A stretch of 64,000 nt of DNA from Lysobacterales bacterium (GTDB taxonomy: Bacteria; Pseudomonadota; Gammaproteobacteria; Xanthomonadales; Rhodanobacteraceae), in assembly GCA_002632325.1 (NCBI GenBank), contig NSJK01000002.1:186001-250000 (forward strand), written 5' to 3'. The notes beneath the pieces were generated by a model. That model was not told the DNA's origin, did no database searches, and was given only the letters and a program-made list of their open reading frames with translations. Positions within the stretch are counted from its first letter, which is position 1. Each line of letters starts with the position of its first letter. Positions 1-64,000 of this stretch are shown piece after piece. Made by a program: the position numbers and the translations under genes.

Positions 1-300
1 ATGGTGCCGATCTTCCTCGGCGGACTGCTCGCACATCTGGTCGAGCGCACACACGGCGTGAACGTGCATGACGAGGCCGAACGCGACCGCATCCATCGCC
101 CGGGCACGCTGTTCTCGGCGGGACTGATCACCGGCGAGGCGCTCATGGGCATCGCAATCGCGATCCCGATCGTGGTCAGCGCGCGCGCCGATGTGCTCGC
201 GCTGCCTGAAGCCTTCCACTTCAATCAGTGGATCGGTCTGGCCGTGCTCGCTGTCGTGGGCTGGCTGCTCTACCGCACGGGCGCGCGCAAGCAAGCCTGA
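1..300 (+). CDS. OPT-family oligopeptide transporter, 3' end only
   Basis: This is the C-terminal ~99 residues of a polytopic membrane protein; the true start lies left of the window. Two hydrophobic segments are visible (about residues 37-60 and 76-93), preceded by a loop rich in His, Glu and Asp. The order glycine-rich helix, charged loop with a GTLFSAGLITGEALMG stretch, then a last helix ending in a short basic tail resembles the C-terminus of bacterial OPT (oligopeptide transporter) proteins, which import peptides across the inner membrane by proton coupling. The family call rests on recognising this terminal pattern, so it is moderate. The gene ends in TGA 10 bp before the convergent glycosyltransferase gene ends. 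Confidence 0.6.
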   Translation: MVPIFLGGLLAHLVERTHGVNVHDEAERDRIHRPGTLFSAGLITGEALMGIAIAIPIVVSARADVLALPEAFHFNQWIGLAVLAVVGWLLYRTGARKQA

Positions 301-309
301 TCGAATTGC

Positions 310-1215
310 TCAGCGCCGTGCGCGGAACACACCGCGCATGGCGAGCACGGGCAGCTTGAACAGGAAATGGGTCCAGATGCCGAGCCAGACGATCACGCGC
401 AGCACGGCGCTGTCAGCGGCGGGGTCGAACTTGCAGAAATAGCGCCACATGCCGCGGTGCTTGGCACGCGCGACGAAGACCGGGCGCGCACGGCTTGAAC
501 TGCCTTGCGCGTGTGTCACCTGCAGGTGCGCTGCATAGGCGACGCGCCAACCCGCATCGCGCACGCGCCGACACAGGTCGAGATCCTCGACGTGAAGGAA
601 ATAGCCCTCGTCGAATCCGCCGATGTGCTCGAAGACCGGCCGTGGCAACAGCATGCAGGCGCCCGAAACGGCCTCGATGTATTCGAGGGGCGCATCAGCG
701 TCGCTGATCGGCATCTCCACGCCGCCGAGTTCGGCCGAATTTGATTCCATGTCGGCCAGTCCCGTGAAGGTCATGACCGCTCGGCGCAAGGTGGGTTCGC
801 GCCGACGATTGCCGCGCGCGGGAATGCCCTGCGCGTCGATCACGCACAGGCCGAGCAGGCCGATCTGCACATCACTGGCAAGGATCGCACGCAGTGCTTC
901 GAGCGTGCCGCACTGCCACAGACAATCGGGATTGAGGAACAGCAATGCATCGCCAGCAGCCAACGCCGCACCGCGATTGCAGGCCGGGCCGAAGCCGATG
1001 TTGGCGGCATTGCGCAGAACGCGCAGCCGCGCATCGCTGGCATGGGCAGCGACCACGCGCTCGACTTCGCCATCGCGCGAGGCGTTGTCGACGAGGATCA
1101 CCTCAAGCGAAACCGCCTCGGCAAGCATCGAAGCCACGCAATCGCGCAACAGCGGGCCGCTGTCGGCCGCGACGATGATGACGCTGGTCAGCCCGACTCG
1201 CGCGACATCACTCAT
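310..1215 (-). CDS. Family 2 glycosyltransferase (rhamnosyltransferase-like)
   Basis: A 301-residue GT-A type glycosyltransferase that would add a sugar from a nucleotide-sugar donor to a growing glycan on the cytoplasmic face of the inner membrane. Visible motifs are the N-terminal nucleotide-binding strand (TSVIIVAADSG), VDNAS near residue 42, the NIGFGPACNRG stretch and the metal-binding-site variant FLNPDC near residue 95, which is typical of rhamnosyltransferase-like GT2 proteins. A second acidic site (HVEDLDLCRR) fits the usual ED catalytic-base region. The C-terminus has a hydrophobic segment that may anchor it to the membrane. It is the last gene of a leftward cluster and starts 12 bp after the stop of the preceding gene. 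Donor and acceptor cannot be read from the sequence. Confidence 0.85.
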   Translation of the reverse strand: MSDVARVGLTSVIIVAADSGPLLRDCVASMLAEAVSLEVILVDNASRDGEVERVVAAHASDARLRVLRNAANIGFGPACNRGAALAAGDALLFLNPDCLWQCGTLEALRAILASDVQIGLLGLCVIDAQGIPARGNRRREPTLRRAVMTFTGLADMESNSAELGGVEMPISDADAPLEYIEAVSGACMLLPRPVFEHIGGFDEGYFLHVEDLDLCRRVRDAGWRVAYAAHLQVTHAQGSSSRARPVFVARAKHRGMWRYFCKFDPAADSAVLRVIVWLGIWTHFLFKLPVLAMRGVFRARR

Positions 1216-1227
1216 TGCGACTCGCGA

Positions 1228-3087
1228 TCAGACCGCACCGAGCAGGCGCTCACCCTGCCCGTTCGCATAAGTCCACAGCGCCGGCCATGCCTCGCAGGCT
1301 TGTGCGAGCTGGTCGGTTTCCTCGCGCAGTCGCTGTGCGCAGGCGGCGTCATCGAGCCCCTCGGGCCAGTCGCCCAAGCGCGGCGCTGCATTGGCGATGA
1401 GCGCCTTGCCATTGGCCTCGATCATCGTGCGCACATCGGCCTGCCAATAGATCGGCGCATCGCTGGCGCTGTCGTACTGCGTCTGCAGACGCTCGATGAG
1501 GTCGGCGCGCACGAAGGCGAGGTATTCCTTGAGCTGCCGCACCGCGCTGGTCGGGCGCGACGCAGCGATGTCGCGCAGGTGCGCTGCCAGCAAACCCAGC
1601 CGCTGCGCGGGATCGCCGGAATGGAAATCAGGCAATTGGCGACGAATGAAATCGGTGACGAAGTAGTTGAACTTCGGCGTATGCGCGGCCATCGTCAGTG
1701 GCGAACGCTTGCGCTGGCTTTCCTGCACGTGACCGACCGCAAACGGCAACTCGAGGGCAAGCGCGCCCGGATGACACAGCGCCGTCATGCACGAGAACAG
1801 CGCGTCCTCGCCACGACCGAATGGATTGGTACAGGGCAGCAGCACGCTGTTGTCGATTGCGAACGGCGAGAATGTCGCCGCATCACGCACATTGGCCTGG
1901 CGATAGCCGTACCAGATGCTGCCGGCCTCGATGTTGCGCAGGTAGCTGTCGCGGTCGCGCGTGAATTCGGCGCGTGCCGACGGTGGCAATTGGTAGAGCC
2001 ACAGCCCCGAGTCGGTGCGTGAGGCGCCGCGGGCACCATGCTGGGTCGCCAACACCGGCGCCTGACTTTGCAGATGATCGAGACGACTGAGCGCGAGGCC
2101 GCGCAAAGCACTCGGCTCGATTGCGTAACGCGCATCATGCACCAATGCGCCCAGTGGTTTGCCCAAGGCCGCGAGATGAAGCTCGAACGGATCTTCCTCG
2201 ACTTCCTCGCCGGCAGCCAGCGCATTCTCGAGATTGCGATGGAACAGGGTTTCGCCGATTCGCGACGGATCCGGATCCAGACCCGGCCGCGCATCGGCAA
2301 GACGACGCAGTGGAAAGCGATGGTCGTCGTCCAGCAGGGCTGCGCTCGCGCCGGCACTGAGCAGAAGGGCGAGATTCCAGCTGCGGCCGCCGCCAAAGCG
2401 TGTGCGATCACTGCCACCAAGCACGATGCGCTCGAGAAACGCGGCGGCGGCAGGCACTGCACGCGCCAACTTGTCGGTGAGCCGACGGCTCTCCACCGCA
2501 CCGATGTAGGTGAGCTTGCAGCCGGTGGCACGCGCGAATTCGCGCAGCAGGTCACGATGGCGATTGGCGGCCTCGGGCGAGGTCGAGTCATCGAGCAGCA
2601 CATAGTTGCGATTGCCGCGATGACGTCGTTCGTAATCGGCAAGCGAATTGAGAAGATGGGCGAGTTGGTCAGGACGATCACAGGCGCGAATGAAGACCGC
2701 GCGCATGGGCACGATTTCACGCCGGGAGGCCTCGCCGATCCGCTCCACGAAGGCCTGTGCGGAAACCAGCAAGCCGCGCGCGACCAAACCATCGAACACG
2801 CGGCGCACGGCCTCGCGTTGACCAGCAAGACCGGACACGGTTGCCATCACGCGATCGGCATGCTCGTCGAGCGAGCGGAACTCGCGGCTCTGATCGAGTG
2901 CCTGCAGCACTTGATAAGTCATCACGTGGGTCTCGCCCGTGCGCTTGACCTGGAAGATGCACTCGCTGTTGGAGAGCGAGGCGACCACGCCATCTTCGGA
3001 CGCAAACAAGGGCGCGTTCGGATCGATGCGCGGAGCAGCGGCCGGGCTCTGCCCGTAATTGATCGTGTATCCCAATGGTGTATTCAT
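1228..3087 (-). CDS. Unknown protein: PqqD/RRE-like N-terminus plus glycosyltransferase-like core
   Basis: A 619-residue protein; the ATG at 3087 is chosen because it falls just after the upstream methyltransferase stop (3108), and coding character is lost further upstream. Residues ~28-115 show short strands followed by helices ending in FDGLVARGLLVS, the layout of a PqqD-like winged helix (RiPP recognition element fold). From ~128 the segment AVFIRACDRPDQLAHLLNSL resembles the first strand-helix of GT-A glycosyltransferases, and D253-D254-D255-H256 is a good DxD metal-binding candidate. The ~350-residue remainder matches no family I can name. No signal peptide or membrane helix is visible, so it should be cytoplasmic. 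It sits between a methyltransferase and a GT2 gene in a Wzm/Wzt export cluster, so a role in building or decorating the exported glycan is the best inference. Confidence 0.55.
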   Translation of the reverse strand: MNTPLGYTINYGQSPAAAPRIDPNAPLFASEDGVVASLSNSECIFQVKRTGETHVMTYQVLQALDQSREFRSLDEHADRVMATVSGLAGQREAVRRVFDGLVARGLLVSAQAFVERIGEASRREIVPMRAVFIRACDRPDQLAHLLNSLADYERRHRGNRNYVLLDDSTSPEAANRHRDLLREFARATGCKLTYIGAVESRRLTDKLARAVPAAAAFLERIVLGGSDRTRFGGGRSWNLALLLSAGASAALLDDDHRFPLRRLADARPGLDPDPSRIGETLFHRNLENALAAGEEVEEDPFELHLAALGKPLGALVHDARYAIEPSALRGLALSRLDHLQSQAPVLATQHGARGASRTDSGLWLYQLPPSARAEFTRDRDSYLRNIEAGSIWYGYRQANVRDAATFSPFAIDNSVLLPCTNPFGRGEDALFSCMTALCHPGALALELPFAVGHVQESQRKRSPLTMAAHTPKFNYFVTDFIRRQLPDFHSGDPAQRLGLLAAHLRDIAASRPTSAVRQLKEYLAFVRADLIERLQTQYDSASDAPIYWQADVRTMIEANGKALIANAAPRLGDWPEGLDDAACAQRLREETDQLAQACEAWPALWTYANGQGERLLGAV

Positions 3088-3107
3088 GCGAAAACCGGCG
3101 CGCCGAC

Positions 3108-3986
3108 TCAACGGCTGCGCTTGACGTCCTGTTCCTGAAGAGTGGCGATCGTGGCCCGCAAGCGCGAGATCTCGGCCTCGAGCCCGGCGATATGGGCGCC
3201 GGCAGCCATGTTCTTGCGGATTTCGTGATTGTAATGCGAGTAGACCGATTCTTCCCGGTCTCCGAACCATGACATCGCCGGCAGGTCGGCAGGCAGGCCC
3301 GCATTGCTGCAGACCGCAAGGTAGTAGATCGGCTCGTAGGCCAGACCTTCCTGCAGCGGTCCGCCCTCGCCGATCGCAGTGCTGGCCTCGCCAGCGCTGG
3401 CCATGGGCGAAAGCGACCAGATCGCCGACTGGAACAGGAGTTTCTGTCCGAACAGATGGATTGCCGAAAAGTGCGGCTGCAGCAAGGCCAGCAATTCGTC
3501 GCGATAGAGCTCGCGCACGTGGAATTCGTTGCGAAAGCCAGTCAGATCGCTGTAGGTCCGTTTGTCAGGCGAAGACAGCACGAGCATGCCATCGGCCGCG
3601 AGCACGCGCGCGAACTCCGCCAGCAGGGCTTCCTGCGCCGCAAGATGCTCGAGCGTCTCGAAGGAAACCACCACGTCGAAGGATCGATCCGGGAAAGGCA
3701 AGCGGGTGACGTCGGTGCAGTGGTAGCGCAGGTTGCCGATTGCCGCGTAACGAGTGGAAGCATGCGCGATGGTGGCCGCATCGATGTCGACACCGACCGC
3801 TTCCGTGGCCACTGCCGCAAGCAAGGCCGTGCCGTAGCCCTCACCACAGGCCGCATCAAGCACGCGCTTGCCCGAAACCATACGCCGCGCGAAGGCGTAG
3901 CGATGCCAATGCTCGTACCAGATCTCGCGCACGCATTCGGGCGTGAAGCGCTCGCCGGTGAAGGACAGCGTCTGCGATTCGCTCAT
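3108..3986 (-). CDS. SAM-dependent class I methyltransferase with C-terminal coiled coil
   Basis: A 292-residue methyltransferase of the Methyltransf_11 type. Motif I is VLDAACGEGYG (residues ~42-52); VGVDID gives the acidic residue that binds the SAM ribose; the post-I loop DVTRLPFPDRSFDVVVSFETLEHL is typical of small-molecule or sugar methyltransferases. The last ~30 residues (GLEAEISRLRATIATLQEQ) form a predicted coiled coil, as seen in O-antigen terminal-modification enzymes that are tethered to partner proteins. Its ATG overlaps the stop of the wzt-like gene by 4 bp (ATGA), so the two are translationally coupled. In Wzm/Wzt pathways a terminal methyl group can stop chain growth and be the export signal read by the Wzt C-terminal domain; that role fits but is inferred from context. 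Confidence 0.85.
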   Translation of the reverse strand: MSESQTLSFTGERFTPECVREIWYEHWHRYAFARRMVSGKRVLDAACGEGYGTALLAAVATEAVGVDIDAATIAHASTRYAAIGNLRYHCTDVTRLPFPDRSFDVVVSFETLEHLAAQEALLAEFARVLAADGMLVLSSPDKRTYSDLTGFRNEFHVRELYRDELLALLQPHFSAIHLFGQKLLFQSAIWSLSPMASAGEASTAIGEGGPLQEGLAYEPIYYLAVCSNAGLPADLPAMSWFGDREESVYSHYNHEIRKNMAAGAHIAGLEAEISRLRATIATLQEQDVKRSR

Positions 3987-5182
3987 GCCATCTCCCCGTT
4001 TGGCGGCAACCAGCGATGCGCAAGGCGCACCAAACCGAACTCGCTGGTACTTCCGCGCACAACCAGCGGCCGCTCGACCGTATCGAAAACACGCAAGCCT
4101 TCGGGATCCAGGGGATGCACGCGCACGGTGTAGCTTCCAGGCAGCAGCTGCGGATCATCAAAGCACAGCGTGCAACGGGTTTCGCCAGTACTGTCGAGCG
4201 CTGGCTGATAGCCATCCATCTCGCTGCTCACGCCATAGACGGGCGTGCCATCGGCGCGCACGATGCCGACCGCGATGACCGGCCTGCGACCGTCGCGTGA
4301 ACGCAAGCGTAGTTTCACGTTGAATCCCTTGCCTTGCTCGATGACCAGCGGGAGTTCACCTTCCACATCATCGAGCTGGACGTCTTCGACCATGAATTCG
4401 AGCTTGCCGCCCGCGCGCGCAGCGCCAGATTCCTGAGCCGCAAGCTTCAACTCCTGAAAGGCGAGATAGGCCTGGGTGACATCGAACACGTCGCCGCTCA
4501 TCGCCACGCGCCCGTCTCGCAGCCAGCAGGCATGTCGGCACAGCTTCTGGATGTGATACATGCTGTGCGAGACGAGAATCAGGGTGCCACCGTCATCAAG
4601 GTAGTCCTGCATCCAGCGTATGCATTTCTTCTGGAAGGCTTCGTCGCCCACCGCCAGCACTTCGTCGGTGATCAGCAGATCGGGTTTGAGCACGGCGATG
4701 ATCGCAAAGCCAAGCCGCACGACCATGCCCGAGGAATAGTGCTTGACCGGCTCATCGATGTAGTGGCCGATGTCGGCAAACTCGATGATCGTCGGCATGC
4801 AGGCATTCAGGCGCGCGCCGGTCATGCCGTGCAACGCTGCGGTCATCATGATGTTTTCGCGACCGGTGTGCTCGAGGTGGAATCCCGCGCCGAGCTCAAG
4901 CAAGGCCCCTACTTCGCCATGAACCGCGAGCGTTCCGGTCGTTGGTGTAAGCACGCCGGAGATCAATTTGAGCAAGGTCGATTTGCCGGCGCCGTTAGCG
5001 CCGATCAGACCCAGCGATTCACCACGACGCACCTCGATACTCACGTCACTGAGTACGGCCGTACTGGCGATCTCGCGCCGGGAAACGAGAAGCCGCCACA
5101 GGGCACGGATGCGATCGCGATGGTGGAAGGACTTGGGGTAGGACTTGCCCAGACCTTCCGTGCGCACGAGAACTTCGCTCAC
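3983..5182 (-). CDS. wzt: Polysaccharide ABC exporter ATP-binding protein, Wzt type
   Basis: A 399-residue ATPase that, with the adjacent permease, exports a lipid-linked polysaccharide (O-antigen or similar) across the inner membrane. Walker A is GANGAGKST (residues 61-69), the signature is a YSSGM variant normal for this subfamily, and Walker B is DLLITDE followed by the H-loop SHSM. Residues from ~265 form the extra beta-sandwich of Wzt proteins that binds the modified non-reducing end of the glycan. The start is a GTG at 5182 overlapping the permease stop in GTGA; the longer open frame upstream is only the permease gene read in another frame. The presence of the C-terminal domain predicts that the glycan carries a terminal modification, in keeping with the coupled methyltransferase. 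Confidence 0.92.
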   Translation of the reverse strand: MSEVLVRTEGLGKSYPKSFHHRDRIRALWRLLVSRREIASTAVLSDVSIEVRRGESLGLIGANGAGKSTLLKLISGVLTPTTGTLAVHGEVGALLELGAGFHLEHTGRENIMMTAALHGMTGARLNACMPTIIEFADIGHYIDEPVKHYSSGMVVRLGFAIIAVLKPDLLITDEVLAVGDEAFQKKCIRWMQDYLDDGGTLILVSHSMYHIQKLCRHACWLRDGRVAMSGDVFDVTQAYLAFQELKLAAQESGAARAGGKLEFMVEDVQLDDVEGELPLVIEQGKGFNVKLRLRSRDGRRPVIAVGIVRADGTPVYGVSSEMDGYQPALDSTGETRCTLCFDDPQLLPGSYTVRVHPLDPEGLRVFDTVERPLVVRGSTSEFGLVRLAHRWLPPNGEMA

Positions 5183-5952
5183 AGAAAGTCCTCGAAATGT
5201 CGATCCAGCCGTGCAAACAGCCGCCAGCCGATCAAGAACGCGAGCGCCGCCACGAGCAGGGCATAGGCGATGCCCGATGGTGCAATTTCGCCGTGCCCCA
5301 GCACGCTCGCGTGAAAGGCCTCGGCGTAAAACGTGAACGGGTTGAGCGAAAGCCAGGGCCGGTATTCCGCCGGCATGATTGCTCGGTCGTAGAACACCGG
5401 AGCGCAATAGAGCAAGAGCGGCAGCAGTTGGGTGAGCAACTGCACGAGGTCGCGGACGAACACCTGCACGGCCGCGAACAACAAGGAGATGCCCAGCGCG
5501 AGGACGAACAGGGGCAGAAACAACAGCAAAGAGAACAGGAAGCCGCTGCCCAGACGGACGGAGTCATCAAAGATCGCGAGGATGGAAATGATCACGACGA
5601 AGCCAAGCAGATGGATGGCGAAACTCGAGCAGACCCGTGCCACGACCAAAACGGCCCGCGGAAACGCCACCTTGCCGATCAACGCAGCGTTGTCCTGGAT
5701 CGCCCGGGTGGCCTGCAGAATCGCATCCGAGAACGCCGTCCACGGCCACAGCGCAACGGCAAGAAAAGCGACATATCCCGGTGCATTGGCTCCGGGAATC
5801 TTCGCGTTGAAGACCTTGACGAACACGAACGCGAAGATCGCCAGCTGCAAGGCAGGCTGGAACACGGCCCACAGGATCCCGGCGAAACTGCCAGCAAATC
5901 GCTCGCGCAGCTCGCGCACTGCGAATTCGACGGTGAGCGTAACGGTTCTCAT
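5179..5952 (-). CDS. wzm: Polysaccharide ABC exporter permease, Wzm type
   Basis: A 257-residue ABC-2 type permease with about six membrane helices (hydrophobic runs near residues 29-50, 61-80, 106-128, 138-163, 170-190 and 228-247). The N-terminal amphipathic segment with the ELRERFAGSFAGILWAVFQP motif is characteristic of the O-antigen exporter permease family. It pairs with the following ATPase, which it overlaps by 4 bp, to move undecaprenyl-linked glycan to the periplasm. It is the first gene of the leftward glycan cluster; about 220 bp separate it from the next gene upstream, so the promoter should lie there. Confidence 0.92.
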   Translation of the reverse strand: MRTVTLTVEFAVRELRERFAGSFAGILWAVFQPALQLAIFAFVFVKVFNAKIPGANAPGYVAFLAVALWPWTAFSDAILQATRAIQDNAALIGKVAFPRAVLVVARVCSSFAIHLLGFVVIISILAIFDDSVRLGSGFLFSLLLFLPLFVLALGISLLFAAVQVFVRDLVQLLTQLLPLLLYCAPVFYDRAIMPAEYRPWLSLNPFTFYAEAFHASVLGHGEIAPSGIAYALLVAALAFLIGWRLFARLDRHFEDFL

Positions 5953-6150
5953 GGCGCGACGACGCCAGAGGGAGACATCATGCGGCCCGCGAGCATTTCA
6001 AGATGTGTGCGCGTGGGCTGCGAAGCAGGCTTGGTTTTCGCAGGCACATCACCCTCTGCCATGGCAGCGAGCACGTGCATGCCATGCCGATGCAGATCTG
6101 GTTGCGTGTAGCGGATGCCGACTTGAAGGTGGTTCGTGCCCACACCTTGA

Positions 6151-6172
6151 CGGCGCTGCTTGGTCAGCGCCG
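6151..6172 (-). terminator. Stem-loop directly after the PpiC gene stop
   Basis: An 8-bp perfect inverted repeat (CGGCGCTG / CAGCGCCG) with a 6-nt loop begins 3 bases beyond the stop of the PpiC-type gene. There is no clear U-tract, so it may be a weak or Rho-assisted terminator, or a 3' stabilising hairpin. The remaining 5953-6150 stretch between this hairpin and wzm holds no gene that I can support and probably contains the wzm promoter. Confidence 0.4.
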
Positions 6173-6174
6173 GA

Positions 6175-7152
6175 TCAATGATCTGCGGCGACAGGTGCAG
6201 GCTTGCTGGTTGCCGTGGCAGAAGACTTACCCGCTGAAGGTGGCAGCGTCGGCATGATGCCGTAGCGCGTACGCAAAGAGTTGATCTTGTCCTGATCGGC
6301 ATCGAGCGGATTGTTGCGCAAGGTGTCGACATAGTCTGCAATCGCCTTTTTCACGTACTCGCCTTTGAGCGATTCGAGAATCTGCTCACGAGCATCATCG
6401 AAACTCATCTGGCGCTGTGGCAGGCGGGCGAGCAACTTGAGCACATAGTAGCCGCTGGCGGTTTCCACTGGCGGAGAAATGCTGCCAGGCGTGAGCAGAG
6501 CATCCACGGCCGTCGCCAGGTCCCCTTGGACTGCGCGTTTGCCGGCATTCTTGATGATTCCAAGCGTCTGGGCCTTGGATGGTTCATCGGAATACTTGGC
6601 CACCAGCGCGTCGAATTCGATTTTGCCAGACTTGGCCTGTTGTTCGACGTCATCCGCGATCACTTTTGCTTCGGCGTTGGTGCGCGATTCGGTCGAAACA
6701 AAGACCTGCTGGACATCGAAGTTTGCCGGCGCGACGTACTTCTCCTTGTGCGCGATGTACTCCTCCTGGGCGAGCGCCGAAAGGTCGGGAATCTTGATGT
6801 TGTCACGGAAATGATCCATCTGCGCCTTGGCAAGCAACTGGATCTTGTCAGCACCCTTTGCGCTTTCGATTTCCGGGGTCATCACCACGCCCGACTTCAC
6901 GGCGTCAGCCGCGAGCTGCTTCTGCAAGAGCAAACTCAGGATCAACGCCTGGATGCGCTTGGGGCTGTTGATGAATCCGACACGATCAGCCTCGGGAACC
7001 TTTGCTACAGCCTGATCGATGTCATCGAAGCTCAGTGTCTGCCCCCCTTGTGACGCCAAGAAGGTGCTGTTGTCTGCTGATGCGGGCGAGCCGATCAGCC
7101 CGAGAGCTGCGAACGCGATCAGTGCGATCACTAGAATCGAAGTGCGTGTCAT
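6175..7152 (-). CDS. Periplasmic PpiC-type peptidyl-prolyl isomerase / SurA-like chaperone
   Basis: A 325-residue exported protein. The N-terminus is a signal peptide (hydrophobic core ILVIALIAFAALGLIG, cleavage after PASA, ~residue 26). An N-terminal helical chaperone region (residues ~30-130) is followed by one parvulin domain: FDVQQVFVS starts it, FDALVAKYSDEPS is the conserved middle, and VETASGYYVLKLL ends it. The tail is rich in Pro, Ala, Ser and Thr. Such proteins help outer-membrane or secreted proteins fold. The ATG at 7152 is chosen because the signal peptide begins there. Only one parvulin domain is present, against two in SurA, so it is a relative rather than SurA itself. Confidence 0.85.
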   Translation of the reverse strand: MTRTSILVIALIAFAALGLIGSPASADNSTFLASQGGQTLSFDDIDQAVAKVPEADRVGFINSPKRIQALILSLLLQKQLAADAVKSGVVMTPEIESAKGADKIQLLAKAQMDHFRDNIKIPDLSALAQEEYIAHKEKYVAPANFDVQQVFVSTESRTNAEAKVIADDVEQQAKSGKIEFDALVAKYSDEPSKAQTLGIIKNAGKRAVQGDLATAVDALLTPGSISPPVETASGYYVLKLLARLPQRQMSFDDAREQILESLKGEYVKKAIADYVDTLRNNPLDADQDKINSLRTRYGIMPTLPPSAGKSSATATSKPAPVAADH

Positions 7153-7242
7153 AGAAAAATGCTCGATGTACTCAATGGCCCGCCGGGTTTTTTGCTGCGT
7201 CGGCCTGGGGACTTTGGTTCGGGAATCAATGCTTGGAAACGC

Positions 7243-7270
7243 AACCGCCATCCGAGTTCGGATGGCGGTT
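7243..7270 (-). terminator. Strong hairpin between two secreted-protein genes
   Basis: A perfect 13-bp inverted repeat (AACCGCCATCCGA / TCGGATGGCGGTT) with a minimal loop lies 62 bp beyond the stop of the 7333-8475 gene. It is the most stable structure in this gap. There is no long U-run on the minus strand (only GTTT nearby), so efficiency is uncertain, but the position fits a transcription end. Confidence 0.5.
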
Positions 7271-7332
7271 GGATACAATTGCTATTGAGTTGTTGCTGGA
7301 ACACAAACCCACTCAAAACAACGTGGCGTGCT

Positions 7333-8475
7333 TCAGCCGTCAATGCGAAGCTGGCAAGTGGGATTCTGGCACCCGTTCGGACGAACGTTCAGATAGTAGG
7401 TTTGGCCACGAGTCAAGGTACACCTGTTCGCCATCGTCCCATCGATGATCCAGCGAATACCGGTTTCATCATTCGTGATGTTGGTTGCCTTGCAAGCCAC
7501 GGGCATGGATGAATTCTCGAAATCGCCGCAGGCCGGACTGATGGAGAAATCGGCATTCGTGTAATTGGAAATATTGCCGAATGCCTTGATGAAGGAGCCG
7601 ATCTTTCCAGACAGGGCAGTCGTTGGCACATCAAGCTTTGCGCTGATGTACTGGTTCTGTCCGATCGAGAAGGTTGGCCCTGCACCGGTTGGGCCAGGGA
7701 AGTTCATGTACGGCGGCGCCGCAGGCAGGATGGTGCCCGCCCCAGGAGAGTAACGACCAAGCCACATCGGGAAGGTTGTCAGATTGTCAGCCCCGCTATC
7801 GTTGGTGCATGACTTGTTGACATTGAAGTAGCACAGATTCGCGTTGGTCAGGCGATTCTGCGGATTGGGGCAATTGTCCCCACCGCCCTGATTGACCGGA
7901 TTGATCGTGATCGGAATCGCTGCACTCGTGATCGCACCGTCGGCATTGCTGCAGGTCAAGGTCAGGGAAAAAGTCACCGCGCTGGTACCACCACCTTGAT
8001 CGGCGGCGACGGGAGTGACTTGGCGACTGTTTGCGCCGATGACTGCAGGCGCCGACTGCACCCAGTTTGACATCACGGCACCTGTAGGCGCTCCGGTAAA
8101 CGCACCTGAACAACTGATCGGTGCCGCGCCTCCTGCCAAGGTCCACGACACCGTGAACGGCTGATTGACATTGGCAATCAGCGGGTTGGGGCTGGGCGTG
8201 AGTACAAATGGTGTGGTCGGCGGGTTGGCGCCACCGGTGCCACCACCCGTACCGCAACCATTCCCGCTCAGCGTGGCGAGGCTCGCCATCAGGCTCGTGC
8301 CATTGGATTCAAGGTGAAGACCATCGGGATCTTCGGTGGTCACTGTGCAATTCTTTCCATCCACCGTGGTGAGATTGATCGTAGCGGTGACCGGACCAGC
8401 AGCCTGAGACTGCGGAACGAACAAGGCGGCCGAAAGGCCTGAGACAGCGATGGTGATGGCAGTACGCAGCAGCAT
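7333..8475 (-). CDS. Secreted protein of unknown function with Ig-like segment
   Basis: A 380-residue protein with a signal peptide (residues 1-25, cleavage near SQAA). I do not recognise the family. After a ~60-residue N-terminal segment comes a Gly/Thr-rich linker (GTGGGTGGANPP) and then an Ig-like beta domain (about residues 88-195, starting PFVLTPSPNPLIANVNQPFTV, with two cysteines that may pair). The C-terminal half contains at least six further cysteines and an N-rich stretch, and ends C-QNPTC-QLRIDG, suggesting a disulfide-stabilised extracellular or periplasmic domain. It is a plausible T2SS substrate and a plausible client of the two DsbC proteins in this window, but nothing in the sequence proves either. 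Confidence 0.7.
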   Translation of the reverse strand: MLLRTAITIAVSGLSAALFVPQSQAAGPVTATINLTTVDGKNCTVTTEDPDGLHLESNGTSLMASLATLSGNGCGTGGGTGGANPPTTPFVLTPSPNPLIANVNQPFTVSWTLAGGAAPISCSGAFTGAPTGAVMSNWVQSAPAVIGANSRQVTPVAADQGGGTSAVTFSLTLTCSNADGAITSAAIPITINPVNQGGGDNCPNPQNRLTNANLCYFNVNKSCTNDSGADNLTTFPMWLGRYSPGAGTILPAAPPYMNFPGPTGAGPTFSIGQNQYISAKLDVPTTALSGKIGSFIKAFGNISNYTNADFSISPACGDFENSSMPVACKATNITNDETGIRWIIDGTMANRCTLTRGQTYYLNVRPNGCQNPTCQLRIDG

Positions 8476-8508
8476 GCAGCAGGTTCCATGTCTAGCGGGC
8501 GGGGCGAT

Positions 8509-8538
8509 TTTATACCGTTCCGCCGAACCAAGTGTAAT
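8509..8538 (-). promoter_or_regulatory. Putative sigma-70 promoter of the 7333-8475 secreted-protein gene
   Basis: On the minus strand the box TATAAA (8514-8509) matches the -10 consensus at five of six positions. It is preceded 18 bp upstream by ATTACA (8538-8533), a partial -35. This would start transcription near 8502 and give a short leader of about 27 nt before the ATG at 8475. The segment is conspicuously AT-rich for this genome. Confidence 0.5.
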
Positions 8539-8576
8539 TTTGGTGTTGTCCGAGTATCGCTTCGGATAGACGCCTC

Positions 8577-8608
8577 AAAAAAAAAGGGGAGGGCAATGCC
8601 CTCCCCTT
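8577..8608 (-). terminator. Rho-independent terminator of the abundant secreted-protein gene
   Basis: Read on the minus strand: a GC-rich hairpin with 11-12 bp arms (AAGGGGAGGGCA / TGCCCTCCCCTT) is followed at once by nine U residues (the A-run 8577-8585 on the plus strand). It lies 26 bp after the stop at 8635. This is the best intrinsic terminator in the window and suggests a highly transcribed single-gene unit. Confidence 0.93.
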
Positions 8609-8634
8609 CCAGACTTGCAAGTAACCTACGCCTA

Positions 8635-10104
8635 TTACGAGCAGGGGCCCGCGGCGCAAGAACGGCTCGCGCGGTGACGGAACAGACCGCTGTAGTTGGC
8701 CATGACGCCGCCGCTGACGTTCGAGTTGATCACGTTGTAGACCTCGAAGCCCGTGGCCGGGAGGCCGCGGAGCACCGTGCCGTTGGCGGCAGCGCGCATC
8801 GCGTGACCGCTGTTGCCACTTGCGAGATCCAAGCGGATCCAGCCTGCGCTCGCGAACGGAGGAACGTTGAAGGTGAGCTTCGAACCCAACACGCCCGAGG
8901 TATTACCAGCATTCGGATCGGCCGGATCAAGATAGCTGATCACGTTCACTTCGTACGGCAGCGACGAAGGCTCGACATCAACCGGCGGACTCGGCGACCA
9001 GTCGCAGTCGCTGCCCGGGGTCGGGTTCGCAGGATCGCAATCCTGCGGGATGATCGTCTGCTCTTCCTGATCATACTGCTGCAGGATGACTTCGACGTTC
9101 GAGACCTTGTTGAAGACCTGGACGAACGGCACGATCGCCGGGCCAGCGCCAACATAGAAGGGATCGACGTAGAAGCGCTTGGTCGGGAACGTGACAACCC
9201 AGTCCGTCGCGGCACCGAGACCGGCAACCGTGAGGTACTCGTTGTACAGAGTATCCGACTGATACAGCGCGCTGACCGGGTCAGCACCACCAACGCTTGC
9301 GGCGTAATCAAGCGACAACAGCGCGCCTGCGTTGAACACATAGGCGATCGTGCTGTCATAGTTCTGCAGCGACGGCAGCGTGCTGCCGGACTGCGTGACG
9401 TGCGGCGCAAGGAAGAATCCATCGATCGCATCGGCGTTGTAGCCGAAGAACGTACCCTGACCGACGTTGACGATCGCGCCGGAACCGAACAGCGTACCGG
9501 TCGGAGCAACGACATCAGCGTTCGCAACGACAGCATTGCCGATCAGCGAGGTATCGCATTCCGGATGACCGGTGGAATCGTGCAGCACCGTATCGAACAG
9601 ATTGGTGTTCGGCGGGATGTCGCCCATCTGGATCATTTCCAGATAGCCTTCACGTGTACGCGTGATGCTCGTCGGCGCGCCGTCCTTCGGACCGATCGTG
9701 CCATCAAACGTGTAGGTACGGAACGCCTGCGGCACGCCCGCCTTGAACAGCGGGTAGGTGCAGCTGTTGTCAAAGGTCTTGATGCCAGCACCACCAGTTG
9801 CGTCGGTGAGCTGCACCACGGAACCCGTCCACACGTCATTCGGCGACAGATACAGGTTGAAGTCGAGGACTTCGCGGCTGTTGTAGCCTTCGAGGAAGCG
9901 GACCTTGACAATCTTGGCGTTGACATCGTCCGTATTGACGACCGAGACCAGGGTGTCCTGACTCTTGTTGACCGTGAAATACGGATAGATGAGAACCTGT
10001 CCGAGACCGTCGGGATTGAGTTCGACGGCACTCGCCAGGCTCGCGAAGCCAGCGACGCCAGCAATGCCGGCGACGACAGCCATCGTCAAGCTGTTCTTTT
10101 TCAT
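8635..10104 (-). CDS. Secreted/cell-surface protein of unknown function (IYPYFTV family)
   Basis: A 489-residue protein with a clear signal peptide (residues 1-26, MKKNSLTMAVVAGIAGVAGF core, cleavage after ASA). The start at 10104 is preceded by a good AGGAG Shine-Dalgarno with 7-nt spacing. The mature N-terminus VELNPDGLGQVLIYPYFTVN, followed by TLVSVVNT and KVRFLEGYNSREVLDFNLYLSPNDVWTG, recalls a family of uncharacterised exported proteins I have seen in proteobacteria, but I cannot name a function. The rest is beta-rich with few charged patches; five or so cysteines are scattered, two of them in the C-terminal CAAGPC. The efficient start signal and very strong terminator suggest high expression, as for a surface layer or matrix protein. 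No C-terminal sorting signal is visible. Confidence 0.75.
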   Translation of the reverse strand: MKKNSLTMAVVAGIAGVAGFASLASAVELNPDGLGQVLIYPYFTVNKSQDTLVSVVNTDDVNAKIVKVRFLEGYNSREVLDFNLYLSPNDVWTGSVVQLTDATGGAGIKTFDNSCTYPLFKAGVPQAFRTYTFDGTIGPKDGAPTSITRTREGYLEMIQMGDIPPNTNLFDTVLHDSTGHPECDTSLIGNAVVANADVVAPTGTLFGSGAIVNVGQGTFFGYNADAIDGFFLAPHVTQSGSTLPSLQNYDSTIAYVFNAGALLSLDYAASVGGADPVSALYQSDTLYNEYLTVAGLGAATDWVVTFPTKRFYVDPFYVGAGPAIVPFVQVFNKVSNVEVILQQYDQEEQTIIPQDCDPANPTPGSDCDWSPSPPVDVEPSSLPYEVNVISYLDPADPNAGNTSGVLGSKLTFNVPPFASAGWIRLDLASGNSGHAMRAAANGTVLRGLPATGFEVYNVINSNVSGGVMANYSGLFRHRASRSCAAGPCS

Positions 10105-10287
10105 CGCAACACTCCTAAATTTTTGACCACAGGGCTTTTTGCTTTTACCGCCCCCTTGTACCGGCCGGAAGTCAATCGACACCGCACAAGCCAAGCCAAG
10201 GTCAGGCAACAGCAGCGCCATGTTAAGACAAAGGAAACCCGTTCCGCAATCCCCTGCCCGAAACACAAGCGCTTTCAATCAATTCAA

Positions 10288-10686
10288 TCAGTTAGGCAGA
10301 AAGTACCACTGTCCATCGACGCGGATCCAGATCTCCGACTGGACACTTTCACTTTCGACCTTGCGCCCACCCATGCCGGGCGCCGTGACCGAGTAACGCA
10401 CATTGACACCGACGATGCAGCGATCACCGTCACAGGTTTTGTCCTTGAAGCTCGCTGCCGTCCACTGGATTGGCCGGTTGTTCATCGCTGCCGCGTACTT
10501 CTCGCGCGTCTGTGTCGCGCGATAACCGGGCGTGAAATAGTCGTAGGCCTTTTCGGCCTCATGTGCAATGAGATAGTTCCAGCGCTCGATCGATCGCTTG
10601 TCGACCATGTCGGGATTGCTCTTGTCCACGCAGCCGGACGCCATCAACAGCAGCGCGCCAAGGGCAAGGTGGGCGAGGTGGCGCAT
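10288..10686 (-). CDS. Small lipoprotein at the end of the T2SS operon
   Basis: A ~132-residue protein with a lipoprotein signal (ALGALLLMASGC; the lipidated Cys is residue 19 from this start, and the -3 position is Ala, a slightly weak lipobox). I chose the ATG at 10686, one base after the gspD stop; a GTG at 10698 inside gspD would add four residues. The mature part is a compact alpha/beta domain with a two-Cys loop (KTCDGDRCIVG) and conserved-looking YDYFTPGYR and GQWYFL segments, reminiscent of NTF2-like folds. Its coupling to gspD suggests a T2SS accessory role, for example at the outer membrane, but no pilotin motif is recognisable. Confidence 0.75.
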   Translation of the reverse strand: MRHLAHLALGALLLMASGCVDKSNPDMVDKRSIERWNYLIAHEAEKAYDYFTPGYRATQTREKYAAAMNNRPIQWTAASFKDKTCDGDRCIVGVNVRYSVTAPGMGGRKVESESVQSEIWIRVDGQWYFLPN

Positions 10687-10687
10687 T

Positions 10688-13081
10688 TCAATGTTCACGC
10701 TTGGACTCCTGCACAGGTTCGGTGGATTCGTGTTGCGGCTGCATCGCGGCCGATCCTGATGATGGAGGCATCTCGGCGGTCGGCGCCGACGTCGATTGCG
10801 CGCGCGGCCGCAAGGGCTTGAGTGATTCGAATTGCTTGATGTAGTCCTCGGTAACTTGACGCGCCTCGTCGCTGTTGTTGATCACGCGCGGCGTGATCAA
10901 CACGATCAGTTCGGTGCGATTGGTGCTCTTGCTGGTGGAGCCGAACAAGCGACGCAAGATTGGCACCTTGCTGATTCCGGGCACGCTCGAATCGGCGTCC
11001 TGACGAACTTCCTTGATCAGCCCGCCGAGCAGGAGGGTCTGGCCGCTTTGCACCGCGACCGAGGTCTGGAACTGACGCTGCGCGATGGGCGGATTGCCGC
11101 CCGCACTGGCAGCGGCGCCCGGCGTGCTGACCTGCTGATCGATATCAAGATACACGAGGCCGCCCGGATTGACGCGTGGCAGGACGCTGAGCGAAACACC
11201 GGTACTCAGATACTGCACCGATCCCATCACGCCACTGCCGTAGGGATTCTGCGTGCCGCTGTTGTTGCCGTTGTTGTTGATATTTCCAATCGAACCCAGA
11301 CCATTGTAGTAAGTCTGTTGGATCGGGATCTGATCACCGATCTGCAGCGAGGCTTCCTGATTGTTGTTGACCACCAGCGATGGCGCCGACAGGGTCTTGG
11401 CCACGCCCGAGGATTCGAGCGCGCTGATGGCGACCTGGAATTTGCTGTTGAGGAATGAATAGAAAAAACTCGCCGCGTTCGCGCCCGGGCCGGCTGCGCC
11501 GACCGTGCTTCCGCGACGATGGTAACGATTGGGGTATTGCCACGGATTGCGCGTGGTGTCGTAGACGCCCGGCGCAGTCATGAGGTTGCCCAACCACCAC
11601 TGCACACCGAATTTGAGCCCGTCGGTGAGACTGACTTCGAGGATGCGCGCCTCGATCTGCACCTGCAGTGGTGGCGTGTCGAGTCGACGGATCGCGGCCT
11701 GCATCTGCTCCCATTCGAAGGGCTGGGCCATGATCATGAGCTGGTTGTTCTCTTCGATCGCCGAGATGCGGATGTCGGTTTCCTTCTTGCCCGACCCGGC
11801 TGCGGCCGCGCCACCCGCAGGCGCCGGGCTGCTCACCGGCGCGGCCTTCTCGATGTTCGATTGCGGACGCAGCGAGCTGCCGTAGTTCATGCCGCTGTTG
11901 AAACCGCCCATGCCTCCGCCCATGCCGCCCATGCTGTTGAGCGAGGTCGAGCGCAGACCAGGGCCGACTCGACCCGAGGTCGTGCTGCGATGGGTGCCAC
12001 TCGCTGTGCCAAGGAAGATCTGGCTGAGGTAATCGGCCAGATCGGGCGCCTTGAGATTCTTGACGTTGTAGACGTAGAGCTGCACCGCGTTTTCGGCGCT
12101 GCCGCGATCGAGCCGATACAACCATTCCTCGGCCTGCTTGAGGTATTCGGGCTGCGGCGTGATCGCGATGATCGAGTTGGTCTCCTCGATCGGCATGAAG
12201 CGGAACATGCCCGCCAGCGGTGATTCGCCCTTCGATCCGAACAGGCTGTCGAGATCGGGCATGAGTTTGGTGACATCGACGTGCTGCATGTTGTAGACGC
12301 CGATCGACATGCCCTTGAGCCAGTCGACATCGAAGGTGTCGATGGTGCGTTGATAGATGTCGAGCTCGGACGGATTGCCGGCCAGCACCAGCAAGCTGCG
12401 ATTGGGATCGATCTGCACGATCGCCTCGGGCTTGACGTAGGGCTTGAGCAACTTGGCCATCTCCACCGGCGAGATGTAGTGCAGTGGATAAATGCGCAGG
12501 CCATAGCCGGGCGCATCACTGGCCCCTGCATGGGGCGTGAGCTTGCCGGGAATCGCGTCGCGCGAAGGCAGCACGGTATAGCGATTGCCTTCATGCACGA
12601 GCGCATTGCCGGTCCACGACAAGAGCATCTCCAGCACCGGCATCGCATCCTCGCGCCGGATCGGCCGCGAGGTCGAATAGGTCACGTTGCCACCCACGTT
12701 CGGCGCGATCGTGTAGTTCTCCTGCAGCATGTCGCCGAGGATCGCCTTGACCACCGCCTGGATCGGCTGATTTTCGAAATTGAAGGTGACCTGACCTTCA
12801 CCGCCACTTGCCTTTGGCAGTGGTTGATTCTTGTAGAACTTGGCCGTGCCGAGTTCGATCTCAGGCTTGGGCGGCGCGCGGTCGGCCTTGGCCTCCGGCG
12901 AAATCGCGATGCCCTCGACTGGCTGGTCGATTGTCGTTTGCGGCGGCCCTCTGAGAATCGAGTCGGCCGTGAGGATGTCGTCGTGATCGGCGTCGGCGCG
13001 CACGGACTGCTTGGTGGGCGTGCAGCCGACCAGCAGCGCAAGCGCCAGACTGAGCAGCAGGGTGGTGAATTTGGAATGCAC
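10688..13081 (-). CDS. gspD: Type II secretion secretin GspD (XpsD type)
   Basis: A 797-residue outer-membrane secretin that forms the multimeric T2SS exit channel. It begins with a lipoprotein signal (LALALLVGC, Cys20), as in Xanthomonas XpsD and unlike most GspD. N0 (TFNFENQPIQAVVKAIL) and successive KH-like N domains follow (GLRIYPLHYISPVEMAKLLKPYV; VYNMQHVDVTKLMPDL; VYNVKNLKAPDLADYLSQI). The N3 region is interrupted by a long Gly/Ser/Met-rich linker (~residues 360-430, including GGMGGGMGGFNSGM). The secretin core contains the VEARILEVSLTDGLKFG strand, VPGISKVPILRRLFGS and TELIVLITPRVI. A basic, Ser/Pro-rich tail follows. It is the last structural T2SS gene, 12 bp after gspN. Confidence 0.97.
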   Translation of the reverse strand: MHSKFTTLLLSLALALLVGCTPTKQSVRADADHDDILTADSILRGPPQTTIDQPVEGIAISPEAKADRAPPKPEIELGTAKFYKNQPLPKASGGEGQVTFNFENQPIQAVVKAILGDMLQENYTIAPNVGGNVTYSTSRPIRREDAMPVLEMLLSWTGNALVHEGNRYTVLPSRDAIPGKLTPHAGASDAPGYGLRIYPLHYISPVEMAKLLKPYVKPEAIVQIDPNRSLLVLAGNPSELDIYQRTIDTFDVDWLKGMSIGVYNMQHVDVTKLMPDLDSLFGSKGESPLAGMFRFMPIEETNSIIAITPQPEYLKQAEEWLYRLDRGSAENAVQLYVYNVKNLKAPDLADYLSQIFLGTASGTHRSTTSGRVGPGLRSTSLNSMGGMGGGMGGFNSGMNYGSSLRPQSNIEKAAPVSSPAPAGGAAAAGSGKKETDIRISAIEENNQLMIMAQPFEWEQMQAAIRRLDTPPLQVQIEARILEVSLTDGLKFGVQWWLGNLMTAPGVYDTTRNPWQYPNRYHRRGSTVGAAGPGANAASFFYSFLNSKFQVAISALESSGVAKTLSAPSLVVNNNQEASLQIGDQIPIQQTYYNGLGSIGNINNNGNNSGTQNPYGSGVMGSVQYLSTGVSLSVLPRVNPGGLVYLDIDQQVSTPGAAASAGGNPPIAQRQFQTSVAVQSGQTLLLGGLIKEVRQDADSSVPGISKVPILRRLFGSTSKSTNRTELIVLITPRVINNSDEARQVTEDYIKQFESLKPLRPRAQSTSAPTAEMPPSSGSAAMQPQHESTEPVQESKREH

Positions 13082-13093
13082 GTTCTGACTCCC

Positions 13094-13801
13094 TTACTTC
13101 TTGTCTGTTTCGCGACCCGGGGCTTGCGCCCGGCTGCGTTCGGCTTCTTCACGCATCTGACGGCGCCGCTCTTCGATGCGCTTGGCCAGATCACCAGCGT
13201 CGGCATCGCTCTTGTTCATTGCTGCCGGTGCAGCCGGCGGCGTCTTGCCGCCGCTGGCGCGTGGATTGGCAGCGGGCTTGGCTGCACCCGCCGCGGTTTC
13301 CAGCTCGACTTCACTGGTTTCGGCGGTGGCATTGCGAAATACCGCGACACGCGGCTTGAGTTCGACCAAGGTCCATGCCGCCTGATCGCCATCCAGCGGC
13401 ATTCCGACCTTGAGACTGACCGGCTGGTTCCGCGACTTGTCGAGCAACATCGCGACGCGGACATGATTGACTTCGTCGATGATCACGCCGGTGAGCGTCA
13501 CGTTGAGCGGGTTGGCAGGCGGCGCGGCATCGTCCGCGCCAGCCGCATCGAGCGGCGAAGGCTCGCGATCGGCATTGAACAGTGGATGCGCATCGATCGC
13601 CGCAAACGCGCCACGCTCCGGCATCTGCAGCGGACGCTGATCGATCGTCGGCAAGGCGCGCGCTTCGTCCTCATCAGTCGCTGCCCCACCCCAGGAGATG
13701 CCGCGACCCAAACCTGCGTACTGCACCACGAGCAGCAACAGCAGCACACCGCAGCTTGCGGCAAGCACCTTGGTGATCCAGCGGGCGGCGTGATCGTTCA
13801 C
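13094..13801 (-). CDS. gspN: T2SS inner-membrane protein N (XpsN-like, GspC role)
   Basis: A 235-residue bitopic protein: a short cytoplasmic N-terminus, one membrane helix (VLAASCGVLLLLLVVQYAGL, residues ~11-30), a Pro/Asp-rich periplasmic linker, then a homology-region domain (NPLNVTLTGVIIDEVNHVRVAMLLD... VSLKVGMPLDG) like that of GspC/PilP, which docks on the secretin N0 domain. The C-terminus is a highly charged predicted coiled coil (LAKRIEERRRQMREEAERSR). In Xanthomonas, XpsN takes the place of GspC and forms a complex with XpsL and XpsM; gene order here is the same. The start is GTG at 13801, overlapping the gspM stop as GTGA. Confidence 0.88.
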   Translation of the reverse strand: MNDHAARWITKVLAASCGVLLLLLVVQYAGLGRGISWGGAATDEDEARALPTIDQRPLQMPERGAFAAIDAHPLFNADREPSPLDAAGADDAAPPANPLNVTLTGVIIDEVNHVRVAMLLDKSRNQPVSLKVGMPLDGDQAAWTLVELKPRVAVFRNATAETSEVELETAAGAAKPAANPRASGGKTPPAAPAAMNKSDADAGDLAKRIEERRRQMREEAERSRAQAPGRETDKK

Positions 13802-14406
13802 TTGGTCTTGCCCGGTTCGCGCAGATAGCCCGAAAGATTGAAGCGCACATCCAGGGGCGTTGCCGGCGCCTTGGCGCCCGGCGGCGCATAGGTCTGCTGC
13901 TTGTAGATCATGACCTGATCGACGAACAGATACGGCTTGCCGCTTTCCAGATCCTGCAGGATTGCCGCGAGCGGCTCGAGATCGCAGCGCAGACGCGCCT
14001 GTACCGTCACGCGCTTGTAGATTTCTTCCTCGCCACCGGCATAGCTCTGGGTGCCGTTGTTCTGGCAACGCGCTTCGTTTTTCACATGCGTGTTCATCGC
14101 CTGTTTGAGGCGCTGGATCAGCGCAGCCTCGGCGGCATTGCGGTCGGGTTCGGGCATGAACGCCTGATTGCCCTGTTCGTAGGCCTTGACCTCGGCGAGC
14201 CGCTGGTCGATGTCGGCCTTCTGCTCGATCGTACGACTGTAGCGCGCATGCTGGTCGCGCAGATCCTGCATGTCGCTGGAAAACTGCAACTGCGGCGCAA
14301 CGAACCACCAGTGCACACCAATCAGGTACACGAGCAACAACACGATCAGCAGCAGCACGACTGCAAGCAGACGGCCATCCTTGGGCTGGAAACGAGGAGT
14401 CGCCAT
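13798..14406 (-). CDS. gspM: T2SS assembly-platform protein GspM
   Basis: A 202-residue inner-membrane protein with one strong membrane helix near the N-terminus (LLAVVLLLIVLLLVYLIGVHWW, residues ~13-34) and a periplasmic part that begins as a coiled coil (DMQDLRDQHARYSRTIEQKADIDQRL) followed by a small ferredoxin-like fold. It is the partner of GspL in the platform that carries the ATPase. Two Cys residues (ARCQNN, LRCDLE) may form a disulfide. The ATG at 14406 is one base past the gspL stop; the longer upstream frame is gspL in another register. Confidence 0.92.
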   Translation of the reverse strand: MATPRFQPKDGRLLAVVLLLIVLLLVYLIGVHWWFVAPQLQFSSDMQDLRDQHARYSRTIEQKADIDQRLAEVKAYEQGNQAFMPEPDRNAAEAALIQRLKQAMNTHVKNEARCQNNGTQSYAGGEEEIYKRVTVQARLRCDLEPLAAILQDLESGKPYLFVDQVMIYKQQTYAPPGAKAPATPLDVRFNLSGYLREPGKTK

Positions 14407-14407
14407 C

Positions 14408-15793
14408 TCAGGGCTCCTTCCGGGCGGCGCGTTCGCGCGGGGGCGGCGCAGCGGTCTTGCCCTGCGCGTTCGGCGCGTTGCGCGGTGCAGGCAGGGGCTT
14501 GGCAGGCGTGGGCGCGGATTGAGCGGGCGCCGGAGCGGGCTTGGCCGGTTCCGGTTGCATCTTGCCCTTCTCATCCTTGGCCGCGACCTGCGCTGCCGCA
14601 GCTGCCTTGGCCGCCACATCCTTCGAGCCCTGATCCGGCTTGCCGGGCACCGCGCTGCCTGCATTCGGCTGCAGTTCGCATTCCTTGAGTTCGGCGTTGA
14701 CCTGAAAGCGCTCCTTGCCGGTGCGCGGATCCGGCTGCACCTGCCCCTGAAAGCCCGGATTGCCCAGGCAGGGCGATGCGCCGAGCAGGGCGATCAGCTT
14801 GGCTGCCTCGGTCGCCTGCCCCTGGATCTGCACCTGCTTGTTTTCGATCTGCAGGCGCTCGAGATAGGCATCGAGCGGCAGACGACGGGTGATGTCGTCG
14901 ATCAGCCCGACCACGGTCGGTCCCTTGCGCTTGCGGTCGGCAAGGAAGTTCGCACCGACGATCGAATCGGTGAGCGATTTTCTGAGCGCAGCAACCTGCT
15001 TCGCCTGCTTGGCCGCATCATCGACCTCGACCCGCATTGCATCGAGCGTGGCGGCCCGGTTGGCCAGCGATTCGTCCATGTTGAGCACGAGCAGCAGCAG
15101 CGCTGCAGCAGCAAGGCCGAGATTGAGCGGCAGACGCAGGTCGCGCCTTTGCGTGCGCTTGTCCGCGGCCAACAGGTTGACGCGACGACGCGCAATGCCC
15201 GGCGCCGCACTCCAGGCATCGACACCATCGAACGGGGCGATGCCGGCCGGCAGCGCCGCAAGTTCGGCATCGAGCTGGGCGCGCGGCATCAGCACCAGTT
15301 CGACCTGAGCCGTGCGGCCTGCCGTGTCTTCGCCGATCACGCGACTGTCGAAATACACTTGATCGGCCTTGAACGGCGTTTGCCGATCCATCTCGAAGCC
15401 CAGCACCTGGGTCAGATTGTCGGTGGCCGCTGCGGGCAGGCTGAGCACGCGCGCGAGCACGCGGGAACGGTCGATGCAGTACACGCTGCGCAGATTGGCG
15501 TCATCGATCGCGCCGCGCAGCTGGCGGAACTGCGCAGTCTGCACTTCGGCGGGCTGGCTGCCATCGATCCGCCCATGCTCGCTGATCTGACCGCCACGCT
15601 CGCGCCAGACGACCAAGGCCTCGCCCTCGCGACCGATCAGCAGTGTCTCGGAGCGATCGGCGAGAAATTCACGCCAGCGCGGCGGCAGGCACGCCAACAG
15701 CTCACGCCCCCACCACGCGAAGAAACGCGGCAGGGGCGTCTTGGCAAGGCGCGTGCGCACACGCGCGATCAGTCGGTCGACAGTCGGATTCAC
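14408..15793 (-). CDS. gspL: T2SS assembly-platform protein GspL
   Basis: A 461-residue bitopic protein with PilM/actin-like and PilN-like parts. Residues 1-~230 are the cytoplasmic domain that recruits GspE; a membrane helix follows (LRLPLNLGLAAAALLLLVLNMD, ~250-270); the periplasmic region starts with a coiled coil (ANRAATLDAMRVEVDDAAKQAKQVAALRK), then a ferredoxin-like domain (LPLDAYLERLQIENKQVQIQG), then a long low-complexity tail of Ala, Pro, Lys and Gln from ~385 to the end. The Pro/Ala-rich tail is longer than in typical GspL. It lies 4 bp after gspK. Confidence 0.93.
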   Translation of the reverse strand: MNPTVDRLIARVRTRLAKTPLPRFFAWWGRELLACLPPRWREFLADRSETLLIGREGEALVVWRERGGQISEHGRIDGSQPAEVQTAQFRQLRGAIDDANLRSVYCIDRSRVLARVLSLPAAATDNLTQVLGFEMDRQTPFKADQVYFDSRVIGEDTAGRTAQVELVLMPRAQLDAELAALPAGIAPFDGVDAWSAAPGIARRRVNLLAADKRTQRRDLRLPLNLGLAAAALLLLVLNMDESLANRAATLDAMRVEVDDAAKQAKQVAALRKSLTDSIVGANFLADRKRKGPTVVGLIDDITRRLPLDAYLERLQIENKQVQIQGQATEAAKLIALLGASPCLGNPGFQGQVQPDPRTGKERFQVNAELKECELQPNAGSAVPGKPDQGSKDVAAKAAAAAQVAAKDEKGKMQPEPAKPAPAPAQSAPTPAKPLPAPRNAPNAQGKTAAPPPRERAARKEP

Positions 15794-15797
15794 GGCT

Positions 15798-16718
15798 TCA
15801 GGAAGTTTCCCCGTCGCGCCAGCGCAGGATCACGAACGGCCTTCCGGCCGGGTTGACCCCACCCATGCGAATGGTGGCATCCAAGGTCGTGCTGGTGCCG
15901 TTGGGCAGCTTCGCACGGGACTGGACACTATACGTGACACCCCCGCCACCCGTCACGCCGCCGATCGAGACTCCGCAGATCGGCTCGCCGGGCGCTGGCG
16001 CGTCTCCGGGCTGCATCGCCTGACGCTGCTCGATGATCTGGCGCGCACATTCGGGCGTCATGTCGGGCATCGCTTCGAGCGCTTCGAGTGGCGCGTACTG
16101 GGCGTTGGGCATGCTCTGTCCGGTGAAGATCGTCAGGGCCGGTTCGACCAAGGTGAACAGCTCATAGTTCATGCCCAGCACCTGCTGCAGTTCGGAGACG
16201 GTCGCGAACTGCGCGTTGGCCGGGCCGTAGGCCAGTCCGGCAGCCTTGTAATCGCCTTCCTCGGCGCCGTTGAGCGAAGTCTCGTCGTCGGCATCGACCC
16301 AGTCCTTGATCGCCGCGGCCAGCGCCTCGGCCTTGTCCATGGGCACACCGCGCGCGGTGAACAGATTGGCCAGCACCTTGGGGTCGGCGCCATTGAGATT
16401 GATCTTGCCCGAATCGTCGGTGATGCGGACTTCGACCTCGGCATCGCCGAAGCCGAACAGATAGGGCCGCCCGTCGCCGACCCAGCGCAACATCGGATCC
16501 GCCTTGCGCAATTCGTAAGCGGCAAGGTTGAGGCCCGCTTCGGCCGCATAGCGTGCCTGGGTGGTGTCGAACATGTGTCGTGCCTGGATGTTTTCGGTCC
16601 GCGCGATCAGCGCGAAGCTGCCGAGCAGGATCGTCAGCATCGCCACCACCCACAGCACGAGCAGAAAGGCGAGCCCGCGTTGGCGCGATGGCAGGCCGCA
16701 TCCGTGACGCGGGTTCAT
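15798..16718 (-). CDS. gspK: T2SS minor pseudopilin GspK
   Basis: A 306-residue prepilin-like protein. The leader ends in QRG and the mature N-terminus LAFLLVLWVVAMLTILLGSFAL is the usual hydrophobic helix; as in other GspK proteins the +5 Glu of the major pseudopilin is missing. The inserted alpha-domain is visible (DDSGKINLNGADPKVLANLF ... DWVDADDETSLNGAEEGDY), with the acidic cluster that binds calcium in this family. It caps the pseudopilus with GspI and GspJ. The ATG at 16718 overlaps the gspJ stop (ATGA). Confidence 0.95.
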   Translation of the reverse strand: MNPRHGCGLPSRQRGLAFLLVLWVVAMLTILLGSFALIARTENIQARHMFDTTQARYAAEAGLNLAAYELRKADPMLRWVGDGRPYLFGFGDAEVEVRITDDSGKINLNGADPKVLANLFTARGVPMDKAEALAAAIKDWVDADDETSLNGAEEGDYKAAGLAYGPANAQFATVSELQQVLGMNYELFTLVEPALTIFTGQSMPNAQYAPLEALEAMPDMTPECARQIIEQRQAMQPGDAPAPGEPICGVSIGGVTGGGGVTYSVQSRAKLPNGTSTTLDATIRMGGVNPAGRPFVILRWRDGETS

Positions 16719-17452
16719 TGCCCACGCTCCGTCTGCGGCTGACCGCGTCGAGGCTGATTCTGGCGTTCGTCCATGCGCATGCCAGGCATGCTGAATGGCG
16801 TTTGCCTGCGAATCGCGCCGGCATCGAGCATGAGCGGGATGTCCATCACCGGAAACTCGATGCGTGCCTCGTCGGACATGCGCAAGACGATGCGCACCAT
16901 CACCGGCGTGACGCCCGGATCGTCCCACTGGTCGGACCAGTCGGTGAGCTGGCCGTTCTCGTCGAGCGTGCGGTATTCGAAGCGCCCATCGGCGATCTGA
17001 TCGAGCAAGACCGTCGGCTCGTCCTCGATCGGATGATCGGACTCATAGCCATTGAGCATTTGCGCGGTGAACAGCAGTTGCCGCCCGCCGCGACGATTTC
17101 CCGCCAGACTCAAGGTCTGCACATAGGGCCCGCCCTTGGACAGATAGCCGGGCATCGGCGCGACGAAGCGCATGAAATCACCGCGCCCGTCGAACACGAA
17201 ATTCGAGCCGGTGTTGTCATCTCGCGCGAACGCCAGCGGCATGATGCGACTGACCTGATGACGAATGAATTCCTGCGCCACGCGCAGGCGACTGGTGCGG
17301 TCGATCGCGAGTTCGCCCGAGTGCATCGCATGCACCGCGGTGCGGATCGCGCCGACACTGCCGGCCAGCAGCAGCGCAAGCAGCAACAGGGCGAGCATCA
17401 CCTCGAGCAAGGTGAAACCGCGCGTGATCGTGCGGCGCATCGGGGCACACAT
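16715..17452 (-). CDS. gspJ: T2SS minor pseudopilin GspJ
   Basis: A 245-residue pseudopilin. The leader MCAPMRRTITRG is cleaved before FTLLEVMLALLLLALLLAG, so Glu5 of the mature protein is present. The globular domain includes FDGRGDFMRFVAPMPGYL and a long C-terminal tail rich in Arg, Gln and Pro. It forms the pseudopilus tip with GspK and GspI. The start ATG shares one base with the gspI stop (TGATG). Confidence 0.95.
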   Translation of the reverse strand: MCAPMRRTITRGFTLLEVMLALLLLALLLAGSVGAIRTAVHAMHSGELAIDRTSRLRVAQEFIRHQVSRIMPLAFARDDNTGSNFVFDGRGDFMRFVAPMPGYLSKGGPYVQTLSLAGNRRGGRQLLFTAQMLNGYESDHPIEDEPTVLLDQIADGRFEYRTLDENGQLTDWSDQWDDPGVTPVMVRIVLRMSDEARIEFPVMDIPLMLDAGAIRRQTPFSMPGMRMDERQNQPRRGQPQTERGQ

Positions 17453-18042
17453 CAGCGTGGCCTCTTCATCGGATTGGGCATGTTCATGCCCATGCCCGGC
17501 ATGCCGTTGTTGGCTTGCTCGGGATTGACTGCGCGCAGGGTGATGAAATGCGCGGTACGCGACTTGCCACCGAAGCGTCCACCCCAGGACACCACCAGAT
17601 CGACCTGATACAGATCGAACGGTGCGTCCTGCGGCCCGCCCATGCCCTGTTGCATCGCCTGCATGGCCTGAGCCTGCGCGTTGCGGGCTTGATTCTGCGC
17701 TTGCGCCATCTGCTGGGCATTGCCTGCCGCCAGTTGCGGCGGCGGTTCGATCGCCGCGACATCGACCTTGCGAATGTCCAGATCCCAGGCATAGGCGTCG
17801 TCGAAACGACCGCTGCTGTGACCCTCTTCGACCGGAATGCCGACGCCGACCACATCGAGCTTGGTCTGCGCCCACAGCGCAGCCATCGTGTATTCCGACG
17901 ACATCCGCGTGTTGCGCATCGACGCGGTGAGCACCGACATCAACACACCGATCGCGATCGCGAAGACGAGGAAGGCCGCGACCATCTCGATCAGGCTGAA
18001 GCCTCGGGCCCGGCCATGCATGGGAGGGAAGCGGCGTTTCAT
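17452..18042 (-). CDS. gspI: T2SS minor pseudopilin GspI
   Basis: A ~196-residue pseudopilin cleaved at ARG/FSLIEMVAAFLVFAIAIGVLMSVL. I take the ATG at 18042 (MKRRFPPMHGRARG leader); ATG codons at 18057 and 18021 are alternatives and none has a good ribosome site. Between the usual strands there is an inserted Gln/Ala/Met-rich segment (about AAGNAQQMAQAQNQARNAQA onward, ~35 residues) and the C-terminus is a Met/Pro/Gly-rich tail (GMPGMGMNMPNPMKRPR). Both make this GspI longer than the ~125 residues usual for the family. It nucleates the tip complex with GspJ and GspK. Confidence 0.92.
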   Translation of the reverse strand: MKRRFPPMHGRARGFSLIEMVAAFLVFAIAIGVLMSVLTASMRNTRMSSEYTMAALWAQTKLDVVGVGIPVEEGHSSGRFDDAYAWDLDIRKVDVAAIEPPPQLAAGNAQQMAQAQNQARNAQAQAMQAMQQGMGGPQDAPFDLYQVDLVVSWGGRFGGKSRTAHFITLRAVNPEQANNGMPGMGMNMPNPMKRPR

Positions 18043-18085
18043 CTGAAGATCGACCATGGCGCTGCCGGCGAGTTCGCCACTGCGA

Positions 18086-18640
18086 CTACTCGCCACGCTC
18101 GTTGAGCTCAATGTCGCCGGTCAGCCAGGCGACGTTGATGCGCCATTCGCGCTGTCCCTGCAGCACGGCGATATGGCCCCCGGTGGAACTGCCGTCGGGG
18201 AAGAAGCGGATGCCGCCGCTGTTGCCGCCGGTGACCTCGCTCTCGGCCGTGGTCAGGCGCAGAACCATGCCCTTGGGCAATTCCCGAGCGCCCTTGCCCG
18301 GCGCGGTGTAGGCATTTTTCTCCAGATCGAGCACCAGGACCTGCGATTTGCCCTTCACGATCGCCTGCCCGCGCGTGTAGCGCAGCGCCGCCACCAGATC
18401 GCGGCTCGCAGCCCGGATCTTCGCCGACTGCAGGCTTTTGGAAAACGAAATCGAGACGATCGTCATCGCGATCGCCAGCAGCAGGATCACCGCCATCAGT
18501 TCGATGAGGGTGAAGCCGCGAGCGCGCGAGTGCGCGAGCGGTCGGGAATCGGGATTCGGGTTTCGGGAATCGGAACAGCGCGCCAGCGCGAACGCGGCTT
18601 GCGATTCCCGATTCCCGATCTCCGATTCCCGGCTTTTCAT
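18086..18640 (-). CDS. gspH: T2SS minor pseudopilin GspH with repeat-extended leader
   Basis: A 184-residue pseudopilin. The mature N-terminus is FTLIELMAVILLLAIAMTIVSI, after a cleavage site SRARG. The ATG at 18640 overlaps the gspG stop as ATGA, the coupling seen elsewhere in this operon. The leader is therefore 42 residues instead of the usual 5-15: residues ~4-33 are encoded by a GGGAATCGG-type palindromic repeat and read RESEIGNRESQ and SDSRNPNPDSR. No ATG, GTG or TTG lies in frame between the repeat and the cleavage site, so the repeat must be translated unless a CTG is used. The globular part looks intact (AASRDLVAALRYTRGQAIV). GspH is thought to link the tip complex to the GspG shaft. 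Confidence 0.9.
   Translation of the reverse strand: MKSRESEIGNRESQAAFALARCSDSRNPNPDSRPLAHSRARGFTLIELMAVILLLAIAMTIVSISFSKSLQSAKIRAASRDLVAALRYTRGQAIVKGKSQVLVLDLEKNAYTAPGKGARELPKGMVLRLTTAESEVTGGNSGGIRFFPDGSSTGGHIAVLQGQREWRINVAWLTGDIELNERGE
18543..18632. repeat. REP-like palindromic GGGAATCGG repeat inside gspH
   Basis: Two arms of about 30 bp (18543-18573 and 18603-18632), each made of three degenerate copies of CGGGAATC, face each other across a 29-bp GC-rich spacer (GCGCGCCAGCGCGAACG core). As RNA it could fold into a long imperfect hairpin. Tandem GGGAATCGG/GATTCCCG units are, from memory, common between genes in Xanthomonas-type genomes; here the element is in frame within a coding sequence. 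I saw no second copy of the full element in the window. Confidence 0.85.
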
Positions 18641-19068
18641 TGCCAGTTGCCGTAATCGGCGTTCACGCCGTCGCCACCGCTCTGGCCATCCTTGCCGAGG
18701 AAGATGATGTCGAAGTCGCCATGCTCGCCCGGCGCCTTGTACTGGAAGGCATGGCCGAACGGATCCTTGAGATCCGACTGCTTCCCGTATGGCCCTTGCC
18801 AGTTCGCGGCGTTGCCGGGCTTGCTGACCAGATCTTCCAGCCGCGCGGGCGGACTGCCGTTGTCGAGCGCATAGGAATCGATCTCGCCGGCCAGTCGGCC
18901 GACCGCGGCCTTGCCCGCACCCCATTTGCCCTTGTCGACGTTCTTGCCGACCTGCTGCACGACGATGCCGGCGACGATGCCGATCAGCACGATCACCGCG
19001 AGCATTTCGATGAGGCTGAAACCGCCCGCATGCGACCGACGATGGATGTTGCGTTGTGCCTTGTTCAT
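18637..19068 (-). CDS. gspG: T2SS major pseudopilin GspG
   Basis: The 143-residue shaft subunit of the pseudopilus. The leader MNKAQRNIHRRSHAGG is cleaved before FSLIEMLAVIVLIGIVAGIVVQQV (mature Glu5 present). The globular domain shows the GspG hallmarks: PPARLEDLVSKPGN, WQGPYGK, LKDPFGHAFQYKAPGEHGDFDI and the Ca-binding-type C-terminal loop DGQSGGDGVNADYGNW. An AGAGGAAA ribosome site precedes the ATG. A 126-bp gap separates it from gspF, more than elsewhere in the operon, so an internal promoter feeding the highly needed major pseudopilin is possible. Confidence 0.97.
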   Translation of the reverse strand: MNKAQRNIHRRSHAGGFSLIEMLAVIVLIGIVAGIVVQQVGKNVDKGKWGAGKAAVGRLAGEIDSYALDNGSPPARLEDLVSKPGNAANWQGPYGKQSDLKDPFGHAFQYKAPGEHGDFDIIFLGKDGQSGGDGVNADYGNWQ

Positions 19069-19148
19069 GACTTCTGGTTTCCTCTTTGGTGTTTCTGCAT
19101 CACCGGCTGCGGGATCCTGACCACGATGCGAAGGATGGATTTGCGCCT

Positions 19149-19175
19149 GCTGTCGACACGCTGGATGCCGACAGC
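19149..19175. other. Inverted repeat in the gspF-gspG gap
   Basis: GCTGTCG and CGACAGC form 7-bp arms around a 13-nt loop in the only sizeable gap within the T2SS operon (19069-19194). No U-tract follows. It may be a weak attenuator, an mRNA-processing or stability element for gspG, or chance. Confidence 0.3.
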
Positions 19176-19194
19176 CCGCGTCCTTGCCTGCGAT

Positions 19195-20412
19195 CTATTT
19201 CACTGCGCCGGCGATATTCATGATCGGCAGCACGATCGCCAGCATGATCATCGCCACCACCACCGTCATCACGATCGTCGTCGCCGGCACCAGCGCCGCG
19301 AGCAGGCGATCGAGCGTGTTCTTGACTTCGACATCGAAGGTATCGGCCACCTTGAGCAGCATGGTGTCGAGCTCGCCGGATTCCTCGCCGACCGAGATCA
19401 TCTGGATCGCGAGCTTGGGAAAGCGCTTGGACTGTGCCAGCGCGTGACCCAGCCCCCCACCCGTCTTGACTTCTTCGGTCGCCGCGCCGACTGCCTCGGC
19501 AAGCGCTGTATTGGTCATCACGTTGCGCGCCACGGTCAGGCCCGACAACAGCGGCACGCCATTCTTGAGCAGGGTGCCGAGCGTGCGTGCGATGCGCGCG
19601 GTCTCGATCTTGCGCACGATGTCGCCGACCACGCGCATGCGCAGCAGGCGTTCATCGATCGCCAGACGCGCTACCGGCTCGGCCATCTGCCGACGCAGCC
19701 AGCCGACACCGAGCACGATCACGACGAGGATCAGCCACCAGAAGCTCTGCAGCGCCGAGCCCACCGCGAGCACGACCTTGGTGATCAAGGGCATTTCCAC
19801 GTTCATGTCGGCGAACATCGGCGCGAACTGCGGAACCACGTAGACCAGCAGCACCATCAGCGACACCAGCACCATGCCGACCAGAAAGGCCGGATAGATC
19901 ATCGCGTTGATCACGCTGCTGCGCAGCGCCGCACTGCGCTCGAGATAATCGGCCAGTCGCGCCAGCGTGTCGTGCAGCGAACCGCCGGCCTCACCCGCGC
20001 GCACCATGTTGACGTACAGGCGCGAGAACGTGCCCTGTTCGGCTTCGAGCGAGTCCGACAACGGCGTACCGCCGCGCACTTCATCGCGCACGCGTTCGAG
20101 CATGCGCCGCGCCTTCTCGCTCTCGGGCAGGTCGAGCAGGATCTGCAGCGCGCGATCGAGCGGCTGGCCGGCTCCGAGCAGGGTCGCCAACTGTTGGGTG
20201 AACTGCACGATCTGCGCCTGACGCAGCGTTTTCTTCTTGAACAACGAGGCAAACAGGCTGGCTGAATCACCGCCATCGGCTTCGCGTACTTCGAGCGGAA
20301 TGTTGCCGGCATCCTGCAGCTTGCCGATCACGTCGTCGCGACTGCCGAGGTCGAATTGACCTTCGAGCACTTCGCCTGCGGGCGTGACTGCCTTGTAGTA
20401 GAACAAGGTCAT
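19195..20412 (-). CDS. gspF: T2SS inner-membrane platform protein GspF
   Basis: A 405-residue polytopic protein with two repeated T2SSF helical domains (first from TLRQAQIVQFTQQLATLLGAG, second from KIETARIARTLGTLLKNGVPL), each with the GEESG/GEAGG motif, and three membrane helices (about residues 170-192, 215-240 and 375-397). It couples the GspE ATPase to pseudopilin addition. It starts 4 bp after gspE. Full length for the family, nothing missing. Confidence 0.97.
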   Translation of the reverse strand: MTLFYYKAVTPAGEVLEGQFDLGSRDDVIGKLQDAGNIPLEVREADGGDSASLFASLFKKKTLRQAQIVQFTQQLATLLGAGQPLDRALQILLDLPESEKARRMLERVRDEVRGGTPLSDSLEAEQGTFSRLYVNMVRAGEAGGSLHDTLARLADYLERSAALRSSVINAMIYPAFLVGMVLVSLMVLLVYVVPQFAPMFADMNVEMPLITKVVLAVGSALQSFWWLILVVIVLGVGWLRRQMAEPVARLAIDERLLRMRVVGDIVRKIETARIARTLGTLLKNGVPLLSGLTVARNVMTNTALAEAVGAATEEVKTGGGLGHALAQSKRFPKLAIQMISVGEESGELDTMLLKVADTFDVEVKNTLDRLLAALVPATTIVMTVVVAMIMLAIVLPIMNIAGAVK

Positions 20413-20416
20413 GGGC

Positions 20417-22162
20417 TCAGCCTTCCGAGGACGTCACGCGCAGCACTTCCTCGATCGTGGTCTGGCCCTGCAGCGACTTGGCCAGACCATCCTCGAACAT
20501 CGTGCGCATGCCTTCCTTGCGCGCCTGCGCCTCGATTTCGCCCATCCCCGCGTGCTGCATGATCAGGCGCCGGATCGAGTCGGACATGACGAGGAATTCC
20601 ATGATCGTCGTGCGACCGAAATAGCCGGTCGGATTGGCGGCGCTGGAACCGGGCTTGTAGAGCCTGACCGGGCGCTCGTCGGTGAACTTTTCCAGTTCGT
20701 ATTCCTTGATGACTTCGGGCATCGCTGCATACGGCGTCGCCGTGGACAGATCCAGGCGCCGCACCAGACGCTGGGCGAGGATGCCGTTGACGGTCGAGGT
20801 GAGGAGGTAATCCTCCACCCCCATGTCGAGCATGCGGGTGATGCCGCCGGCCGCGTTGTTGGTGTGCAGGGTGGACAACACGAGGTGACCGGTGAGCGCC
20901 GACTGGATCGCGATCTTGGCGGTTTCCAGATCGCGCATTTCGCCGATCATGATGATGTCCGGATCCTGACGCACGATCGAACGCAGCGCGTGGCTGAAGT
21001 CCAGTCCGATCTGCGGCTTGGCCTGGATCTGGTTGATGCCCTCGATCTGGTATTCGATCGGGTCTTCGACCGTGATGATCTTGACGTCGGCGGTATTGAG
21101 CTTGGACAGCGCGGTGTAGAGCGTGGTGGTCTTGCCCGATCCGGTCGGGCCGGTGACCAGCATGATGCCGTGCGGCAGTTCGAGCACGTTGAGGAACTTG
21201 TGCAGGAACTGGTCGGTGAACCCGAGCGTGTGGAAATCGAACACGACCGCTTCACGGTCGAGGATGCGCATTACCACCGATTCTCCGTGCGCGGTCGGCA
21301 CCGTCGACACGCGCAGGTCGAGCTCCTTGCCCTGCACGCGGATCATGATGCGGCCATCCTGCGGCAGACGGCGCTCGGCGATGTTGAGCTTGGCCATGAT
21401 CTTGATGCGCGAGATCACCGCTGCAGTCGAGGCTGCGGGCGGCGATTCGACCTCGTGCAGCACGCCGTCGATGCGATAGCGCACCTTGAGGCGGTTCTCG
21501 AACGGCTCGACATGGATGTCCGAGGCGCGCTGTTCGACCGCGCGCTGGATCACCAGATTGACCAGGCGGATCACCGGCGCTTCGGAAGCCAGATCGCGCA
21601 GATGCTCGATGTCGTCCTCGCTGCGGGTGTTTTCGTCGGTGAGGTTCTCGACGATCGTGCCCATCGCCGAACGACCCGAGCCGTAGTAGCGCTCGATCAG
21701 ATCATCGATTTCGCTGCGCAGTCCGATGCTGAGCTTGACCTGTCGGCCAGTCGCCAACTGCAGCGCCTGCACCGGAAAGGCGTCGGCGGGATCGGCCACC
21801 ACGAGGGTCACGTCGGCATCGCTTTCGGCGATCGGACAGACATGATGGTGCTTGAGAAAGCGGATCGACACCTGCACGTTGGCGGGCGGCGTTTCGGGGA
21901 ACTCCTTGGCCGAGAGCAACGGCAACGACAGCAATTCGGCCACCGCATCGGCCATCTCGCGCTCGGACACCAGACCCAGCCGCGTGAGCAGGGACACCAG
22001 GCTGCCCGAGGCCGGATCCTCCTCGTGCAGGCGACGTCCGCGCGCCAGATCGTTCTCCTTGAGCCGCCCGCGCGCGACCAGAAACCGGCAGATGCGCTCG
22101 TCCAGCGTCAGCTCGTCGGTCTTGGGCTCAAGCAGGGTGTCGTCGGTTGCGGCGGCGGCCAT
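20417..22162 (-). CDS. gspE: T2SS assembly ATPase GspE lacking the zinc tetracysteine motif
   Basis: A 581-residue hexameric ATPase that powers pseudopilus growth. The N1/N2 domains (GspL-binding; LTLDERICRFLVARGRLKENDL) precede the core: Asp-box (SDIHVEPFENRLKVRYRIDG), Walker A GPTGSGKTTT with Lys344, Walker B region DPDIIMIGEMRD and the His box TGHLVLSTLHTN. The zinc-finger subdomain normally carries two CxxC pairs after ILAQRLVR; here the equivalent segment (RRLDLSTATPYAAMPEV ... GSSAANPTGYFGRTTI) has no cysteine at all. The ATG at 22162 is taken because the N1 domain begins there. It is the first gene of the T2SS operon; the upstream gap is 79 bp, so transcription may also run in from the gene before it. 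Confidence 0.97.
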   Translation of the reverse strand: MAAAATDDTLLEPKTDELTLDERICRFLVARGRLKENDLARGRRLHEEDPASGSLVSLLTRLGLVSEREMADAVAELLSLPLLSAKEFPETPPANVQVSIRFLKHHHVCPIAESDADVTLVVADPADAFPVQALQLATGRQVKLSIGLRSEIDDLIERYYGSGRSAMGTIVENLTDENTRSEDDIEHLRDLASEAPVIRLVNLVIQRAVEQRASDIHVEPFENRLKVRYRIDGVLHEVESPPAASTAAVISRIKIMAKLNIAERRLPQDGRIMIRVQGKELDLRVSTVPTAHGESVVMRILDREAVVFDFHTLGFTDQFLHKFLNVLELPHGIMLVTGPTGSGKTTTLYTALSKLNTADVKIITVEDPIEYQIEGINQIQAKPQIGLDFSHALRSIVRQDPDIIMIGEMRDLETAKIAIQSALTGHLVLSTLHTNNAAGGITRMLDMGVEDYLLTSTVNGILAQRLVRRLDLSTATPYAAMPEVIKEYELEKFTDERPVRLYKPGSSAANPTGYFGRTTIMEFLVMSDSIRRLIMQHAGMGEIEAQARKEGMRTMFEDGLAKSLQGQTTIEEVLRVTSSEG

Positions 22163-22241
22163 GGAAAGTCCGTAAAGGCAGGTTTGGCGTGGATTGCCCA
22201 TTGTTCCACAAGGTCGGCGCCAGCGACGCGCCGATCCACGG

Positions 22242-22940
22242 TCACGTCGGGCTGGTGGGCGGCCCGGCCTCACTGTGACCTTCGGCATGGGCTTGCGGTT
22301 CCCGCTCACGGCCCACCAATTGCTCGATGAACGCGCGATTGAAGGCCACCCACAGCAACACCGGAATCACCGCCGGCAGGATCAGCACCGCGAACTGGTA
22401 GGCGATGCCGATCGCCGCAGGCGATAGCCCTGCCGCTGCGATGGCCGCGGCACCTTCGGAACCTGACTGGTACGCCAGCACCTTGAGCGACTCGGCACAG
22501 ATGCCGAAGGCCTGCGTCAGCCAGATCAGCGCGAACGCGACGAGAAACTGCAAGGCTCTGCGACCTGCCGTGATCGGTGTGGCCATCGCCAATCCCGCGA
22601 ACAAGGGCAGCGACCAGGCGTAGACCATCGGATTGAGGGTCGGTTCGAGCACGCCGACGCCACCGGCGTGTCCGCCGCTCGCCGCAACCGTCACCTGCAC
22701 GTGCGTGGTCACGGTAACGAAATACGAACTGCGCGCGACCACTCGACCAGCGGCATCGAGCAGCTCACCGCCCAGCGTGAGATTCTCGAACAGGCCGCCC
22801 CAGAACCCCAGCAAGGCGAGCTTGGCCAGATGCATTGCCGGCAGCACCCACAGCGGCGCCCATGCCAACCACAGCACGAACGCAAGTGGCAGCCACAGCA
22901 GCGCACGCAAGGCGAAGCCGCGAACCGGCGAGGCGGCCAT
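22242..22940 (-). CDS. Putative exosortase H-associated membrane protein
   Basis: A 232-residue protein with about five membrane helices (residues ~11-38, 40-50, 107-120, 127-148 and 188-208). The pattern LRALLWLPLAFVLWLAWAPLWVLPAMHLA, NPMVYAWSLPLFAGLAMATPI, LTQAFGICAESLKVLAYQSG and YQFAVLILPAVIPVLLWVAFNRAFIE resembles the small membrane partner encoded with exosortase H (XrtH, the IPTL-CTERM sorting enzyme) as I remember it; I cannot check this. No exosortase or IPTL-CTERM substrate is in the window. It begins one base after the purL stop, so it is expressed with purL. If the family call is wrong it is simply an unknown inner-membrane protein. Confidence 0.55.
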   Translation of the reverse strand: MAASPVRGFALRALLWLPLAFVLWLAWAPLWVLPAMHLAKLALLGFWGGLFENLTLGGELLDAAGRVVARSSYFVTVTTHVQVTVAASGGHAGGVGVLEPTLNPMVYAWSLPLFAGLAMATPITAGRRALQFLVAFALIWLTQAFGICAESLKVLAYQSGSEGAAAIAAAGLSPAAIGIAYQFAVLILPAVIPVLLWVAFNRAFIEQLVGREREPQAHAEGHSEAGPPTSPT

Positions 22941-22941
22941 T

Positions 22942-25900
22942 TCAATCCACCCACACGCGAGCGTTGCGGAACATGCGCAGCCACGGCGAGTCCTCGCCCC
23001 ATTCGGGCGGACGCCAGGACATCTGCACGCTGCGGATCACGCGCTCGGGATGCGGCATGAGGATCGTGGCGCGACCATCCTCGCTGGTGAAGCCGGTGGC
23101 GCCGCCGGCCGAGCCGTTGGAGTTGTACGGGAACCGTTCGGTCGCACAACCGGCGTTGTCGACGAAGCGCAAGGCGAGTGCGGCGCGGCCGGCATCGCGC
23201 GCGTCCGCGAATTCGACGCGTCCTTCGCCGTGCGCGACCACCACCGGGATACACGATCCCGCCATGCCGCGCAGCAGAATCGACGGCGAATCGACCACTT
23301 CGACCGCCACCATCCGCGCTTCGTACTGCTCGCTGAGATTGCGTTCGAATCGCGGCCAATACTGCGCGCCGGGAATGATCGCCTTGAGTTGGGACAGCAT
23401 CTGGCAGCCGTTGCACACACCCAGCGTGAAGGTTTGCGCGTCGGCGAAGAACTGCGCGAACATGTCGCGCAGCATCGGGTTGTAGAGCACCGAGGCAGCC
23501 CAACCACGTCCGGCGCCGAGCACATCGCCGTAACTGAAACCGCCGCAGGCAGCCAGGCCACGAAATCCTGCGAGACGCTGCCGTCCGCTGGCGAGATCGC
23601 TCATGTGCACGTCGACGGCATCGAAGCCCGCTCGCGTGAATGCCGCAGCCATCTCGATCTGTCCGTTCACGCCCTGCTCGCGCAGGATCGCGATGCGCGG
23701 ACGCGACCCGCGCGCGATCCACGGCGCAGCCACGTCTTCGGTGGGATCGAACATCAGTCGCGGCGACAGGCCGCGATCGCTCACGTCGCAGCGTGCGGCG
23801 AGTTCTTCGTCGGCGCTCGCGGGGTTGTCGCGCCGACGCTGCAGCGCATGACTGGTCTGCGACCACGCCTGCATGAGCTCGGCCCAGGGACGATCACTGA
23901 GCAGGGTGTCGCCAAGACGCACGCGCACGCGCATTGCCGTGATCGGCGTGGCGACCCTGTGCGCAAGACTGGCGACGCCATGACGTTCGAGCACGGCCAG
24001 GAATGCATCGCGGTCGGCGCTGCGAATCTGCACCAGCACGCCGAGTTCTTCGTTGAACAGTGCAGCCAGCGCATTCTCGCCCCAACCGTCGAGCACGAGA
24101 TCTAGACCGCAATGCCCGGCCAGCGCCATTTCCAGCAGGGCCACGTACAGACCGCCGTCACTGCGATCGTGCCAGGCCTGCAGCAAGCCTGCGTCACGCG
24201 CTTCGCCGAGTGCGATCACAGCCGCCTTGAAGCGCTGCGCATCATCGAGATCCGGCGCTTCACCGCCGCGTCGCGCAAACACCTGCAGCAGCGAACTGCC
24301 GCCCAGACGGTTGCGTCCGCCGCCGATGTCGAGCAGCCAGATTTCGCTCGCCGCCGGATCGCCCTGCAATTGCGGCGTGAGCGTGCGCCGCGCATCGGCG
24401 CAGCGCGCGAAGGCGCTGACGATCAGCGAAACGGGCGACACCGTCTGCAGACTCTCCGCCGACGTGGTATCCGACCAGCGTGTCTGCATCGACAGCGAGT
24501 CCTTGCCCACCGGGATCGAGATGCCCAGCGCCGGACACAGCTCCATGCCGACCGCATGCACCGCATCGAACAAGGCGGCATCTTCATGGCCGTAACCGGA
24601 CGCCGCCATCCAGTTCGCCGACAGCCGCACTTCATCGAGGCGCACGTCGGCAGCAAACAGATTCGTGAGCGCCTCGCCGACCGCCATGCGCGCACTCGCC
24701 GCCGCATCGATCAGCGCCAGCGGCGTGCGCTCGCCCATCGCCATCGCCTCGCCTGCGTAGCCCTCGAAATCGACGAGGGTCACGGCGCAATCAGCCACCG
24801 GCACCTGCCATGGTCCGACCATCGGATCACGCGCGCACAAACCACCGACGCTGCGATCGCCAATGGTCACGAGGAAGGACTTGCTGCCGACTGCAGGCAG
24901 GCGCAGCACGCGATCGATTGCTTCTTCGAGCGCAATGCCATCGAGATCGGGCACGATGTCGATGCGTTGGGTCGAGCGCCGCGCATCGCGTTGCATGCGC
25001 GGCGGCTTGCCGAACAGCACGTCGAGCGGCAAGTCGATCACGTGATGATCGGGGTGCGCTGGCGCAAGGCGCTCGTCGACGAGCAGCAGGCGGCGCTCGG
25101 CGGTGGCGCGACCGACCACCGCAAACGGACAGCGCTCGCGCGCGCACAGTGCACGCAACGTCTCCAGATCGGCCGGCCGTACACCCAGCACGTAGCGTTC
25201 CTGCGATTCGTTGCACCAGATCTGCATCGGCGAGAGCTGGGCATCGTCGCTGGGAATCTCGCGCAGACGAATCACGCCGCCGACCTTGGAATCATTGAGG
25301 AGTTCGGGGATCGCGTTCGACAGGCCGCCCGCGCCGACATCGTGGATCGAGACGAGCGGGTTGCCCTCGCCGCGCGCCCAGCAGCCGTCGATGACTTCCT
25401 GACAACGACGCTGCATCTCGGCGTTGTCACGCTGCACCGAGGCGAAGTCGAGCTGTTCGGAACTGGCGCCCGCCGCGACCGACGAAGCAGCTCCGCCACC
25501 CAGACCGATCAGCATCGCCGGGCCGCCGAGCACGATCACGCAATCGCCATCGCGCAGGTTGTGCTTGTCGACGTGATCGGCGCGCAGGTTGGCCACGCCG
25601 CCCGCGATCATGATCGGCTTGTCGTAGCCGCGAAACAGCCCGGGAGCGCCGCCATCCTGTTCGAAAGCGCGGAAATAGCCGCCCAGACAGGGACGACCGA
25701 ATTCATTGTTGAACGCGGCCGCGCCGAGCGGCGCGTCGCGCATGATTTCGAAGGCGCTGGCAAAGCGCGGCGGCAACGGACGCTCGCGCTCCCACGGGCG
25801 CGGCAAGCCGGGGATGCGCAGATCCGACACGGTGTAGCCGACCAGCCCTGCCTTGGGCTTGCCGCCACGTCCGGTAGCCCCCTCGTCGCGAATTTCGCCA

Positions 25901-26814
25901 CCCGCGCCGGTCGAAGCGCCCGGATACGGCGATATCGCGGTGGGATGATTGTGCGTCTCGACCTTGATCGCGTAAGGCACGTCCTGCGCATGCGTGCGGA
26001 ACACCGCGTCAGTCGGATCGGCATGGAAACGTTGCGCGGCGCTGCCCCTGATGACGGCGGCATTGTCGTGATAGGCCGACAAGGTGTGCGCCGGCGAGCA
26101 GGCATGGGTATTGCGGATCATCGCGAACAGCGACTTGGGCTGCTCCACGCCATCGACCGTGAACTGCGCGTTGAAGATCTTGTGCCGGCAATGCTCGGAA
26201 TTGGCCTGCGCGAACATCATGAGTTCGGCATCGCTGGGGTTGCGACCCAGTTCGGCGTAGCGCTCGGCCAGGTACTGGATCTCGTCTTCGGCCAATGCCA
26301 GGCCCAGACGCGCATTCGCCGCGAGCAAGGCAGCACGCGCATCCGCACCCAGATCCACGCGCTGCAGCGGTGCGGGCGATCCGGCGGCGAACAGTCGCGA
26401 TGCGCCTTCGATGCGCTCGACCACGGTCTGCGTCATCGGATCGTGCAGCGCACGCTCGAGCGCGCGCCGCGCAACGGAATCATCCGGCATTCCTTCGAGT
26501 TCGAAGCCGATGCCACGTTCGACACGGCGCAGCTCGAAACCGCAGCCGACGAGGATTTCGGTGGCCTTGCTCGACCATGGCGAGCGTGTGCCCAGCCGCG
26601 GCACCACCCACAGCGTTGCCGCCGCGACCGAATGAGTGCCTGCCTGCAGGATCTCGCTCAGGCGTGAACGATCGAGCGTTGTTTCGCCGCAATCGACGAA
26701 GTACACCCAGCGTGCGGCACGCACGCTGGCGCTCGGCGCGATGCGTTTGAGTTCGATGTTGAGTCGTTCGATGCGGAACGCTGACAGCGCAGGCAGGCCG
26801 TCGAGGACGATCAT
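22942..26814 (-). CDS. purL: Phosphoribosylformylglycinamidine synthase (large single-chain)
   Basis: A 1290-residue enzyme of purine synthesis that converts FGAR to FGAM using glutamine and ATP in the cytoplasm. It is the long gammaproteobacterial form. An N-terminal PurS-like domain (to ~150) is followed by a linker and two PurM-like halves ([62 protein letters not shown]). The C-terminal class I glutaminase from ~1035 has the nucleophile Cys1134 in VCNGCQML and the [10 protein letters not shown] oxyanion segment. The catalytic His and Glu lie in the last 40 residues (MPHPERVI). The following membrane-protein gene starts 1 bp after its stop. Confidence 0.98.
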
Positions 26815-26912
26815 GGCGCGGGCGCCTCGGCAAGGGAGCCCGTCATTGTAGTGGAAGCCTGCGCCCGCGCGGCGGACATTGCGCTCGCGCAGGCTTGATC
26901 AGCCGCCTTCGC

Positions 26913-27659
26913 TCACAGCGTCGGCGTATCGAGCGCCTTGAGCCGCGCCAGCATCTGATCGGGGTCGAGGTAGCCGCCGATCTTGCTGCCATCGGCCGCG
27001 TAGATCGCCGGCGTGCCGTTGACGCCGACTTGCGCGCCGAGTTCGAAGTCCTGCGTCACCGGATTGTCGCACTTGAGCAGAGGCGGCATCTGACCACCCT
27101 TGGCCGCGGTGAATGTCGCCTTGCGATCCTTCGCGCACCACACCGAGATCGCCTTGTCGAAGGATTCGGTACCAGGCCCCGAACGTGGGAAGAACAGGTA
27201 ATCGACCTCGATTCCGCGCTTGTTGTACTCGGCGATCTGCGAGTGCAGCTTGCGGCAGTAGCCGCAGTCGATGTCGGTGAACACGGTGATCTTGTACTGC
27301 GGCTTGCCGGCCGGCGCAAAGATGATGCGGCGGCTCGCAGGTACCTCATCGAGCTTCTTCTTCACGTCGACCGCGAGGCGCGCCTCGGTGAGATCGCGCT
27401 GCTTGAGCGTATCGAGCAGCTTGCCCTGCAGGATGTACTTGCCGTCGTCACTGATGTAGACGATCTGGCTGCCGACGATCACCTGCTGGAAGCCGGCCAT
27501 CGGCGCGGCTTCGATCGCGTCGATCTTGGCCTGCGGCACGAGATCGGTGAGCGCCTTGCGCGCGGCGGCCTGCGCCGGGGTATCGGCAGCATTGACGAGA
27601 CTGGTGGCGCCGAGCGCAGCAAGCGCAAGGATGGAAACGAGCGGGAGGCGCTTTGGCAT
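26913..27659 (-). CDS. dsbC: Periplasmic disulfide isomerase DsbC (CGYC)
   Basis: A 248-residue periplasmic protein: signal peptide (residues 1-24, cleavage after VNA), dimerisation domain (~25-90, GFQQVIVGSQIVYISDDGKYILQG), linker helix, and thioredoxin domain with active site C132-G-Y-C135, the same motif as E. coli DsbC. A second Cys pair (VWC...LLKC) probably forms the structural disulfide, and the cis-proline loop is NGTPAIY. It repairs wrong disulfides in exported proteins. It is the second of two tandem dsbC-like genes, 10 bp after the first, so the pair forms an operon. The start at 27659 has the signal peptide directly behind it. Confidence 0.93.
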   Translation of the reverse strand: MPKRLPLVSILALAALGATSLVNAADTPAQAAARKALTDLVPQAKIDAIEAAPMAGFQQVIVGSQIVYISDDGKYILQGKLLDTLKQRDLTEARLAVDVKKKLDEVPASRRIIFAPAGKPQYKITVFTDIDCGYCRKLHSQIAEYNKRGIEVDYLFFPRSGPGTESFDKAISVWCAKDRKATFTAAKGGQMPPLLKCDNPVTQDFELGAQVGVNGTPAIYAADGSKIGGYLDPDQMLARLKALDTPTL

Positions 27660-27669
27660 GATCAATTCC

Positions 27670-28410
27670 TCAATTCTTGGCAGCGAGCGCTGCGCTCTGG
27701 CGATCGAGTTCGGCAGCGAGCAAGTCGGGAGACATCGCGATCTGGCCGGGTATCTGCTTGCCATCGGGGCCGAGGATCGTCGGCGTCGCATTGATGCCCA
27801 GCGACTGCGCGAGACTGGCGAGCTCATTGATAGGATTCGGGCAAGTCGCAGTGCCCGGATCCTTGCCCGACATCGCCGCAGTGAAGGCTTCGGTGCGATC
27901 CTTCGAACACCAGACTGCCTGCGCCTTCTTGTCCGCGCCCGGATGAATGCTCAGCGGATAGAACAGGTAATCGACCGCAATGCCCTTGGCGTTGTACTGC
28001 GCGATCTGCTCATGAAATCGACGGCAGAACGGGCAGTCGATGTCGGTGAAAACGGTGACGGTGTGCTTGGCTTTGACCGGCGCCTTGGGTGCGAACACGA
28101 TGCGCTTGTCCGGGCCGATTTTCTCGAGCGCGAGCTTGCGCACCTTGGCGCGCGATTCCTGAGTCAGGTCACGCTGGTTGGCGACGTCAAATGCGCTGCC
28201 GTCGAGCACGTAGCGGCCGTCCTTGCTCACATAGATGAACTGGCTGCCGACGATGGCCTCGTAGAAACCCGGCACCACCGATTCCTGCGCTTCATCAACC
28301 TTGGCGTTGGGCGCGATGGTCTGCACCGCCTGCTGAACCACTTCACGGGGCGTTGCGGCAACGACCGTGCCGGCGAATGCCAGAGCAACCAAAGCACAAA
28401 GAAAGCGCAT
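27670..28410 (-). CDS. DsbC-like periplasmic disulfide isomerase (CPFC)
   Basis: A 246-residue paralogue of the downstream DsbC with the same architecture: signal peptide (1-18, cleavage VVA/A), dimerisation domain (FYEAIVGSQFIYVSKDGRYVLDG) and thioredoxin domain with C126-P-F-C129. The Pro in the active site usually makes such motifs more oxidising than CGYC, so the two proteins may differ in redox potential or clients. A second Cys pair (VWC...ATC) is kept and the cis-proline loop is NATPTIL. The gene precedes the second dsbC by 10 bp. The ATG at 28410 is chosen on the signal peptide. Confidence 0.92.
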   Translation of the reverse strand: MRFLCALVALAFAGTVVAATPREVVQQAVQTIAPNAKVDEAQESVVPGFYEAIVGSQFIYVSKDGRYVLDGSAFDVANQRDLTQESRAKVRKLALEKIGPDKRIVFAPKAPVKAKHTVTVFTDIDCPFCRRFHEQIAQYNAKGIAVDYLFYPLSIHPGADKKAQAVWCSKDRTEAFTAAMSGKDPGTATCPNPINELASLAQSLGINATPTILGPDGKQIPGQIAMSPDLLAAELDRQSAALAAKN

Positions 28411-28567
28411 GACAACCTCGAACTGGACTTGGTGGAAAGGGTGGCGCGATCGGCGCTGCGGGAGCGCATGCCACAAGTCGGGTTTGATCCCTGTGCGGCT
28501 GCCAAGTTTCAGCCACGCAACGCGGGATTATCCCACGCAAGTCATTGAAACGGAAGCGTGAAACGCA

Positions 28568-29527
28568 TCAACCTCGCGGGTGGTGTCGCGCATGCAGGCG
28601 TTTGAGCCCTTCCTTGGCAACCAAGGTATAGATCTGCGTCGTCGACAGCGAACTGTGGCCGAGCATGAGCTGCAGCGCACGCAGATCGGCGCCGTGATTG
28701 AGGAGATGGGTCGCAAACGAGTGCCGCAGCACATGCGGCGACACCCGTCCTGCGGCAATTCCGACTGCGGCCGCATGGCGACGCACGAGCGTCCAGAACA
28801 TCTGCCGAGTGATCGGCGCGCGCCGTGCGCTCACGAACAAGGCCGGGCTGGTACCACCCTTGAGCAGCGCCGGTCGTGCCTGTTCGATGTAGAGCGCGAG
28901 CCAGTGCGCCGCTTCCTCGCCCAGTGGCACGAGCCGTTCCTTGCCGCCCTTGCCGGTGATGCGCAAGACGCCCTGACGCAAATTGACCTGAGTCGCAGCG
29001 ATGCCGACCAGTTCGCTCACGCGCAGGCCACAGGCATACATGAGTTCGAGCATCGCGCGATCGCGCTGGCCCAGCGGCGTATCCGCTGGCGCGCGCAACA
29101 GTGCTTCGATTTCGGCCTCGGACAGCGCCTTGGGCAGGCCGCGCGGCAATTTCGGCGCATCGACGAGCAAGGTCGGATCAGCTTGAATGCGGCCCTCGCG
29201 CAGAAGCTGACGGTAGAAATGGCGCAGTGCCGAGAGCAATCGCGCGGTCGAACGTGGCTTGTAGCCGGACTGCGCGCGAGCGGCCAGATAGTCCTGCAAT
29301 GCCGCTCGGTCGGCATCTGCGAGTGACATGCCCCGCTCGCCCAGCCAGCACGAGAAACCGCTCAGATCAGCGCGATAGCTGGCCAGCGTGTGATCGGCCA
29401 AGCCGAGCTCGGCCCAGATCCGCTCGATGAACTGCGCGATCAGGATCGCATCGTCGCCAGCAAGACGCTGATCACGCGCGCGCCTTGCCGTATGCACGTT
29501 GTTGGTGGAGACGCTGGGCGCGGGCAT
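28568..29527 (-). CDS. xerD: Tyrosine recombinase XerD
   Basis: A ~319-residue tyrosine recombinase that with XerC resolves chromosome dimers at dif. The N-terminal SAM-like core-binding domain (IAQFIERIWAELGLADHTLASYRADLSGF) precedes the catalytic domain: first Arg in ACGLRVSELVG, Lys in GKGGKERLVPLG, HxxR in HVLRHSFATHLLNHGADLR, second His in LGHSSLSTTQIYT, and the nucleophile Tyr in that segment. The C-terminal extension LVAKEGLKRLHARHHPRG matches the XerD tail that contacts XerC/FtsK. I use the ATG at 29527; a GTG at 29539 would add four residues. It lies upstream of the dsbC pair, as in several gammaproteobacteria where xerD precedes dsbC. Confidence 0.95.
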   Translation of the reverse strand: MPAPSVSTNNVHTARRARDQRLAGDDAILIAQFIERIWAELGLADHTLASYRADLSGFSCWLGERGMSLADADRAALQDYLAARAQSGYKPRSTARLLSALRHFYRQLLREGRIQADPTLLVDAPKLPRGLPKALSEAEIEALLRAPADTPLGQRDRAMLELMYACGLRVSELVGIAATQVNLRQGVLRITGKGGKERLVPLGEEAAHWLALYIEQARPALLKGGTSPALFVSARRAPITRQMFWTLVRRHAAAVGIAAGRVSPHVLRHSFATHLLNHGADLRALQLMLGHSSLSTTQIYTLVAKEGLKRLHARHHPRG

Positions 29528-29603
29528 CGACGAAGCCACGGTGCTGATGCCGCGAGCCTAGCAGGATTGCGGTACCCGCTACCTCTGGCGCGCGATCAAC
29601 ACG

Positions 29604-29628
29604 CCGGCCCGGCTGCACTCCGGGCCGG
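29604..29628 (-). terminator. Hairpin downstream of the 29658-30581 secreted-protein gene
   Basis: A 9-bp perfect inverted repeat (CCGGCCCGG / CCGGGCCGG, 7-nt loop) lies 29 bp after the stop and before xerD. There is no U-run on the minus strand; a T-rich stretch is present only on the plus side. A transcription end here is plausible but weakly supported. Confidence 0.4.
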
Positions 29629-29657
29629 TCTTGTCTCTTCTCACTCACTTGCTCGCG

Positions 29658-30581
29658 TCAGTACTTTCGATAGCGCTGGCAAACGACTGCACCCTGGGTG
29701 ACCACACAGGCAACTCCCCAGACCCCACCACTTTGGACGTCCTGCACGGTCACACCCATTTGCTGGACATAATTCAGGAACTGATCCAGCTCCTCCGGAT
29801 GTCTGCTGAAGTCGTAGTTGCCGACAACCTGGCCTGGAGACCGCGGCACCGTCTGGTTGTTCGCATCAGTCAGCTCTTCAATTCGTGGCTCCAGGTCCCC
29901 CTTGGACCATTTCAGGGCGATCTTGCTGCCGTCCTTGAGGTCGAACACGATGAAGATGGTCGCATTGCTTGCCTTGTCGAGCTGCAAGGCATTGCCGAAC
30001 AACTTGAGCAGGGCCTGCGCCGCCGCTTTGGGCAAATCCCAGCCATGCGCGCCCATATCCCGCACCCAGTCGGACAGGTCGTTTTGCCGACCTGTGGAGC
30101 TGGCAAAATCGAAAATGTTGCCGTTCGCGACCGAATCCGGAAAACCGATTGGAGTCGGACCTGCACGAAGATCAAATGTCACGGTCGACTTCATGGTCCC
30201 GCTGGTCAGTTGATAGGCGGCGACCCAGTCATCCCAATCTGCAAGGAGGTAGCCCTCCACCGGCACCTGTTTGACAGCCAGGTTCTGGGCCTGGATGACC
30301 AGGCTTGGACGTGCTTGTGCCGCGGTATCGCCGGTCGCTTCCTGAGACACCGTGCCAGTAGGTGTCGGCGGGGCGCCGGTATCGAGATAGACCTGGAATT
30401 TGCGCAGCGATGAGCTCTGGAAGTTATACAGATAGTGCTCGCCGACACCGAGACCCTTGGCCATCTGGATCCAGCTCGTCGATGTGCTGCACGGACATTC
30501 CCGGGCGGTTTGCGCGTTCGCGGCGGGCGGCGCGAGCCCGCCCAGAAGCGCGAACAAGCCTGCGAGCCAAACTGCCTTCAT
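29658..30581 (-). CDS. Exported protein of unknown function
   Basis: A 307-residue protein with a signal peptide (hydrophobic core VWLAGLFALLGGLAPPA, cleavage near NAQ, residue ~24) and a textbook Shine-Dalgarno AAGGAGG five bases before the ATG. I recognise no family. The mature protein starts with a CPC motif, then a beta-rich half (YLYNFQSSSLRKFQVYLDTG; PSLVIQAQNLAVKQVPVEGYLL) and a second half with a helical segment (LPKAAAQALLKLFGNALQ) and an IFIVFDLKDGSKIALKWSKG beta pair. Two more cysteines sit near the C-terminus (GVACVVTQGAVVCQRY). It appears to be a single-gene unit between xerD and the divergent RDD gene. A secreted or periplasmic role is all that can be said. Confidence 0.75.
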   Translation of the reverse strand: MKAVWLAGLFALLGGLAPPAANAQTARECPCSTSTSWIQMAKGLGVGEHYLYNFQSSSLRKFQVYLDTGAPPTPTGTVSQEATGDTAAQARPSLVIQAQNLAVKQVPVEGYLLADWDDWVAAYQLTSGTMKSTVTFDLRAGPTPIGFPDSVANGNIFDFASSTGRQNDLSDWVRDMGAHGWDLPKAAAQALLKLFGNALQLDKASNATIFIVFDLKDGSKIALKWSKGDLEPRIEELTDANNQTVPRSPGQVVGNYDFSRHPEELDQFLNYVQQMGVTVQDVQSGGVWGVACVVTQGAVVCQRYRKY

Positions 30582-30749
30582 GATGCCTCCTTGGACCTTC
30601 GTCCGGTTTCAGGTGAGTTCAAGCCCGAATCGTTGCGGGCAGGCTCAGATTACCCCCCCCCGAAATCGATCAAGAACATGAGGTCTCGAATGTGCGCAAA
30701 TGTGAGCGGCTTGGCAAAACACGGCAACTGCCCGACCATCGGCAGGATG

Positions 30750-31196
30750 ATGACGAATCCTGATCCCACCCGCAGCACAGGGCTCGGACGCCGCCTCGCC
30801 GCGATGCTCTATGACCTGTTTCCGCTGCTCGGCCTGTGGATGCTCGTGGCCGCACTGTTCCTGCTCGCTTCCGGTGGGCGCGTGGATGCCGCGCATCCGC
30901 CGTTTGCGTATCAACTTGCGTTGCGCGTCGCCCTGCTCGCAGTGAGCGCGGCCTATTTCACCGTGTCGTGGACGCGCGGCGGGCAAACGATCGGCATGCG
31001 CGCCTGGCGCATTCGCGTGGAGGCGGCGGACGGAAGCCACTTGTCTTGGCCACGCGCGCTGCTGCGCTTTTGTGTCGCCCTGGTTTCGTTGGGGTTCTTC
31101 GGGCTGGGCTACCTGTGGTGCCTCATCGACCGCGAAGGGCGCGCATGGCACGATCTCGCCGCGCGCAGCCGAATGATCCATCTGCCACACGGATGA
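30750..31196 (+). CDS. RDD-family inner-membrane protein
   Basis: A 148-residue membrane protein of the RDD family, named for conserved Arg and Asp residues in its helices. The first is GRRLAAMLYDLFPLLGLWML (R..YD), the second LRVALLAVSAAYFTVSWTRGGQTIGMRAWRIRV (the TxGM motif), the third RALLRFCVALVSLGFFGLGYLWCLIDREGRAWHDLAARSRMI (the DxxxRxWHD motif). Family members are small multi-helix proteins of mostly unknown role; some have been proposed to move ions. Two adjacent ATG codons (30747, 30750) are possible starts and the ribosome site is poor. It stands alone, head-to-head with the secreted-protein gene and tail-to-tail with chpC. A run of nine C lies at 30653-30661 upstream. Confidence 0.85.
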   Translation: MTNPDPTRSTGLGRRLAAMLYDLFPLLGLWMLVAALFLLASGGRVDAAHPPFAYQLALRVALLAVSAAYFTVSWTRGGQTIGMRAWRIRVEAADGSHLSWPRALLRFCVALVSLGFFGLGYLWCLIDREGRAWHDLAARSRMIHLPHG

Positions 31197-31247
31197 ATGG
31201 CATGCGGATGCGCGCGGCGGCAAGCCGTCTGCGCACCACGCGCCGAC

Positions 31248-31712
31248 TCAGGCAGCGGTTGCCTGCATCACCATGCTTTCGATCGAATCGAGATCGGGAA
31301 TGATCGCGCGGTCGTCGCGTACGAGCACTTCGACGCGCACACCGGGCGCATGCGGCTCGTCATCCGAAGTCTGGATCAAGAGTTCCTGGGTGATCGTGGT
31401 CAGGCGCGGGAAGCCTTGCACGAGCAGCGCGATGAACGGCATGCCGGCATTTCCGCCCAAGGCCTTGAGCACCGCGACTCGCGCGTTGTTGCGGTTTTCC
31501 TCGGTCAGGCGACCGGTGAGAATCGGCAGCGACACCAGCGGCAATCGCCAGCCGCGCCAGGTCAGGCGACCGAGCAGCCAAGCCGGAGCGCCGGCAATCG
31601 GTTCGGGCGTGGTGTAACTGATGACCTCGGCAACGGTGGCGTTGGGAAGCAGCACGCGGCCTTCGGTGACCGGCACCATGACGCCTCGGATTTCACGCGG
31701 GAGTTCGGCCAT
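31248..31712 (-). CDS. chpC: CheW-like adaptor ChpC
   Basis: A 154-residue single CheW domain (VMVPVTEGRVLLPNATVAEVISYTTPEP, GRLTWRGWRLPLVSLPIL, DDRAIIPDLDSIESMVMQA). In the Pseudomonas Chp cluster chpC likewise follows chpB and encodes a second CheW-like adaptor beside PilI; it may couple additional receptors to ChpA. Typical CheW receptor-binding residues such as the Arg in GNxRG are replaced (RLTWRGWRLP keeps the W/RG core). It is the last gene of the Pil-Chp operon, 50 bp after chpB. Confidence 0.85.
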   Translation of the reverse strand: MAELPREIRGVMVPVTEGRVLLPNATVAEVISYTTPEPIAGAPAWLLGRLTWRGWRLPLVSLPILTGRLTEENRNNARVAVLKALGGNAGMPFIALLVQGFPRLTTITQELLIQTSDDEPHAPGVRVEVLVRDDRAIIPDLDSIESMVMQATAA

Positions 31713-31762
31713 TTTCGTCTTCCTTCCTCAAGCGCCGCTTTGCTGCCGCGACGCAGATCTGT

Positions 31763-33574
31763 TCAGGCTGGTTCGTCGTTGAGCTTCTGCGCCAGTTCCT
31801 CGGGCGAACCCTGGAACTGCACCACACCGGTATCGATCACGCCTTCGACCATGGTGCTGACCACGCAACTGTCGGGGCTTTGCGTGTAGACACGCCCACC
31901 TGCCGCGGCGATGGCCTTGCAACCTTCTGCCGCGTCTTCGGACATGCCCGAGAAAATGATCGCGCCAGAGCCGGCGCCAAACCGCGAAGCGACATCTTCG
32001 AGCACGCGATCGATCGAGGGGCGGTAGGCTTGCGGCTCGCTCTGCGGCTGCAGCACGACCACGCCATTGAGATCAACCAGCAGCCGCTGCTCGTTGGGCA
32101 CGATCAGGACTTCGCCATGACTTGCACGATCGCCATGTGCCGGCGTGCGCACGATCAACGGCACCGCCCGCGCGAGTTGGCGCGTCATCGTCTCGACGAA
32201 TTCATCGCCCAAATGCTGCGCAACGAGGAACAGCGCGGGATAGCCCTGTGGCAGACCCGCAAGGAACTTGCGCACCGCGTCGGGGCCGCCGATCGAGGCG
32301 CCCAGCACCCACACGCGACGAATCTTGCCCGCGGGTGCAGAGTCGGGATCGAGCCAGTTCTCGTGGGATGCCTTCTCGATCGCGATCGGCGCGACGACTT
32401 CCTCAAGCGGTACGAGCTCGAGCGAGAACAGACTGCTGGCCGCGGTCGTACTGGCCGGCGGAGCCTCCCCACCCTCGGGAGCAAGGTATTCGGCCGCGCT
32501 CATCTTGTCGACGTGAACTTCAGCATCGGCCTTGATCGGCGGGGCGTCGGCGAGGACTTCGTCTAGCAGTTCGTCGATCGACCATTGGCTCGAATCCCCG
32601 GTGGAAGAGACCGCCTCGCCAGGCGCCAGCAATTCCACCGGTGGCGGCGGCGCATCGAAATCGAGGTCGATGTCCATCGCGATCGCATCATCGGCGGTGA
32701 TCGGTTCGACCTCGGGCATCGGATCAAGCCTTGGCTCGAGCACTTCGCGCGAAGTGGGGATGGAATCCTCGAGCGTCAGTTCTTCGATCTCGAAATGTTC
32801 CGCCGCGTCTGTGCTTTCCAGCTCGATCGGCTCGATCTGGTCCGATTCATCGGCGTCGACCAGACTCAGCCCGGCCGATGGAACTTCGCGCGCCGACTCC
32901 AGCGGGGGTGGCGCAGCTTCGAGATCGTCGAAATCGAACGCAAAGGCATCATCACTCTGAAGAACTTCAGGCTGCGGCGCGGCCACCGGCGGAGCCGGCT
33001 CACTCGGCGCCGGTGCGGGCGGCGCGAGGTCGATCGGTTCGAGGTCGAGCGATGGCGCTTCGACTTCAGCCAATTCGATGACTGGCTCCGATGCGGCAAC
33101 GGATTCCCGCGCAGGCTCTGGCTCGGGGATCACTGCGGCAGGCGTTTCCACCGCTCGCGGTACGGGCGTACTTGCCGCAGGCAAAGGCACCGGGATCGCT
33201 TCGGCACCTTCGGGGCGCGGCGGGTGGATTTCGCCACTGCCGAACACCTTTGAGGCGAGATGGCGCATCCAGCGCGCCTGATCCCAGCCCGACAGGGCGC
33301 AGCTCACGCCGCCGTCGTTGATCAAGACGCGATAGCGGTCATCATCGAGCAGGTCATAGACCTCGTCGAATTCCGCATTGTCGCCGTCGTCGAGATTGAC
33401 GATGACCACGCGCGCGCCCGAGCGCTCGAGCGCCTCACGACTGAAAGTGCTGGCGACGCTTTCGTAAGCCACCTGTGCGCCCAGCGCATCAAGCGCAGCA
33501 CGCAGATGCTCGTTGCGCGTGGGCTTGTCGCTGAGCAGGGCGACATGGATCGGATTCGACTCAGGCACGTTCAC
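31763..33574 (-). CDS. chpB: Chemosensory methylesterase ChpB (CheB domain, long acidic linker)
   Basis: A 603-residue protein. The C-terminal ~185 residues are a CheB esterase that removes methyl groups from the PilJ receptor: catalytic Ser427 in VLGASIGGP, His454 in VAQHLGDEF and Asp547 in SGMSEDAAEG. The N-terminal ~120 residues have the strand-helix order of a receiver (VALLSDKPTRNEHLRAALDALG ... ARVVIVNLDDGDN) but the usual acidic pair and Thr/Lys switch residues are not in place, so it may be a pseudo-receiver. Between them lies a ~280-residue Glu/Asp/Pro/Ala-rich, likely disordered linker. The start is GTG at 33574, overlapping the chpA stop by 14 bp. Confidence 0.9.
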   Translation of the reverse strand: MNVPESNPIHVALLSDKPTRNEHLRAALDALGAQVAYESVASTFSREALERSGARVVIVNLDDGDNAEFDEVYDLLDDDRYRVLINDGGVSCALSGWDQARWMRHLASKVFGSGEIHPPRPEGAEAIPVPLPAASTPVPRAVETPAAVIPEPEPARESVAASEPVIELAEVEAPSLDLEPIDLAPPAPAPSEPAPPVAAPQPEVLQSDDAFAFDFDDLEAAPPPLESAREVPSAGLSLVDADESDQIEPIELESTDAAEHFEIEELTLEDSIPTSREVLEPRLDPMPEVEPITADDAIAMDIDLDFDAPPPPVELLAPGEAVSSTGDSSQWSIDELLDEVLADAPPIKADAEVHVDKMSAAEYLAPEGGEAPPASTTAASSLFSLELVPLEEVVAPIAIEKASHENWLDPDSAPAGKIRRVWVLGASIGGPDAVRKFLAGLPQGYPALFLVAQHLGDEFVETMTRQLARAVPLIVRTPAHGDRASHGEVLIVPNEQRLLVDLNGVVVLQPQSEPQAYRPSIDRVLEDVASRFGAGSGAIIFSGMSEDAAEGCKAIAAAGGRVYTQSPDSCVVSTMVEGVIDTGVVQFQGSPEELAQKLNDEPA

Positions 33575-36500
33575 GCTTCAGGACTTCCTGTACGTTGCGC
33601 AGCAGATCATCTTCCTGGTACGGCTTGCCGAGGTAACGCTCGACGCCCAGTTCGAGCGCACGTTGGCGATGCTTTTCGCCGGTACGCGAGGTAATCATGA
33701 TGATCGGGATCTTGCGCAGACGCGCATCGTTGCGCATGTAGGTCGCCAGTTCGTAGCCGTCCATGCGCGGCATTTCGATGTCGAGCAGGAGCAGGTCCGG
33801 AGTCATGTCCTGCAGCTTCTCGACCGCGTCCAGGCCATCCTTCGCCGTGGCGACCTCGTAGTCGGCACGTTCGAGCACGCGCGTGGTGACCTTGCGCATG
33901 GTGATCGAATCGTCGACGACCATGACCAGCGGATTGGCACGGACTTCTTCGGCCTGCGGCGCCGCCGGCGCCATGAACTCGGGAAGTTCCTCGACCGCAC
34001 CTTCTTCGATGCGTGCCCGCAGCGCAGCCAGACGGCGCACCAGCGGCGCGAGGTCGAGAATCATCACCACCGAACCATCACCCATGATGGTGGCGCCGAA
34101 GATGCCCGGAATCGAGCTCAACTGCGGACCCACCGACTTGACGACGATTTCGCGCGAACCGACCACGCCGTCGATACGGATCGCGGCGCGCTGATCGCCG
34201 GTGCGCGTCATCAGCAGCGGCACCTGCATTTCTTCGCTGGCGACGTGGACACGCGGCAGACCGAGCAGATGTGACAGCTCGTAGATCGCGAATTCCTCAC
34301 CCGCGTACATGTGCTTGGCATCCCCGGCGGCCAAGCGCCGCTCGAGGTCGTCCTGGGCGATACGCGCAACACCCTGCACCGAGGACATCGGAATCGCGTA
34401 CTGGTGCTCGCCCAGTTTGATGAGGATCGCCTGGGTGACCGCCAGCGTGAACGGCAGACGGATCGTGAACTGCGAACCCTTGCCACGCGTGGAATCGATT
34501 GCCAGCGAACCGCCGAGCTGCTTGATCTCGTTATTGACGACGTCCATGCCGACGCCACGACCGGCGAGCTGGGTGACATGCTCGGCGGTCGAGAAGCCGG
34601 TTTCGAGAATGAATCCGTACAGATCGCGATCGGAGAGTTGCACGTCCGGGCCGAGCAGGCCGCGCTCGATCGCCTTGCGACGAATTGCCTCGCGATCCAT
34701 GCCACGGCCGTCGTCGCTGATGCGCAACACGACTTCGGTCGCTTCACGATTCACCGCGATGTTGACCGTGCCTTCGGCTGGCTTGCCATTGGTTTCGCGG
34801 TCGCCGGGGGCTTCGATGCCGTGCGCAAGCGCGTTGCGCAACATGTGCTCGAAGGGCGCCTTCATGCGCTCGAGCAGGTTGCGGTCCATTTCGCCGTGGG
34901 CGCCTTCGACCGTGAGCTGGGCGCGCTTGCCCAGTTCCTGCGCGGCCTGACGCAAGGTACGCCGCAGATTCGGTACCATCGACTCGAATGGCACCATGCG
35001 CGTGCGCATGAGGCCTTCCTGCAGTTCGGAACTGACGCGCGACTGCTGCAACAGCAGGGTTTCGGACTGACGCGTCTGCTCATCGAGCAGGTTCTGAATC
35101 GAGACCAAGTCCGAAACCGATTCGCTCAGCGCACGCGACAGCTGCTGCAGCTGCGAGAAGCGATCGAGTTCGAGTGGATCGAACGTGGTGTCGGCGTCGT
35201 GCTGCTCGCGCTGGTAGCGCGCGATGATCTGCGCTTCGGTTTCGATTTCGAGTTTGCGCAGCTGCTCGCGCAGACGGGTGACGGTCTGATCGAGTTCGAC
35301 GATGTTGGCGCGGAAGCTCACCACCTGCTGCTCGAGGCGGGAACGGTAGATCGAGACTTCGCCCGCGTTGTTGACCAGAGCGTCGAGCAGGTCGGAACGC
35401 ACGCGGATCATTTCCTGCGGCGCGTGCGCAACCTCGTCGCGATCCATTGCGGTGAGGTGACGCGCACTCGGGCGCGCAGGGGCTGCAGGCGCCGGTGCCG
35501 CCACGGGAGCTGGCGCAGGCGCCGCCGGCCTCACTTCAGCCGCGGGCGCCTGCGGCGCCGCAGCCGCTGCCGGACGACCCATGCCCGGAACCAGCGCATA
35601 CAGCCGCTCGATTGCGTTCGACGGCATCGCGATCGCGTTGCGTTGAGAGACGCGCTTGACCATCACGTGCAGGCGATCGAAACAGCGCTCGAGCGTTTCC
35701 ACCGAGGTGCGATCGATCGGGACGCGCCCATCGCCCATCGCATCGACCAGCGACTCCATCGCATGACTGAGATCGCCAACCGGCGCCAGGCCGGCCATGC
35801 GCGCACCGCCCTTGAGCGTGTGCAGGTCGCGTTGCAGGGCCGCGATCAGCTCCGGATCCTGCGGACGGCTGCGGAACTGCGCCACCACGCCGTCGGAGTG
35901 ATCGAGGATGTCGGTACCTTCGGCGACGAATACGTCGAGCAGATCGTCGTCGATATCGCCCAATACCAGCGCGCCATCGGGTTGCGGATCATCCATCAAG
36001 GGAACCGCTGCTACACCACCAAGGCTGGTTTCGGCAGGCGCGACCGCGACTTCCGGCGCAGGCTTGGCGACCGGCGCAGCGGCCACCGACGGGAGCGCGA
36101 CTTCGGCTGGAGCCACCGGCGTGGGCTGATCGAGCAAGGCCGCAGCGGGCAGGTCGCTCTCGACAGGCTCGTGCTGCGGTTCAACTTCCACGACCTCTTC
36201 GTGGCCGATCGCCTCGGCCGTGGAATCGAGAGTGATTTCCTCGTGCGCAGCGGCAGGCTCTTCGAATTCGAACTCGACCGCTTCGGCTGCGGGTGCGGAA
36301 TGCGTTTCGGCCGCCTCGGCCGTGAACGCGGCAACGGCCTGATTGGTGATCTCATCGAGTTCGCCAAACGACAGTTCGGAACTCGTCGCGGGGGCCGCTT
36401 CCGGCTCTGCTTCGGGCTCCGCCGCCGGCACGGACTCAGGCGTCGTCACCTCGTCGGTCAGCGCCAACTCGCTGCCGTCGGTGTACCACGGCATCGAAAC

Positions 36501-39500
36501 GGGCGGTTCCGGCACCGCATCGCGCAACTGCACCGCGCGCGCGGCAAGTTCGCTCGAATCAGGCAAGGGACTGGTGTTGGTGGCCAGGCGATCCATCACC
36601 TCGCGCGCCAAGGCGGAAGTATCGCGCAGCACGGCCATGCCCTGGGCCGGGATCGGCTCCTGCGCGGCGCGCAGATGCTTGACGTAGGTTTCCAGCGGCG
36701 CAAGCACATTGCACAACTGGGATATCTGCACGGTGACCACGGCACCATGGAAGGTGTGCACCGCCCGCAACAAGGGTTCGGTCACGGCGGCAGCGTGCGG
36801 ATCGGCTTCGGCGAGGAACTCATCGATCGAGCGGACGTGACTGGCGACTTCGGTCTGCAGGATGTCGAGCAGGACCGGATCGATCGTGGGCAGCGGGCTC
36901 GGCGTGATCAGCGGCGATGTCGGCTCGCCAAACGCGCGTTCGACTTCCAACGGAGCGTGTTGCTCAATGACCGGCGCGACCGGTTTGGGCGCCGGAACGA
37001 ACCGCCGCACCGTCCGCCGCACGATCTGGCTGCCTGCGGCTGGCGCATCGGGCACCTGGGCATCTTCGCCTGCGGCCAGCCGATCGGCCGTGTCCATGAT
37101 CGCATTGACACGAAAGGCATCTACCTGCTTGCCACGCAGCGCACCAAGCAGATCCTGCACGGACGCGAGTGCGCGGTCGATGATGTCGACCACCACCGGA
37201 CCGGGCGCAATGCTGCGGTCGAGCACGCGGTTCAGCATGTTCTCGACTTTCCAACTGAATTCGCCGAGCGCCGTCGCTCCAACCAGCCGCCCCGAACCCT
37301 TGAGGGTATGGAACGAGCGCCGGATCGGCGTCAGCTGATCGAGGTTGGCGGTATCGGCCTTCCAGTGCGGAACCTGTTGCGTGAGGTTGCTGATTTCCTC
37401 GCTGACTTCCTCGAGGAAGATCTCGCGGATGTCGTCGTCGATTTCATCGCCCGCCTTGGCGGTGAATCCAACCGGCAGGTACTCGACCTTGGCCGCTACC
37501 GGCTCTTCGACTTCTTCCTCGACATCGACCCAGTTGCCGTCTTCTTCGCTGGCAGCCGGCGTCGGCGCGCTGGGCTCGGTCGGCGAAAGTTTCAGACCGG
37601 TGACATCGTGTGATTCAGGCTCGAGCGGACGCGTCTGGCCGACCACCAGATCACCCAGATCCTTGCCCGGCAGAACCTCGACGATGGGCATCGGCACGAC
37701 CGGCTGCGGTTCGGGACTCACCACGATGTGCGGCTTGGCGGCAACATCCGCGCGCGCATCGGAGCGCTCCAATGCTGCTTCCGGACGCACGAGGGTGGCT
37801 TGCGGAATCGACGCGAGATTGCTGGTTTCCGCGGCGCGCGCTTCGGCAACCGACAGCGGCCAGTAACCCAGGCCCTGCAGACTGTCGCGGGCAACGTCGA
37901 GGATCGCCTCGCGGTTGCGCCGATGTTCGCGCGTCGCTTCGAGGTAATACTCGATCGCGGTCAGCGCATCGGCCAGCTTGTCCATCTGTTCGGTGGTCGG
38001 TACCCGGCGATGGATCAGCAATTCGGTGCGCACGAAATGCACGACGGCGGTGACCAGAGCACCGGCATCGGCGAGATCGAGCATGCGCAGGGCGCCGGCG
38101 ATCTGGTCGAGCAGTTCGGGAATGCGCACGACGCGGGCGTGATCCCACGGCGATTCGACGAAGGCAATGATGTCCTGCTTGGCCTGCTGCAGATTGACGC
38201 TGGCCTCACGGATCAAGGCTTCGAGCACGCGGCGGCTTTCGGCCTTGGGCAGGGTCAGCTCACCCGCTGCTTCTTCTTCGCCCGGTGCTTCGCCGAGGCG
38301 CTCGATATGGTCATCGAGCGACGCCTCGACATACAGCAGCGCGCCCGCCACATCCAGCAAGGCGCCTTCATCGACCGCGCGCTGCCCGCGCCCCATCTGT
38401 TCAAGCACGTCGCGTTGTTCACCGACCACGCGGCGCGGCACGCCAAGACCCAACATGCCCAGCGTGTCGCCCACTCGATTGAGCATTTCGGCCTGCGCGC
38501 TCAACTCATGCGCATCGGAATTCTGGCCGCGCAGGAAAATATCGAGTGCTTCCTTGACGCGCAGCAGGTCATCCTTGATCGCACCGGCCACGGTATCGAG
38601 CAAGGCGCGGTTGCGGCCTGCCATCGAACCTTGCGCGTGTTGAAGTTCTGCCGAGGTCGGGAGCAGCGCATCGAGGTGATAGACATTGCGGATGTCGGCG
38701 ACGCGCCGGCTGGTGACCTTGGCCGCATCGGCCTGGGCGACGTAATAGAGCAGATTCTTGACCAGCTCACGCGGCGACTTGGCGGCAAACGCAGCCTCGC
38801 CTGACTCGGCAAGGCGATGGATCTCGCGGTCGACGCGACCGAGCAACAGTTTCACTGCGGCACTCGCGCCGAGCCCGCCCTCGGCGATGCATTCGGCCAT
38901 GCCCGCTGCCGCCCACCACAGGCGACGCGGCTCGACTTCATGCGACAGCTGGCGCAAGCGATCGAGCACTTCAGTCAGTCGGCGCACATGCTCGGCAGCC
39001 GATTCGTCACGAAACCACTTGAGCAATGCGGCCTGGAACGCCAGACGCAAGCGCAGCGTCTGCGCACGCAGATCCGCGGCCGCCAATGGCGCTGCCGCGC
39101 CGGCGGCACTGCCGGGCAGGGGTGCGCCCATATCGGGCGAGAACAATGCGGATTCGCTGAGAAGATTCTCGCCCAGCACCGCACGCAGGTCATTGAGCAG
39201 CGGCAGCAGGACGATCGGAATGTCCTTGTGACCGCTCTGCAGACGCTCGAGGTAATCGGGCAACTGCACCATGCCGCGCATGAGCACGGAATAGGCTTCG
39301 TCGCGCTGACGTATCGAATCCGCCAGGAGCGAATCGGCGATGCGCTCCATGTTCTCCACGACCATCGCCGCGCCGTACAACTCGACCATGCGCAAGGTGC
39401 CTTGCACCTGATGCAGGCAGTGCGCGCATTCGCGCAGCGGCTCGGCTTGTCCGGGGTCTTCGACATGGCGCTCGAGTGCTTCGCTGGCCTGCGCCAGCGT

Positions 39501-39563
39501 GGCATCGAGTGCCGGTTTGACCCAGCTCAGCGCGGTGAAGGCGCCATCGTCATAAAGTTTCAT
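33561..39563 (-). CDS. chpA: Hybrid chemosensory histidine kinase ChpA (multi-Hpt)
   Basis: A 2000-residue CheA-type kinase that drives the type IV pilus chemosensory pathway. Hpt-like modules with a candidate phospho-His are at His51 (CLHQVQG), His752 (FHTLKGSGRLVG), His936 (VHTFHGAV, degenerate) and His1248 (LHTLKGGARMAG); another helical bundle near 490-560 has no such His. Between modules are long acidic Pro/Ala/Glu linkers (~590-700, ~1050-1200). The kinase core follows: dimerisation helices, N-box around Asn1577 (MLRNALAHGIE), DDGRGMD and GRGVGMDVV, then a CheW domain, then a C-terminal receiver with Asp1928 (LLLLDIEMPRMDGY) and KPY Lys. Pseudomonas ChpA has more Hpt/Spt/Tpt modules; this one is somewhat shorter. 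Confidence 0.96.
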   Translation of the reverse strand: MKLYDDGAFTALSWVKPALDATLAQASEALERHVEDPGQAEPLRECAHCLHQVQGTLRMVELYGAAMVVENMERIADSLLADSIRQRDEAYSVLMRGMVQLPDYLERLQSGHKDIPIVLLPLLNDLRAVLGENLLSESALFSPDMGAPLPGSAAGAAAPLAAADLRAQTLRLRLAFQAALLKWFRDESAAEHVRRLTEVLDRLRQLSHEVEPRRLWWAAAGMAECIAEGGLGASAAVKLLLGRVDREIHRLAESGEAAFAAKSPRELVKNLLYYVAQADAAKVTSRRVADIRNVYHLDALLPTSAELQHAQGSMAGRNRALLDTVAGAIKDDLLRVKEALDIFLRGQNSDAHELSAQAEMLNRVGDTLGMLGLGVPRRVVGEQRDVLEQMGRGQRAVDEGALLDVAGALLYVEASLDDHIERLGEAPGEEEAAGELTLPKAESRRVLEALIREASVNLQQAKQDIIAFVESPWDHARVVRIPELLDQIAGALRMLDLADAGALVTAVVHFVRTELLIHRRVPTTEQMDKLADALTAIEYYLEATREHRRNREAILDVARDSLQGLGYWPLSVAEARAAETSNLASIPQATLVRPEAALERSDARADVAAKPHIVVSPEPQPVVPMPIVEVLPGKDLGDLVVGQTRPLEPESHDVTGLKLSPTEPSAPTPAASEEDGNWVDVEEEVEEPVAAKVEYLPVGFTAKAGDEIDDDIREIFLEEVSEEISNLTQQVPHWKADTANLDQLTPIRRSFHTLKGSGRLVGATALGEFSWKVENMLNRVLDRSIAPGPVVVDIIDRALASVQDLLGALRGKQVDAFRVNAIMDTADRLAAGEDAQVPDAPAAGSQIVRRTVRRFVPAPKPVAPVIEQHAPLEVERAFGEPTSPLITPSPLPTIDPVLLDILQTEVASHVRSIDEFLAEADPHAAAVTEPLLRAVHTFHGAVVTVQISQLCNVLAPLETYVKHLRAAQEPIPAQGMAVLRDTSALAREVMDRLATNTSPLPDSSELAARAVQLRDAVPEPPVSMPWYTDGSELALTDEVTTPESVPAAEPEAEPEAAPATSSELSFGELDEITNQAVAAFTAEAAETHSAPAAEAVEFEFEEPAAAHEEITLDSTAEAIGHEEVVEVEPQHEPVESDLPAAALLDQPTPVAPAEVALPSVAAAPVAKPAPEVAVAPAETSLGGVAAVPLMDDPQPDGALVLGDIDDDLLDVFVAEGTDILDHSDGVVAQFRSRPQDPELIAALQRDLHTLKGGARMAGLAPVGDLSHAMESLVDAMGDGRVPIDRTSVETLERCFDRLHVMVKRVSQRNAIAMPSNAIERLYALVPGMGRPAAAAAPQAPAAEVRPAAPAPAPVAAPAPAAPARPSARHLTAMDRDEVAHAPQEMIRVRSDLLDALVNNAGEVSIYRSRLEQQVVSFRANIVELDQTVTRLREQLRKLEIETEAQIIARYQREQHDADTTFDPLELDRFSQLQQLSRALSESVSDLVSIQNLLDEQTRQSETLLLQQSRVSSELQEGLMRTRMVPFESMVPNLRRTLRQAAQELGKRAQLTVEGAHGEMDRNLLERMKAPFEHMLRNALAHGIEAPGDRETNGKPAEGTVNIAVNREATEVVLRISDDGRGMDREAIRRKAIERGLLGPDVQLSDRDLYGFILETGFSTAEHVTQLAGRGVGMDVVNNEIKQLGGSLAIDSTRGKGSQFTIRLPFTLAVTQAILIKLGEHQYAIPMSSVQGVARIAQDDLERRLAAGDAKHMYAGEEFAIYELSHLLGLPRVHVASEEMQVPLLMTRTGDQRAAIRIDGVVGSREIVVKSVGPQLSSIPGIFGATIMGDGSVVMILDLAPLVRRLAALRARIEEGAVEELPEFMAPAAPQAEEVRANPLVMVVDDSITMRKVTTRVLERADYEVATAKDGLDAVEKLQDMTPDLLLLDIEMPRMDGYELATYMRNDARLRKIPIIMITSRTGEKHRQRALELGVERYLGKPYQEDDLLRNVQEVLKRERA

Positions 39564-39663
39564 GCGATCAACCTCGACGGCAACGCCATCGGCGATGTCG
39601 GCACGCCTTCCCGGCGTGCAGTGGTGGTGCAGAGGGGCGCAAGTCGCCTGCTCATCTCGTGAT

Positions 39664-41700
39664 TCAACCCGGCAGCTTGAAGTCGGCGACCGAGCGACGC
39701 AGGTTTGCTGCGAGCTGGGCCAGGTTACCGATCGATTCGGCCGTCTGACTGGCGCCGACCGATGTCTGCGAGGTGATCTCCTGAATGACGTTCATCGTCG
39801 AAGAAATATTGGTCGCCGCGGCCGACTGCTGGCGCGCCGAAGTGGAAATACCCTGAATCAGTGACGCGAGGTTGTTGGACACGTTTTCGATCTCGCCCAG
39901 TGCCTGACCGGCGTCCTCGGCACGACGTGCACCCGACACCACTTCGGAGGTGGTCTGTTCCATCGAGCTCACTGCCTCGTTGGTATCGGACTGAATCGTC
40001 TGCACCAGAGTTTCGATTCGCTTGGTCGCGCCCGATGCACGTTCGGCCAGTCGCTGCACTTCGTCGGCGACCACCGCGAAGCCGCGGCCCGCCTCGCCCG
40101 CCGATGCCGCCTGAATCGCGGCGTTGAGCGCGAGGATGTTGGTCTGTTCGGACAGGTCGTTGATGAGTTCGACGATCGCGCCGATTTCCTGCGAAGACTC
40201 ACCCAGTCGCTTGATGCGCTTGGAGGTTTCCTGGATCTGATCGCGGATCGAATCCATGCCTTCAATGGTCTGGCGCACGACCTGTGCGCCGTTGGCGGCG
40301 ATCTGCACCGAGCGTTGCGCCACGTCGGCGCTTTCCGCGGAGCTCTTGGACACGTTGTCGATCGATCGCGCCATCTCGTTGATGGCGACCGATGCCGAGC
40401 TGATCTGGCGCGCCTGATGTTGCGCGGCGTCGGCCAGGCCCATTGCGGTCGACTGGGTTTCCTGCGCCGCGGTCGATACCTGCACCGCGGTCTCGTTGAT
40501 CGTCGTCACCAGGCTGCGCAAGGCTTCGACCGCGAAGTTGACCGAGTCGGCGATCGCGCCGGTGATGTCCTCGGTCACTGTCGCCTTCACGGTGAGGTCG
40601 CCCTCCGCAAGCGATCCCATTTCGTCAAGCAAGCGCAAAATCGCGTCCTGATTGCGCTGGTTGAGTTCGTTGGTTGCCTGCAAGCGGCGGCGCTGCTCGC
40701 GGAACAGATTCATGCCGAGGAACAGCAGCAGCAGCATCGCACCGCCCGCTGCCGCCGCACCGATGATCGGGTTGGCGAGCGGACGCTTGCTGGACAGGCC
40801 ATCGACGAGGCCGGCGACGCGCGCCGCCCTGAGCAGCACGTCCTGTGAATCCAGCGAAGCCTTGTCGGCGGAATCCTTGGCCGATTGCAGACTGGTGGCG
40901 GCATTGAGAATGGTGGTGAGCGGATCGTTGACCGCGGTCCATTGCTGGCCGACGTCCTCGACGATCTGCTTGGCGGCCGCGTTCTCGAGCGGCTTGATGT
41001 TGAGTTCCGGAGCGCCGCTGATGAGGCCGGTGACCACCGCCTGATACAGGCGCGAGTCACGCTGCAGGCCGTCAGCCGAGGACTGGGTATCAGTGCCGCC
41101 AGCAAGAATCTTGGTGACGCGACCACCCATGCGGTCGGCCAGCTGCATCTGGCGCGAGGCGACATACACCTGCAGGCCACTGGCGTTCTTGTCGGTGAGG
41201 ATGTTGACGACCTCGCTCATGCGCGAGTTGAGGCCCGAGAGCTTGTCGCCGAAGTCCTTGGCGCTGGTGTTGGCGCCGAGAATCACGTTCTTGTTGTCGA
41301 GAATGTTCTTGGCATCGGTACGCAGCATGCCCCAGGCCTTGGTCAGGTCGGCCAGGGTGGGCGCCACACTGGCTTCGCCGGTGTAGCTGGGCATTCCGGT
41401 TCCCTTCTCATCGCCCTTGTTGAGCGCATTGACGTACTTGTCGATGTTGCCGCTGGTGACTTCCAGCTCCTGGAACGCATTCTCGTTGCCGCCTGCCGCT
41501 TCGGCTGCGAACTTGGCCAACTGCTGCGACGACACCTGGATCTGCGTGGTGAAATTGATCGCCTGCCGATCCTGCGCGTTCTTGAGGTAAAGGAACGCGA
41601 ATTCGGCAATCGCCACCAGGAACAAGAAACCGAGCAGGAAGAACAGGATGGTGTTGGCGCGGCCGCGCTCACTACCCGTTCCACTCATCGTTGTACTCAC
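39664..41700 (-). CDS. pilJ: Type IV pilus methyl-accepting chemoreceptor PilJ
   Basis: A 678-residue receptor. A cytoplasmic N-terminus is followed by TM1 (ILFFLLGFLFLVAIAEFAFLYL, ~18-39), a periplasmic region with two PilJ_N helical bundles (~40-305), TM2 (IIGAAAAGGAMLLLLFLGMNLF, ~310-331), a HAMP-like stretch and the long coiled-coil signalling domain with its hairpin tip (LINDLSEQTNILALNAAIQAASAGEAGRGFAVVADEVQRLAERAS). PilJ senses pilus or surface-related cues and controls ChpA. The start is GTG at 41700 with a good AGGGGG ribosome site; an in-frame ATG at 41688 is the alternative. Confidence 0.96.
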   Translation of the reverse strand: MSTTMSGTGSERGRANTILFFLLGFLFLVAIAEFAFLYLKNAQDRQAINFTTQIQVSSQQLAKFAAEAAGGNENAFQELEVTSGNIDKYVNALNKGDEKGTGMPSYTGEASVAPTLADLTKAWGMLRTDAKNILDNKNVILGANTSAKDFGDKLSGLNSRMSEVVNILTDKNASGLQVYVASRQMQLADRMGGRVTKILAGGTDTQSSADGLQRDSRLYQAVVTGLISGAPELNIKPLENAAAKQIVEDVGQQWTAVNDPLTTILNAATSLQSAKDSADKASLDSQDVLLRAARVAGLVDGLSSKRPLANPIIGAAAAGGAMLLLLFLGMNLFREQRRRLQATNELNQRNQDAILRLLDEMGSLAEGDLTVKATVTEDITGAIADSVNFAVEALRSLVTTINETAVQVSTAAQETQSTAMGLADAAQHQARQISSASVAINEMARSIDNVSKSSAESADVAQRSVQIAANGAQVVRQTIEGMDSIRDQIQETSKRIKRLGESSQEIGAIVELINDLSEQTNILALNAAIQAASAGEAGRGFAVVADEVQRLAERASGATKRIETLVQTIQSDTNEAVSSMEQTTSEVVSGARRAEDAGQALGEIENVSNNLASLIQGISTSARQQSAAATNISSTMNVIQEITSQTSVGASQTAESIGNLAQLAANLRRSVADFKLPG

Positions 41701-41752
41701 ATGTCACCCCCTGTTGCGTCATGCCGCGGCTCTGCAGCGCCTGATGGAACGC

Positions 41753-42301
41753 TCATGCCGCCGCCTGCTGAAATTGGGCGCTTCGCACCAGCGCCGCCAT
41801 GCTGAACAAACCCCATTGGACATCACCCAATTGCACGCTTTCGCCAACATACGGCGCGTAGCGGTCATCACTTTCGCCGCTGGCCTCGACCAGCTGGTTT
41901 TCACCGAAACTGCGCTGGCCGAGCACCTCGTCGACGAGCAGGCCGATGCTGCCGCCAACCTGACGCACGATCAGGATGCGCGTGCTGTCGCTGGACGGGC
42001 TGCGGCCACCGAGGATGAAATCGCGCAGATCGACGACCGGTACCAGATTGCCGCGCACATTGGCGATGCCGAGCAGCCAGGACTTGGCACCCGGCACGCC
42101 CGTCAGCGGCGTCAGAGTGAGAATTTCGTTGACTTCGCCGATCGGGCTGACGAAGTGGCGATCGCCGATTCGATAACCGATGCCACGCCACAGGCCCGCC
42201 GCCTCGACTTGCTCGGGCGCGCCGGCCACATGGGCAAGGCTGCGCGCCTCGTAGGCAGCGAGGATTTCATAAGGTGTCGCAAAGACATCAGGCCGGCTCA
42301 T
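41753..42301 (-). CDS. pilI: Type IV pilus CheW-like coupling protein PilI
   Basis: A 182-residue CheW adaptor linking the PilJ receptor to the ChpA kinase. The CheW fold is complete: GIGYRIGDRHFVSPIGEVNEILTLTPLTGVPGAKSWLLGIANVRGNLVPVVDL contains the conserved G-N-x-RG receptor-binding motif, and ILIVRQVGGSIGLLVDEVLGQ is the second half. The ATG at 42301 is chosen over an upstream in-frame codon because the PilI N-terminus (PYEILAAYEARSLAH) begins just after it. pilI follows pilG directly; the 133-bp gap between them is too short for pilH. Confidence 0.94.
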   Translation of the reverse strand: MSRPDVFATPYEILAAYEARSLAHVAGAPEQVEAAGLWRGIGYRIGDRHFVSPIGEVNEILTLTPLTGVPGAKSWLLGIANVRGNLVPVVDLRDFILGGRSPSSDSTRILIVRQVGGSIGLLVDEVLGQRSFGENQLVEASGESDDRYAPYVGESVQLGDVQWGLFSMAALVRSAQFQQAAA

Positions 42302-42434
42302 GGTGACCCCGCGCCTTGCTGCGCGCAGACACTGCGGCACGCGCGCTTCGCTGCGCGATCACCGCATCTTCACCCGCTTCCCGTTTCCACATGTTCGCCA
42401 CCTGTCTCCCCCCTTTGTTCGACTGGCAACTCGA

Positions 42435-42833
42435 TCAGGCACGCTCGACGTAGCGCCGGATCGCGCCGAGCAGTTCCTCTCTCGTGAATGGCTTGGTCAG
42501 ATACTGTTCCGAACCGACGATGCGCCCGCGTGCCTTGTCGAAGAGTCCGTCCTTCGAAGACAGCATGATCACCGGCGTGTTCTTGAACATCTGGTTGTTC
42601 TTGATCAGGGCGCAGGTCTGATAGCCATCCAGTCGCGGCATCATGATGTCGACAAAGATGATCTGCGGCTGCTGATCGGAAATCTTGGCCAGCGCCTCGA
42701 ACCCGTCGACGGCCGTGACGACGTCACAGCCCTCCTTGCGCAGCAAGGTTTCGGCCGTGCGGCGGATGGTCTTCGAATCGTCGATGACCATGACCTTGAT
42801 GCCGGCCAGTCCCCCGTCTTTAGTGTCGTCCAC
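42435..42833 (-). CDS. pilG: Type IV pilus response regulator PilG
   Basis: A 132-residue single-domain receiver phosphorylated by ChpA that promotes pilus extension. KVMVIDDSKTIRRTAETLLRKEGCDV, IIFVDIMMPRLDGYQTCALIKNN, TPVIMLSSKDGLFDKARGRIVGSEQYLTKPF is close to Pseudomonas PilG, including the phospho-acceptor Asp in FVDIMMP and the switch Ser/Lys. I choose the GTG at 42833 because it follows a G-rich ribosome site and gives the family length; ATG codons at 42920, 42914 and 42896 lie in the same frame. It is the first gene of the Pil-Chp operon and diverges from gshB. Confidence 0.92.
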   Translation of the reverse strand: MDDTKDGGLAGIKVMVIDDSKTIRRTAETLLRKEGCDVVTAVDGFEALAKISDQQPQIIFVDIMMPRLDGYQTCALIKNNQMFKNTPVIMLSSKDGLFDKARGRIVGSEQYLTKPFTREELLGAIRRYVERA

Positions 42834-42971
42834 CTGCCCCCCTGTACGCCCGACGCTCGTCTGAATCGAATCGGGCGCGATGTTTGCGCGTCCCATTCGA
42901 CATGCAATTGACATGCCCACACCGACGCGCCTTCAAATGGCGGCGTGCCGCTGCCCAATCTTGGTTGTGCC

Positions 42972-43001
42972 GTTATCCACCATGCTCGGCGAAGCTGTCA
43001 A
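42972..43001 (-). promoter_or_regulatory. Putative sigma-70 promoter of the Pil-Chp operon
   Basis: On the minus strand a perfect -35 box TTGACA (43001-42996) is followed by an 18-bp spacer and GATAAC (42977-42972; four of six -10 positions). Transcription would start near 42965, giving a leader of ~130 nt before the GTG of pilG. Confidence 0.6.
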
Positions 43002-43004
43002 GTT

Positions 43005-43033
43005 ATTGCGCTAAGTGTCCGATATAGCGCAAT
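43005..43033. promoter_or_regulatory. Perfect palindrome, candidate regulator-binding site
   Basis: ATTGCGCTA and its exact complement TAGCGCAAT form 9-bp arms separated by 11 bp (AGTGTCCGATA). The centre is about 54 bp upstream of the predicted pilG transcription start, directly behind the -35 box, where activators often bind. It could also act on gshB. No regulator gene is adjacent. Confidence 0.5.
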
Positions 43034-43221
43034 TTGAGTGCCAATGTCGGCCCCGCCATGCGCGCAGCCTAGTCTGCCCCGGCGGCCGCGATTGCGACAC
43101 CGCTCGCGGTTTGCGCCCGGCCATCTGGCGCACGGACCGACGCATTGTGACGCAGCGCCGCACATCCACTGCACAGGTCATGCCGGCTATGCTTCGGCGG
43201 TATTCAGACCCGGATGGCCCG

Positions 43222-44175
43222 ATGACCCGCTCGCTTGCCGTACTGATGGATCCGATCGAGGCGATCCATCCCGCCAAGGACACCACCCTGGCGCTGCTGC
43301 TGGAAGCCCAGCGGCGCGGCTATGCCCTGTTGTATGCGACCCAGGACGCGCTGGCGATTCGCGACGGCGTGGCCTGGGGTCGACTGGCCGCACTCGAGGT
43401 GCGCGACGATGCGCACGACTGGTTCTCGCTGGCTCCCGCCCAATGGCGGCCGCTGGCCGGAATCGAGGTGTTCCTGGCCCGCAAGGATCCGCCGGTCGAC
43501 GCCCAGTTCCTCTACGACACCATGGTGCTCGAACTGGCACAGGCAGCGGGCGTGCAGGTGGTGAACGACCCGCGTGGCCTGCGCGATGCCAATGAGAAAC
43601 TGTTCGCGCTGCGCTTTCCCCAGTGCTGTGCGCCGACTCTGGTTGCGCGCGAAGCGGCTGAACTCAAGCGTTTCGTGGCCGAGCAGGGCGAAGTCGTGCT
43701 CAAGCCACTGGATGGCATGGGCGGGCGCAGCATCTTCCGCTCTCGCCACGGCGATCCCAATCTCAACGTGATTCTCGAAACCCTGACCAGCAATGGCCAT
43801 GCCTTTGCGATCGCGCAGAAATTCATTCCCGAGATCAGCGCGGGCGACAAGCGCATCCTCATGATCGACGGCGAACCTGTACCCTGGGCCTTGGCCCGCA
43901 TCCCGCAGGGTGACGAATTCCGCGGCAATCTGGCTGCCGGCGGCAAGGGCGTGGGCGTGCCGCTGTCCGAGCGCGATCGCTGGATCGCCGCTCAGGTCGG
44001 TCCGGAATTGGTTCGCCGCGGTCTGCGCTTCGTCGGGCTCGACGTGATCGGAGATTGGCTCACCGAGGTCAACGTCACCTCGCCGACCTGCGCCCGCGAA
44101 CTGGATGCGCAATTCGGCATCAACATCGCCGGGCTGCTGTTCGATCGACTCGCGGCCGGAGCGACCCGGCGATGA
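43222..44175 (+). CDS. gshB: Glutathione synthetase
   Basis: A 317-residue ATP-grasp enzyme that joins gamma-glutamylcysteine and glycine to make glutathione in the cytoplasm. Visible are the N-terminal MDPIEAIHPAKDTTLALLLEA typical of GshB, DPPVDAQFLYDTM, VNDPRGLRDANEKLFALRFPQ, the ATP-binding loop VLKPLDGMGGRSIFR, and the metal/substrate strands GDKRILMIDGEPVPWALARIPQ, GVDVIG-like LDVIGDWLTEVNVTSPT. The ATG at 43222 aligns with the family start; the long upstream open frame is non-coding. Linkage of gshB to pilG and tonB is typical of this bacterial group. The stop overlaps the next start (ATGA). Confidence 0.96.
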   Translation: MTRSLAVLMDPIEAIHPAKDTTLALLLEAQRRGYALLYATQDALAIRDGVAWGRLAALEVRDDAHDWFSLAPAQWRPLAGIEVFLARKDPPVDAQFLYDTMVLELAQAAGVQVVNDPRGLRDANEKLFALRFPQCCAPTLVAREAAELKRFVAEQGEVVLKPLDGMGGRSIFRSRHGDPNLNVILETLTSNGHAFAIAQKFIPEISAGDKRILMIDGEPVPWALARIPQGDEFRGNLAAGGKGVGVPLSERDRWIAAQVGPELVRRGLRFVGLDVIGDWLTEVNVTSPTCARELDAQFGINIAGLLFDRLAAGATRR

Positions 44176-45032
44176 GGGATGCCACCACCGGCAGCGGCGA
44201 CCGCCTTGGCGTCACCTTGCTGTTCTCGATCGTTGCGCATGCGGTGATTGCCCTCGGCATCGTGTTCGAGTTCGAGAAGGCGACGCCTTCCCTGCCCACG
44301 ATCGACGTGATCCTCGTGCAGTCGGCCAATCGCGAAAAGCCGGAGCAGGCCGACTTCATCGCCCAGGCCAGCAACAGCGGCGGCGGCGAATCCGACAAGA
44401 CCCATCGGCCTGCCCAGCCCTTGTCGGGACCCCAGCCCAAGGCCACCCCGGGCATTGCGCCAGTGCCGCTCGAAGATGGTTCGCCGCAGGCCTCGACGGC
44501 AACGCCGACGCGTCTGTTGACGCAGCGCAAGTCGAGCTATGGCGTGCCCGACCAGGAACAGGCACCGCAAGCCGAATCGCAGCCCGACCGTCCGTTCGCC
44601 GAGACCGAGCAACGCAGGTTGGAAATGGCGCGGCTCGCGCAGGAAGTCCGGCGCGAATCCGAGCAATACGCCAAGCGTCCCAAGCGCAAGTACATCTCGG
44701 CCAACACCAAGGAATACGAATTCGCCGCCTACATGCGTGCCTGGGTCGCGCGCATCGAGCGCATCGGCAATCTCAACTACCCCGACGAGGCGCGCCGGCG
44801 CCAACTGCACGGCCAGCTCGTGCTCACCGTCGGCATCCAGCGGGACGGCAGCATCAAGAGTATCGACATCATCCAATCCAGCGGCCACAAGGTGCTCGAT
44901 GACGCCGCCATTCGCATCACCCGGCTCGCCGAGCCGTTCCCGCCGTTGCCCGAGACCAAGGAAAAGGTCGATGAGCTCTACATTTCGCGCACCTGGCAAT
45001 TCCTGCCCGGTGACATCCTGCGCAATCGCTGA
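44172..45032 (+). CDS. tonB: TonB-family energy transducer
   Basis: A 286-residue protein with one N-terminal membrane helix (VTLLFSIVAHAVIALGIVF, ~14-32), a long Pro/Gln/Ala-rich periplasmic spacer (~60-160) and a C-terminal TonB domain (YMRAWVARIERIGNLNYPDEARRRQLHGQLVLTVGIQRDGSIKSIDIIQSSGHKVLDDAA). Such proteins carry proton-motive energy from ExbBD to outer-membrane transporters. No exbB or exbD is nearby, so it must share a complex encoded elsewhere or have another role. In this group it regularly sits between gshB and yqgE. It is coupled to gshB by a 4-bp overlap. Confidence 0.9.
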   Translation: MRDATTGSGDRLGVTLLFSIVAHAVIALGIVFEFEKATPSLPTIDVILVQSANREKPEQADFIAQASNSGGGESDKTHRPAQPLSGPQPKATPGIAPVPLEDGSPQASTATPTRLLTQRKSSYGVPDQEQAPQAESQPDRPFAETEQRRLEMARLAQEVRRESEQYAKRPKRKYISANTKEYEFAAYMRAWVARIERIGNLNYPDEARRRQLHGQLVLTVGIQRDGSIKSIDIIQSSGHKVLDDAAIRITRLAEPFPPLPETKEKVDELYISRTWQFLPGDILRNR

Positions 45033-45095
45033 ATACGGCGCGGCGATCGCGCGATCGACCCCGACCGCCGCCGCGGCCTGCCGTACAATCGCCCC

Positions 45096-45656
45096 ATGGC
45101 CGCCTCGCCCCTGACCAATCAATTTCTCATCGCCATGCCCGGCCTGCGCGATCCGACCTTCGCGCGCGGTGTCGCCCTCTTGTGCCAGCATGGCGAGGAC
45201 GGCGCGATGGGGCTGATGATCAACCGCCTGTCCGAATATCGCCTGGGCGACGTGCTCGCGCAGATGAATCTGCAGTCCAACCTCAGCGAGGTCGTCGATG
45301 CGCCGGTGCTGATCGGGGGTCCGGTGCAGCCCGAGCGCGGTTTCGTGCTGCATACGGCGGGCGGTGCCTGGGAATCCTCGTTCGCGATTTCCGAGCAGAT
45401 CAGCGTCACCACCTCGCGCGACATCCTCATCGCGATCGCGGCCGGCAACGGTCCGCGCCATGCCTTGGTCGCGCTCGGCTATTCGGGCTGGAGCCCGGGA
45501 CAGCTCGAACAGGAACTCGTCGACAATCACTGGTTGACCGCGCCCGCCGACGAAGGCTTGCTGTTCGAGACGCCGCTCGACGAACGCTGGCAGGCGGCTG
45601 CGCATCTGCTTGGCGTCAACCTGTCCCAGCTCGCCAGCCATGCCGGCCACGCCTGA
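45096..45656 (+). CDS. yqgE: YqgE/AlgH family protein
   Basis: A 186-residue protein of the conserved YqgE (AlgH) family, whose biochemical role is still unclear. The hallmark stretches are present: LTNQFLIAMPGLRDPTFARGVALLCQHGEDGAMGLMINR near the N-terminus, VLIGGPVQPERGFVLHT in the middle and GYSGWSPGQLEQELVDNHWLTAPAD near the end. Length and motifs are normal. The conserved pairing with ruvX is seen here, the next start lying 17 bp inside this gene. Confidence 0.95.
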   Translation: MAASPLTNQFLIAMPGLRDPTFARGVALLCQHGEDGAMGLMINRLSEYRLGDVLAQMNLQSNLSEVVDAPVLIGGPVQPERGFVLHTAGGAWESSFAISEQISVTTSRDILIAIAAGNGPRHALVALGYSGWSPGQLEQELVDNHWLTAPADEGLLFETPLDERWQAAAHLLGVNLSQLASHAGHA

Positions 45657-46065
45657 CGGTCCAGTCCTCGCCTTCGACGTGGGCACGCGTCGCATCGGCG
45701 TTGCGATTGGCCATCCACTGGGCGCTGGCGCACGCGCACTGCGCACTCTCGCCAGCGATGACTGGAGTGGGCTCGATGCGCTCATCAGCGACTGGCAACC
45801 ACAGCAATTCGTGGTCGGCCTGCCACTCACGCTCGACGGCGGCGAGCAGCCGATGAGCCGACGCGCGCGCGAGTTCGCGCGCGCGCTCGAGAAACGCTAC
45901 GCACGCAACGTGCATCTGGCCGACGAGCGCGGCAGTTCGCAGGAAGCCGCGCGACGTTTTGCGCGCGAGCGTGCAAGTGGCGCGGCGCGGCGCAAGGATG
46001 CCGCCGAGCTCGACGCCGTAGCCGCCGCGGTGATTCTCGATCAATGGTTCGCCAGCGCCCAATGA
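45640..46065 (+). CDS. ruvX: Holliday junction resolvase-like RuvX/YqgF
   Basis: A 141-residue RNase H-fold protein of the YqgF family, linked to Holliday-junction resolution and to 16S rRNA 5' maturation. The first acidic site is AFDVGTRRIGVAIG, the second strand motif is FVVGLPLTLDG, and the C-terminal DAAELDAVAAAVILDQWF holds the third acidic site. The ATG at 45640 is chosen because the family N-terminus follows directly. It overlaps yqgE by 17 bp and is followed 16 bp later by pyrB. Confidence 0.94.
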   Translation: MPATPDGPVLAFDVGTRRIGVAIGHPLGAGARALRTLASDDWSGLDALISDWQPQQFVVGLPLTLDGGEQPMSRRAREFARALEKRYARNVHLADERGSSQEAARRFARERASGAARRKDAAELDAVAAAVILDQWFASAQ

Positions 46066-46081
46066 CATCGACAGGACAGCC

Positions 46082-47029
46082 ATGACCGCCGCTCCCCAAC
46101 TGGCCGCCGATGGCCGCCTGCGCCATCTGCTCACGCTCGATGGCCTGCCAAGTGCGCTGATCGAGAACCTGCTCGACGACGCGGCCCGCCTGCGCGAGCA
46201 ATGGCACACGCAGCGCGCCCTGCCGCAACATCTGGCCGGCCGCACCGTGGTCAATCTGTTCTTCGAGGCTTCCACGCGCACACGCACGAGCTTCGATCTC
46301 GCCGCGCGCCGGCTCGGTGCCCTGGTGGTCAACTTCGACATCGCCAGCTCGTCGACGAGCAAGGGCGAAACCACCGAGGACACGCTGGCCACGCTCGAAG
46401 CCATGGACGCCGATGCCTTCGTCGTGCGTCACAAGGAAAACGGCACGCCAGCACAACTGGCCGCGCATGCGCGACAGGCAGCGATCCTCAATGCCGGCGA
46501 CGGCAACCGTGCGCATCCAACCCAGGGCCTGCTCGACCTGCTCACGATTCGCGACCGCAAGGGCCGCGTCGATGGACTGAACGTGGTGATCTGCGGCGAC
46601 ATTCGCCATTCGCGCGTGGCGCGTTCGGACGTGCATGGCCTGCACGCGCTTGGCGCGGGCTCGGTTGCGCTGTGCGGCCCCGCTTCGATGCTGCCTGCAC
46701 GCGAAGAGTTTCCGGGCTGCCGAATCAGCGATGACTTCGACGCCGCACTCACCGATGCCGATGTGGTGATCATGCTGCGCATCCAGCGCGAGCGCATCAG
46801 CGACCTGCCCGATCTCGATGTCGACAGCTATCACGCGCGCTACGGACTGAGCATGCAGCGACTTGCGCGTGCCCGCCGCGACGCACTGGTGATGCATCCG
46901 GGGCCGATCAATCGCGGTGTGGAAATTGCCTCGGCAGTCGCCGACGGTGCGCAATCGGCGATCCTCGATCAGGTCGCCAATGGCGTGTTCGTGCGCATGG
47001 CCGCGCTGACCCGCCTGCTTGCGCGCTGA
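46082..47029 (+). CDS. pyrB: Aspartate carbamoyltransferase catalytic chain
   Basis: A 315-residue enzyme that makes carbamoyl-aspartate from carbamoyl phosphate and aspartate, the committed step of pyrimidine synthesis. The carbamoyl-phosphate loop is FFEASTRTRTSFDLAARRLG (Ser64-Arg68); SSSTSKGETTEDTLATLEAM has the 80s loop with its Lys; HPTQGLLDLLTI, GDIRHSRVARSDVHGL, and MHPGPINRGVEI are all present. No pyrI regulatory chain or pyrC-like pseudo-dihydroorotase follows within the window. Its neighbour yqgE-ruvX arrangement is common. Confidence 0.97.
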   Translation: MTAAPQLAADGRLRHLLTLDGLPSALIENLLDDAARLREQWHTQRALPQHLAGRTVVNLFFEASTRTRTSFDLAARRLGALVVNFDIASSSTSKGETTEDTLATLEAMDADAFVVRHKENGTPAQLAAHARQAAILNAGDGNRAHPTQGLLDLLTIRDRKGRVDGLNVVICGDIRHSRVARSDVHGLHALGAGSVALCGPASMLPAREEFPGCRISDDFDAALTDADVVIMLRIQRERISDLPDLDVDSYHARYGLSMQRLARARRDALVMHPGPINRGVEIASAVADGAQSAILDQVANGVFVRMAALTRLLAR

Positions 47030-47129
47030 ATTCGCCTCATCCGTCAGCCATTTCACCGGCAGAAGCCGTTTTTATCGGCGCGTCGTGCATGCCGCTAGAA
47101 TGCACGTCCCCTTGAACGAGGAAATCCCC

Positions 47130-48848
47130 ATGTTGCGCAAAAGGATGCTGGGCTGCCTGCTGCTTGCCGGTTCTCTCGCGATCGTCGCCTGTGGCAAGAA
47201 GGAAACACCTGCGGAGCTGGCTGCGGCGAACGATACCTCGCCGCTGAGCTTCGTGCCGGCCGACACGCCCTACGTGCTCGCCAACCCGGAGCCGATGCCC
47301 GAAGCGACGATCAACCGCTGGCGCGAACAGGCCCAGCAAGTGTGGCCGCTGCTGATCCCGATGCTCGACGATGCCGCCGGCAAGCTCGGCGAGAAGGAGC
47401 CCAAGTTCAAGTTGCTGTTCAAGGCGCTGATCGAAGAATTCCGCACGCGCAGTACGCCCGAGCAATGGCAGGAAATCGGTCTCGGGCCCAAGGTGCGTTC
47501 GGCAATCTATGGCGTCGGCGTGCTGCCGGTGCTGCGTGTTGAACTCACCAATGTCGAGGGCTTCAAGGCCGCAATCGCGCGCGTCGAAAAAGCTGCCGGA
47601 ATGAGTCTGGGCACGGCCCGCGTGGGCGAACAGGACGTGCGCACCTTCGAGGTCGAGGACGGGTTGGGTCTGATTGCATTCGAAGGCAGCCATCTGGTCG
47701 TCACCGTCGTACCCAAGGCCGCCGATGAAGCATTGAAGCGTCGCATGTTGGGTCTCGACCGTCCCGCACAATCGATCGCTGCGAGCGGTGCGTTCGCCGC
47801 ATTCGACAAGTCGCAAGGTTTTCTGCCCTACGGCAGCGGCTGGCTCGATTCGCGTCGGCTGGTCGCTCTGATCGGCACGCCGCAATCCGGCGTTCCCGGC
47901 GAAGCGCTCGATCCGATCTGCCGCGCAGAATACGATGCGATGGCCGCGAAGATGCCGCGCCTGTCCTTCGGCTACACCAAGCTCGATGCCAATGCGATGG
48001 ACGTGCGCATGCGCCTCGAACTCGAGCCCGCGCTGGCCAAGTCGCTGGTCGATCTGGGCAGCACCGTGCCAGGCAGTGCGCGCAGCGATGCGCTCTTCGA
48101 CTTCGGCTTCGGCGTGCCGGTGCTCAAGGCGCGCGACTTCCTCGTTGCACAGGCCGATCTCGTCGCCAAGGCGCCGTACCAGTGCAAGGATCTCGCCTCG
48201 CTCAATGCCGAATTCGCCAAGCTCAAGAGCGGCATCGACAAGACCATGCCGCCACCGCTGGCCGATCTCATCGGCGTGCACATGACGATCGACGAGCTCG
48301 TGCTGCCGGCCGATGCGCCGCCGATCCCCAGCGATTTTGCCGGCAGCCTCCTGGTCGGCAGCAATAATCCAATGTTCCTCGTCGGCCTCGCGCAGATGAG
48401 CATGCCGCCGCTGCAGAAACTGCATCTCAATCCCGACGGCAAACCGGTCGCGCTGCCCGCCGAGGTGATGGGCGCCGTCGGCGCGAAGTACGAGGCACAG
48501 GTGGCGATGGGGCCGAAGGTGCTCGGCCTTGCCGTCGGCAAGACGGCAATTGCGAATCTGTCGGCGGCAGTGATGCAGACACCGACTGCGGATGGCACGA
48601 TCTTCAGTTTCGATGCCAGCGGCCGTATCTACCAATTGATGGGCGACCTGTTCAGCAATCCGACCATCACTGCATCGATGCCGGCCGAACAGCAGGCCAC
48701 GATGGAGGCGCAGCGCAAGCTGTATGCGCTGTATGCACAGTGGTTCAAGCACATCCACATGCGCATGGCCTTCACTTCCGCCGGGATCGACTTCGTCGAA
48801 ACGGTCGAAATGAATCCCGCGACACCTGCGGCGCAGATCGCGCAGTGA
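47130..48848 (+). CDS. Large lipoprotein of unknown function
   Basis: A 572-residue lipoprotein: signal peptide with lipobox SLAIVAC (Cys21), then a mature start GKKETPAELAA. I do not recognise a named function. The opening FVPADTPYVLANPEPMPEATINRW and repeated internal strand-helix units (VRTFEVEDGLGLIAFEGSHLVVTVVPKAADEALKRRMLG; FSFDASGRIYQLMGDLF) resemble large periplasmic proteins of the DUF3352 type, with two similar alpha/beta halves, but this is only an impression. It starts 100 bp after pyrB on the same strand and may be independently transcribed. Outer-membrane or periplasmic location is inferred; Asp is not at +2 (Gly is), which fits outer-membrane sorting. Confidence 0.75.
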   Translation: MLRKRMLGCLLLAGSLAIVACGKKETPAELAAANDTSPLSFVPADTPYVLANPEPMPEATINRWREQAQQVWPLLIPMLDDAAGKLGEKEPKFKLLFKALIEEFRTRSTPEQWQEIGLGPKVRSAIYGVGVLPVLRVELTNVEGFKAAIARVEKAAGMSLGTARVGEQDVRTFEVEDGLGLIAFEGSHLVVTVVPKAADEALKRRMLGLDRPAQSIAASGAFAAFDKSQGFLPYGSGWLDSRRLVALIGTPQSGVPGEALDPICRAEYDAMAAKMPRLSFGYTKLDANAMDVRMRLELEPALAKSLVDLGSTVPGSARSDALFDFGFGVPVLKARDFLVAQADLVAKAPYQCKDLASLNAEFAKLKSGIDKTMPPPLADLIGVHMTIDELVLPADAPPIPSDFAGSLLVGSNNPMFLVGLAQMSMPPLQKLHLNPDGKPVALPAEVMGAVGAKYEAQVAMGPKVLGLAVGKTAIANLSAAVMQTPTADGTIFSFDASGRIYQLMGDLFSNPTITASMPAEQQATMEAQRKLYALYAQWFKHIHMRMAFTSAGIDFVETVEMNPATPAAQIAQ

Positions 48849-48910
48849 GACGAGTTGCGTCAATGGCAAGTCCGGGCCAGCCCCGGACTTGCCGGTGAAC
48901 CCTTCGCCAC

Positions 48911-50530
48911 TCAGACAGGTAACAGCACCAGATCCAGATGCAGGGCGCCGCCCATGCCGGCAGCGGCATTGGCTGCCTGCCAAGCCTGCATCACCTGCTC
49001 CGTGTCCGTGCAGCGCTCGCGTCGGCCATCGCGATGCAGGATCGTGATCGATGGATACCACTGCAACAGCCAACGCAGACAGTCTGCCGGGTCAGTGCCG
49101 GTCGCCGCTGCAATGGCGTGCGGATGGAATTCGCTGATCAGAATCGGGCGATGCCGTGACAGATGCCGGGCCAGGCCCTGCAGCGCGCGCGGTTCCATGC
49201 CGGCGACGTCGATCTTGACCAGATCCAGACGCGGCAGGCTCAGAACCTCATCGAGCACGACCGTGGGCACTTCGAGCGTTTCACCGCCATCCGCACTCAG
49301 GCGCTCACCGGCCGCGGCAGGAGTCGCCGCATTCGAGGTCGAAGGGTGACTACGCAAAGCCACGGTCCCGGCGCGATCACTCGCCGCCGCCGGAATCACT
49401 TCGACATTTTCCAAGGCATTGGCTTGTGCCGAACGCGCCAGCAGCACGCGATTCTTCGCCAGCGGTTCGACTGCGATCACCTTGCCGCTTGAGCCCACCC
49501 GCCGCGCCGCAGGCAAGGCCAGCGCACCGATGTTGGCGCCGATATCGAGTACAACATCGCCCTCGCGGAGATGTTCGAGCATCCACGCCGTCACCTGAGG
49601 ATCGTGCCGGCCACCCGCGATCAGCGCTGCGCCGACGTGGACATCGGCCGGATCGACGAACATCACCAGATCATCCAGCGCGACTTGCCTCGGCGTCGGC
49701 GCATCGTGGGTGACCAGCCAGCGACGGCTGTGCCAACCCGGCCCCGCCGAGCCTTCATCGACGGCATCGAGCAGACGGCGACCCGGATGCGCTGCGAGTC
49801 GATCGAGCAGGTCGGTCTGCGCCATTGCATGCATCTCGAACACGTCGCGGCGGCGCCAGGCAATGCGGCGCAGCGGATTGAGCCAGCGATTGGATGCGGC
49901 ACCGAACAAGCGACCACGCAGGCTGTCATCGGTGTCTGCGACGAACTGGAACATTGCCATGCCACCGGGGGCGAGCACGCGGAAGAACTCGTCGACATAG
50001 CCGAGCGCAAGATGCGCAGGTATGTGCTGGAGCGTGATGTGCGAGCAGATGAAGTCGATGCTCGCGTCGGCAATTCCGGCCAACCGAGTCGATGGATTGA
50101 CGCGGAAATCGATGTTGTCGAGATCGGCATTCAGGCGTCGCGCCGCGGCGACCATGCTCGCCGACACGTCGATGCCGATCACCTTGTCGAAGTGCAACGC
50201 CAGCGCGCGCGTCAGGCGTCCCGCGCCGCAACCGAAATCCAGCGCCAGCGCACGCGCCTGTGGCAGACCTCGCGCGGCTGCCGCGGCAAGCTGGGTTTCG
50301 ATTTCCAATTGACCGGTGGCGAAGAACTCATCGACTTGCCAACGCCCGCCGCGTTTGCGCGGATCGGAAAGCACGGCCCACAGGGGATCATCGTCGCCGA
50401 GTCGTTCCCACACTCGTCGCAGGTGTTCGAGTCCTTGATCGGCCGGCGTGCGCACGTTGGCACCGCCAGCCCGCGCGTTCTCTGCATTGCGCAATTGTCC
50501 TGGCTCCCTGCCCTGCCGATTCCCGCTCAC
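48911..50530 (-). CDS. Two-domain methyltransferase (class I plus FkbM)
   Basis: A 539-residue protein with two separate SAM-binding folds. The first (~85-275) has motif I LALDFGCGAGRLTR (97-107), VIGIDVSASM and ICSHITLQHIP; the second (~310-510) is an FkbM-type methyltransferase with VVLDIGANIGALALPAAR (327-344), VIAVEPLAKNRVLLARSAQAN and LVKIDVAGMEPRALQGL. FkbM enzymes usually O-methylate sugars or polyketides, and the first domain resembles small-molecule methyltransferases. The fusion suggests a protein that methylates one glycan twice or two positions in turn. It ends near the yqgE-pyrB block tail-to-tail and precedes no other glycan gene; pilU lies immediately upstream (21 bp). Confidence 0.85.
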   Translation of the reverse strand: MSGNRQGREPGQLRNAENARAGGANVRTPADQGLEHLRRVWERLGDDDPLWAVLSDPRKRGGRWQVDEFFATGQLEIETQLAAAAARGLPQARALALDFGCGAGRLTRALALHFDKVIGIDVSASMVAAARRLNADLDNIDFRVNPSTRLAGIADASIDFICSHITLQHIPAHLALGYVDEFFRVLAPGGMAMFQFVADTDDSLRGRLFGAASNRWLNPLRRIAWRRRDVFEMHAMAQTDLLDRLAAHPGRRLLDAVDEGSAGPGWHSRRWLVTHDAPTPRQVALDDLVMFVDPADVHVGAALIAGGRHDPQVTAWMLEHLREGDVVLDIGANIGALALPAARRVGSSGKVIAVEPLAKNRVLLARSAQANALENVEVIPAAASDRAGTVALRSHPSTSNAATPAAAGERLSADGGETLEVPTVVLDEVLSLPRLDLVKIDVAGMEPRALQGLARHLSRHRPILISEFHPHAIAAATGTDPADCLRWLLQWYPSITILHRDGRRERCTDTEQVMQAWQAANAAAGMGGALHLDLVLLPV

Positions 50531-50551
50531 CGATGCGCGTTTCCCGCTGGC

Positions 50552-51679
50552 TCAGGTCTCGACCAGTTCGACGCCGTCCAGACCCTGACTCAGCGAATGG
50601 GCGTCACCGCCCTGTGCCAGCTTGATCTTCAGGCGCACCTCGTTGGCCGAGTCGGCGTGACGCAGGGCGTCCTCGTAGCTGATCTCGCCGGCCTGATACA
50701 GCTCGAACAGGCTCTGGTCGAAGGTCTTCATGCCGAGGTTGGTGGATTCCTTCATCACGTCCTTGATCTTGTGAATCTCGCCTTGGCGGATGTAGTCCTG
50801 CACCAGCGGCGTGCCGAGCAGGACTTCCATCGCCACGCGACGCGCCTTGCCGTCAGGCGTGGGGATGAGCTGCTGCGCGACCACGCCCTTGAGGTTGAGC
50901 GAGAGGTCCATGAACAACTGCTCGCGGCGGTCCTCGCCGAAGAAGTGGATGATGCGATCCATGGCCTGGTTGGCGTTGTTCGCATGCAGGGTGCACAGGC
51001 ACAGGTGGCCGGTTTCCGAGAAGTTGATCGCGTGCTCCATCGTCTCGCGCGTGCGCACCTCGCCGATCATGATCACGTCGGGCGCCTGACGCAGCGTGTT
51101 CTTGAGCGCGTTCTCCCAACTGTCGGTGTCGATGCCGAGCTCACGCTGGGTGACGATGCAGCCCTGATGGGTGTGCACGTATTCGATCGGGTCCTCGATC
51201 GAGATGATGTGGCCGGTCGAGTTCTGGTTGCGATAGCCGATCATCGCAGCCAGCGAAGTCGATTTGCCGGTGCCGGTGGCGCCGACGAAGATGATGATGC
51301 CGCGCTTGGTCATCGCCAGCGACTTGATGATCGGCGGCAGCGACAGCTCCTCGATGGTCGGGATCTTGGTCTCGATGCGGCGCAGCACCATGCCGACGCA
51401 GTTGCGCTGGTAGAAGCAGGAGACACGGAAGCGGCCGACGCCGGTCACCGAGATCGCGAACTGGCACTCGTGGGTCTTTTCGAACTCCTCGCGCTGCGAG
51501 GGCGTCATCACGTTGAGCACCATGTCGCGCGATTGCTGCGGCGTGAGCGGGTTCTGGGTGATCGGCCCGATGCGGCCATTGACCTTGATCGACGGCGCAA
51601 CGCCCGCGGTGATGAACAAGTCCGACGCCTTCTTGTGCGTCATCAACTTGAGATATGAGGTGAAATCGACGCTGCTCAT
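50552..51679 (-). CDS. pilU: Type IV pilus retraction ATPase accessory PilU
   Basis: A 375-residue PilT-family hexameric ATPase. LMTHKKASDLFITAGVAPSIKVNGRI, Walker A GATGTGKSTS (Lys139), the Asp box HIISIEDPIEYVH, APDVIMIGEVRTRETMEHAI and the His box TGHLCLCTLHANN are present. The extended C-terminus (MKTFDQSLFELYQAGEISYEDALRHADSANEVRLKIKL) and overall likeness to Pseudomonas PilU identify it as PilU rather than PilT, which is shorter and whose gene usually precedes pilU; no pilT is found in the window. PilU needs PilT for retraction and adds force. It is functionally tied to the Pil-Chp operon. Confidence 0.94.
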   Translation of the reverse strand: MSSVDFTSYLKLMTHKKASDLFITAGVAPSIKVNGRIGPITQNPLTPQQSRDMVLNVMTPSQREEFEKTHECQFAISVTGVGRFRVSCFYQRNCVGMVLRRIETKIPTIEELSLPPIIKSLAMTKRGIIIFVGATGTGKSTSLAAMIGYRNQNSTGHIISIEDPIEYVHTHQGCIVTQRELGIDTDSWENALKNTLRQAPDVIMIGEVRTRETMEHAINFSETGHLCLCTLHANNANQAMDRIIHFFGEDRREQLFMDLSLNLKGVVAQQLIPTPDGKARRVAMEVLLGTPLVQDYIRQGEIHKIKDVMKESTNLGMKTFDQSLFELYQAGEISYEDALRHADSANEVRLKIKLAQGGDAHSLSQGLDGVELVET

Positions 51680-51796
51680 GGCCTATCCCCCACCGGCCTC
51701 CACGCCGGCATGCGTTGGCAGTGTACACCTGCGCGATGGCAAAGCTGCGGGCCTGGCGCACAGTTCATGCTGCCCTCATCCGGCCCGCCGCGCGGC

Positions 51797-52927
51797 TCAG
51801 GCGGGCGCATCGGCGCGTGCTGCATCGCGGTGATAGTTGCCGCGCAGGCGCAGGAACGGCCGCTCGATGAAGGCATAGCTCAAGGCCGACACCAGCAGGG
51901 TGATCGGCAGGGCGATCAGCGCCGTATTGAGCAAAGCATCGTCGACAAAGCCGCCACTGAACACGTGCGGCAGCCCCAGCTTTAGCAGCGACCAGATCAC
52001 CACGAAATGCAGCAGGTAGATCGAATAGGAAATCTCGCCGATGCGCGCCAGGGTACGCGACCACAGTCCGCTCGCGCCGTTGGCGCAGGCGACATAACCA
52101 AGCAGGAAAGCAGTCCAGATCGCGCCTTCGATGGTCGGCACGAAGATCTTCCAGCCCGGCGTCGTCGGCCAGCCGCCCAGTGCATTGAAACCCCACGCCG
52201 CGAACAGGATCGCCGCCAGCGCCAGCGCCGCGAGCGCCGCGCCGGCCTTGGGCGCCAGCGGCCGCTGGCGCCAGCACCACGCTGCCCACATGCCGAGCAG
52301 GAACTGGTCGAGACGGCCGACGATCTGCAGGTAGCTGATGTCGCGCGCATTGCCGCCGGCAATCACTGCGGTCAGTCGCAAGAGCAGCAACACGGCGATG
52401 AAACCGGCCAGTTGCCGGGCCCAGCCGCGTGACAGCACCGCGACCAGCAGCGGAAAGATCAGGTAGAACTGCCATTCGATCGCGATCGTCCACAGCATGC
52501 TCGTGAACGGCGGCGCGACGAAGGCACCGGCCTGGTTGCCCATGGCCAGCACGCTGGTTGCCAGTGCCGTGAAACTGAAGTTCTGCGGCGCCGCTGCGAT
52601 GCCGATGAACAGGACGAGCAGGAACAGCGGATAGGTGCGCAGCAGTCGATTGCGGATGAAGCCCGCCCAGCTCACGCCGCCTTCAAGCGCACCGACCGTG
52701 AGGATGAAGCCCGACAGCACCATGAACAGCGCGACTGCGGTATGCCCTTCGGCGAGCACGGCAAGCAGCGGATTGCCCGCCTGCAGCCAATGGTCGGTGG
52801 CGAAATCGCGCCCAAAACGTGCCTGATACGAGAACACGTGCAGGCCGTGGTAGAACACGATCAGGAGCGCAGCAAACGCGCGCAGATGATCGACGGCAGG
52901 CAGGTAGCGGATATTGGGGCTGCGCAT
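51797..52927 (-). CDS. Acyltransferase 3 family membrane protein (OafA/YrhL type)
   Basis: A 376-residue protein with about ten membrane helices. The N-terminal helix RYLPAVDHLRAFAALLIVFYHGLHVF contains the R-A and the catalytic-type His (FYHG) of acyltransferase-3 enzymes; GHTAVALFMVLSGFILT is the second landmark, and LRTYPLFLLVLFI and LWTIAIEWQFYLIFPLL follow, as in the family. These enzymes transfer acetyl or other acyl groups to sugars of O-antigen, peptidoglycan or small molecules from the cytoplasmic to the periplasmic side. It has no SGNH extension. It lies 117 bp upstream of pilU and may be a separate unit. The target glycan is unknown; the Wzm/Wzt product is a possible one. Confidence 0.9.
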   Translation of the reverse strand: MRSPNIRYLPAVDHLRAFAALLIVFYHGLHVFSYQARFGRDFATDHWLQAGNPLLAVLAEGHTAVALFMVLSGFILTVGALEGGVSWAGFIRNRLLRTYPLFLLVLFIGIAAAPQNFSFTALATSVLAMGNQAGAFVAPPFTSMLWTIAIEWQFYLIFPLLVAVLSRGWARQLAGFIAVLLLLRLTAVIAGGNARDISYLQIVGRLDQFLLGMWAAWCWRQRPLAPKAGAALAALALAAILFAAWGFNALGGWPTTPGWKIFVPTIEGAIWTAFLLGYVACANGASGLWSRTLARIGEISYSIYLLHFVVIWSLLKLGLPHVFSGGFVDDALLNTALIALPITLLVSALSYAFIERPFLRLRGNYHRDAARADAPA

Positions 52928-52984
52928 GTCGCGTCGTGTCTGAAATTTCGCGCGACTATACCCCAGCCCGGCGAAGACACCGGC

Positions 52985-54127
52985 TCAGGCGCGTCGGCGG
53001 AAATAGCTCACTGCAGCGCCAAGCAGGAGCAGCGGCGGCAGCAGGTTGCCCAGTGCCGGCGGCACGTCGTAGACCGTGGCGAGGTTCACCACCGAGCGCT
53101 GCATGAGGAAATAGCCGAGCGCGAGCACCACACCGAGGAACAGGCGCTTGGACAGACCGCCGCTGCGCAAGGCGCCGAACGCGAACGGCAGCACGCAGAA
53201 CACCGGCACGAGGATCGACAGCGGATAGAACACGCGCTGCCACCACATGCCGCGGAACATCGACGCGTCCTGCTGGTTGCGCGAAAGCGCGTCGATGTTC
53301 TGGTCGAGTTCGCGCAAGGCCATGTAGCGCGGTTTGACGATGCTGGTCGACAGCAAGGTCGGATCCAGCTTCGAATCCCAACGCGAGCTGGCCTCGGTGC
53401 TGCTGCTGGCGCTGTCGGGGCCGAAGCGGGTGCGCCGCACCTGCTCGAACGTCCAGGCGTGATCGGCGTGGCGTGCACTCTTGGCCACCGACAGCGCGGT
53501 GAGGCGACCGTCGGCATCGAACTCGAACACGCGCACGCCATCGAGTTCGACCTTGTCCGCACTGCCCTGCACATGCGCGGTGCGCGCGCCGATCACGGTT
53601 TCGCCATCGCGCGCCCACAACATGCCGCGAGTGAGGGCGACATCCTTGGACTTGGCCGCGAGCAGCACCTGTTGCGCGCGCCGCTCGCCCCACGGCCCGA
53701 AGGTTTCGCCCAGCACGACCACGCCCGCCGTGAGCAAGGCGATCGTCAGCACCACCGAGGCACAGATGCGCAGTTTGGACAGACCTGCGGCGCGCAAAGC
53801 GGTCAGCTCGCCGGTGCTGGCGAGTCCGCCCAATCCGAGCAGGCTGCCGATCAGCGCCGCAAAGCCGAACATTTCGTAGAAACGGCGCGGTACGGTGCAG
53901 GCGACGTAGAGCACGGCGCGGCCCAGCGTGTAGCCGCCCTGCCCGACATCATCGAGCTCGCCCACCAGGGTGCGCAGCGCATCGATGCCGACGATCACCA
54001 CCCACACCAGCACCACCGCGCCGAGCACGGCCGCGGCAACCAGGCGATCGACGCGTTTCCAGCGCGGCCAGAACAGCAGACGACGCTGCGCGACGCCGGC
54101 ACTTGCCTTGATCGCACGCGTCGTCAT
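52985..54127 (-). CDS. lptG: LPS export permease LptG
   Basis: A 380-residue subunit of the LptB2FG transporter that extracts LPS from the inner membrane. Two N-terminal helices (VAAAVLGAVVLVWVVIVGID; FGFAALIGSLLGLGGLAS) are followed by TGELTALRAAGLSKLRI, which holds the coupling-helix Glu, a third helix, the periplasmic jellyroll (~145-270) and three C-terminal helices. Its ATG at 54127 overlaps the lptF stop (ATGA), the usual lptF-lptG arrangement. Confidence 0.95.
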   Translation of the reverse strand: MTTRAIKASAGVAQRRLLFWPRWKRVDRLVAAAVLGAVVLVWVVIVGIDALRTLVGELDDVGQGGYTLGRAVLYVACTVPRRFYEMFGFAALIGSLLGLGGLASTGELTALRAAGLSKLRICASVVLTIALLTAGVVVLGETFGPWGERRAQQVLLAAKSKDVALTRGMLWARDGETVIGARTAHVQGSADKVELDGVRVFEFDADGRLTALSVAKSARHADHAWTFEQVRRTRFGPDSASSSTEASSRWDSKLDPTLLSTSIVKPRYMALRELDQNIDALSRNQQDASMFRGMWWQRVFYPLSILVPVFCVLPFAFGALRSGGLSKRLFLGVVLALGYFLMQRSVVNLATVYDVPPALGNLLPPLLLLGAAVSYFRRRA

Positions 54128-55272
54128 TGCGACACCTTCTGCGCCGGCGCGCGGAAGCGCTGGCTGCTCCAGATCAACCACAGGGCGACCGCCAGAAACA
54201 ACCCATGTGCCCACCACAGTCCCAGACCGGGCGCGAGTCGGCCCGCGCCGATCCAGCTGCGTCCGAGCAGGAGCAGGTTGTAGTAGATGAACCAGGTCAG
54301 CAGTGCGAGCAAGAGACGCGCGTAACGCGGTTCACGCGGACTCGATCGCGACAGCGGCAGCGCCAACAGCGCCAGCACCAGCAGCGACAGGGGTGCGGCG
54401 AGGCGCCAATGGAGTTCGGCGCGCATCACCGGATCATCCGGCGTTTGCCACAAGGTCTTGCTCGACGCGTGGCGCTTCTGCGCCGCCTCGTTGTCGTCCG
54501 TGGGCGTATCGGGCAGACGGATGTCATTGCGCTTGAAGCGCATCAGGCGGAAATCGTCCTCGCCCAAACGACCTTCGATACGAAATCCGTCTTCGAGCGC
54601 GATGTAGCGGCCCACTCCGTCGGCATCGTGATAGAGAAAGCCGCTGCTGGCGGTGATCACGTCGATGCGGGTCTTGCCGGTGTCCGCATCGGGGCGCTCG
54701 CTTTCGATGAACAGGCGCTTGAACTGCGTGCCCTCGGCCGACATCTCGCCGACATAGATCGTGCCCTCGCGGCCCGGCAATTCGACGAAGCGGCCGGGTT
54801 CGAGCCCCGCAACCAGCAGCGAACGACTGGCTTGGGCGAGCAGATCCTGCGCCTTGCGCTCGGCTGCAGGGCCGAGCCAGAACGCCACCAGCGCGAGTGC
54901 GACCATCAGCGGCAACACCAGCCACAACAGCGGCCACAGGCGGTCGCGCACGCCCAGACCCGAGGACTGCAGCACCGCCATCTCGCTGTCGCGCCACAGC
55001 CGGCCATGGCCGAGCAGGATGCCCAGCAGCACGGCCAGCGGCACCAGAATCGGCAAGGTGTTGAGTGTCTGCAGACCGACCAGACTCAGCAGCAGCTCGG
55101 CCGGCACGCGGCCGCGCGCGACCTTGCCGAGCATCTCGGTGAAGGCGCCACCGACCATGATCAGCACCAGCACGGTGAGCGCGGCGGCAATGCCGAAGGC
55201 CACCTCGCTGAGCAGGTAGCGATCGACGATGCGCAGCTGGAATGGGCTTTGCCTTAGACTATTGGGCTTCAT
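54124..55272 (-). CDS. lptF: LPS export permease LptF
   Basis: A 382-residue partner of LptG in the LPS transporter. The first helix follows LRIVDRYLLSEVAFGIAAALTVLVLIMVGG; ILVPLAVLLGILLGHGRLWRDSEMAVLQSSGLG carries the conserved E-M-x-V/L-x-x-S/A-G coupling motif; the periplasmic jellyroll (~145-275, LEPGRFVELPGREGTIYVGEM) is followed by three C-terminal helices. I place the start at the ATG 55272; the same frame stays open far upstream, antisense to pepA, but that part is non-coding. lptF diverges from pepA across a 156-bp gap that should carry both promoters. Confidence 0.95.
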   Translation of the reverse strand: MKPNSLRQSPFQLRIVDRYLLSEVAFGIAAALTVLVLIMVGGAFTEMLGKVARGRVPAELLLSLVGLQTLNTLPILVPLAVLLGILLGHGRLWRDSEMAVLQSSGLGVRDRLWPLLWLVLPLMVALALVAFWLGPAAERKAQDLLAQASRSLLVAGLEPGRFVELPGREGTIYVGEMSAEGTQFKRLFIESERPDADTGKTRIDVITASSGFLYHDADGVGRYIALEDGFRIEGRLGEDDFRLMRFKRNDIRLPDTPTDDNEAAQKRHASSKTLWQTPDDPVMRAELHWRLAAPLSLLVLALLALPLSRSSPREPRYARLLLALLTWFIYYNLLLLGRSWIGAGRLAPGLGLWWAHGLFLAVALWLIWSSQRFRAPAQKVSQ

Positions 55273-55428
55273 GCGCAGACTCGGGAACCACGCGGCATGC
55301 AGGCGATCCACTGCCCGCCTCCGCAAGACCCGCGGCGGCCGACCCGTTGATGGACGGGGCTGATGGCAATCGGGCCGCATTGTAACCGCGTCGGCGCCAG
55401 TCCAATCCATTGCCTGCCGGAACCTTCG

Positions 55429-56919
55429 ATGACGCTCGACTTCTCGCTCAGCTCGGCCGCGCTCGACAGCGCCGAAACCGATTGCCTCGTGCTCGGCCTG
55501 TTTCAGGACGGCAGCCTTGGCGCCGCGGCCCATCACATCGATCAGGTCAGTGGTGGCGCGATTCGCCGCGTGATTGCCAGCGGCGACGCCAGCGGCAAGC
55601 CCGGCAGCCACACCCTGCTGTTCGCGCTGCCCGGCGTGCGCGCGCCGCGCGTGCTGCTGATTGGTCTGGGTGAAACCGCCAAGTTCAATGCCGGTGGCTT
55701 CCATCGTGCCGCCCATGAAAGCGTGCGGGCACTGCGCAACCTGCCGATCGAAAGCACCTTGTCGGCCCTGACCGATCTGGACGTGCCCGGTCACGATCTG
55801 GCCTGGAGGCTGCGCAGCGCGGCGCTCGCCGCCGATGCGCAGGCCTATCGCTACACCGCGACCTTCAAGCCGCGCAGCGAACCTGAACCCAAGCGCCTTG
55901 CACGCATCGCCTTCGTCGCTGCCGACGACGCCGCAAGCCAGCGCGCACTCGCCCAGGCCCGCGCAATCGCCAGCGGCGTGCGTTTCGCACGCGAGCTCGG
56001 CAATCTGCCGCCCAATCTGTGCAACCCGGCGCATGTCGCCGCGCAGGCCAAGGCCATCGCTGATTCGCATGCAGGCGTGAGCCTGCAGGTGCTCGAGCGC
56101 GAGGACATGACCAAGCTCGGCATGGGCTCGCTGCTCGGTGTCGCCCAGGGTTCGGCCAATCCACCCAAGCTGATCGCACTGCGCTGGCAGGGCGGCGGCA
56201 GCGCCAAACCCTTCGCGCTGGTCGGCAAGGGCATCACCTTCGACAGCGGCGGTCTTTCTCTCAAGCCCGGCGCCGGCATGGAAGAAATGAAGTTCGACAT
56301 GTGCGGCGCGGCCGGCGTGCTCGGTGCCTTCCTTGCCGCGGTCGAACTGAAACTCCCGATCAACCTCGTCTGCGTGGTCCCCGCGGTCGAGAACATGCCC
56401 GACGGCAATTCCTATCGACCCAGCGACGTGCTCACGTCTCTCTCGGGCCTCACCATCGAGGTGCTCAATACCGATGCCGAAGGTCGCCTGATCCTCTGCG
56501 ACGCCTTGACCTGGACTGCGCAGACCTTCGATCCGCAGGTGATCATCGATGCCGCGACCCTGACCGGTGCCTGCGTGGTGGCGCTGGGCAAGCATGCCTC
56601 GGGCCTGATGACACAGGACGAGGAACTGGCCGCACAACTGCTCGATGCCGGCACGCGCACGCATGATCGCGCCTGGCGCCTGCCGCTGTGGGACGACTAT
56701 CAGAGCCAGCTCGACTCGGGCTTTGCCGATGTCGCCAACATCGGCGGCAAATACGCCGGCGCGATCACCGCGGGCTGCTTCCTCGCACGCTTTACCAACG
56801 GTCATCGCTGGGCGCATCTGGATATTGCCGGCACCGCTTGGGAAGAAGGCCGCAAGGGTCTGGCCACCGGCCGTCCGGTACCGCTGCTGACGCAGTTCCT
56901 GATCGACCGCTGCGCGTGA
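55429..56919 (+). CDS. pepA: Leucyl aminopeptidase PepA
   Basis: A 496-residue M17 metallo-aminopeptidase, also known in E. coli as a DNA-binding co-factor for XerCD recombination at cer. The catalytic domain contains VGKGITFDSGGLSLKPGAGMEEMKFDMCGAAGVLGAF (first metal ligands and Lys) and the family signature NTDAEGRLIL (from Asn347), followed by DAATLTGACVVALGKHASGL. All metal ligands appear present. The start at 55429 follows the divergent gap. The gene ends in a GTGA overlap with the next open frame. Confidence 0.97.
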   Translation: MTLDFSLSSAALDSAETDCLVLGLFQDGSLGAAAHHIDQVSGGAIRRVIASGDASGKPGSHTLLFALPGVRAPRVLLIGLGETAKFNAGGFHRAAHESVRALRNLPIESTLSALTDLDVPGHDLAWRLRSAALAADAQAYRYTATFKPRSEPEPKRLARIAFVAADDAASQRALAQARAIASGVRFARELGNLPPNLCNPAHVAAQAKAIADSHAGVSLQVLEREDMTKLGMGSLLGVAQGSANPPKLIALRWQGGGSAKPFALVGKGITFDSGGLSLKPGAGMEEMKFDMCGAAGVLGAFLAAVELKLPINLVCVVPAVENMPDGNSYRPSDVLTSLSGLTIEVLNTDAEGRLILCDALTWTAQTFDPQVIIDAATLTGACVVALGKHASGLMTQDEELAAQLLDAGTRTHDRAWRLPLWDDYQSQLDSGFADVANIGGKYAGAITAGCFLARFTNGHRWAHLDIAGTAWEEGRKGLATGRPVPLLTQFLIDRCA

Positions 56920-57329
56920 ACCTTCCCGGTCCCGACCAAGGCAAGCGCAAGCAGGCCACGCTGATCGCCCTGGTCGGCGCCGCGTTCCTGATCGGCGCCG
57001 TCGATGCGAGCTTCGGCCTGCCCTCCGCGCAGGATGGCTTGCGGCTGGCGATCACCGTGTTCGGCAACATCGTCGTGCTGCTGATCGGTTTCAACTGGCT
57101 GCGGCTCGATGCGCGCGAACTGGTGATTCGCCGACCGCTGTGGCTCGACATCTGCATCGTCCTGTTCGCGGCGATCTTCGTGCCCTATTACCTGTACAAG
57201 ACGCGGCCGCAACCGCGCCGCTTGCCGGCGATCGCGGCCTTCTTTGCGCTCGTCATCGCCTGCATGCTCGCCACCGCGCTCGGCGCCGCACTCACCCTGC
57301 AGATGACCGGCACGGCGGTCAAACCCTGA
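56916..57329 (+). CDS. Small inner-membrane protein between pepA and holC
   Basis: A 137-residue hydrophobic protein starting at a GTG that overlaps the pepA stop (GTGA). About four membrane helices are visible: ATLIALVGAAFLIGAVDASFG, LRLAITVFGNIVVLLIGFNWL, LWLDICIVLFAAIFVPYYLY and IAAFFALVIACMLATALGAAL. The end, one base before the holC ATG, shows it belongs to the same transcript. I do not recognise a named family. It is easily missed because of its GTG start. Confidence 0.75.
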   Translation: MNLPGPDQGKRKQATLIALVGAAFLIGAVDASFGLPSAQDGLRLAITVFGNIVVLLIGFNWLRLDARELVIRRPLWLDICIVLFAAIFVPYYLYKTRPQPRRLPAIAAFFALVIACMLATALGAALTLQMTGTAVKP

Positions 57330-57330
57330 C

Positions 57331-57753
57331 ATGCCACGCGCCGACTTCTACCTGATCGACAAGCCGCGCTTTCGCGCCGAGCCGCTGCTGCTGGTGTGCG
57401 AACTGGCCAAGCGTGCATTCGCCGCGCAGCAGCCGACCTCGATCCTCGCCAGTTCGCAGGATCAGGCCGAGGCGCTCGATGAATTGCTGTGGAGTTTCGA
57501 CGAAGCCGCCTTCATCCCGCACCAACTCGCCGGTGACGACGACGATGCGCTCACGCCGGTGTTGATCGTGCCGCCCGGCGCGGTCGCAAGCGACCGCGCA
57601 TTGGTAATCAACTTGCGCGAGGAGTGCGCGCCGGGTCTGTTCGAGCGCGTGCTCGAAGTGGTGCCCGCCGACGAAAACCAACGCGCGAGTTCGCGCGCAC
57701 GCTGGAAAACCTACAAGGTCGCGGGCTTCAGCGTGACCAAGCACGACATGTGA
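57331..57753 (+). CDS. holC: DNA polymerase III chi subunit
   Basis: A 140-residue protein that bridges the clamp loader to single-strand-binding protein in the replisome. RADFYLIDKPRFRAEPLLLVCELAKRAFAAQQPTSILASSQDQAEALDELLWSFDEAAFIPHQLAG is the chi fold, and LVINLREECAPGLFERVLEVVPADENQRASSRARWKTYKVAGFSVTKHDM the second half. The pepA-holC-valS order is conserved in gammaproteobacteria; here upp is inserted on the other strand before valS. Its partner psi is probably encoded at 62041-62517. Confidence 0.95.
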   Translation: MPRADFYLIDKPRFRAEPLLLVCELAKRAFAAQQPTSILASSQDQAEALDELLWSFDEAAFIPHQLAGDDDDALTPVLIVPPGAVASDRALVINLREECAPGLFERVLEVVPADENQRASSRARWKTYKVAGFSVTKHDM

Positions 57754-57783
57754 AGCCGTGCTTCAAGAGCACGCAATGCGCGC

Positions 57784-58422
57784 TCACGAAGCCTTGGTGC
57801 CGAAATAACGATCCCCCGCGTCGCCCAGACCCGGCACGATGTAGCCGCGCTCGTTGAGGCGCTCGTCGATCGCTGCGGTGTAGATCGGCACGTCGCCATG
57901 CCGGGCCTGCAGCGTGGCCAGACCTTCCGGGCAACTCACCAGGCACACGAAGCGCAGTGATCGTGGCTGCGCGGCCTTGACGCGATCGAGCGCCGCGACC
58001 GCCGAATGGCCGGTCGCAAGCATCGGATCGACCACGATCGCGTCGCGCTCGCGCATGCTGCGCGGCAGGCGCAGGTAGTACTCGACCGGCCGCAGCGTCG
58101 CCTCGTCGCGATACAGGCCGATATGCCCGACGCGCGCGCTCGGCACCACGCCGAGCATGCCGTCGAGCAGGCCGATGCCCGCGCGCAACACCGCGATGAA
58201 GGCAACCTTCTTGCCGTCGATGAGGCGACCGCGCGTGCTGGCGACCGGTGTTTCGATCGTCGTTTCGCGCAACGGCAGGTCGCGCAGGACCTCGTAGGCC
58301 ATGAGCGTGGACAGTTCACCGAGCAGGCGGCGGAAATCCGCAGTACCCGTGCTTTTCTTGCGCAGCAGGGTGAGCTTGTGTTGCACCAGCGGGTGCTCGA
58401 TCACGGTCACGGCGGCGGGCAT
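57784..58422 (-). CDS. upp: Uracil phosphoribosyltransferase
   Basis: A 212-residue type I phosphoribosyltransferase that salvages uracil to UMP with [42 protein letters not shown] is the usual opening, the PRPP loop is [20 protein letters not shown], and [30 protein letters not shown] the uracil-binding C-terminus. The ATG at 58422 fits the family start. It converges on holC, with 30 bp between the stops, and is divergent from valS. Confidence 0.97.
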
Positions 58423-58541
58423 GGCGGCGACTCCTGTTTCGTGGCTGCGCCTTGGCGCAGTTGGGCGCACGCGGCGGGGTGCGTAGAATGCACGATTCCC
58501 CCTTTGCCAGCAGGCCGCCCGCGCGGCCGCCACCCGTCCCC

Positions 58542-61385
58542 ATGGAAAAGAGTTTCGAGCCCGGCCAGATCGAGTCCAAGTGGTATGCCCGTTGGGAAGC
58601 CGACGGTGATTTTCAGCCGCGCGGCGACGGCACGCCCTACTGCATCCTGCTGCCGCCGCCCAACGTCACCGGCACCTTGCACATGGGCCATGCCTTCCAG
58701 CAGACGGTCATGGACGCCCTGATCCGCTACCAACGCATGCGCGGCGCGCGCACGCTGTGGCAGGGCGGCACCGACCATGCCGGCATCGCCACCCAGAAGA
58801 TCGTCGAGAACCAGCTCGCCGCCGACGGCAAGTCACGCCACGATCTCGGCCGGGAGGCCTTCATCGATCGCGTCTGGCAGTGGAAGCAGCAATCGGGTTC
58901 GACGATCAGCCATCAGATGCGTCGCCTGGGCGCCTCGATCGACTGGTCGCGCGAGCGCTTCACGATGGATGCGGGCCTGTCCGCCGCGGTCAAGCGCGTG
59001 TTCGTGCAGTGGTATCGCGACGGCCTGCTCTATCGCGGCCGGCGACTGGTCAACTGGGATCCGGTGCTGATGACCGCGGTGTCGGACCTGGAAGTGGACA
59101 ATCAGGAAAAGGACGGCTCGCTGTGGTCGATCCGCTATCCCGCCAGCGATGGCGGTGAAGGTCTGGTCGTCGCCACCACGCGCCCGGAGACCATGCTCGG
59201 CGATGTCGCGGTCGCGGTGCATCCCGAGGATGAGCGTTATCAAACGCTGATCGGAAAAACGCTCAGATTGCCGCTGTCCGATCGCGAGATCCCGGTGATC
59301 GCCGATGACTACGTCGATCGCGAATTCGGCACCGGCTGCGTCAAGATCACGCCCGCGCACGATTTCAACGACTGGCAAATCGGCGCGCGTCACCAGCTCA
59401 CGCCGCTCACGATCCTCACGCTCGACGCCAAGGTCAACGACAACGCGCCCGAGAAATATCGCGGCCTGGATCGCTATGCCGCGCGCAAGGCCGTGCTTGC
59501 CGATCTCGAAGCCGCGGGCCTGCTGGTGGAGACCAAGAAGCACAAGCTGCAGGTGCCGGTGAGCCAGCGCAGCGAGGCGATCATCGAACCGATGCTCACC
59601 GACCAGTGGTTCCTCGACCTCACCAGCGACACACGCGTCGATGGCAAGCCCGGGCCCGGTGGGCGCAAGGCGATCACCGAGCCCGCGCTGGCCGCGGTGC
59701 GCGATGGCGCGATCCGCTTCGTGCCCGACAACTGGGCGAGCACCTACAACCAGTGGCTCGAAAACATCCAGGACTGGTGCGTGAGCCGCCAGCTCTGGTG
59801 GGGCCACCAGATTCCCGCGTGGTACGACGAAACCGGCACGGTCTTCGTCGGCGAAGACGAGGCTGATGCGATCGCGCATGCACCACACAAGCCGGTCGGC
59901 GCGCTGCGTCAGGATCCCGACGTGCTCGACACCTGGTTTTCCTCGGCACTGTGGCCGTTCTCGACCATGGGCTGGCCCAATGCGGGCGACACCATCGAAG
60001 ACGGCACGCCGGTCGCCAATTGGAGCCGCGATCAGGCCTATCTGCCCAGCGCAGTGCTGGTCACGGGTTTCGACATCATCTTCTTCTGGGTCGCGCGCAT
60101 GGTGATGGCGACCCGGTATTTCACCGGCAAGGTGCCGTTCCGCGAGGTCTACATCAATGCCATCGTGCGTGATGCCGAAGGCCAGAAGATGTCCAAGTCC
60201 AAGGGCAACACGATCGATCCGCTCGATCTCATCGACGGCATCGAACTCGAAGCGCTGGTGAAGAAATCGACTGCCTCGCTGCTGATCCCGCAGGTGCGCG
60301 AAAAGGTCGAAAAGCGCATCCGCAAGGATTATCCGCAAGGCATCGCCGCGGTCGGCACCGATGCGCTGCGCTTCACCTTCGCGGCGCTGGCGACCTATGG
60401 CCGTACGATCAATTTCGACCTCAAGCGCGCCGAAGGCTACAAGGCGTTCTGCAACAAGTTGTGGAATGCGGCGCGTTTCGTGCTCATGAACACGGCGGAA
60501 TCCGGCCATCCGGTCGCGGCGGGCGGCACGCCGATGCCACGCACCGCCGCCGAGCACTGGATCCTCGCGCGTCTGCGCGCGACGCTCGCCGAAGTCGAAA
60601 TGCAGATGCAGGTCTACCGCTTCGATCTCGTCGCCCAGGCGCTCTACGAGTTCGTCTGGAACGAGTACTGCGACTGGTTCGTCGAACTGGCCAAACCCGC
60701 GCTGAGTGGCGAGGACGCCGCGGCTGCGGCCTCCACGCGCCACACCCTGCTGGTCGTGCTCGAAGCCGCATTGCGCGCCTTGCACCCGATCACGCCCTTC
60801 ATCACCGAAGAGATCTACCAGACGGTTGCGCCCTTGCTCGGACTCAAGGAAGCCAGCATCGCCAAGCGTCCGTTCCCGCGTGGCGAGGAACTGCCGGCCG
60901 ACGACGCCAAGGCGAGTTCCGACATCGAATGGCTGCGCAGCGTGCTCACCCAGGTGCGCCGCATCCGCAGCGAGATGAACATCGCACCGGGCAAGGCGAT
61001 CCCTTTGCTCTATGCCGGCGGCGATGCCGGCGATCACACGCGCATCGAAGCCTTCGCGGCGCAGATCGCGTTTCTCGCCAAGGCACAGTCGCAGCAGCGC
61101 CTTGTTGCCAACGAAGCCGAGCCGCTCGCGGCTGCGGGCATCGTCGGCAGCCTCAAGGTGCTGATCCCGCTGGCCGGACTCATCGATCTGGACGCCGAGC
61201 GGCAGCGCATCGAGCGCGAGATCAAGCGCATCGCCGGGGAACTGGACAAGTCCAGCGCCAAACTTGCCAACTTCGGCCCGAATACGCCAGCCGCGGTCAT
61301 CGACAAGGAACGCCAGCGACTGGCCGAATTCGAGGCCACGCTGGCGACGCTGCGCGCGCAGTTCGACCGGCTGAGGCAGGCATGA
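58542..61385 (+). CDS. valS: Valyl-tRNA synthetase
   Basis: A 947-residue class I synthetase that charges tRNA-Val. The HIGH motif is H47-M-G-H50 ([13 protein letters not shown]), the KMSKS loop is K549-MSK-S553, the editing domain (CP1) lies between ([22 protein letters not shown]), the anticodon domain follows, and the C-terminal ~70 residues form the coiled coil typical of ValRS ([45 protein letters not shown]). The ATG at 58542 is chosen since the ValRS N-terminus [15 protein letters not shown] starts there. Confidence 0.98.
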
Positions 61386-61418
61386 GCAGGGCGCCGGCAC
61401 GCACGCGCGCCGGCCTGC

Positions 61419-61895
61419 TCACTCGGCGGCGAGCAACTCCATCGCCATCACGATCGCGTCCTCGCGGCCGCGCCGTGCCGGGTAGTAATTCGGCCGGCGA
61501 CCGAATTCGTTGAAGCCGATCGATTCGTAGAGCCCGATCGCGCGCAGGTTCGATGGTCGCACTTCGAGATAGACGCGCTCGACGCGCTGCCAGCGCGCGA
61601 TGTCGATCAGGCGTTTGACGATGCGGCGACCATGGCCCTGCCCGTGCAGCACCGGCGCGACACAGACATTGAGCACGTGCGCCTCGCCAGCCGCGCACGA
61701 GAGCACGCCGTAGCCGATCGTGGCGACCCCGTCGTTGAGCACGATGCAGTCATAGCCCGCGCGCAGACAGTCGGCAAAAATGCCGCGCGTCCACGGGAAT
61801 TCATAGGCGAGCGCCTCCAATGCGGCCACCGCATCGACATCCTCGGCGCGCATGCGGCGGAATTCGGCAGGTCTGGGCTTGAGGATCGCAACCAC
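61419..61895 (-). CDS. rimI: Ribosomal protein S18 alanine N-acetyltransferase
   Basis: A ~158-residue GNAT-family enzyme that acetylates the N-terminal alanine of ribosomal protein S18. Motifs: IRxMRAEDVDAV-type opening (FRRMRAEDVDAVAALEALAYEFPWTRGIFADCL), the acetyl-CoA loop VAPVLHGQGHGRRIVKRLID, LEVRPSNLRAIGLYESIGF and the RRPNYYP tail with DAIVMAMEL. I use the GTG at 61895, which follows an AGGGGGG ribosome site; the ATG at 61853 is the shorter choice. It is the last gene of a leftward group, 145 bp after the putative holD, and its end converges on valS. Confidence 0.93.
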   Translation of the reverse strand: MVAILKPRPAEFRRMRAEDVDAVAALEALAYEFPWTRGIFADCLRAGYDCIVLNDGVATIGYGVLSCAAGEAHVLNVCVAPVLHGQGHGRRIVKRLIDIARWQRVERVYLEVRPSNLRAIGLYESIGFNEFGRRPNYYPARRGREDAIVMAMELLAAE

Positions 61896-62040
61896 GACGT
61901 TGTCGCCCCCCCTGAATCGGATCGTGTTCAGCGCAGCATCGGCGATGATCTTGCCACCAAACCATGGGCGCGAGCGCTGCGTGATTGCGTTCGGGCGGCG
62001 CAATGCCGCCACTGGTCGGGAAAAGCCGATCCGAGGCGCT

Positions 62041-62517
62041 TCAGACCGCGATCTCGCCACAGCTGCGCAGCTCGCGCAGCAGGCGCTTGAGTTCGCCCCA
62101 CAGCGCGCGCTTGGCCAAGGCATTGCCGCGCAGTTGTGCGGGTTCGTCGACTGCGACCCAGCCGATTTGCGCCTGTTGCCGTGCGCTGAGCAGGGCGCCT
62201 ACCGCTCGCGCCTGCGCCTGACCGAAGACCACGAGTGCTTTCGCCGCAGCGATCGGTGCTTGCGCATCGGCGCGCGTGACCGCGCTGGAAAGTCCGGCGA
62301 AGCTCAGCGTGCGGGCCACCGCGTTGAGCAGCGGATCCTCGCCGCCCGCGTGCAACAGAAGCACGGACGCCGCATCCGCGATGGGCAGATGATGCAGCGC
62401 CGATGCGGTGACTGCCGCGGTCGCGGATATCGGCCCTGCTTCAGCCGGGGCCACACGGGGCAGATACAGGTCGATGCCCATCTCGGCCAGACGCAGACGG
62501 CGTGCCTGCTCAGTCAT
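62041..62517 (-). CDS. holD: Probable DNA polymerase III psi subunit (divergent HolD)
   Basis: A 158-residue protein with no confident motif at first sight. Its position directly upstream of rimI matches holD-rimI in E. coli, and both ends resemble psi: the N-terminus ARRLRLAEMGIDLYLPR recalls the RRDWQLQQLGITQWSLRRP opening, which binds the clamp loader, and the C-terminus RGNALAKRALWGELKRLLRE recalls RANPTARAALWQQICTYE. The middle has strand-like VLLLHAGGED and ALVVFGQAQ segments as in the nucleotide-fold psi. Psi connects chi (holC, in this window) to the gamma complex. The start overlaps the preceding lipoprotein gene by 8 bp. Confidence 0.7.
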   Translation of the reverse strand: MTEQARRLRLAEMGIDLYLPRVAPAEAGPISATAAVTASALHHLPIADAASVLLLHAGGEDPLLNAVARTLSFAGLSSAVTRADAQAPIAAAKALVVFGQAQARAVGALLSARQQAQIGWVAVDEPAQLRGNALAKRALWGELKRLLRELRSCGEIAV

Positions 62518-63118
62518 GCACGCTTACCTCGCTCTTGCGCAGGTCGGCGTAGAAACGTGCAAACACGCGATCGATCGCCGCGCCATAGGCATCGACACTG
62601 GCCTTGAGTTCCTTGCCGATTGCAGGCTCGCTTTCGACATAGCGCGCATTGACGAGGCTTTCGCCACTGGCCGTGGTCGCCTGCAGCTTGAGTGCGACTT
62701 CGACCTGCCAACCCGCTTCGGCCTGCGGTACGCGATCCATGCGCAACAGGACACCCTGGATGCGCAGCGCGCCACGACTGGCCGGGAGTTCGTCAGTGAC
62801 TTCACGTGCCCAGCCGGTACCACGCAAGGCCGCGATCAGGCGCCGCTGCAGAAACCGCGTCGGTGGATCGGCCCAAACCTGGTAGTGGTATTGGCGCAAC
62901 TGCTGCGCCTGCGGATCGAGCGCGTAGACCAGCGCGGTGTCGGCGTACAGCCCGTCGGCAGCGAAGGCCTCGACCTCGACAAGCTCGTGACGCGGCGCAG
63001 GCATTGCCTCGAGCGGCGCGGCCGGCGGCAGGCGATACCAGGTGAAGTCGGGCACGGTCGGCGAGCTGCACGCGGCGAGCGCGAGCAAGGCAATCGGCAG
63101 GCAGGAACGAACCTTCAT
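62510..63118 (-). CDS. MCE-system auxiliary lipoprotein (PqiC / ABC_trans_aux type)
   Basis: A 202-residue lipoprotein with lipobox LLALAAC (Cys17). The mature start SSPTVPDFTWYRLPPA matches the PqiC-like auxiliary lipoproteins of MCE transport systems, as do RQYHYQVWADPPTRFLQRRLIAALR and the C-terminal helix AYGAAIDRVFARFYADLRK. It probably sits on the inner leaflet of the outer membrane and receives lipid from the MCE protein coded just upstream, with which it shares a 4-bp ATGA overlap. Confidence 0.88.
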   Translation of the reverse strand: MKVRSCLPIALLALAACSSPTVPDFTWYRLPPAAPLEAMPAPRHELVEVEAFAADGLYADTALVYALDPQAQQLRQYHYQVWADPPTRFLQRRLIAALRGTGWAREVTDELPASRGALRIQGVLLRMDRVPQAEAGWQVEVALKLQATTASGESLVNARYVESEPAIGKELKASVDAYGAAIDRVFARFYADLRKSEVSVHD

Positions 63119-64000
63119 TGCGCTTCTCCGTCGGGCCGATCGGCCTTGGGCGAGAGGATCAGGCGATTGGGATGCAGGCGGATCTCGCGGCTGAACTCAT
63201 CGAGGTTGCGCGAGGAGGATTCCAGATGATGGGTGATGACATCGATGCGACTCGACAGCGCCTGCAACAATTCGCTCAAATCCTGAACCGAGCGGCGCAC
63301 GTCGGCACGATTGTCCTTGGCGATACCAGAAAGGTCGGCGAGTGTCTGATCGAGCGTGGCGCGGGTGTGGCGCAATTCGGCGGCCAGATCGCGTGCTTGG
63401 CCGAGGATCGTGGTCAAGGCCTTGCGGTTGTCGGGCTTGAGCACGTCATCGAGCGAAGCCGACACGCCGGTCATGCGCTCGAGCAGGACGCGGGTCTGAT
63501 CGAGGATCGCCGGCGCTCGCGAGTCGATTGCGCCACCGATCGAATCGACGCGCTGCGACAGCGTGCGCACCAGCGGCTCGATCTGGGTGCGCGTGAGCGC
63601 GCTGATTTCCACCGCCAGATCATTCATCGCCACGAACATGTTGGCGCCTTCCTCGCCCCGGATCTCGGCGCCGGGCTTGAGCAGATCCTTGCTCGTACCC
63701 TCGTGGATGCCGATCGAAACATCGGCGAGCAGACCGCTCGACTGCAGCCGTGCGAGGCTGTCGGCGGGAATCGACCAGTCGCGACGGACATGCAGCACGA
63801 CCTTGTAGCGCGTACCCTGCGCGCTGCGCTCGGGCGTGATGGTGCCGATCTGACCGACGCGATAGCCTTCGTAGAACACCGGCGCGCCGTAGCGCAGGCC
63901 GGTGACATTGCGATAGCGCACCAGATAATCGCTGCTGGCCATGCCGCGTCCGGTAATCAGCGCGAGCGCCACCAGCAGCAGGATCGCCGCGATCACGACC
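63115..64000 (-). CDS. MCE-family (MlaD-like) lipid-transport protein, 5' end outside window
   Basis: The visible 294 residues start inside the N-terminal membrane helix (VIAAILLLVALALITG), so the true start lies beyond the right edge. The MCE domain follows (YLVRYRNVTGLRYGAPVFYEGYRVGQIGTI ... LQSSGLLADVSIGIHEGTS), then a long helical region (~130-275) with repeated heptad patterns like the tube-forming helices of MlaD/PqiB-type proteins. It would bind phospholipids in the periplasm as part of an ABC importer or exporter; the permease and ATPase genes are presumably upstream, outside the window. The downstream lipoprotein overlaps it by 4 bp. Confidence 0.9.
   Translation of the reverse strand, partial: VVIAAILLLVALALITGRGMASSDYLVRYRNVTGLRYGAPVFYEGYRVGQIGTITPERSAQGTRYKVVLHVRRDWSIPADSLARLQSSGLLADVSIGIHEGTSKDLLKPGAEIRGEEGANMFVAMNDLAVEISALTRTQIEPLVRTLSQRVDSIGGAIDSRAPAILDQTRVLLERMTGVSASLDDVLKPDNRKALTTILGQARDLAAELRHTRATLDQTLADLSGIAKDNRADVRRSVQDLSELLQALSSRIDVITHHLESSSRNLDEFSREIRLHPNRLILSPKADRPDGEAQ

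Follow-up and report, generated by a model that had tools for sequence, protein, structure and literature searches.

Xanthomonas genomes carry a dispersed repeat built from the heptamer GGGAATC, with 70-75 inverted pairs in each genome (Rehm 2015, PMC4692102). In the parts of that account drawn on here, the arrays form convergent inverted pairs, prefer sites no more than 50 nt past a stop codon and between co-directional genes, and keep their position between species. About 90% of the copies are intergenic, and the same parts give no role that was found for them. Action through G-quadruplexes has been proposed for such arrays. Published oligonucleotides form quadruplexes in vitro, and four GGG runs are present in about half of the published members, although the definition of membership, in the text covered, does not require them (PMC4692102).

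Palindromic repeats of other kinds are also found in or beside genes. As far as they are treated in the portion of PMC10969869 used here, Rickettsia palindromic elements (Ogata 2000, 2002) are dispersed palindromes of about 150 bp that lie in frame inside protein genes unrelated to one another, where the peptide they encode is conserved. REP elements, which have RAYT transposases, are short palindromes of extragenic DNA that often follow genes and sometimes lie at ORF N-termini (PMC3733652). The malE-malF intercistronic stem is a stable stem just past the stop codon of malE, the product required in greater quantity, and its function is proven (PMC5927463). Prepilin leaders, in turn, are of variable length and have G or A as their last residue; they remain cytoplasmic until prepilin peptidase removes them (PMC10191384).

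The repeat described here, at the gspG-gspH junction, is a member of the Xanthomonas heptamer family, with which it shares the identical heptamer, the pairing, the placement and the conserved position. It differs in lying within a reading frame. Neither translation as a prepilin leader nor a species-specific change of unit at orthologous sites is treated in the parts of PMC4692102 considered. Like the Rickettsia elements, it is a dispersed palindrome within an ORF, translated as judged only from start codons. Unlike them, it lies in a leader predicted to be removed, its unit varies from species to species, and its peptide is not conserved, the leader changing equally at all codon positions. 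The GTAG/CGTC tag of REP elements was not seen in the arms, which consist of heptamer arrays instead. As at malE-malF, a stable stem lies just past the stop of the major gene; here its function would be putative, and the stem would also be translated.

The repeat at the gspG-gspH junction

The window (the whole 64-kb stretch of DNA analysed, from the genome labelled G000) contains two 28-nt arrays of GGGAATC heptamers that face each other inside gspH on the minus strand, as the initial annotation had described (Table 1). They are bounded by the ATGA shared with gspG on one side and by the prepilin cleavage site (↓) on the other, in the order ...GGCAACTGGCAATGAAAAGCC, GGGAATCGGAGATCGGGAATCGGGAATC, loop, facing arm GATTCCCGAAACCCGAATCCCGATTCCCG, ACCGCTCGCGCACTCGCGCGCTCGCGGC↓TTCACC. 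Both arms hold at least two tandem GGGANTN units, GGGAATC among them, which places them in the family. Ungapped, the arms of the window copy agree at 23 of 28 positions. Five GGGAATC-type double units occur in the window, all of them at this repeat (expected, 0.36). The junction RNA is predicted to fold with -80.8 kcal/mol (z = -5.5), and 0 of 200 shuffled sequences folded as well. The repeat is separated from the cleavage-site codons by a small GC-rich hairpin, which recurs at the same place in G012, G005, G008, G177 and G178.

Table 1. Coordinates of features at the gspG-gspH junction, as positions in the window
Feature	Position	Strand	Remark
gspH CDS	18086..18640	-	184 aa including 42-aa leader
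gspG CDS (major pseudopilin)	18637..19068	-	stop overlaps gspH start
ATGA overlap: gspH ATG (18640-18638) and gspG TGA (18639-18637)	18637..18640	-	
Putative 42-codon GspH prepilin leader	18515..18640	-	predicted cleavage G42/F43
5′ arm GGGAATCGGAGATCGGGAATCGGGAATC, heptamers GGGAATC GGAGATC GGGAATC GGGAATC	18603..18630	-	read as ...ESEIGNRES...
Loop between arms, predicted to be translated	18572..18602	-	
3′ arm, reverse-complement heptamers (plus strand GGGAATC GGGATTC GGGTTTC GGGAATC)	18544..18571	-	read as ...DSRNPNPDSR
Small GC-rich hairpin between repeat and cleavage-site codons	18518..18541 (approximate)	-	from folding

The gene was identified as gspH by its G↓F(T/S)LIE cleavage motif and its location between gspG and gspI, and its prepilin site was recognised by Pfam N_methyl (place G000:C47:204455-204529). 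GspH homologues were found in 60 of the 61 genomes searched, own genome counted, and in all 16 genomes of the genus. A plasmid search with the junction returned only short unrelated matches, and a scan of the named genome collection returned mainly distant pseudopilins.

The genome-wide count called for by the initial annotation gave about 25 heptamer sites in the own genome, and reversed-pattern controls gave 0. Copies, as judged largely in relatives, are mostly intergenic and often arranged as convergent inverted pairs, those of the own genome having been only partly classified. Irrespective of the unit, the loop-facing ends of arrays are often GGAAAAG or GGGAAAGC, and the outer flank is often GAGAGCC or AAAAGCC. 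The recurrence of these ends and flanks hints at a defined element with conserved borders. Whole-genome pattern searches found no heptamer arrays in two members of the genus, G002 and G011. A degraded palindromic heptad stem is nonetheless present at gspG-gspH in G011.

The same junction in relatives

Alignment of the junction showed a long stem in 13 of 14 readable junctions of genus relatives, heptamer-like in 11 or 12 of them; the count omits G007, whose junction falls on a contig end. The repeat is thus not a private insertion. Carriers within the genus include G000, G012, G015, G005, G008, G009 and the sister species G004. Across the 13 relatives, stem quality ranged from a clear heptad pair down to degraded forms, such as the weak stem of G010 (z -1.6); that of G002 is GC-rich and without heptads (z -1.5). 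Counted from the first base of the gspG stop, the first unit begins 9 nt further on in most junctions. Other genera (G017, G022, G024, G030, G032 and G033) likewise have heptad stems here, some clear and some degraded. Neither element nor hairpin was found there in G006 or in several other genera, so the element is not essential.

The unit itself varied. It is GGGAATC in G000, G012 and G008, GGGAATG/C in G015, GGGATTC-like in G005 and G013, and GGTGAGC in G009; in other genera it is GGGAACA (G017) or GGGAACG (G022).

Alternatively, the stem may be a selected regulatory hairpin that stabilises gspG mRNA or damps gspH translation, so as to yield more major than minor pseudopilin in the manner of the malE-malF stem, with leader coding as a by-product. 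Most of the genus has retained the stem despite differing units, it begins about 9 nt past the gspG stop, and the 5′ and 3′ arms of one copy agree at 78% whereas the same arm compared across genomes agrees at only about 50%. Differential decay through protection by 3′ stems is, moreover, established in E. coli operons (PMC5927463). Yet the same element occurs at dozens of unrelated junctions, it was lost in G006 and is absent from many genera, and the agreement of the arms may stem from template-switch correction or unit copying rather than from selection. We regard this explanation as possible, but less likely than not. The proposal that the hairpin tunes GspH is plausible: conservation of the hairpin would fit it, but the hairpin is lacking in G006.

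It is improbable that the repeat acts via G-quadruplexes. Four GGG runs are present at the junctions of G012, G015, G008, G017 and G022, but no GGG-based motif was found in the window copy or in 10 others of the 16 junctions. The GGTGAGC arrays of G009 have GG runs only, yet the inverted heptamer arrangement is kept. A G-quadruplex as the conserved feature is thus weakened.

Arrays in other prepilin leaders and in ordinary genes

Pfam N_methyl listed 70 prepilin sites in five genomes, of which 68 were readable. In a second pseudopilin operon (GspG2, H2, I2, J2, then K2 and L2) of G006, G008, G009, G012 and G015, arrays adjoin most of the GspG2, H2, I2 and J2 cleavage sites; no further arrays were detected in the 8.5-kb stretches of these five genomes holding the operon. 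The second pseudopilin operon of G000 itself is without arrays. Several leaders contain both arms and are 40-43 residues long, as in MRRLGIGNRESGMVEKRRAPHGTRHRSSDSPFPIPDSRLSSG↓FSLIE of G012. Across the family, a pattern of two ATTCCC units no more than 30 nt from a prepilin site identified paired units abutting such sites in 23 of 233 genomes, which belong to 9 of 26 genera; the reversed control gave 0 matches. These matches often fall in two to four consecutive genes. Together with the second operon, they support the proposal that prepilin leaders could be safe landing sites for the repeat, at least as a recurrent host.

Prepilin leaders are not a unique host. Most ordinary genes checked, named by reading their N-terminal peptides and scored mostly in relatives from per-row data, have a start 2-60 nt past the array: rpoC, nrdR, leuD, ilvH, atpG, phoU, ffh, hslU, ftsA, ileS, groEL, accC and valS. 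In ybgC of two genomes (L177, L216), and probably in argG of one (L186), the array seemingly runs into the conserved N-terminus with no start between. This indicates that repeat-coded N-termini are not limited to prepilins, and ybgC, probably with argG, rules out strict exclusivity.

Predicted translation of the leader

The GspH N-terminus would read MKSRESEIGNRESQAAFALARCSDSRNPNPDSRPLAHSRARG↓FTLIEL, with a leader of 42 residues. Over the 134 codons that precede the F codon, the sole in-frame ATG, GTG or TTG is the overlap ATG. The ATGA overlap and the lack of a later start codon before the cleavage site, both noted in the initial annotation, were thus borne out. An overlap ATG or GTG is weaker evidence for a start in relatives, because it arises automatically from a Gln codon (CAA or CAG) followed by TGA. 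The window sequence, CAATGA (Gln-stop), yields the overlap ATG in this way. A long leader is therefore better argued from the lack of any start further on, and it is from this lack after the arrays that we infer their translation in GspH. Whichever strand and register are read, GGGAATC is free of stop codons, so its arrays are readable; GGTGAGC contains TGA.

Reading frames across relatives are consistent with translation. In eleven translated-through junctions (ten in the genus, and G033), the gspH frame contains 0 stops and the other two frames contain 10. Where no start follows the array, nearly every junction has a gspH frame that stays open from close to the end of gspG, and length differences are multiples of three. 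Differences between G000 and G004 fall on codon positions 1, 2 and 3 as 14, 18 and 16 in the leader, against 9, 6 and 38 in the mature part. This even change in the leader, beside biased change in the mature part, suggests that the leader is read but that its sequence hardly matters.

A long leader is not obligatory, since G014 (ATG), G008 (GTG) and possibly G009 keep a normal short start past the array. In G008 and G014 the array and the overlap are in different frames, and the short start follows the array (GTG or ATG, KPQRGF). Such relatives lend something to the view that a non-standard codon beyond the repeat initiates GspH and that the leader is left untranslated. They are a minority, however. 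Besides the window copy and the frame evidence above, no start codon follows the array at 38 of 40 distinct loci examined in the family. One of the 38 (L323) is probably not a prepilin, and many of the 40 are orthologues, so that independent events number fewer than 40. We therefore consider an untranslated leader very unlikely. A CTG at codon 19, in the loop, might serve as a non-standard start; the 3′ arm would still be translated. The codon phase of the 3′ arm was also biased (27 of 33 in one phase in one count, against 16/1/23 in the family set, one phase being rare in both), but this is not used as main evidence, as orthologues are not independent.

Turnover and spread of the unit

In G009 the GGTGAGC array pattern gave 167 matches, against 0-2 in each of nine other genomes. 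Replacement of the unit there is incomplete, since 16 GGGAATC and 25 GGGATTC matches are retained. At rpoB-rpoC, atpA-atpG, the gspF start and ybgC, G009 has GGTGAGC pairs and its relatives have GGGAATC- or GTGAATC-type pairs. Orthologous junctions with different units indicate that positions are kept while units change. The G009 loci concerned are L179, L176, L177 and L183, set against L208, L023, L216 and L221 of relatives. At gspG-gspH of G032 (L166), GTGAATC occurs in the 5′ arm and GGGAATC in the 3′ arm, which suggests that the unit of one array can change independently of its partner.

No Y1 (RAYT) transposase was detected in G009, whose genome is 100% complete and array-rich, and a RAYT transposase as the mover is thus not supported. 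Tentatively, prepilin leaders in the family may have been built repeatedly from a dispersed, species-specific heptamer hairpin, turned over at conserved positions by copying or conversion with no known transposase. Of the initial claim that a mobile repeat had entered gspH, the dispersed family and its reading as leader held; a recent insertion private to the strain, which the dispersed copies might have suggested, can be dismissed, as the element is present at this junction in G004 and in most other genus members, usually with its register unchanged.

Discussion

The locus is, with high probability, an old copy of the inverted heptamer repeat of the Lysobacteraceae (Xanthomonadaceae), fixed at gspG-gspH, where it is read as the leader of GspH. 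It spans the distance from the gspG stop to the conserved mature N-terminus, at a length that leaves gspH in frame with the ATG of the overlap. A ribosome finishing gspG would start gspH at the overlap and read through the hairpin. GspH would then be inserted with its leader in the cytoplasm, and prepilin peptidase would cut off everything that the repeat encodes. The repeat would be tolerated because a leader needs little beyond basic residues and a G just ahead of the cleavage point, and the 3′ arm, through its DSR/HSR-type peptide, may help to supply these. The stem just past the gspG stop may in addition shield gspG mRNA from decay or reduce the translation of GspH, which would suit a major/minor pair. 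In tight pseudopilin operons the stretch encoding the leader is nearly the only unconstrained DNA from one stop codon to the conserved sequence that follows, so an element favouring sites just past stops would end up in it.

A species-specific unit at conserved positions poses a puzzle about how such repeats spread. Junctions that carry different heptamers, with the leader translated or not, offer a natural series for the effect of the hairpin on the ratio of major to minor pseudopilin. The repeat would also explain odd, long prepilin leaders, which gene callers may trim or misplace, and prepilin starts in this family need care. Repeat DNA may be translated at little cost where the peptide is cut off. 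Hosting of the repeat in one gene type would seem to have happened repeatedly across related bacteria, and a dispersed repeat could thus live in coding parts that are removed from the protein.
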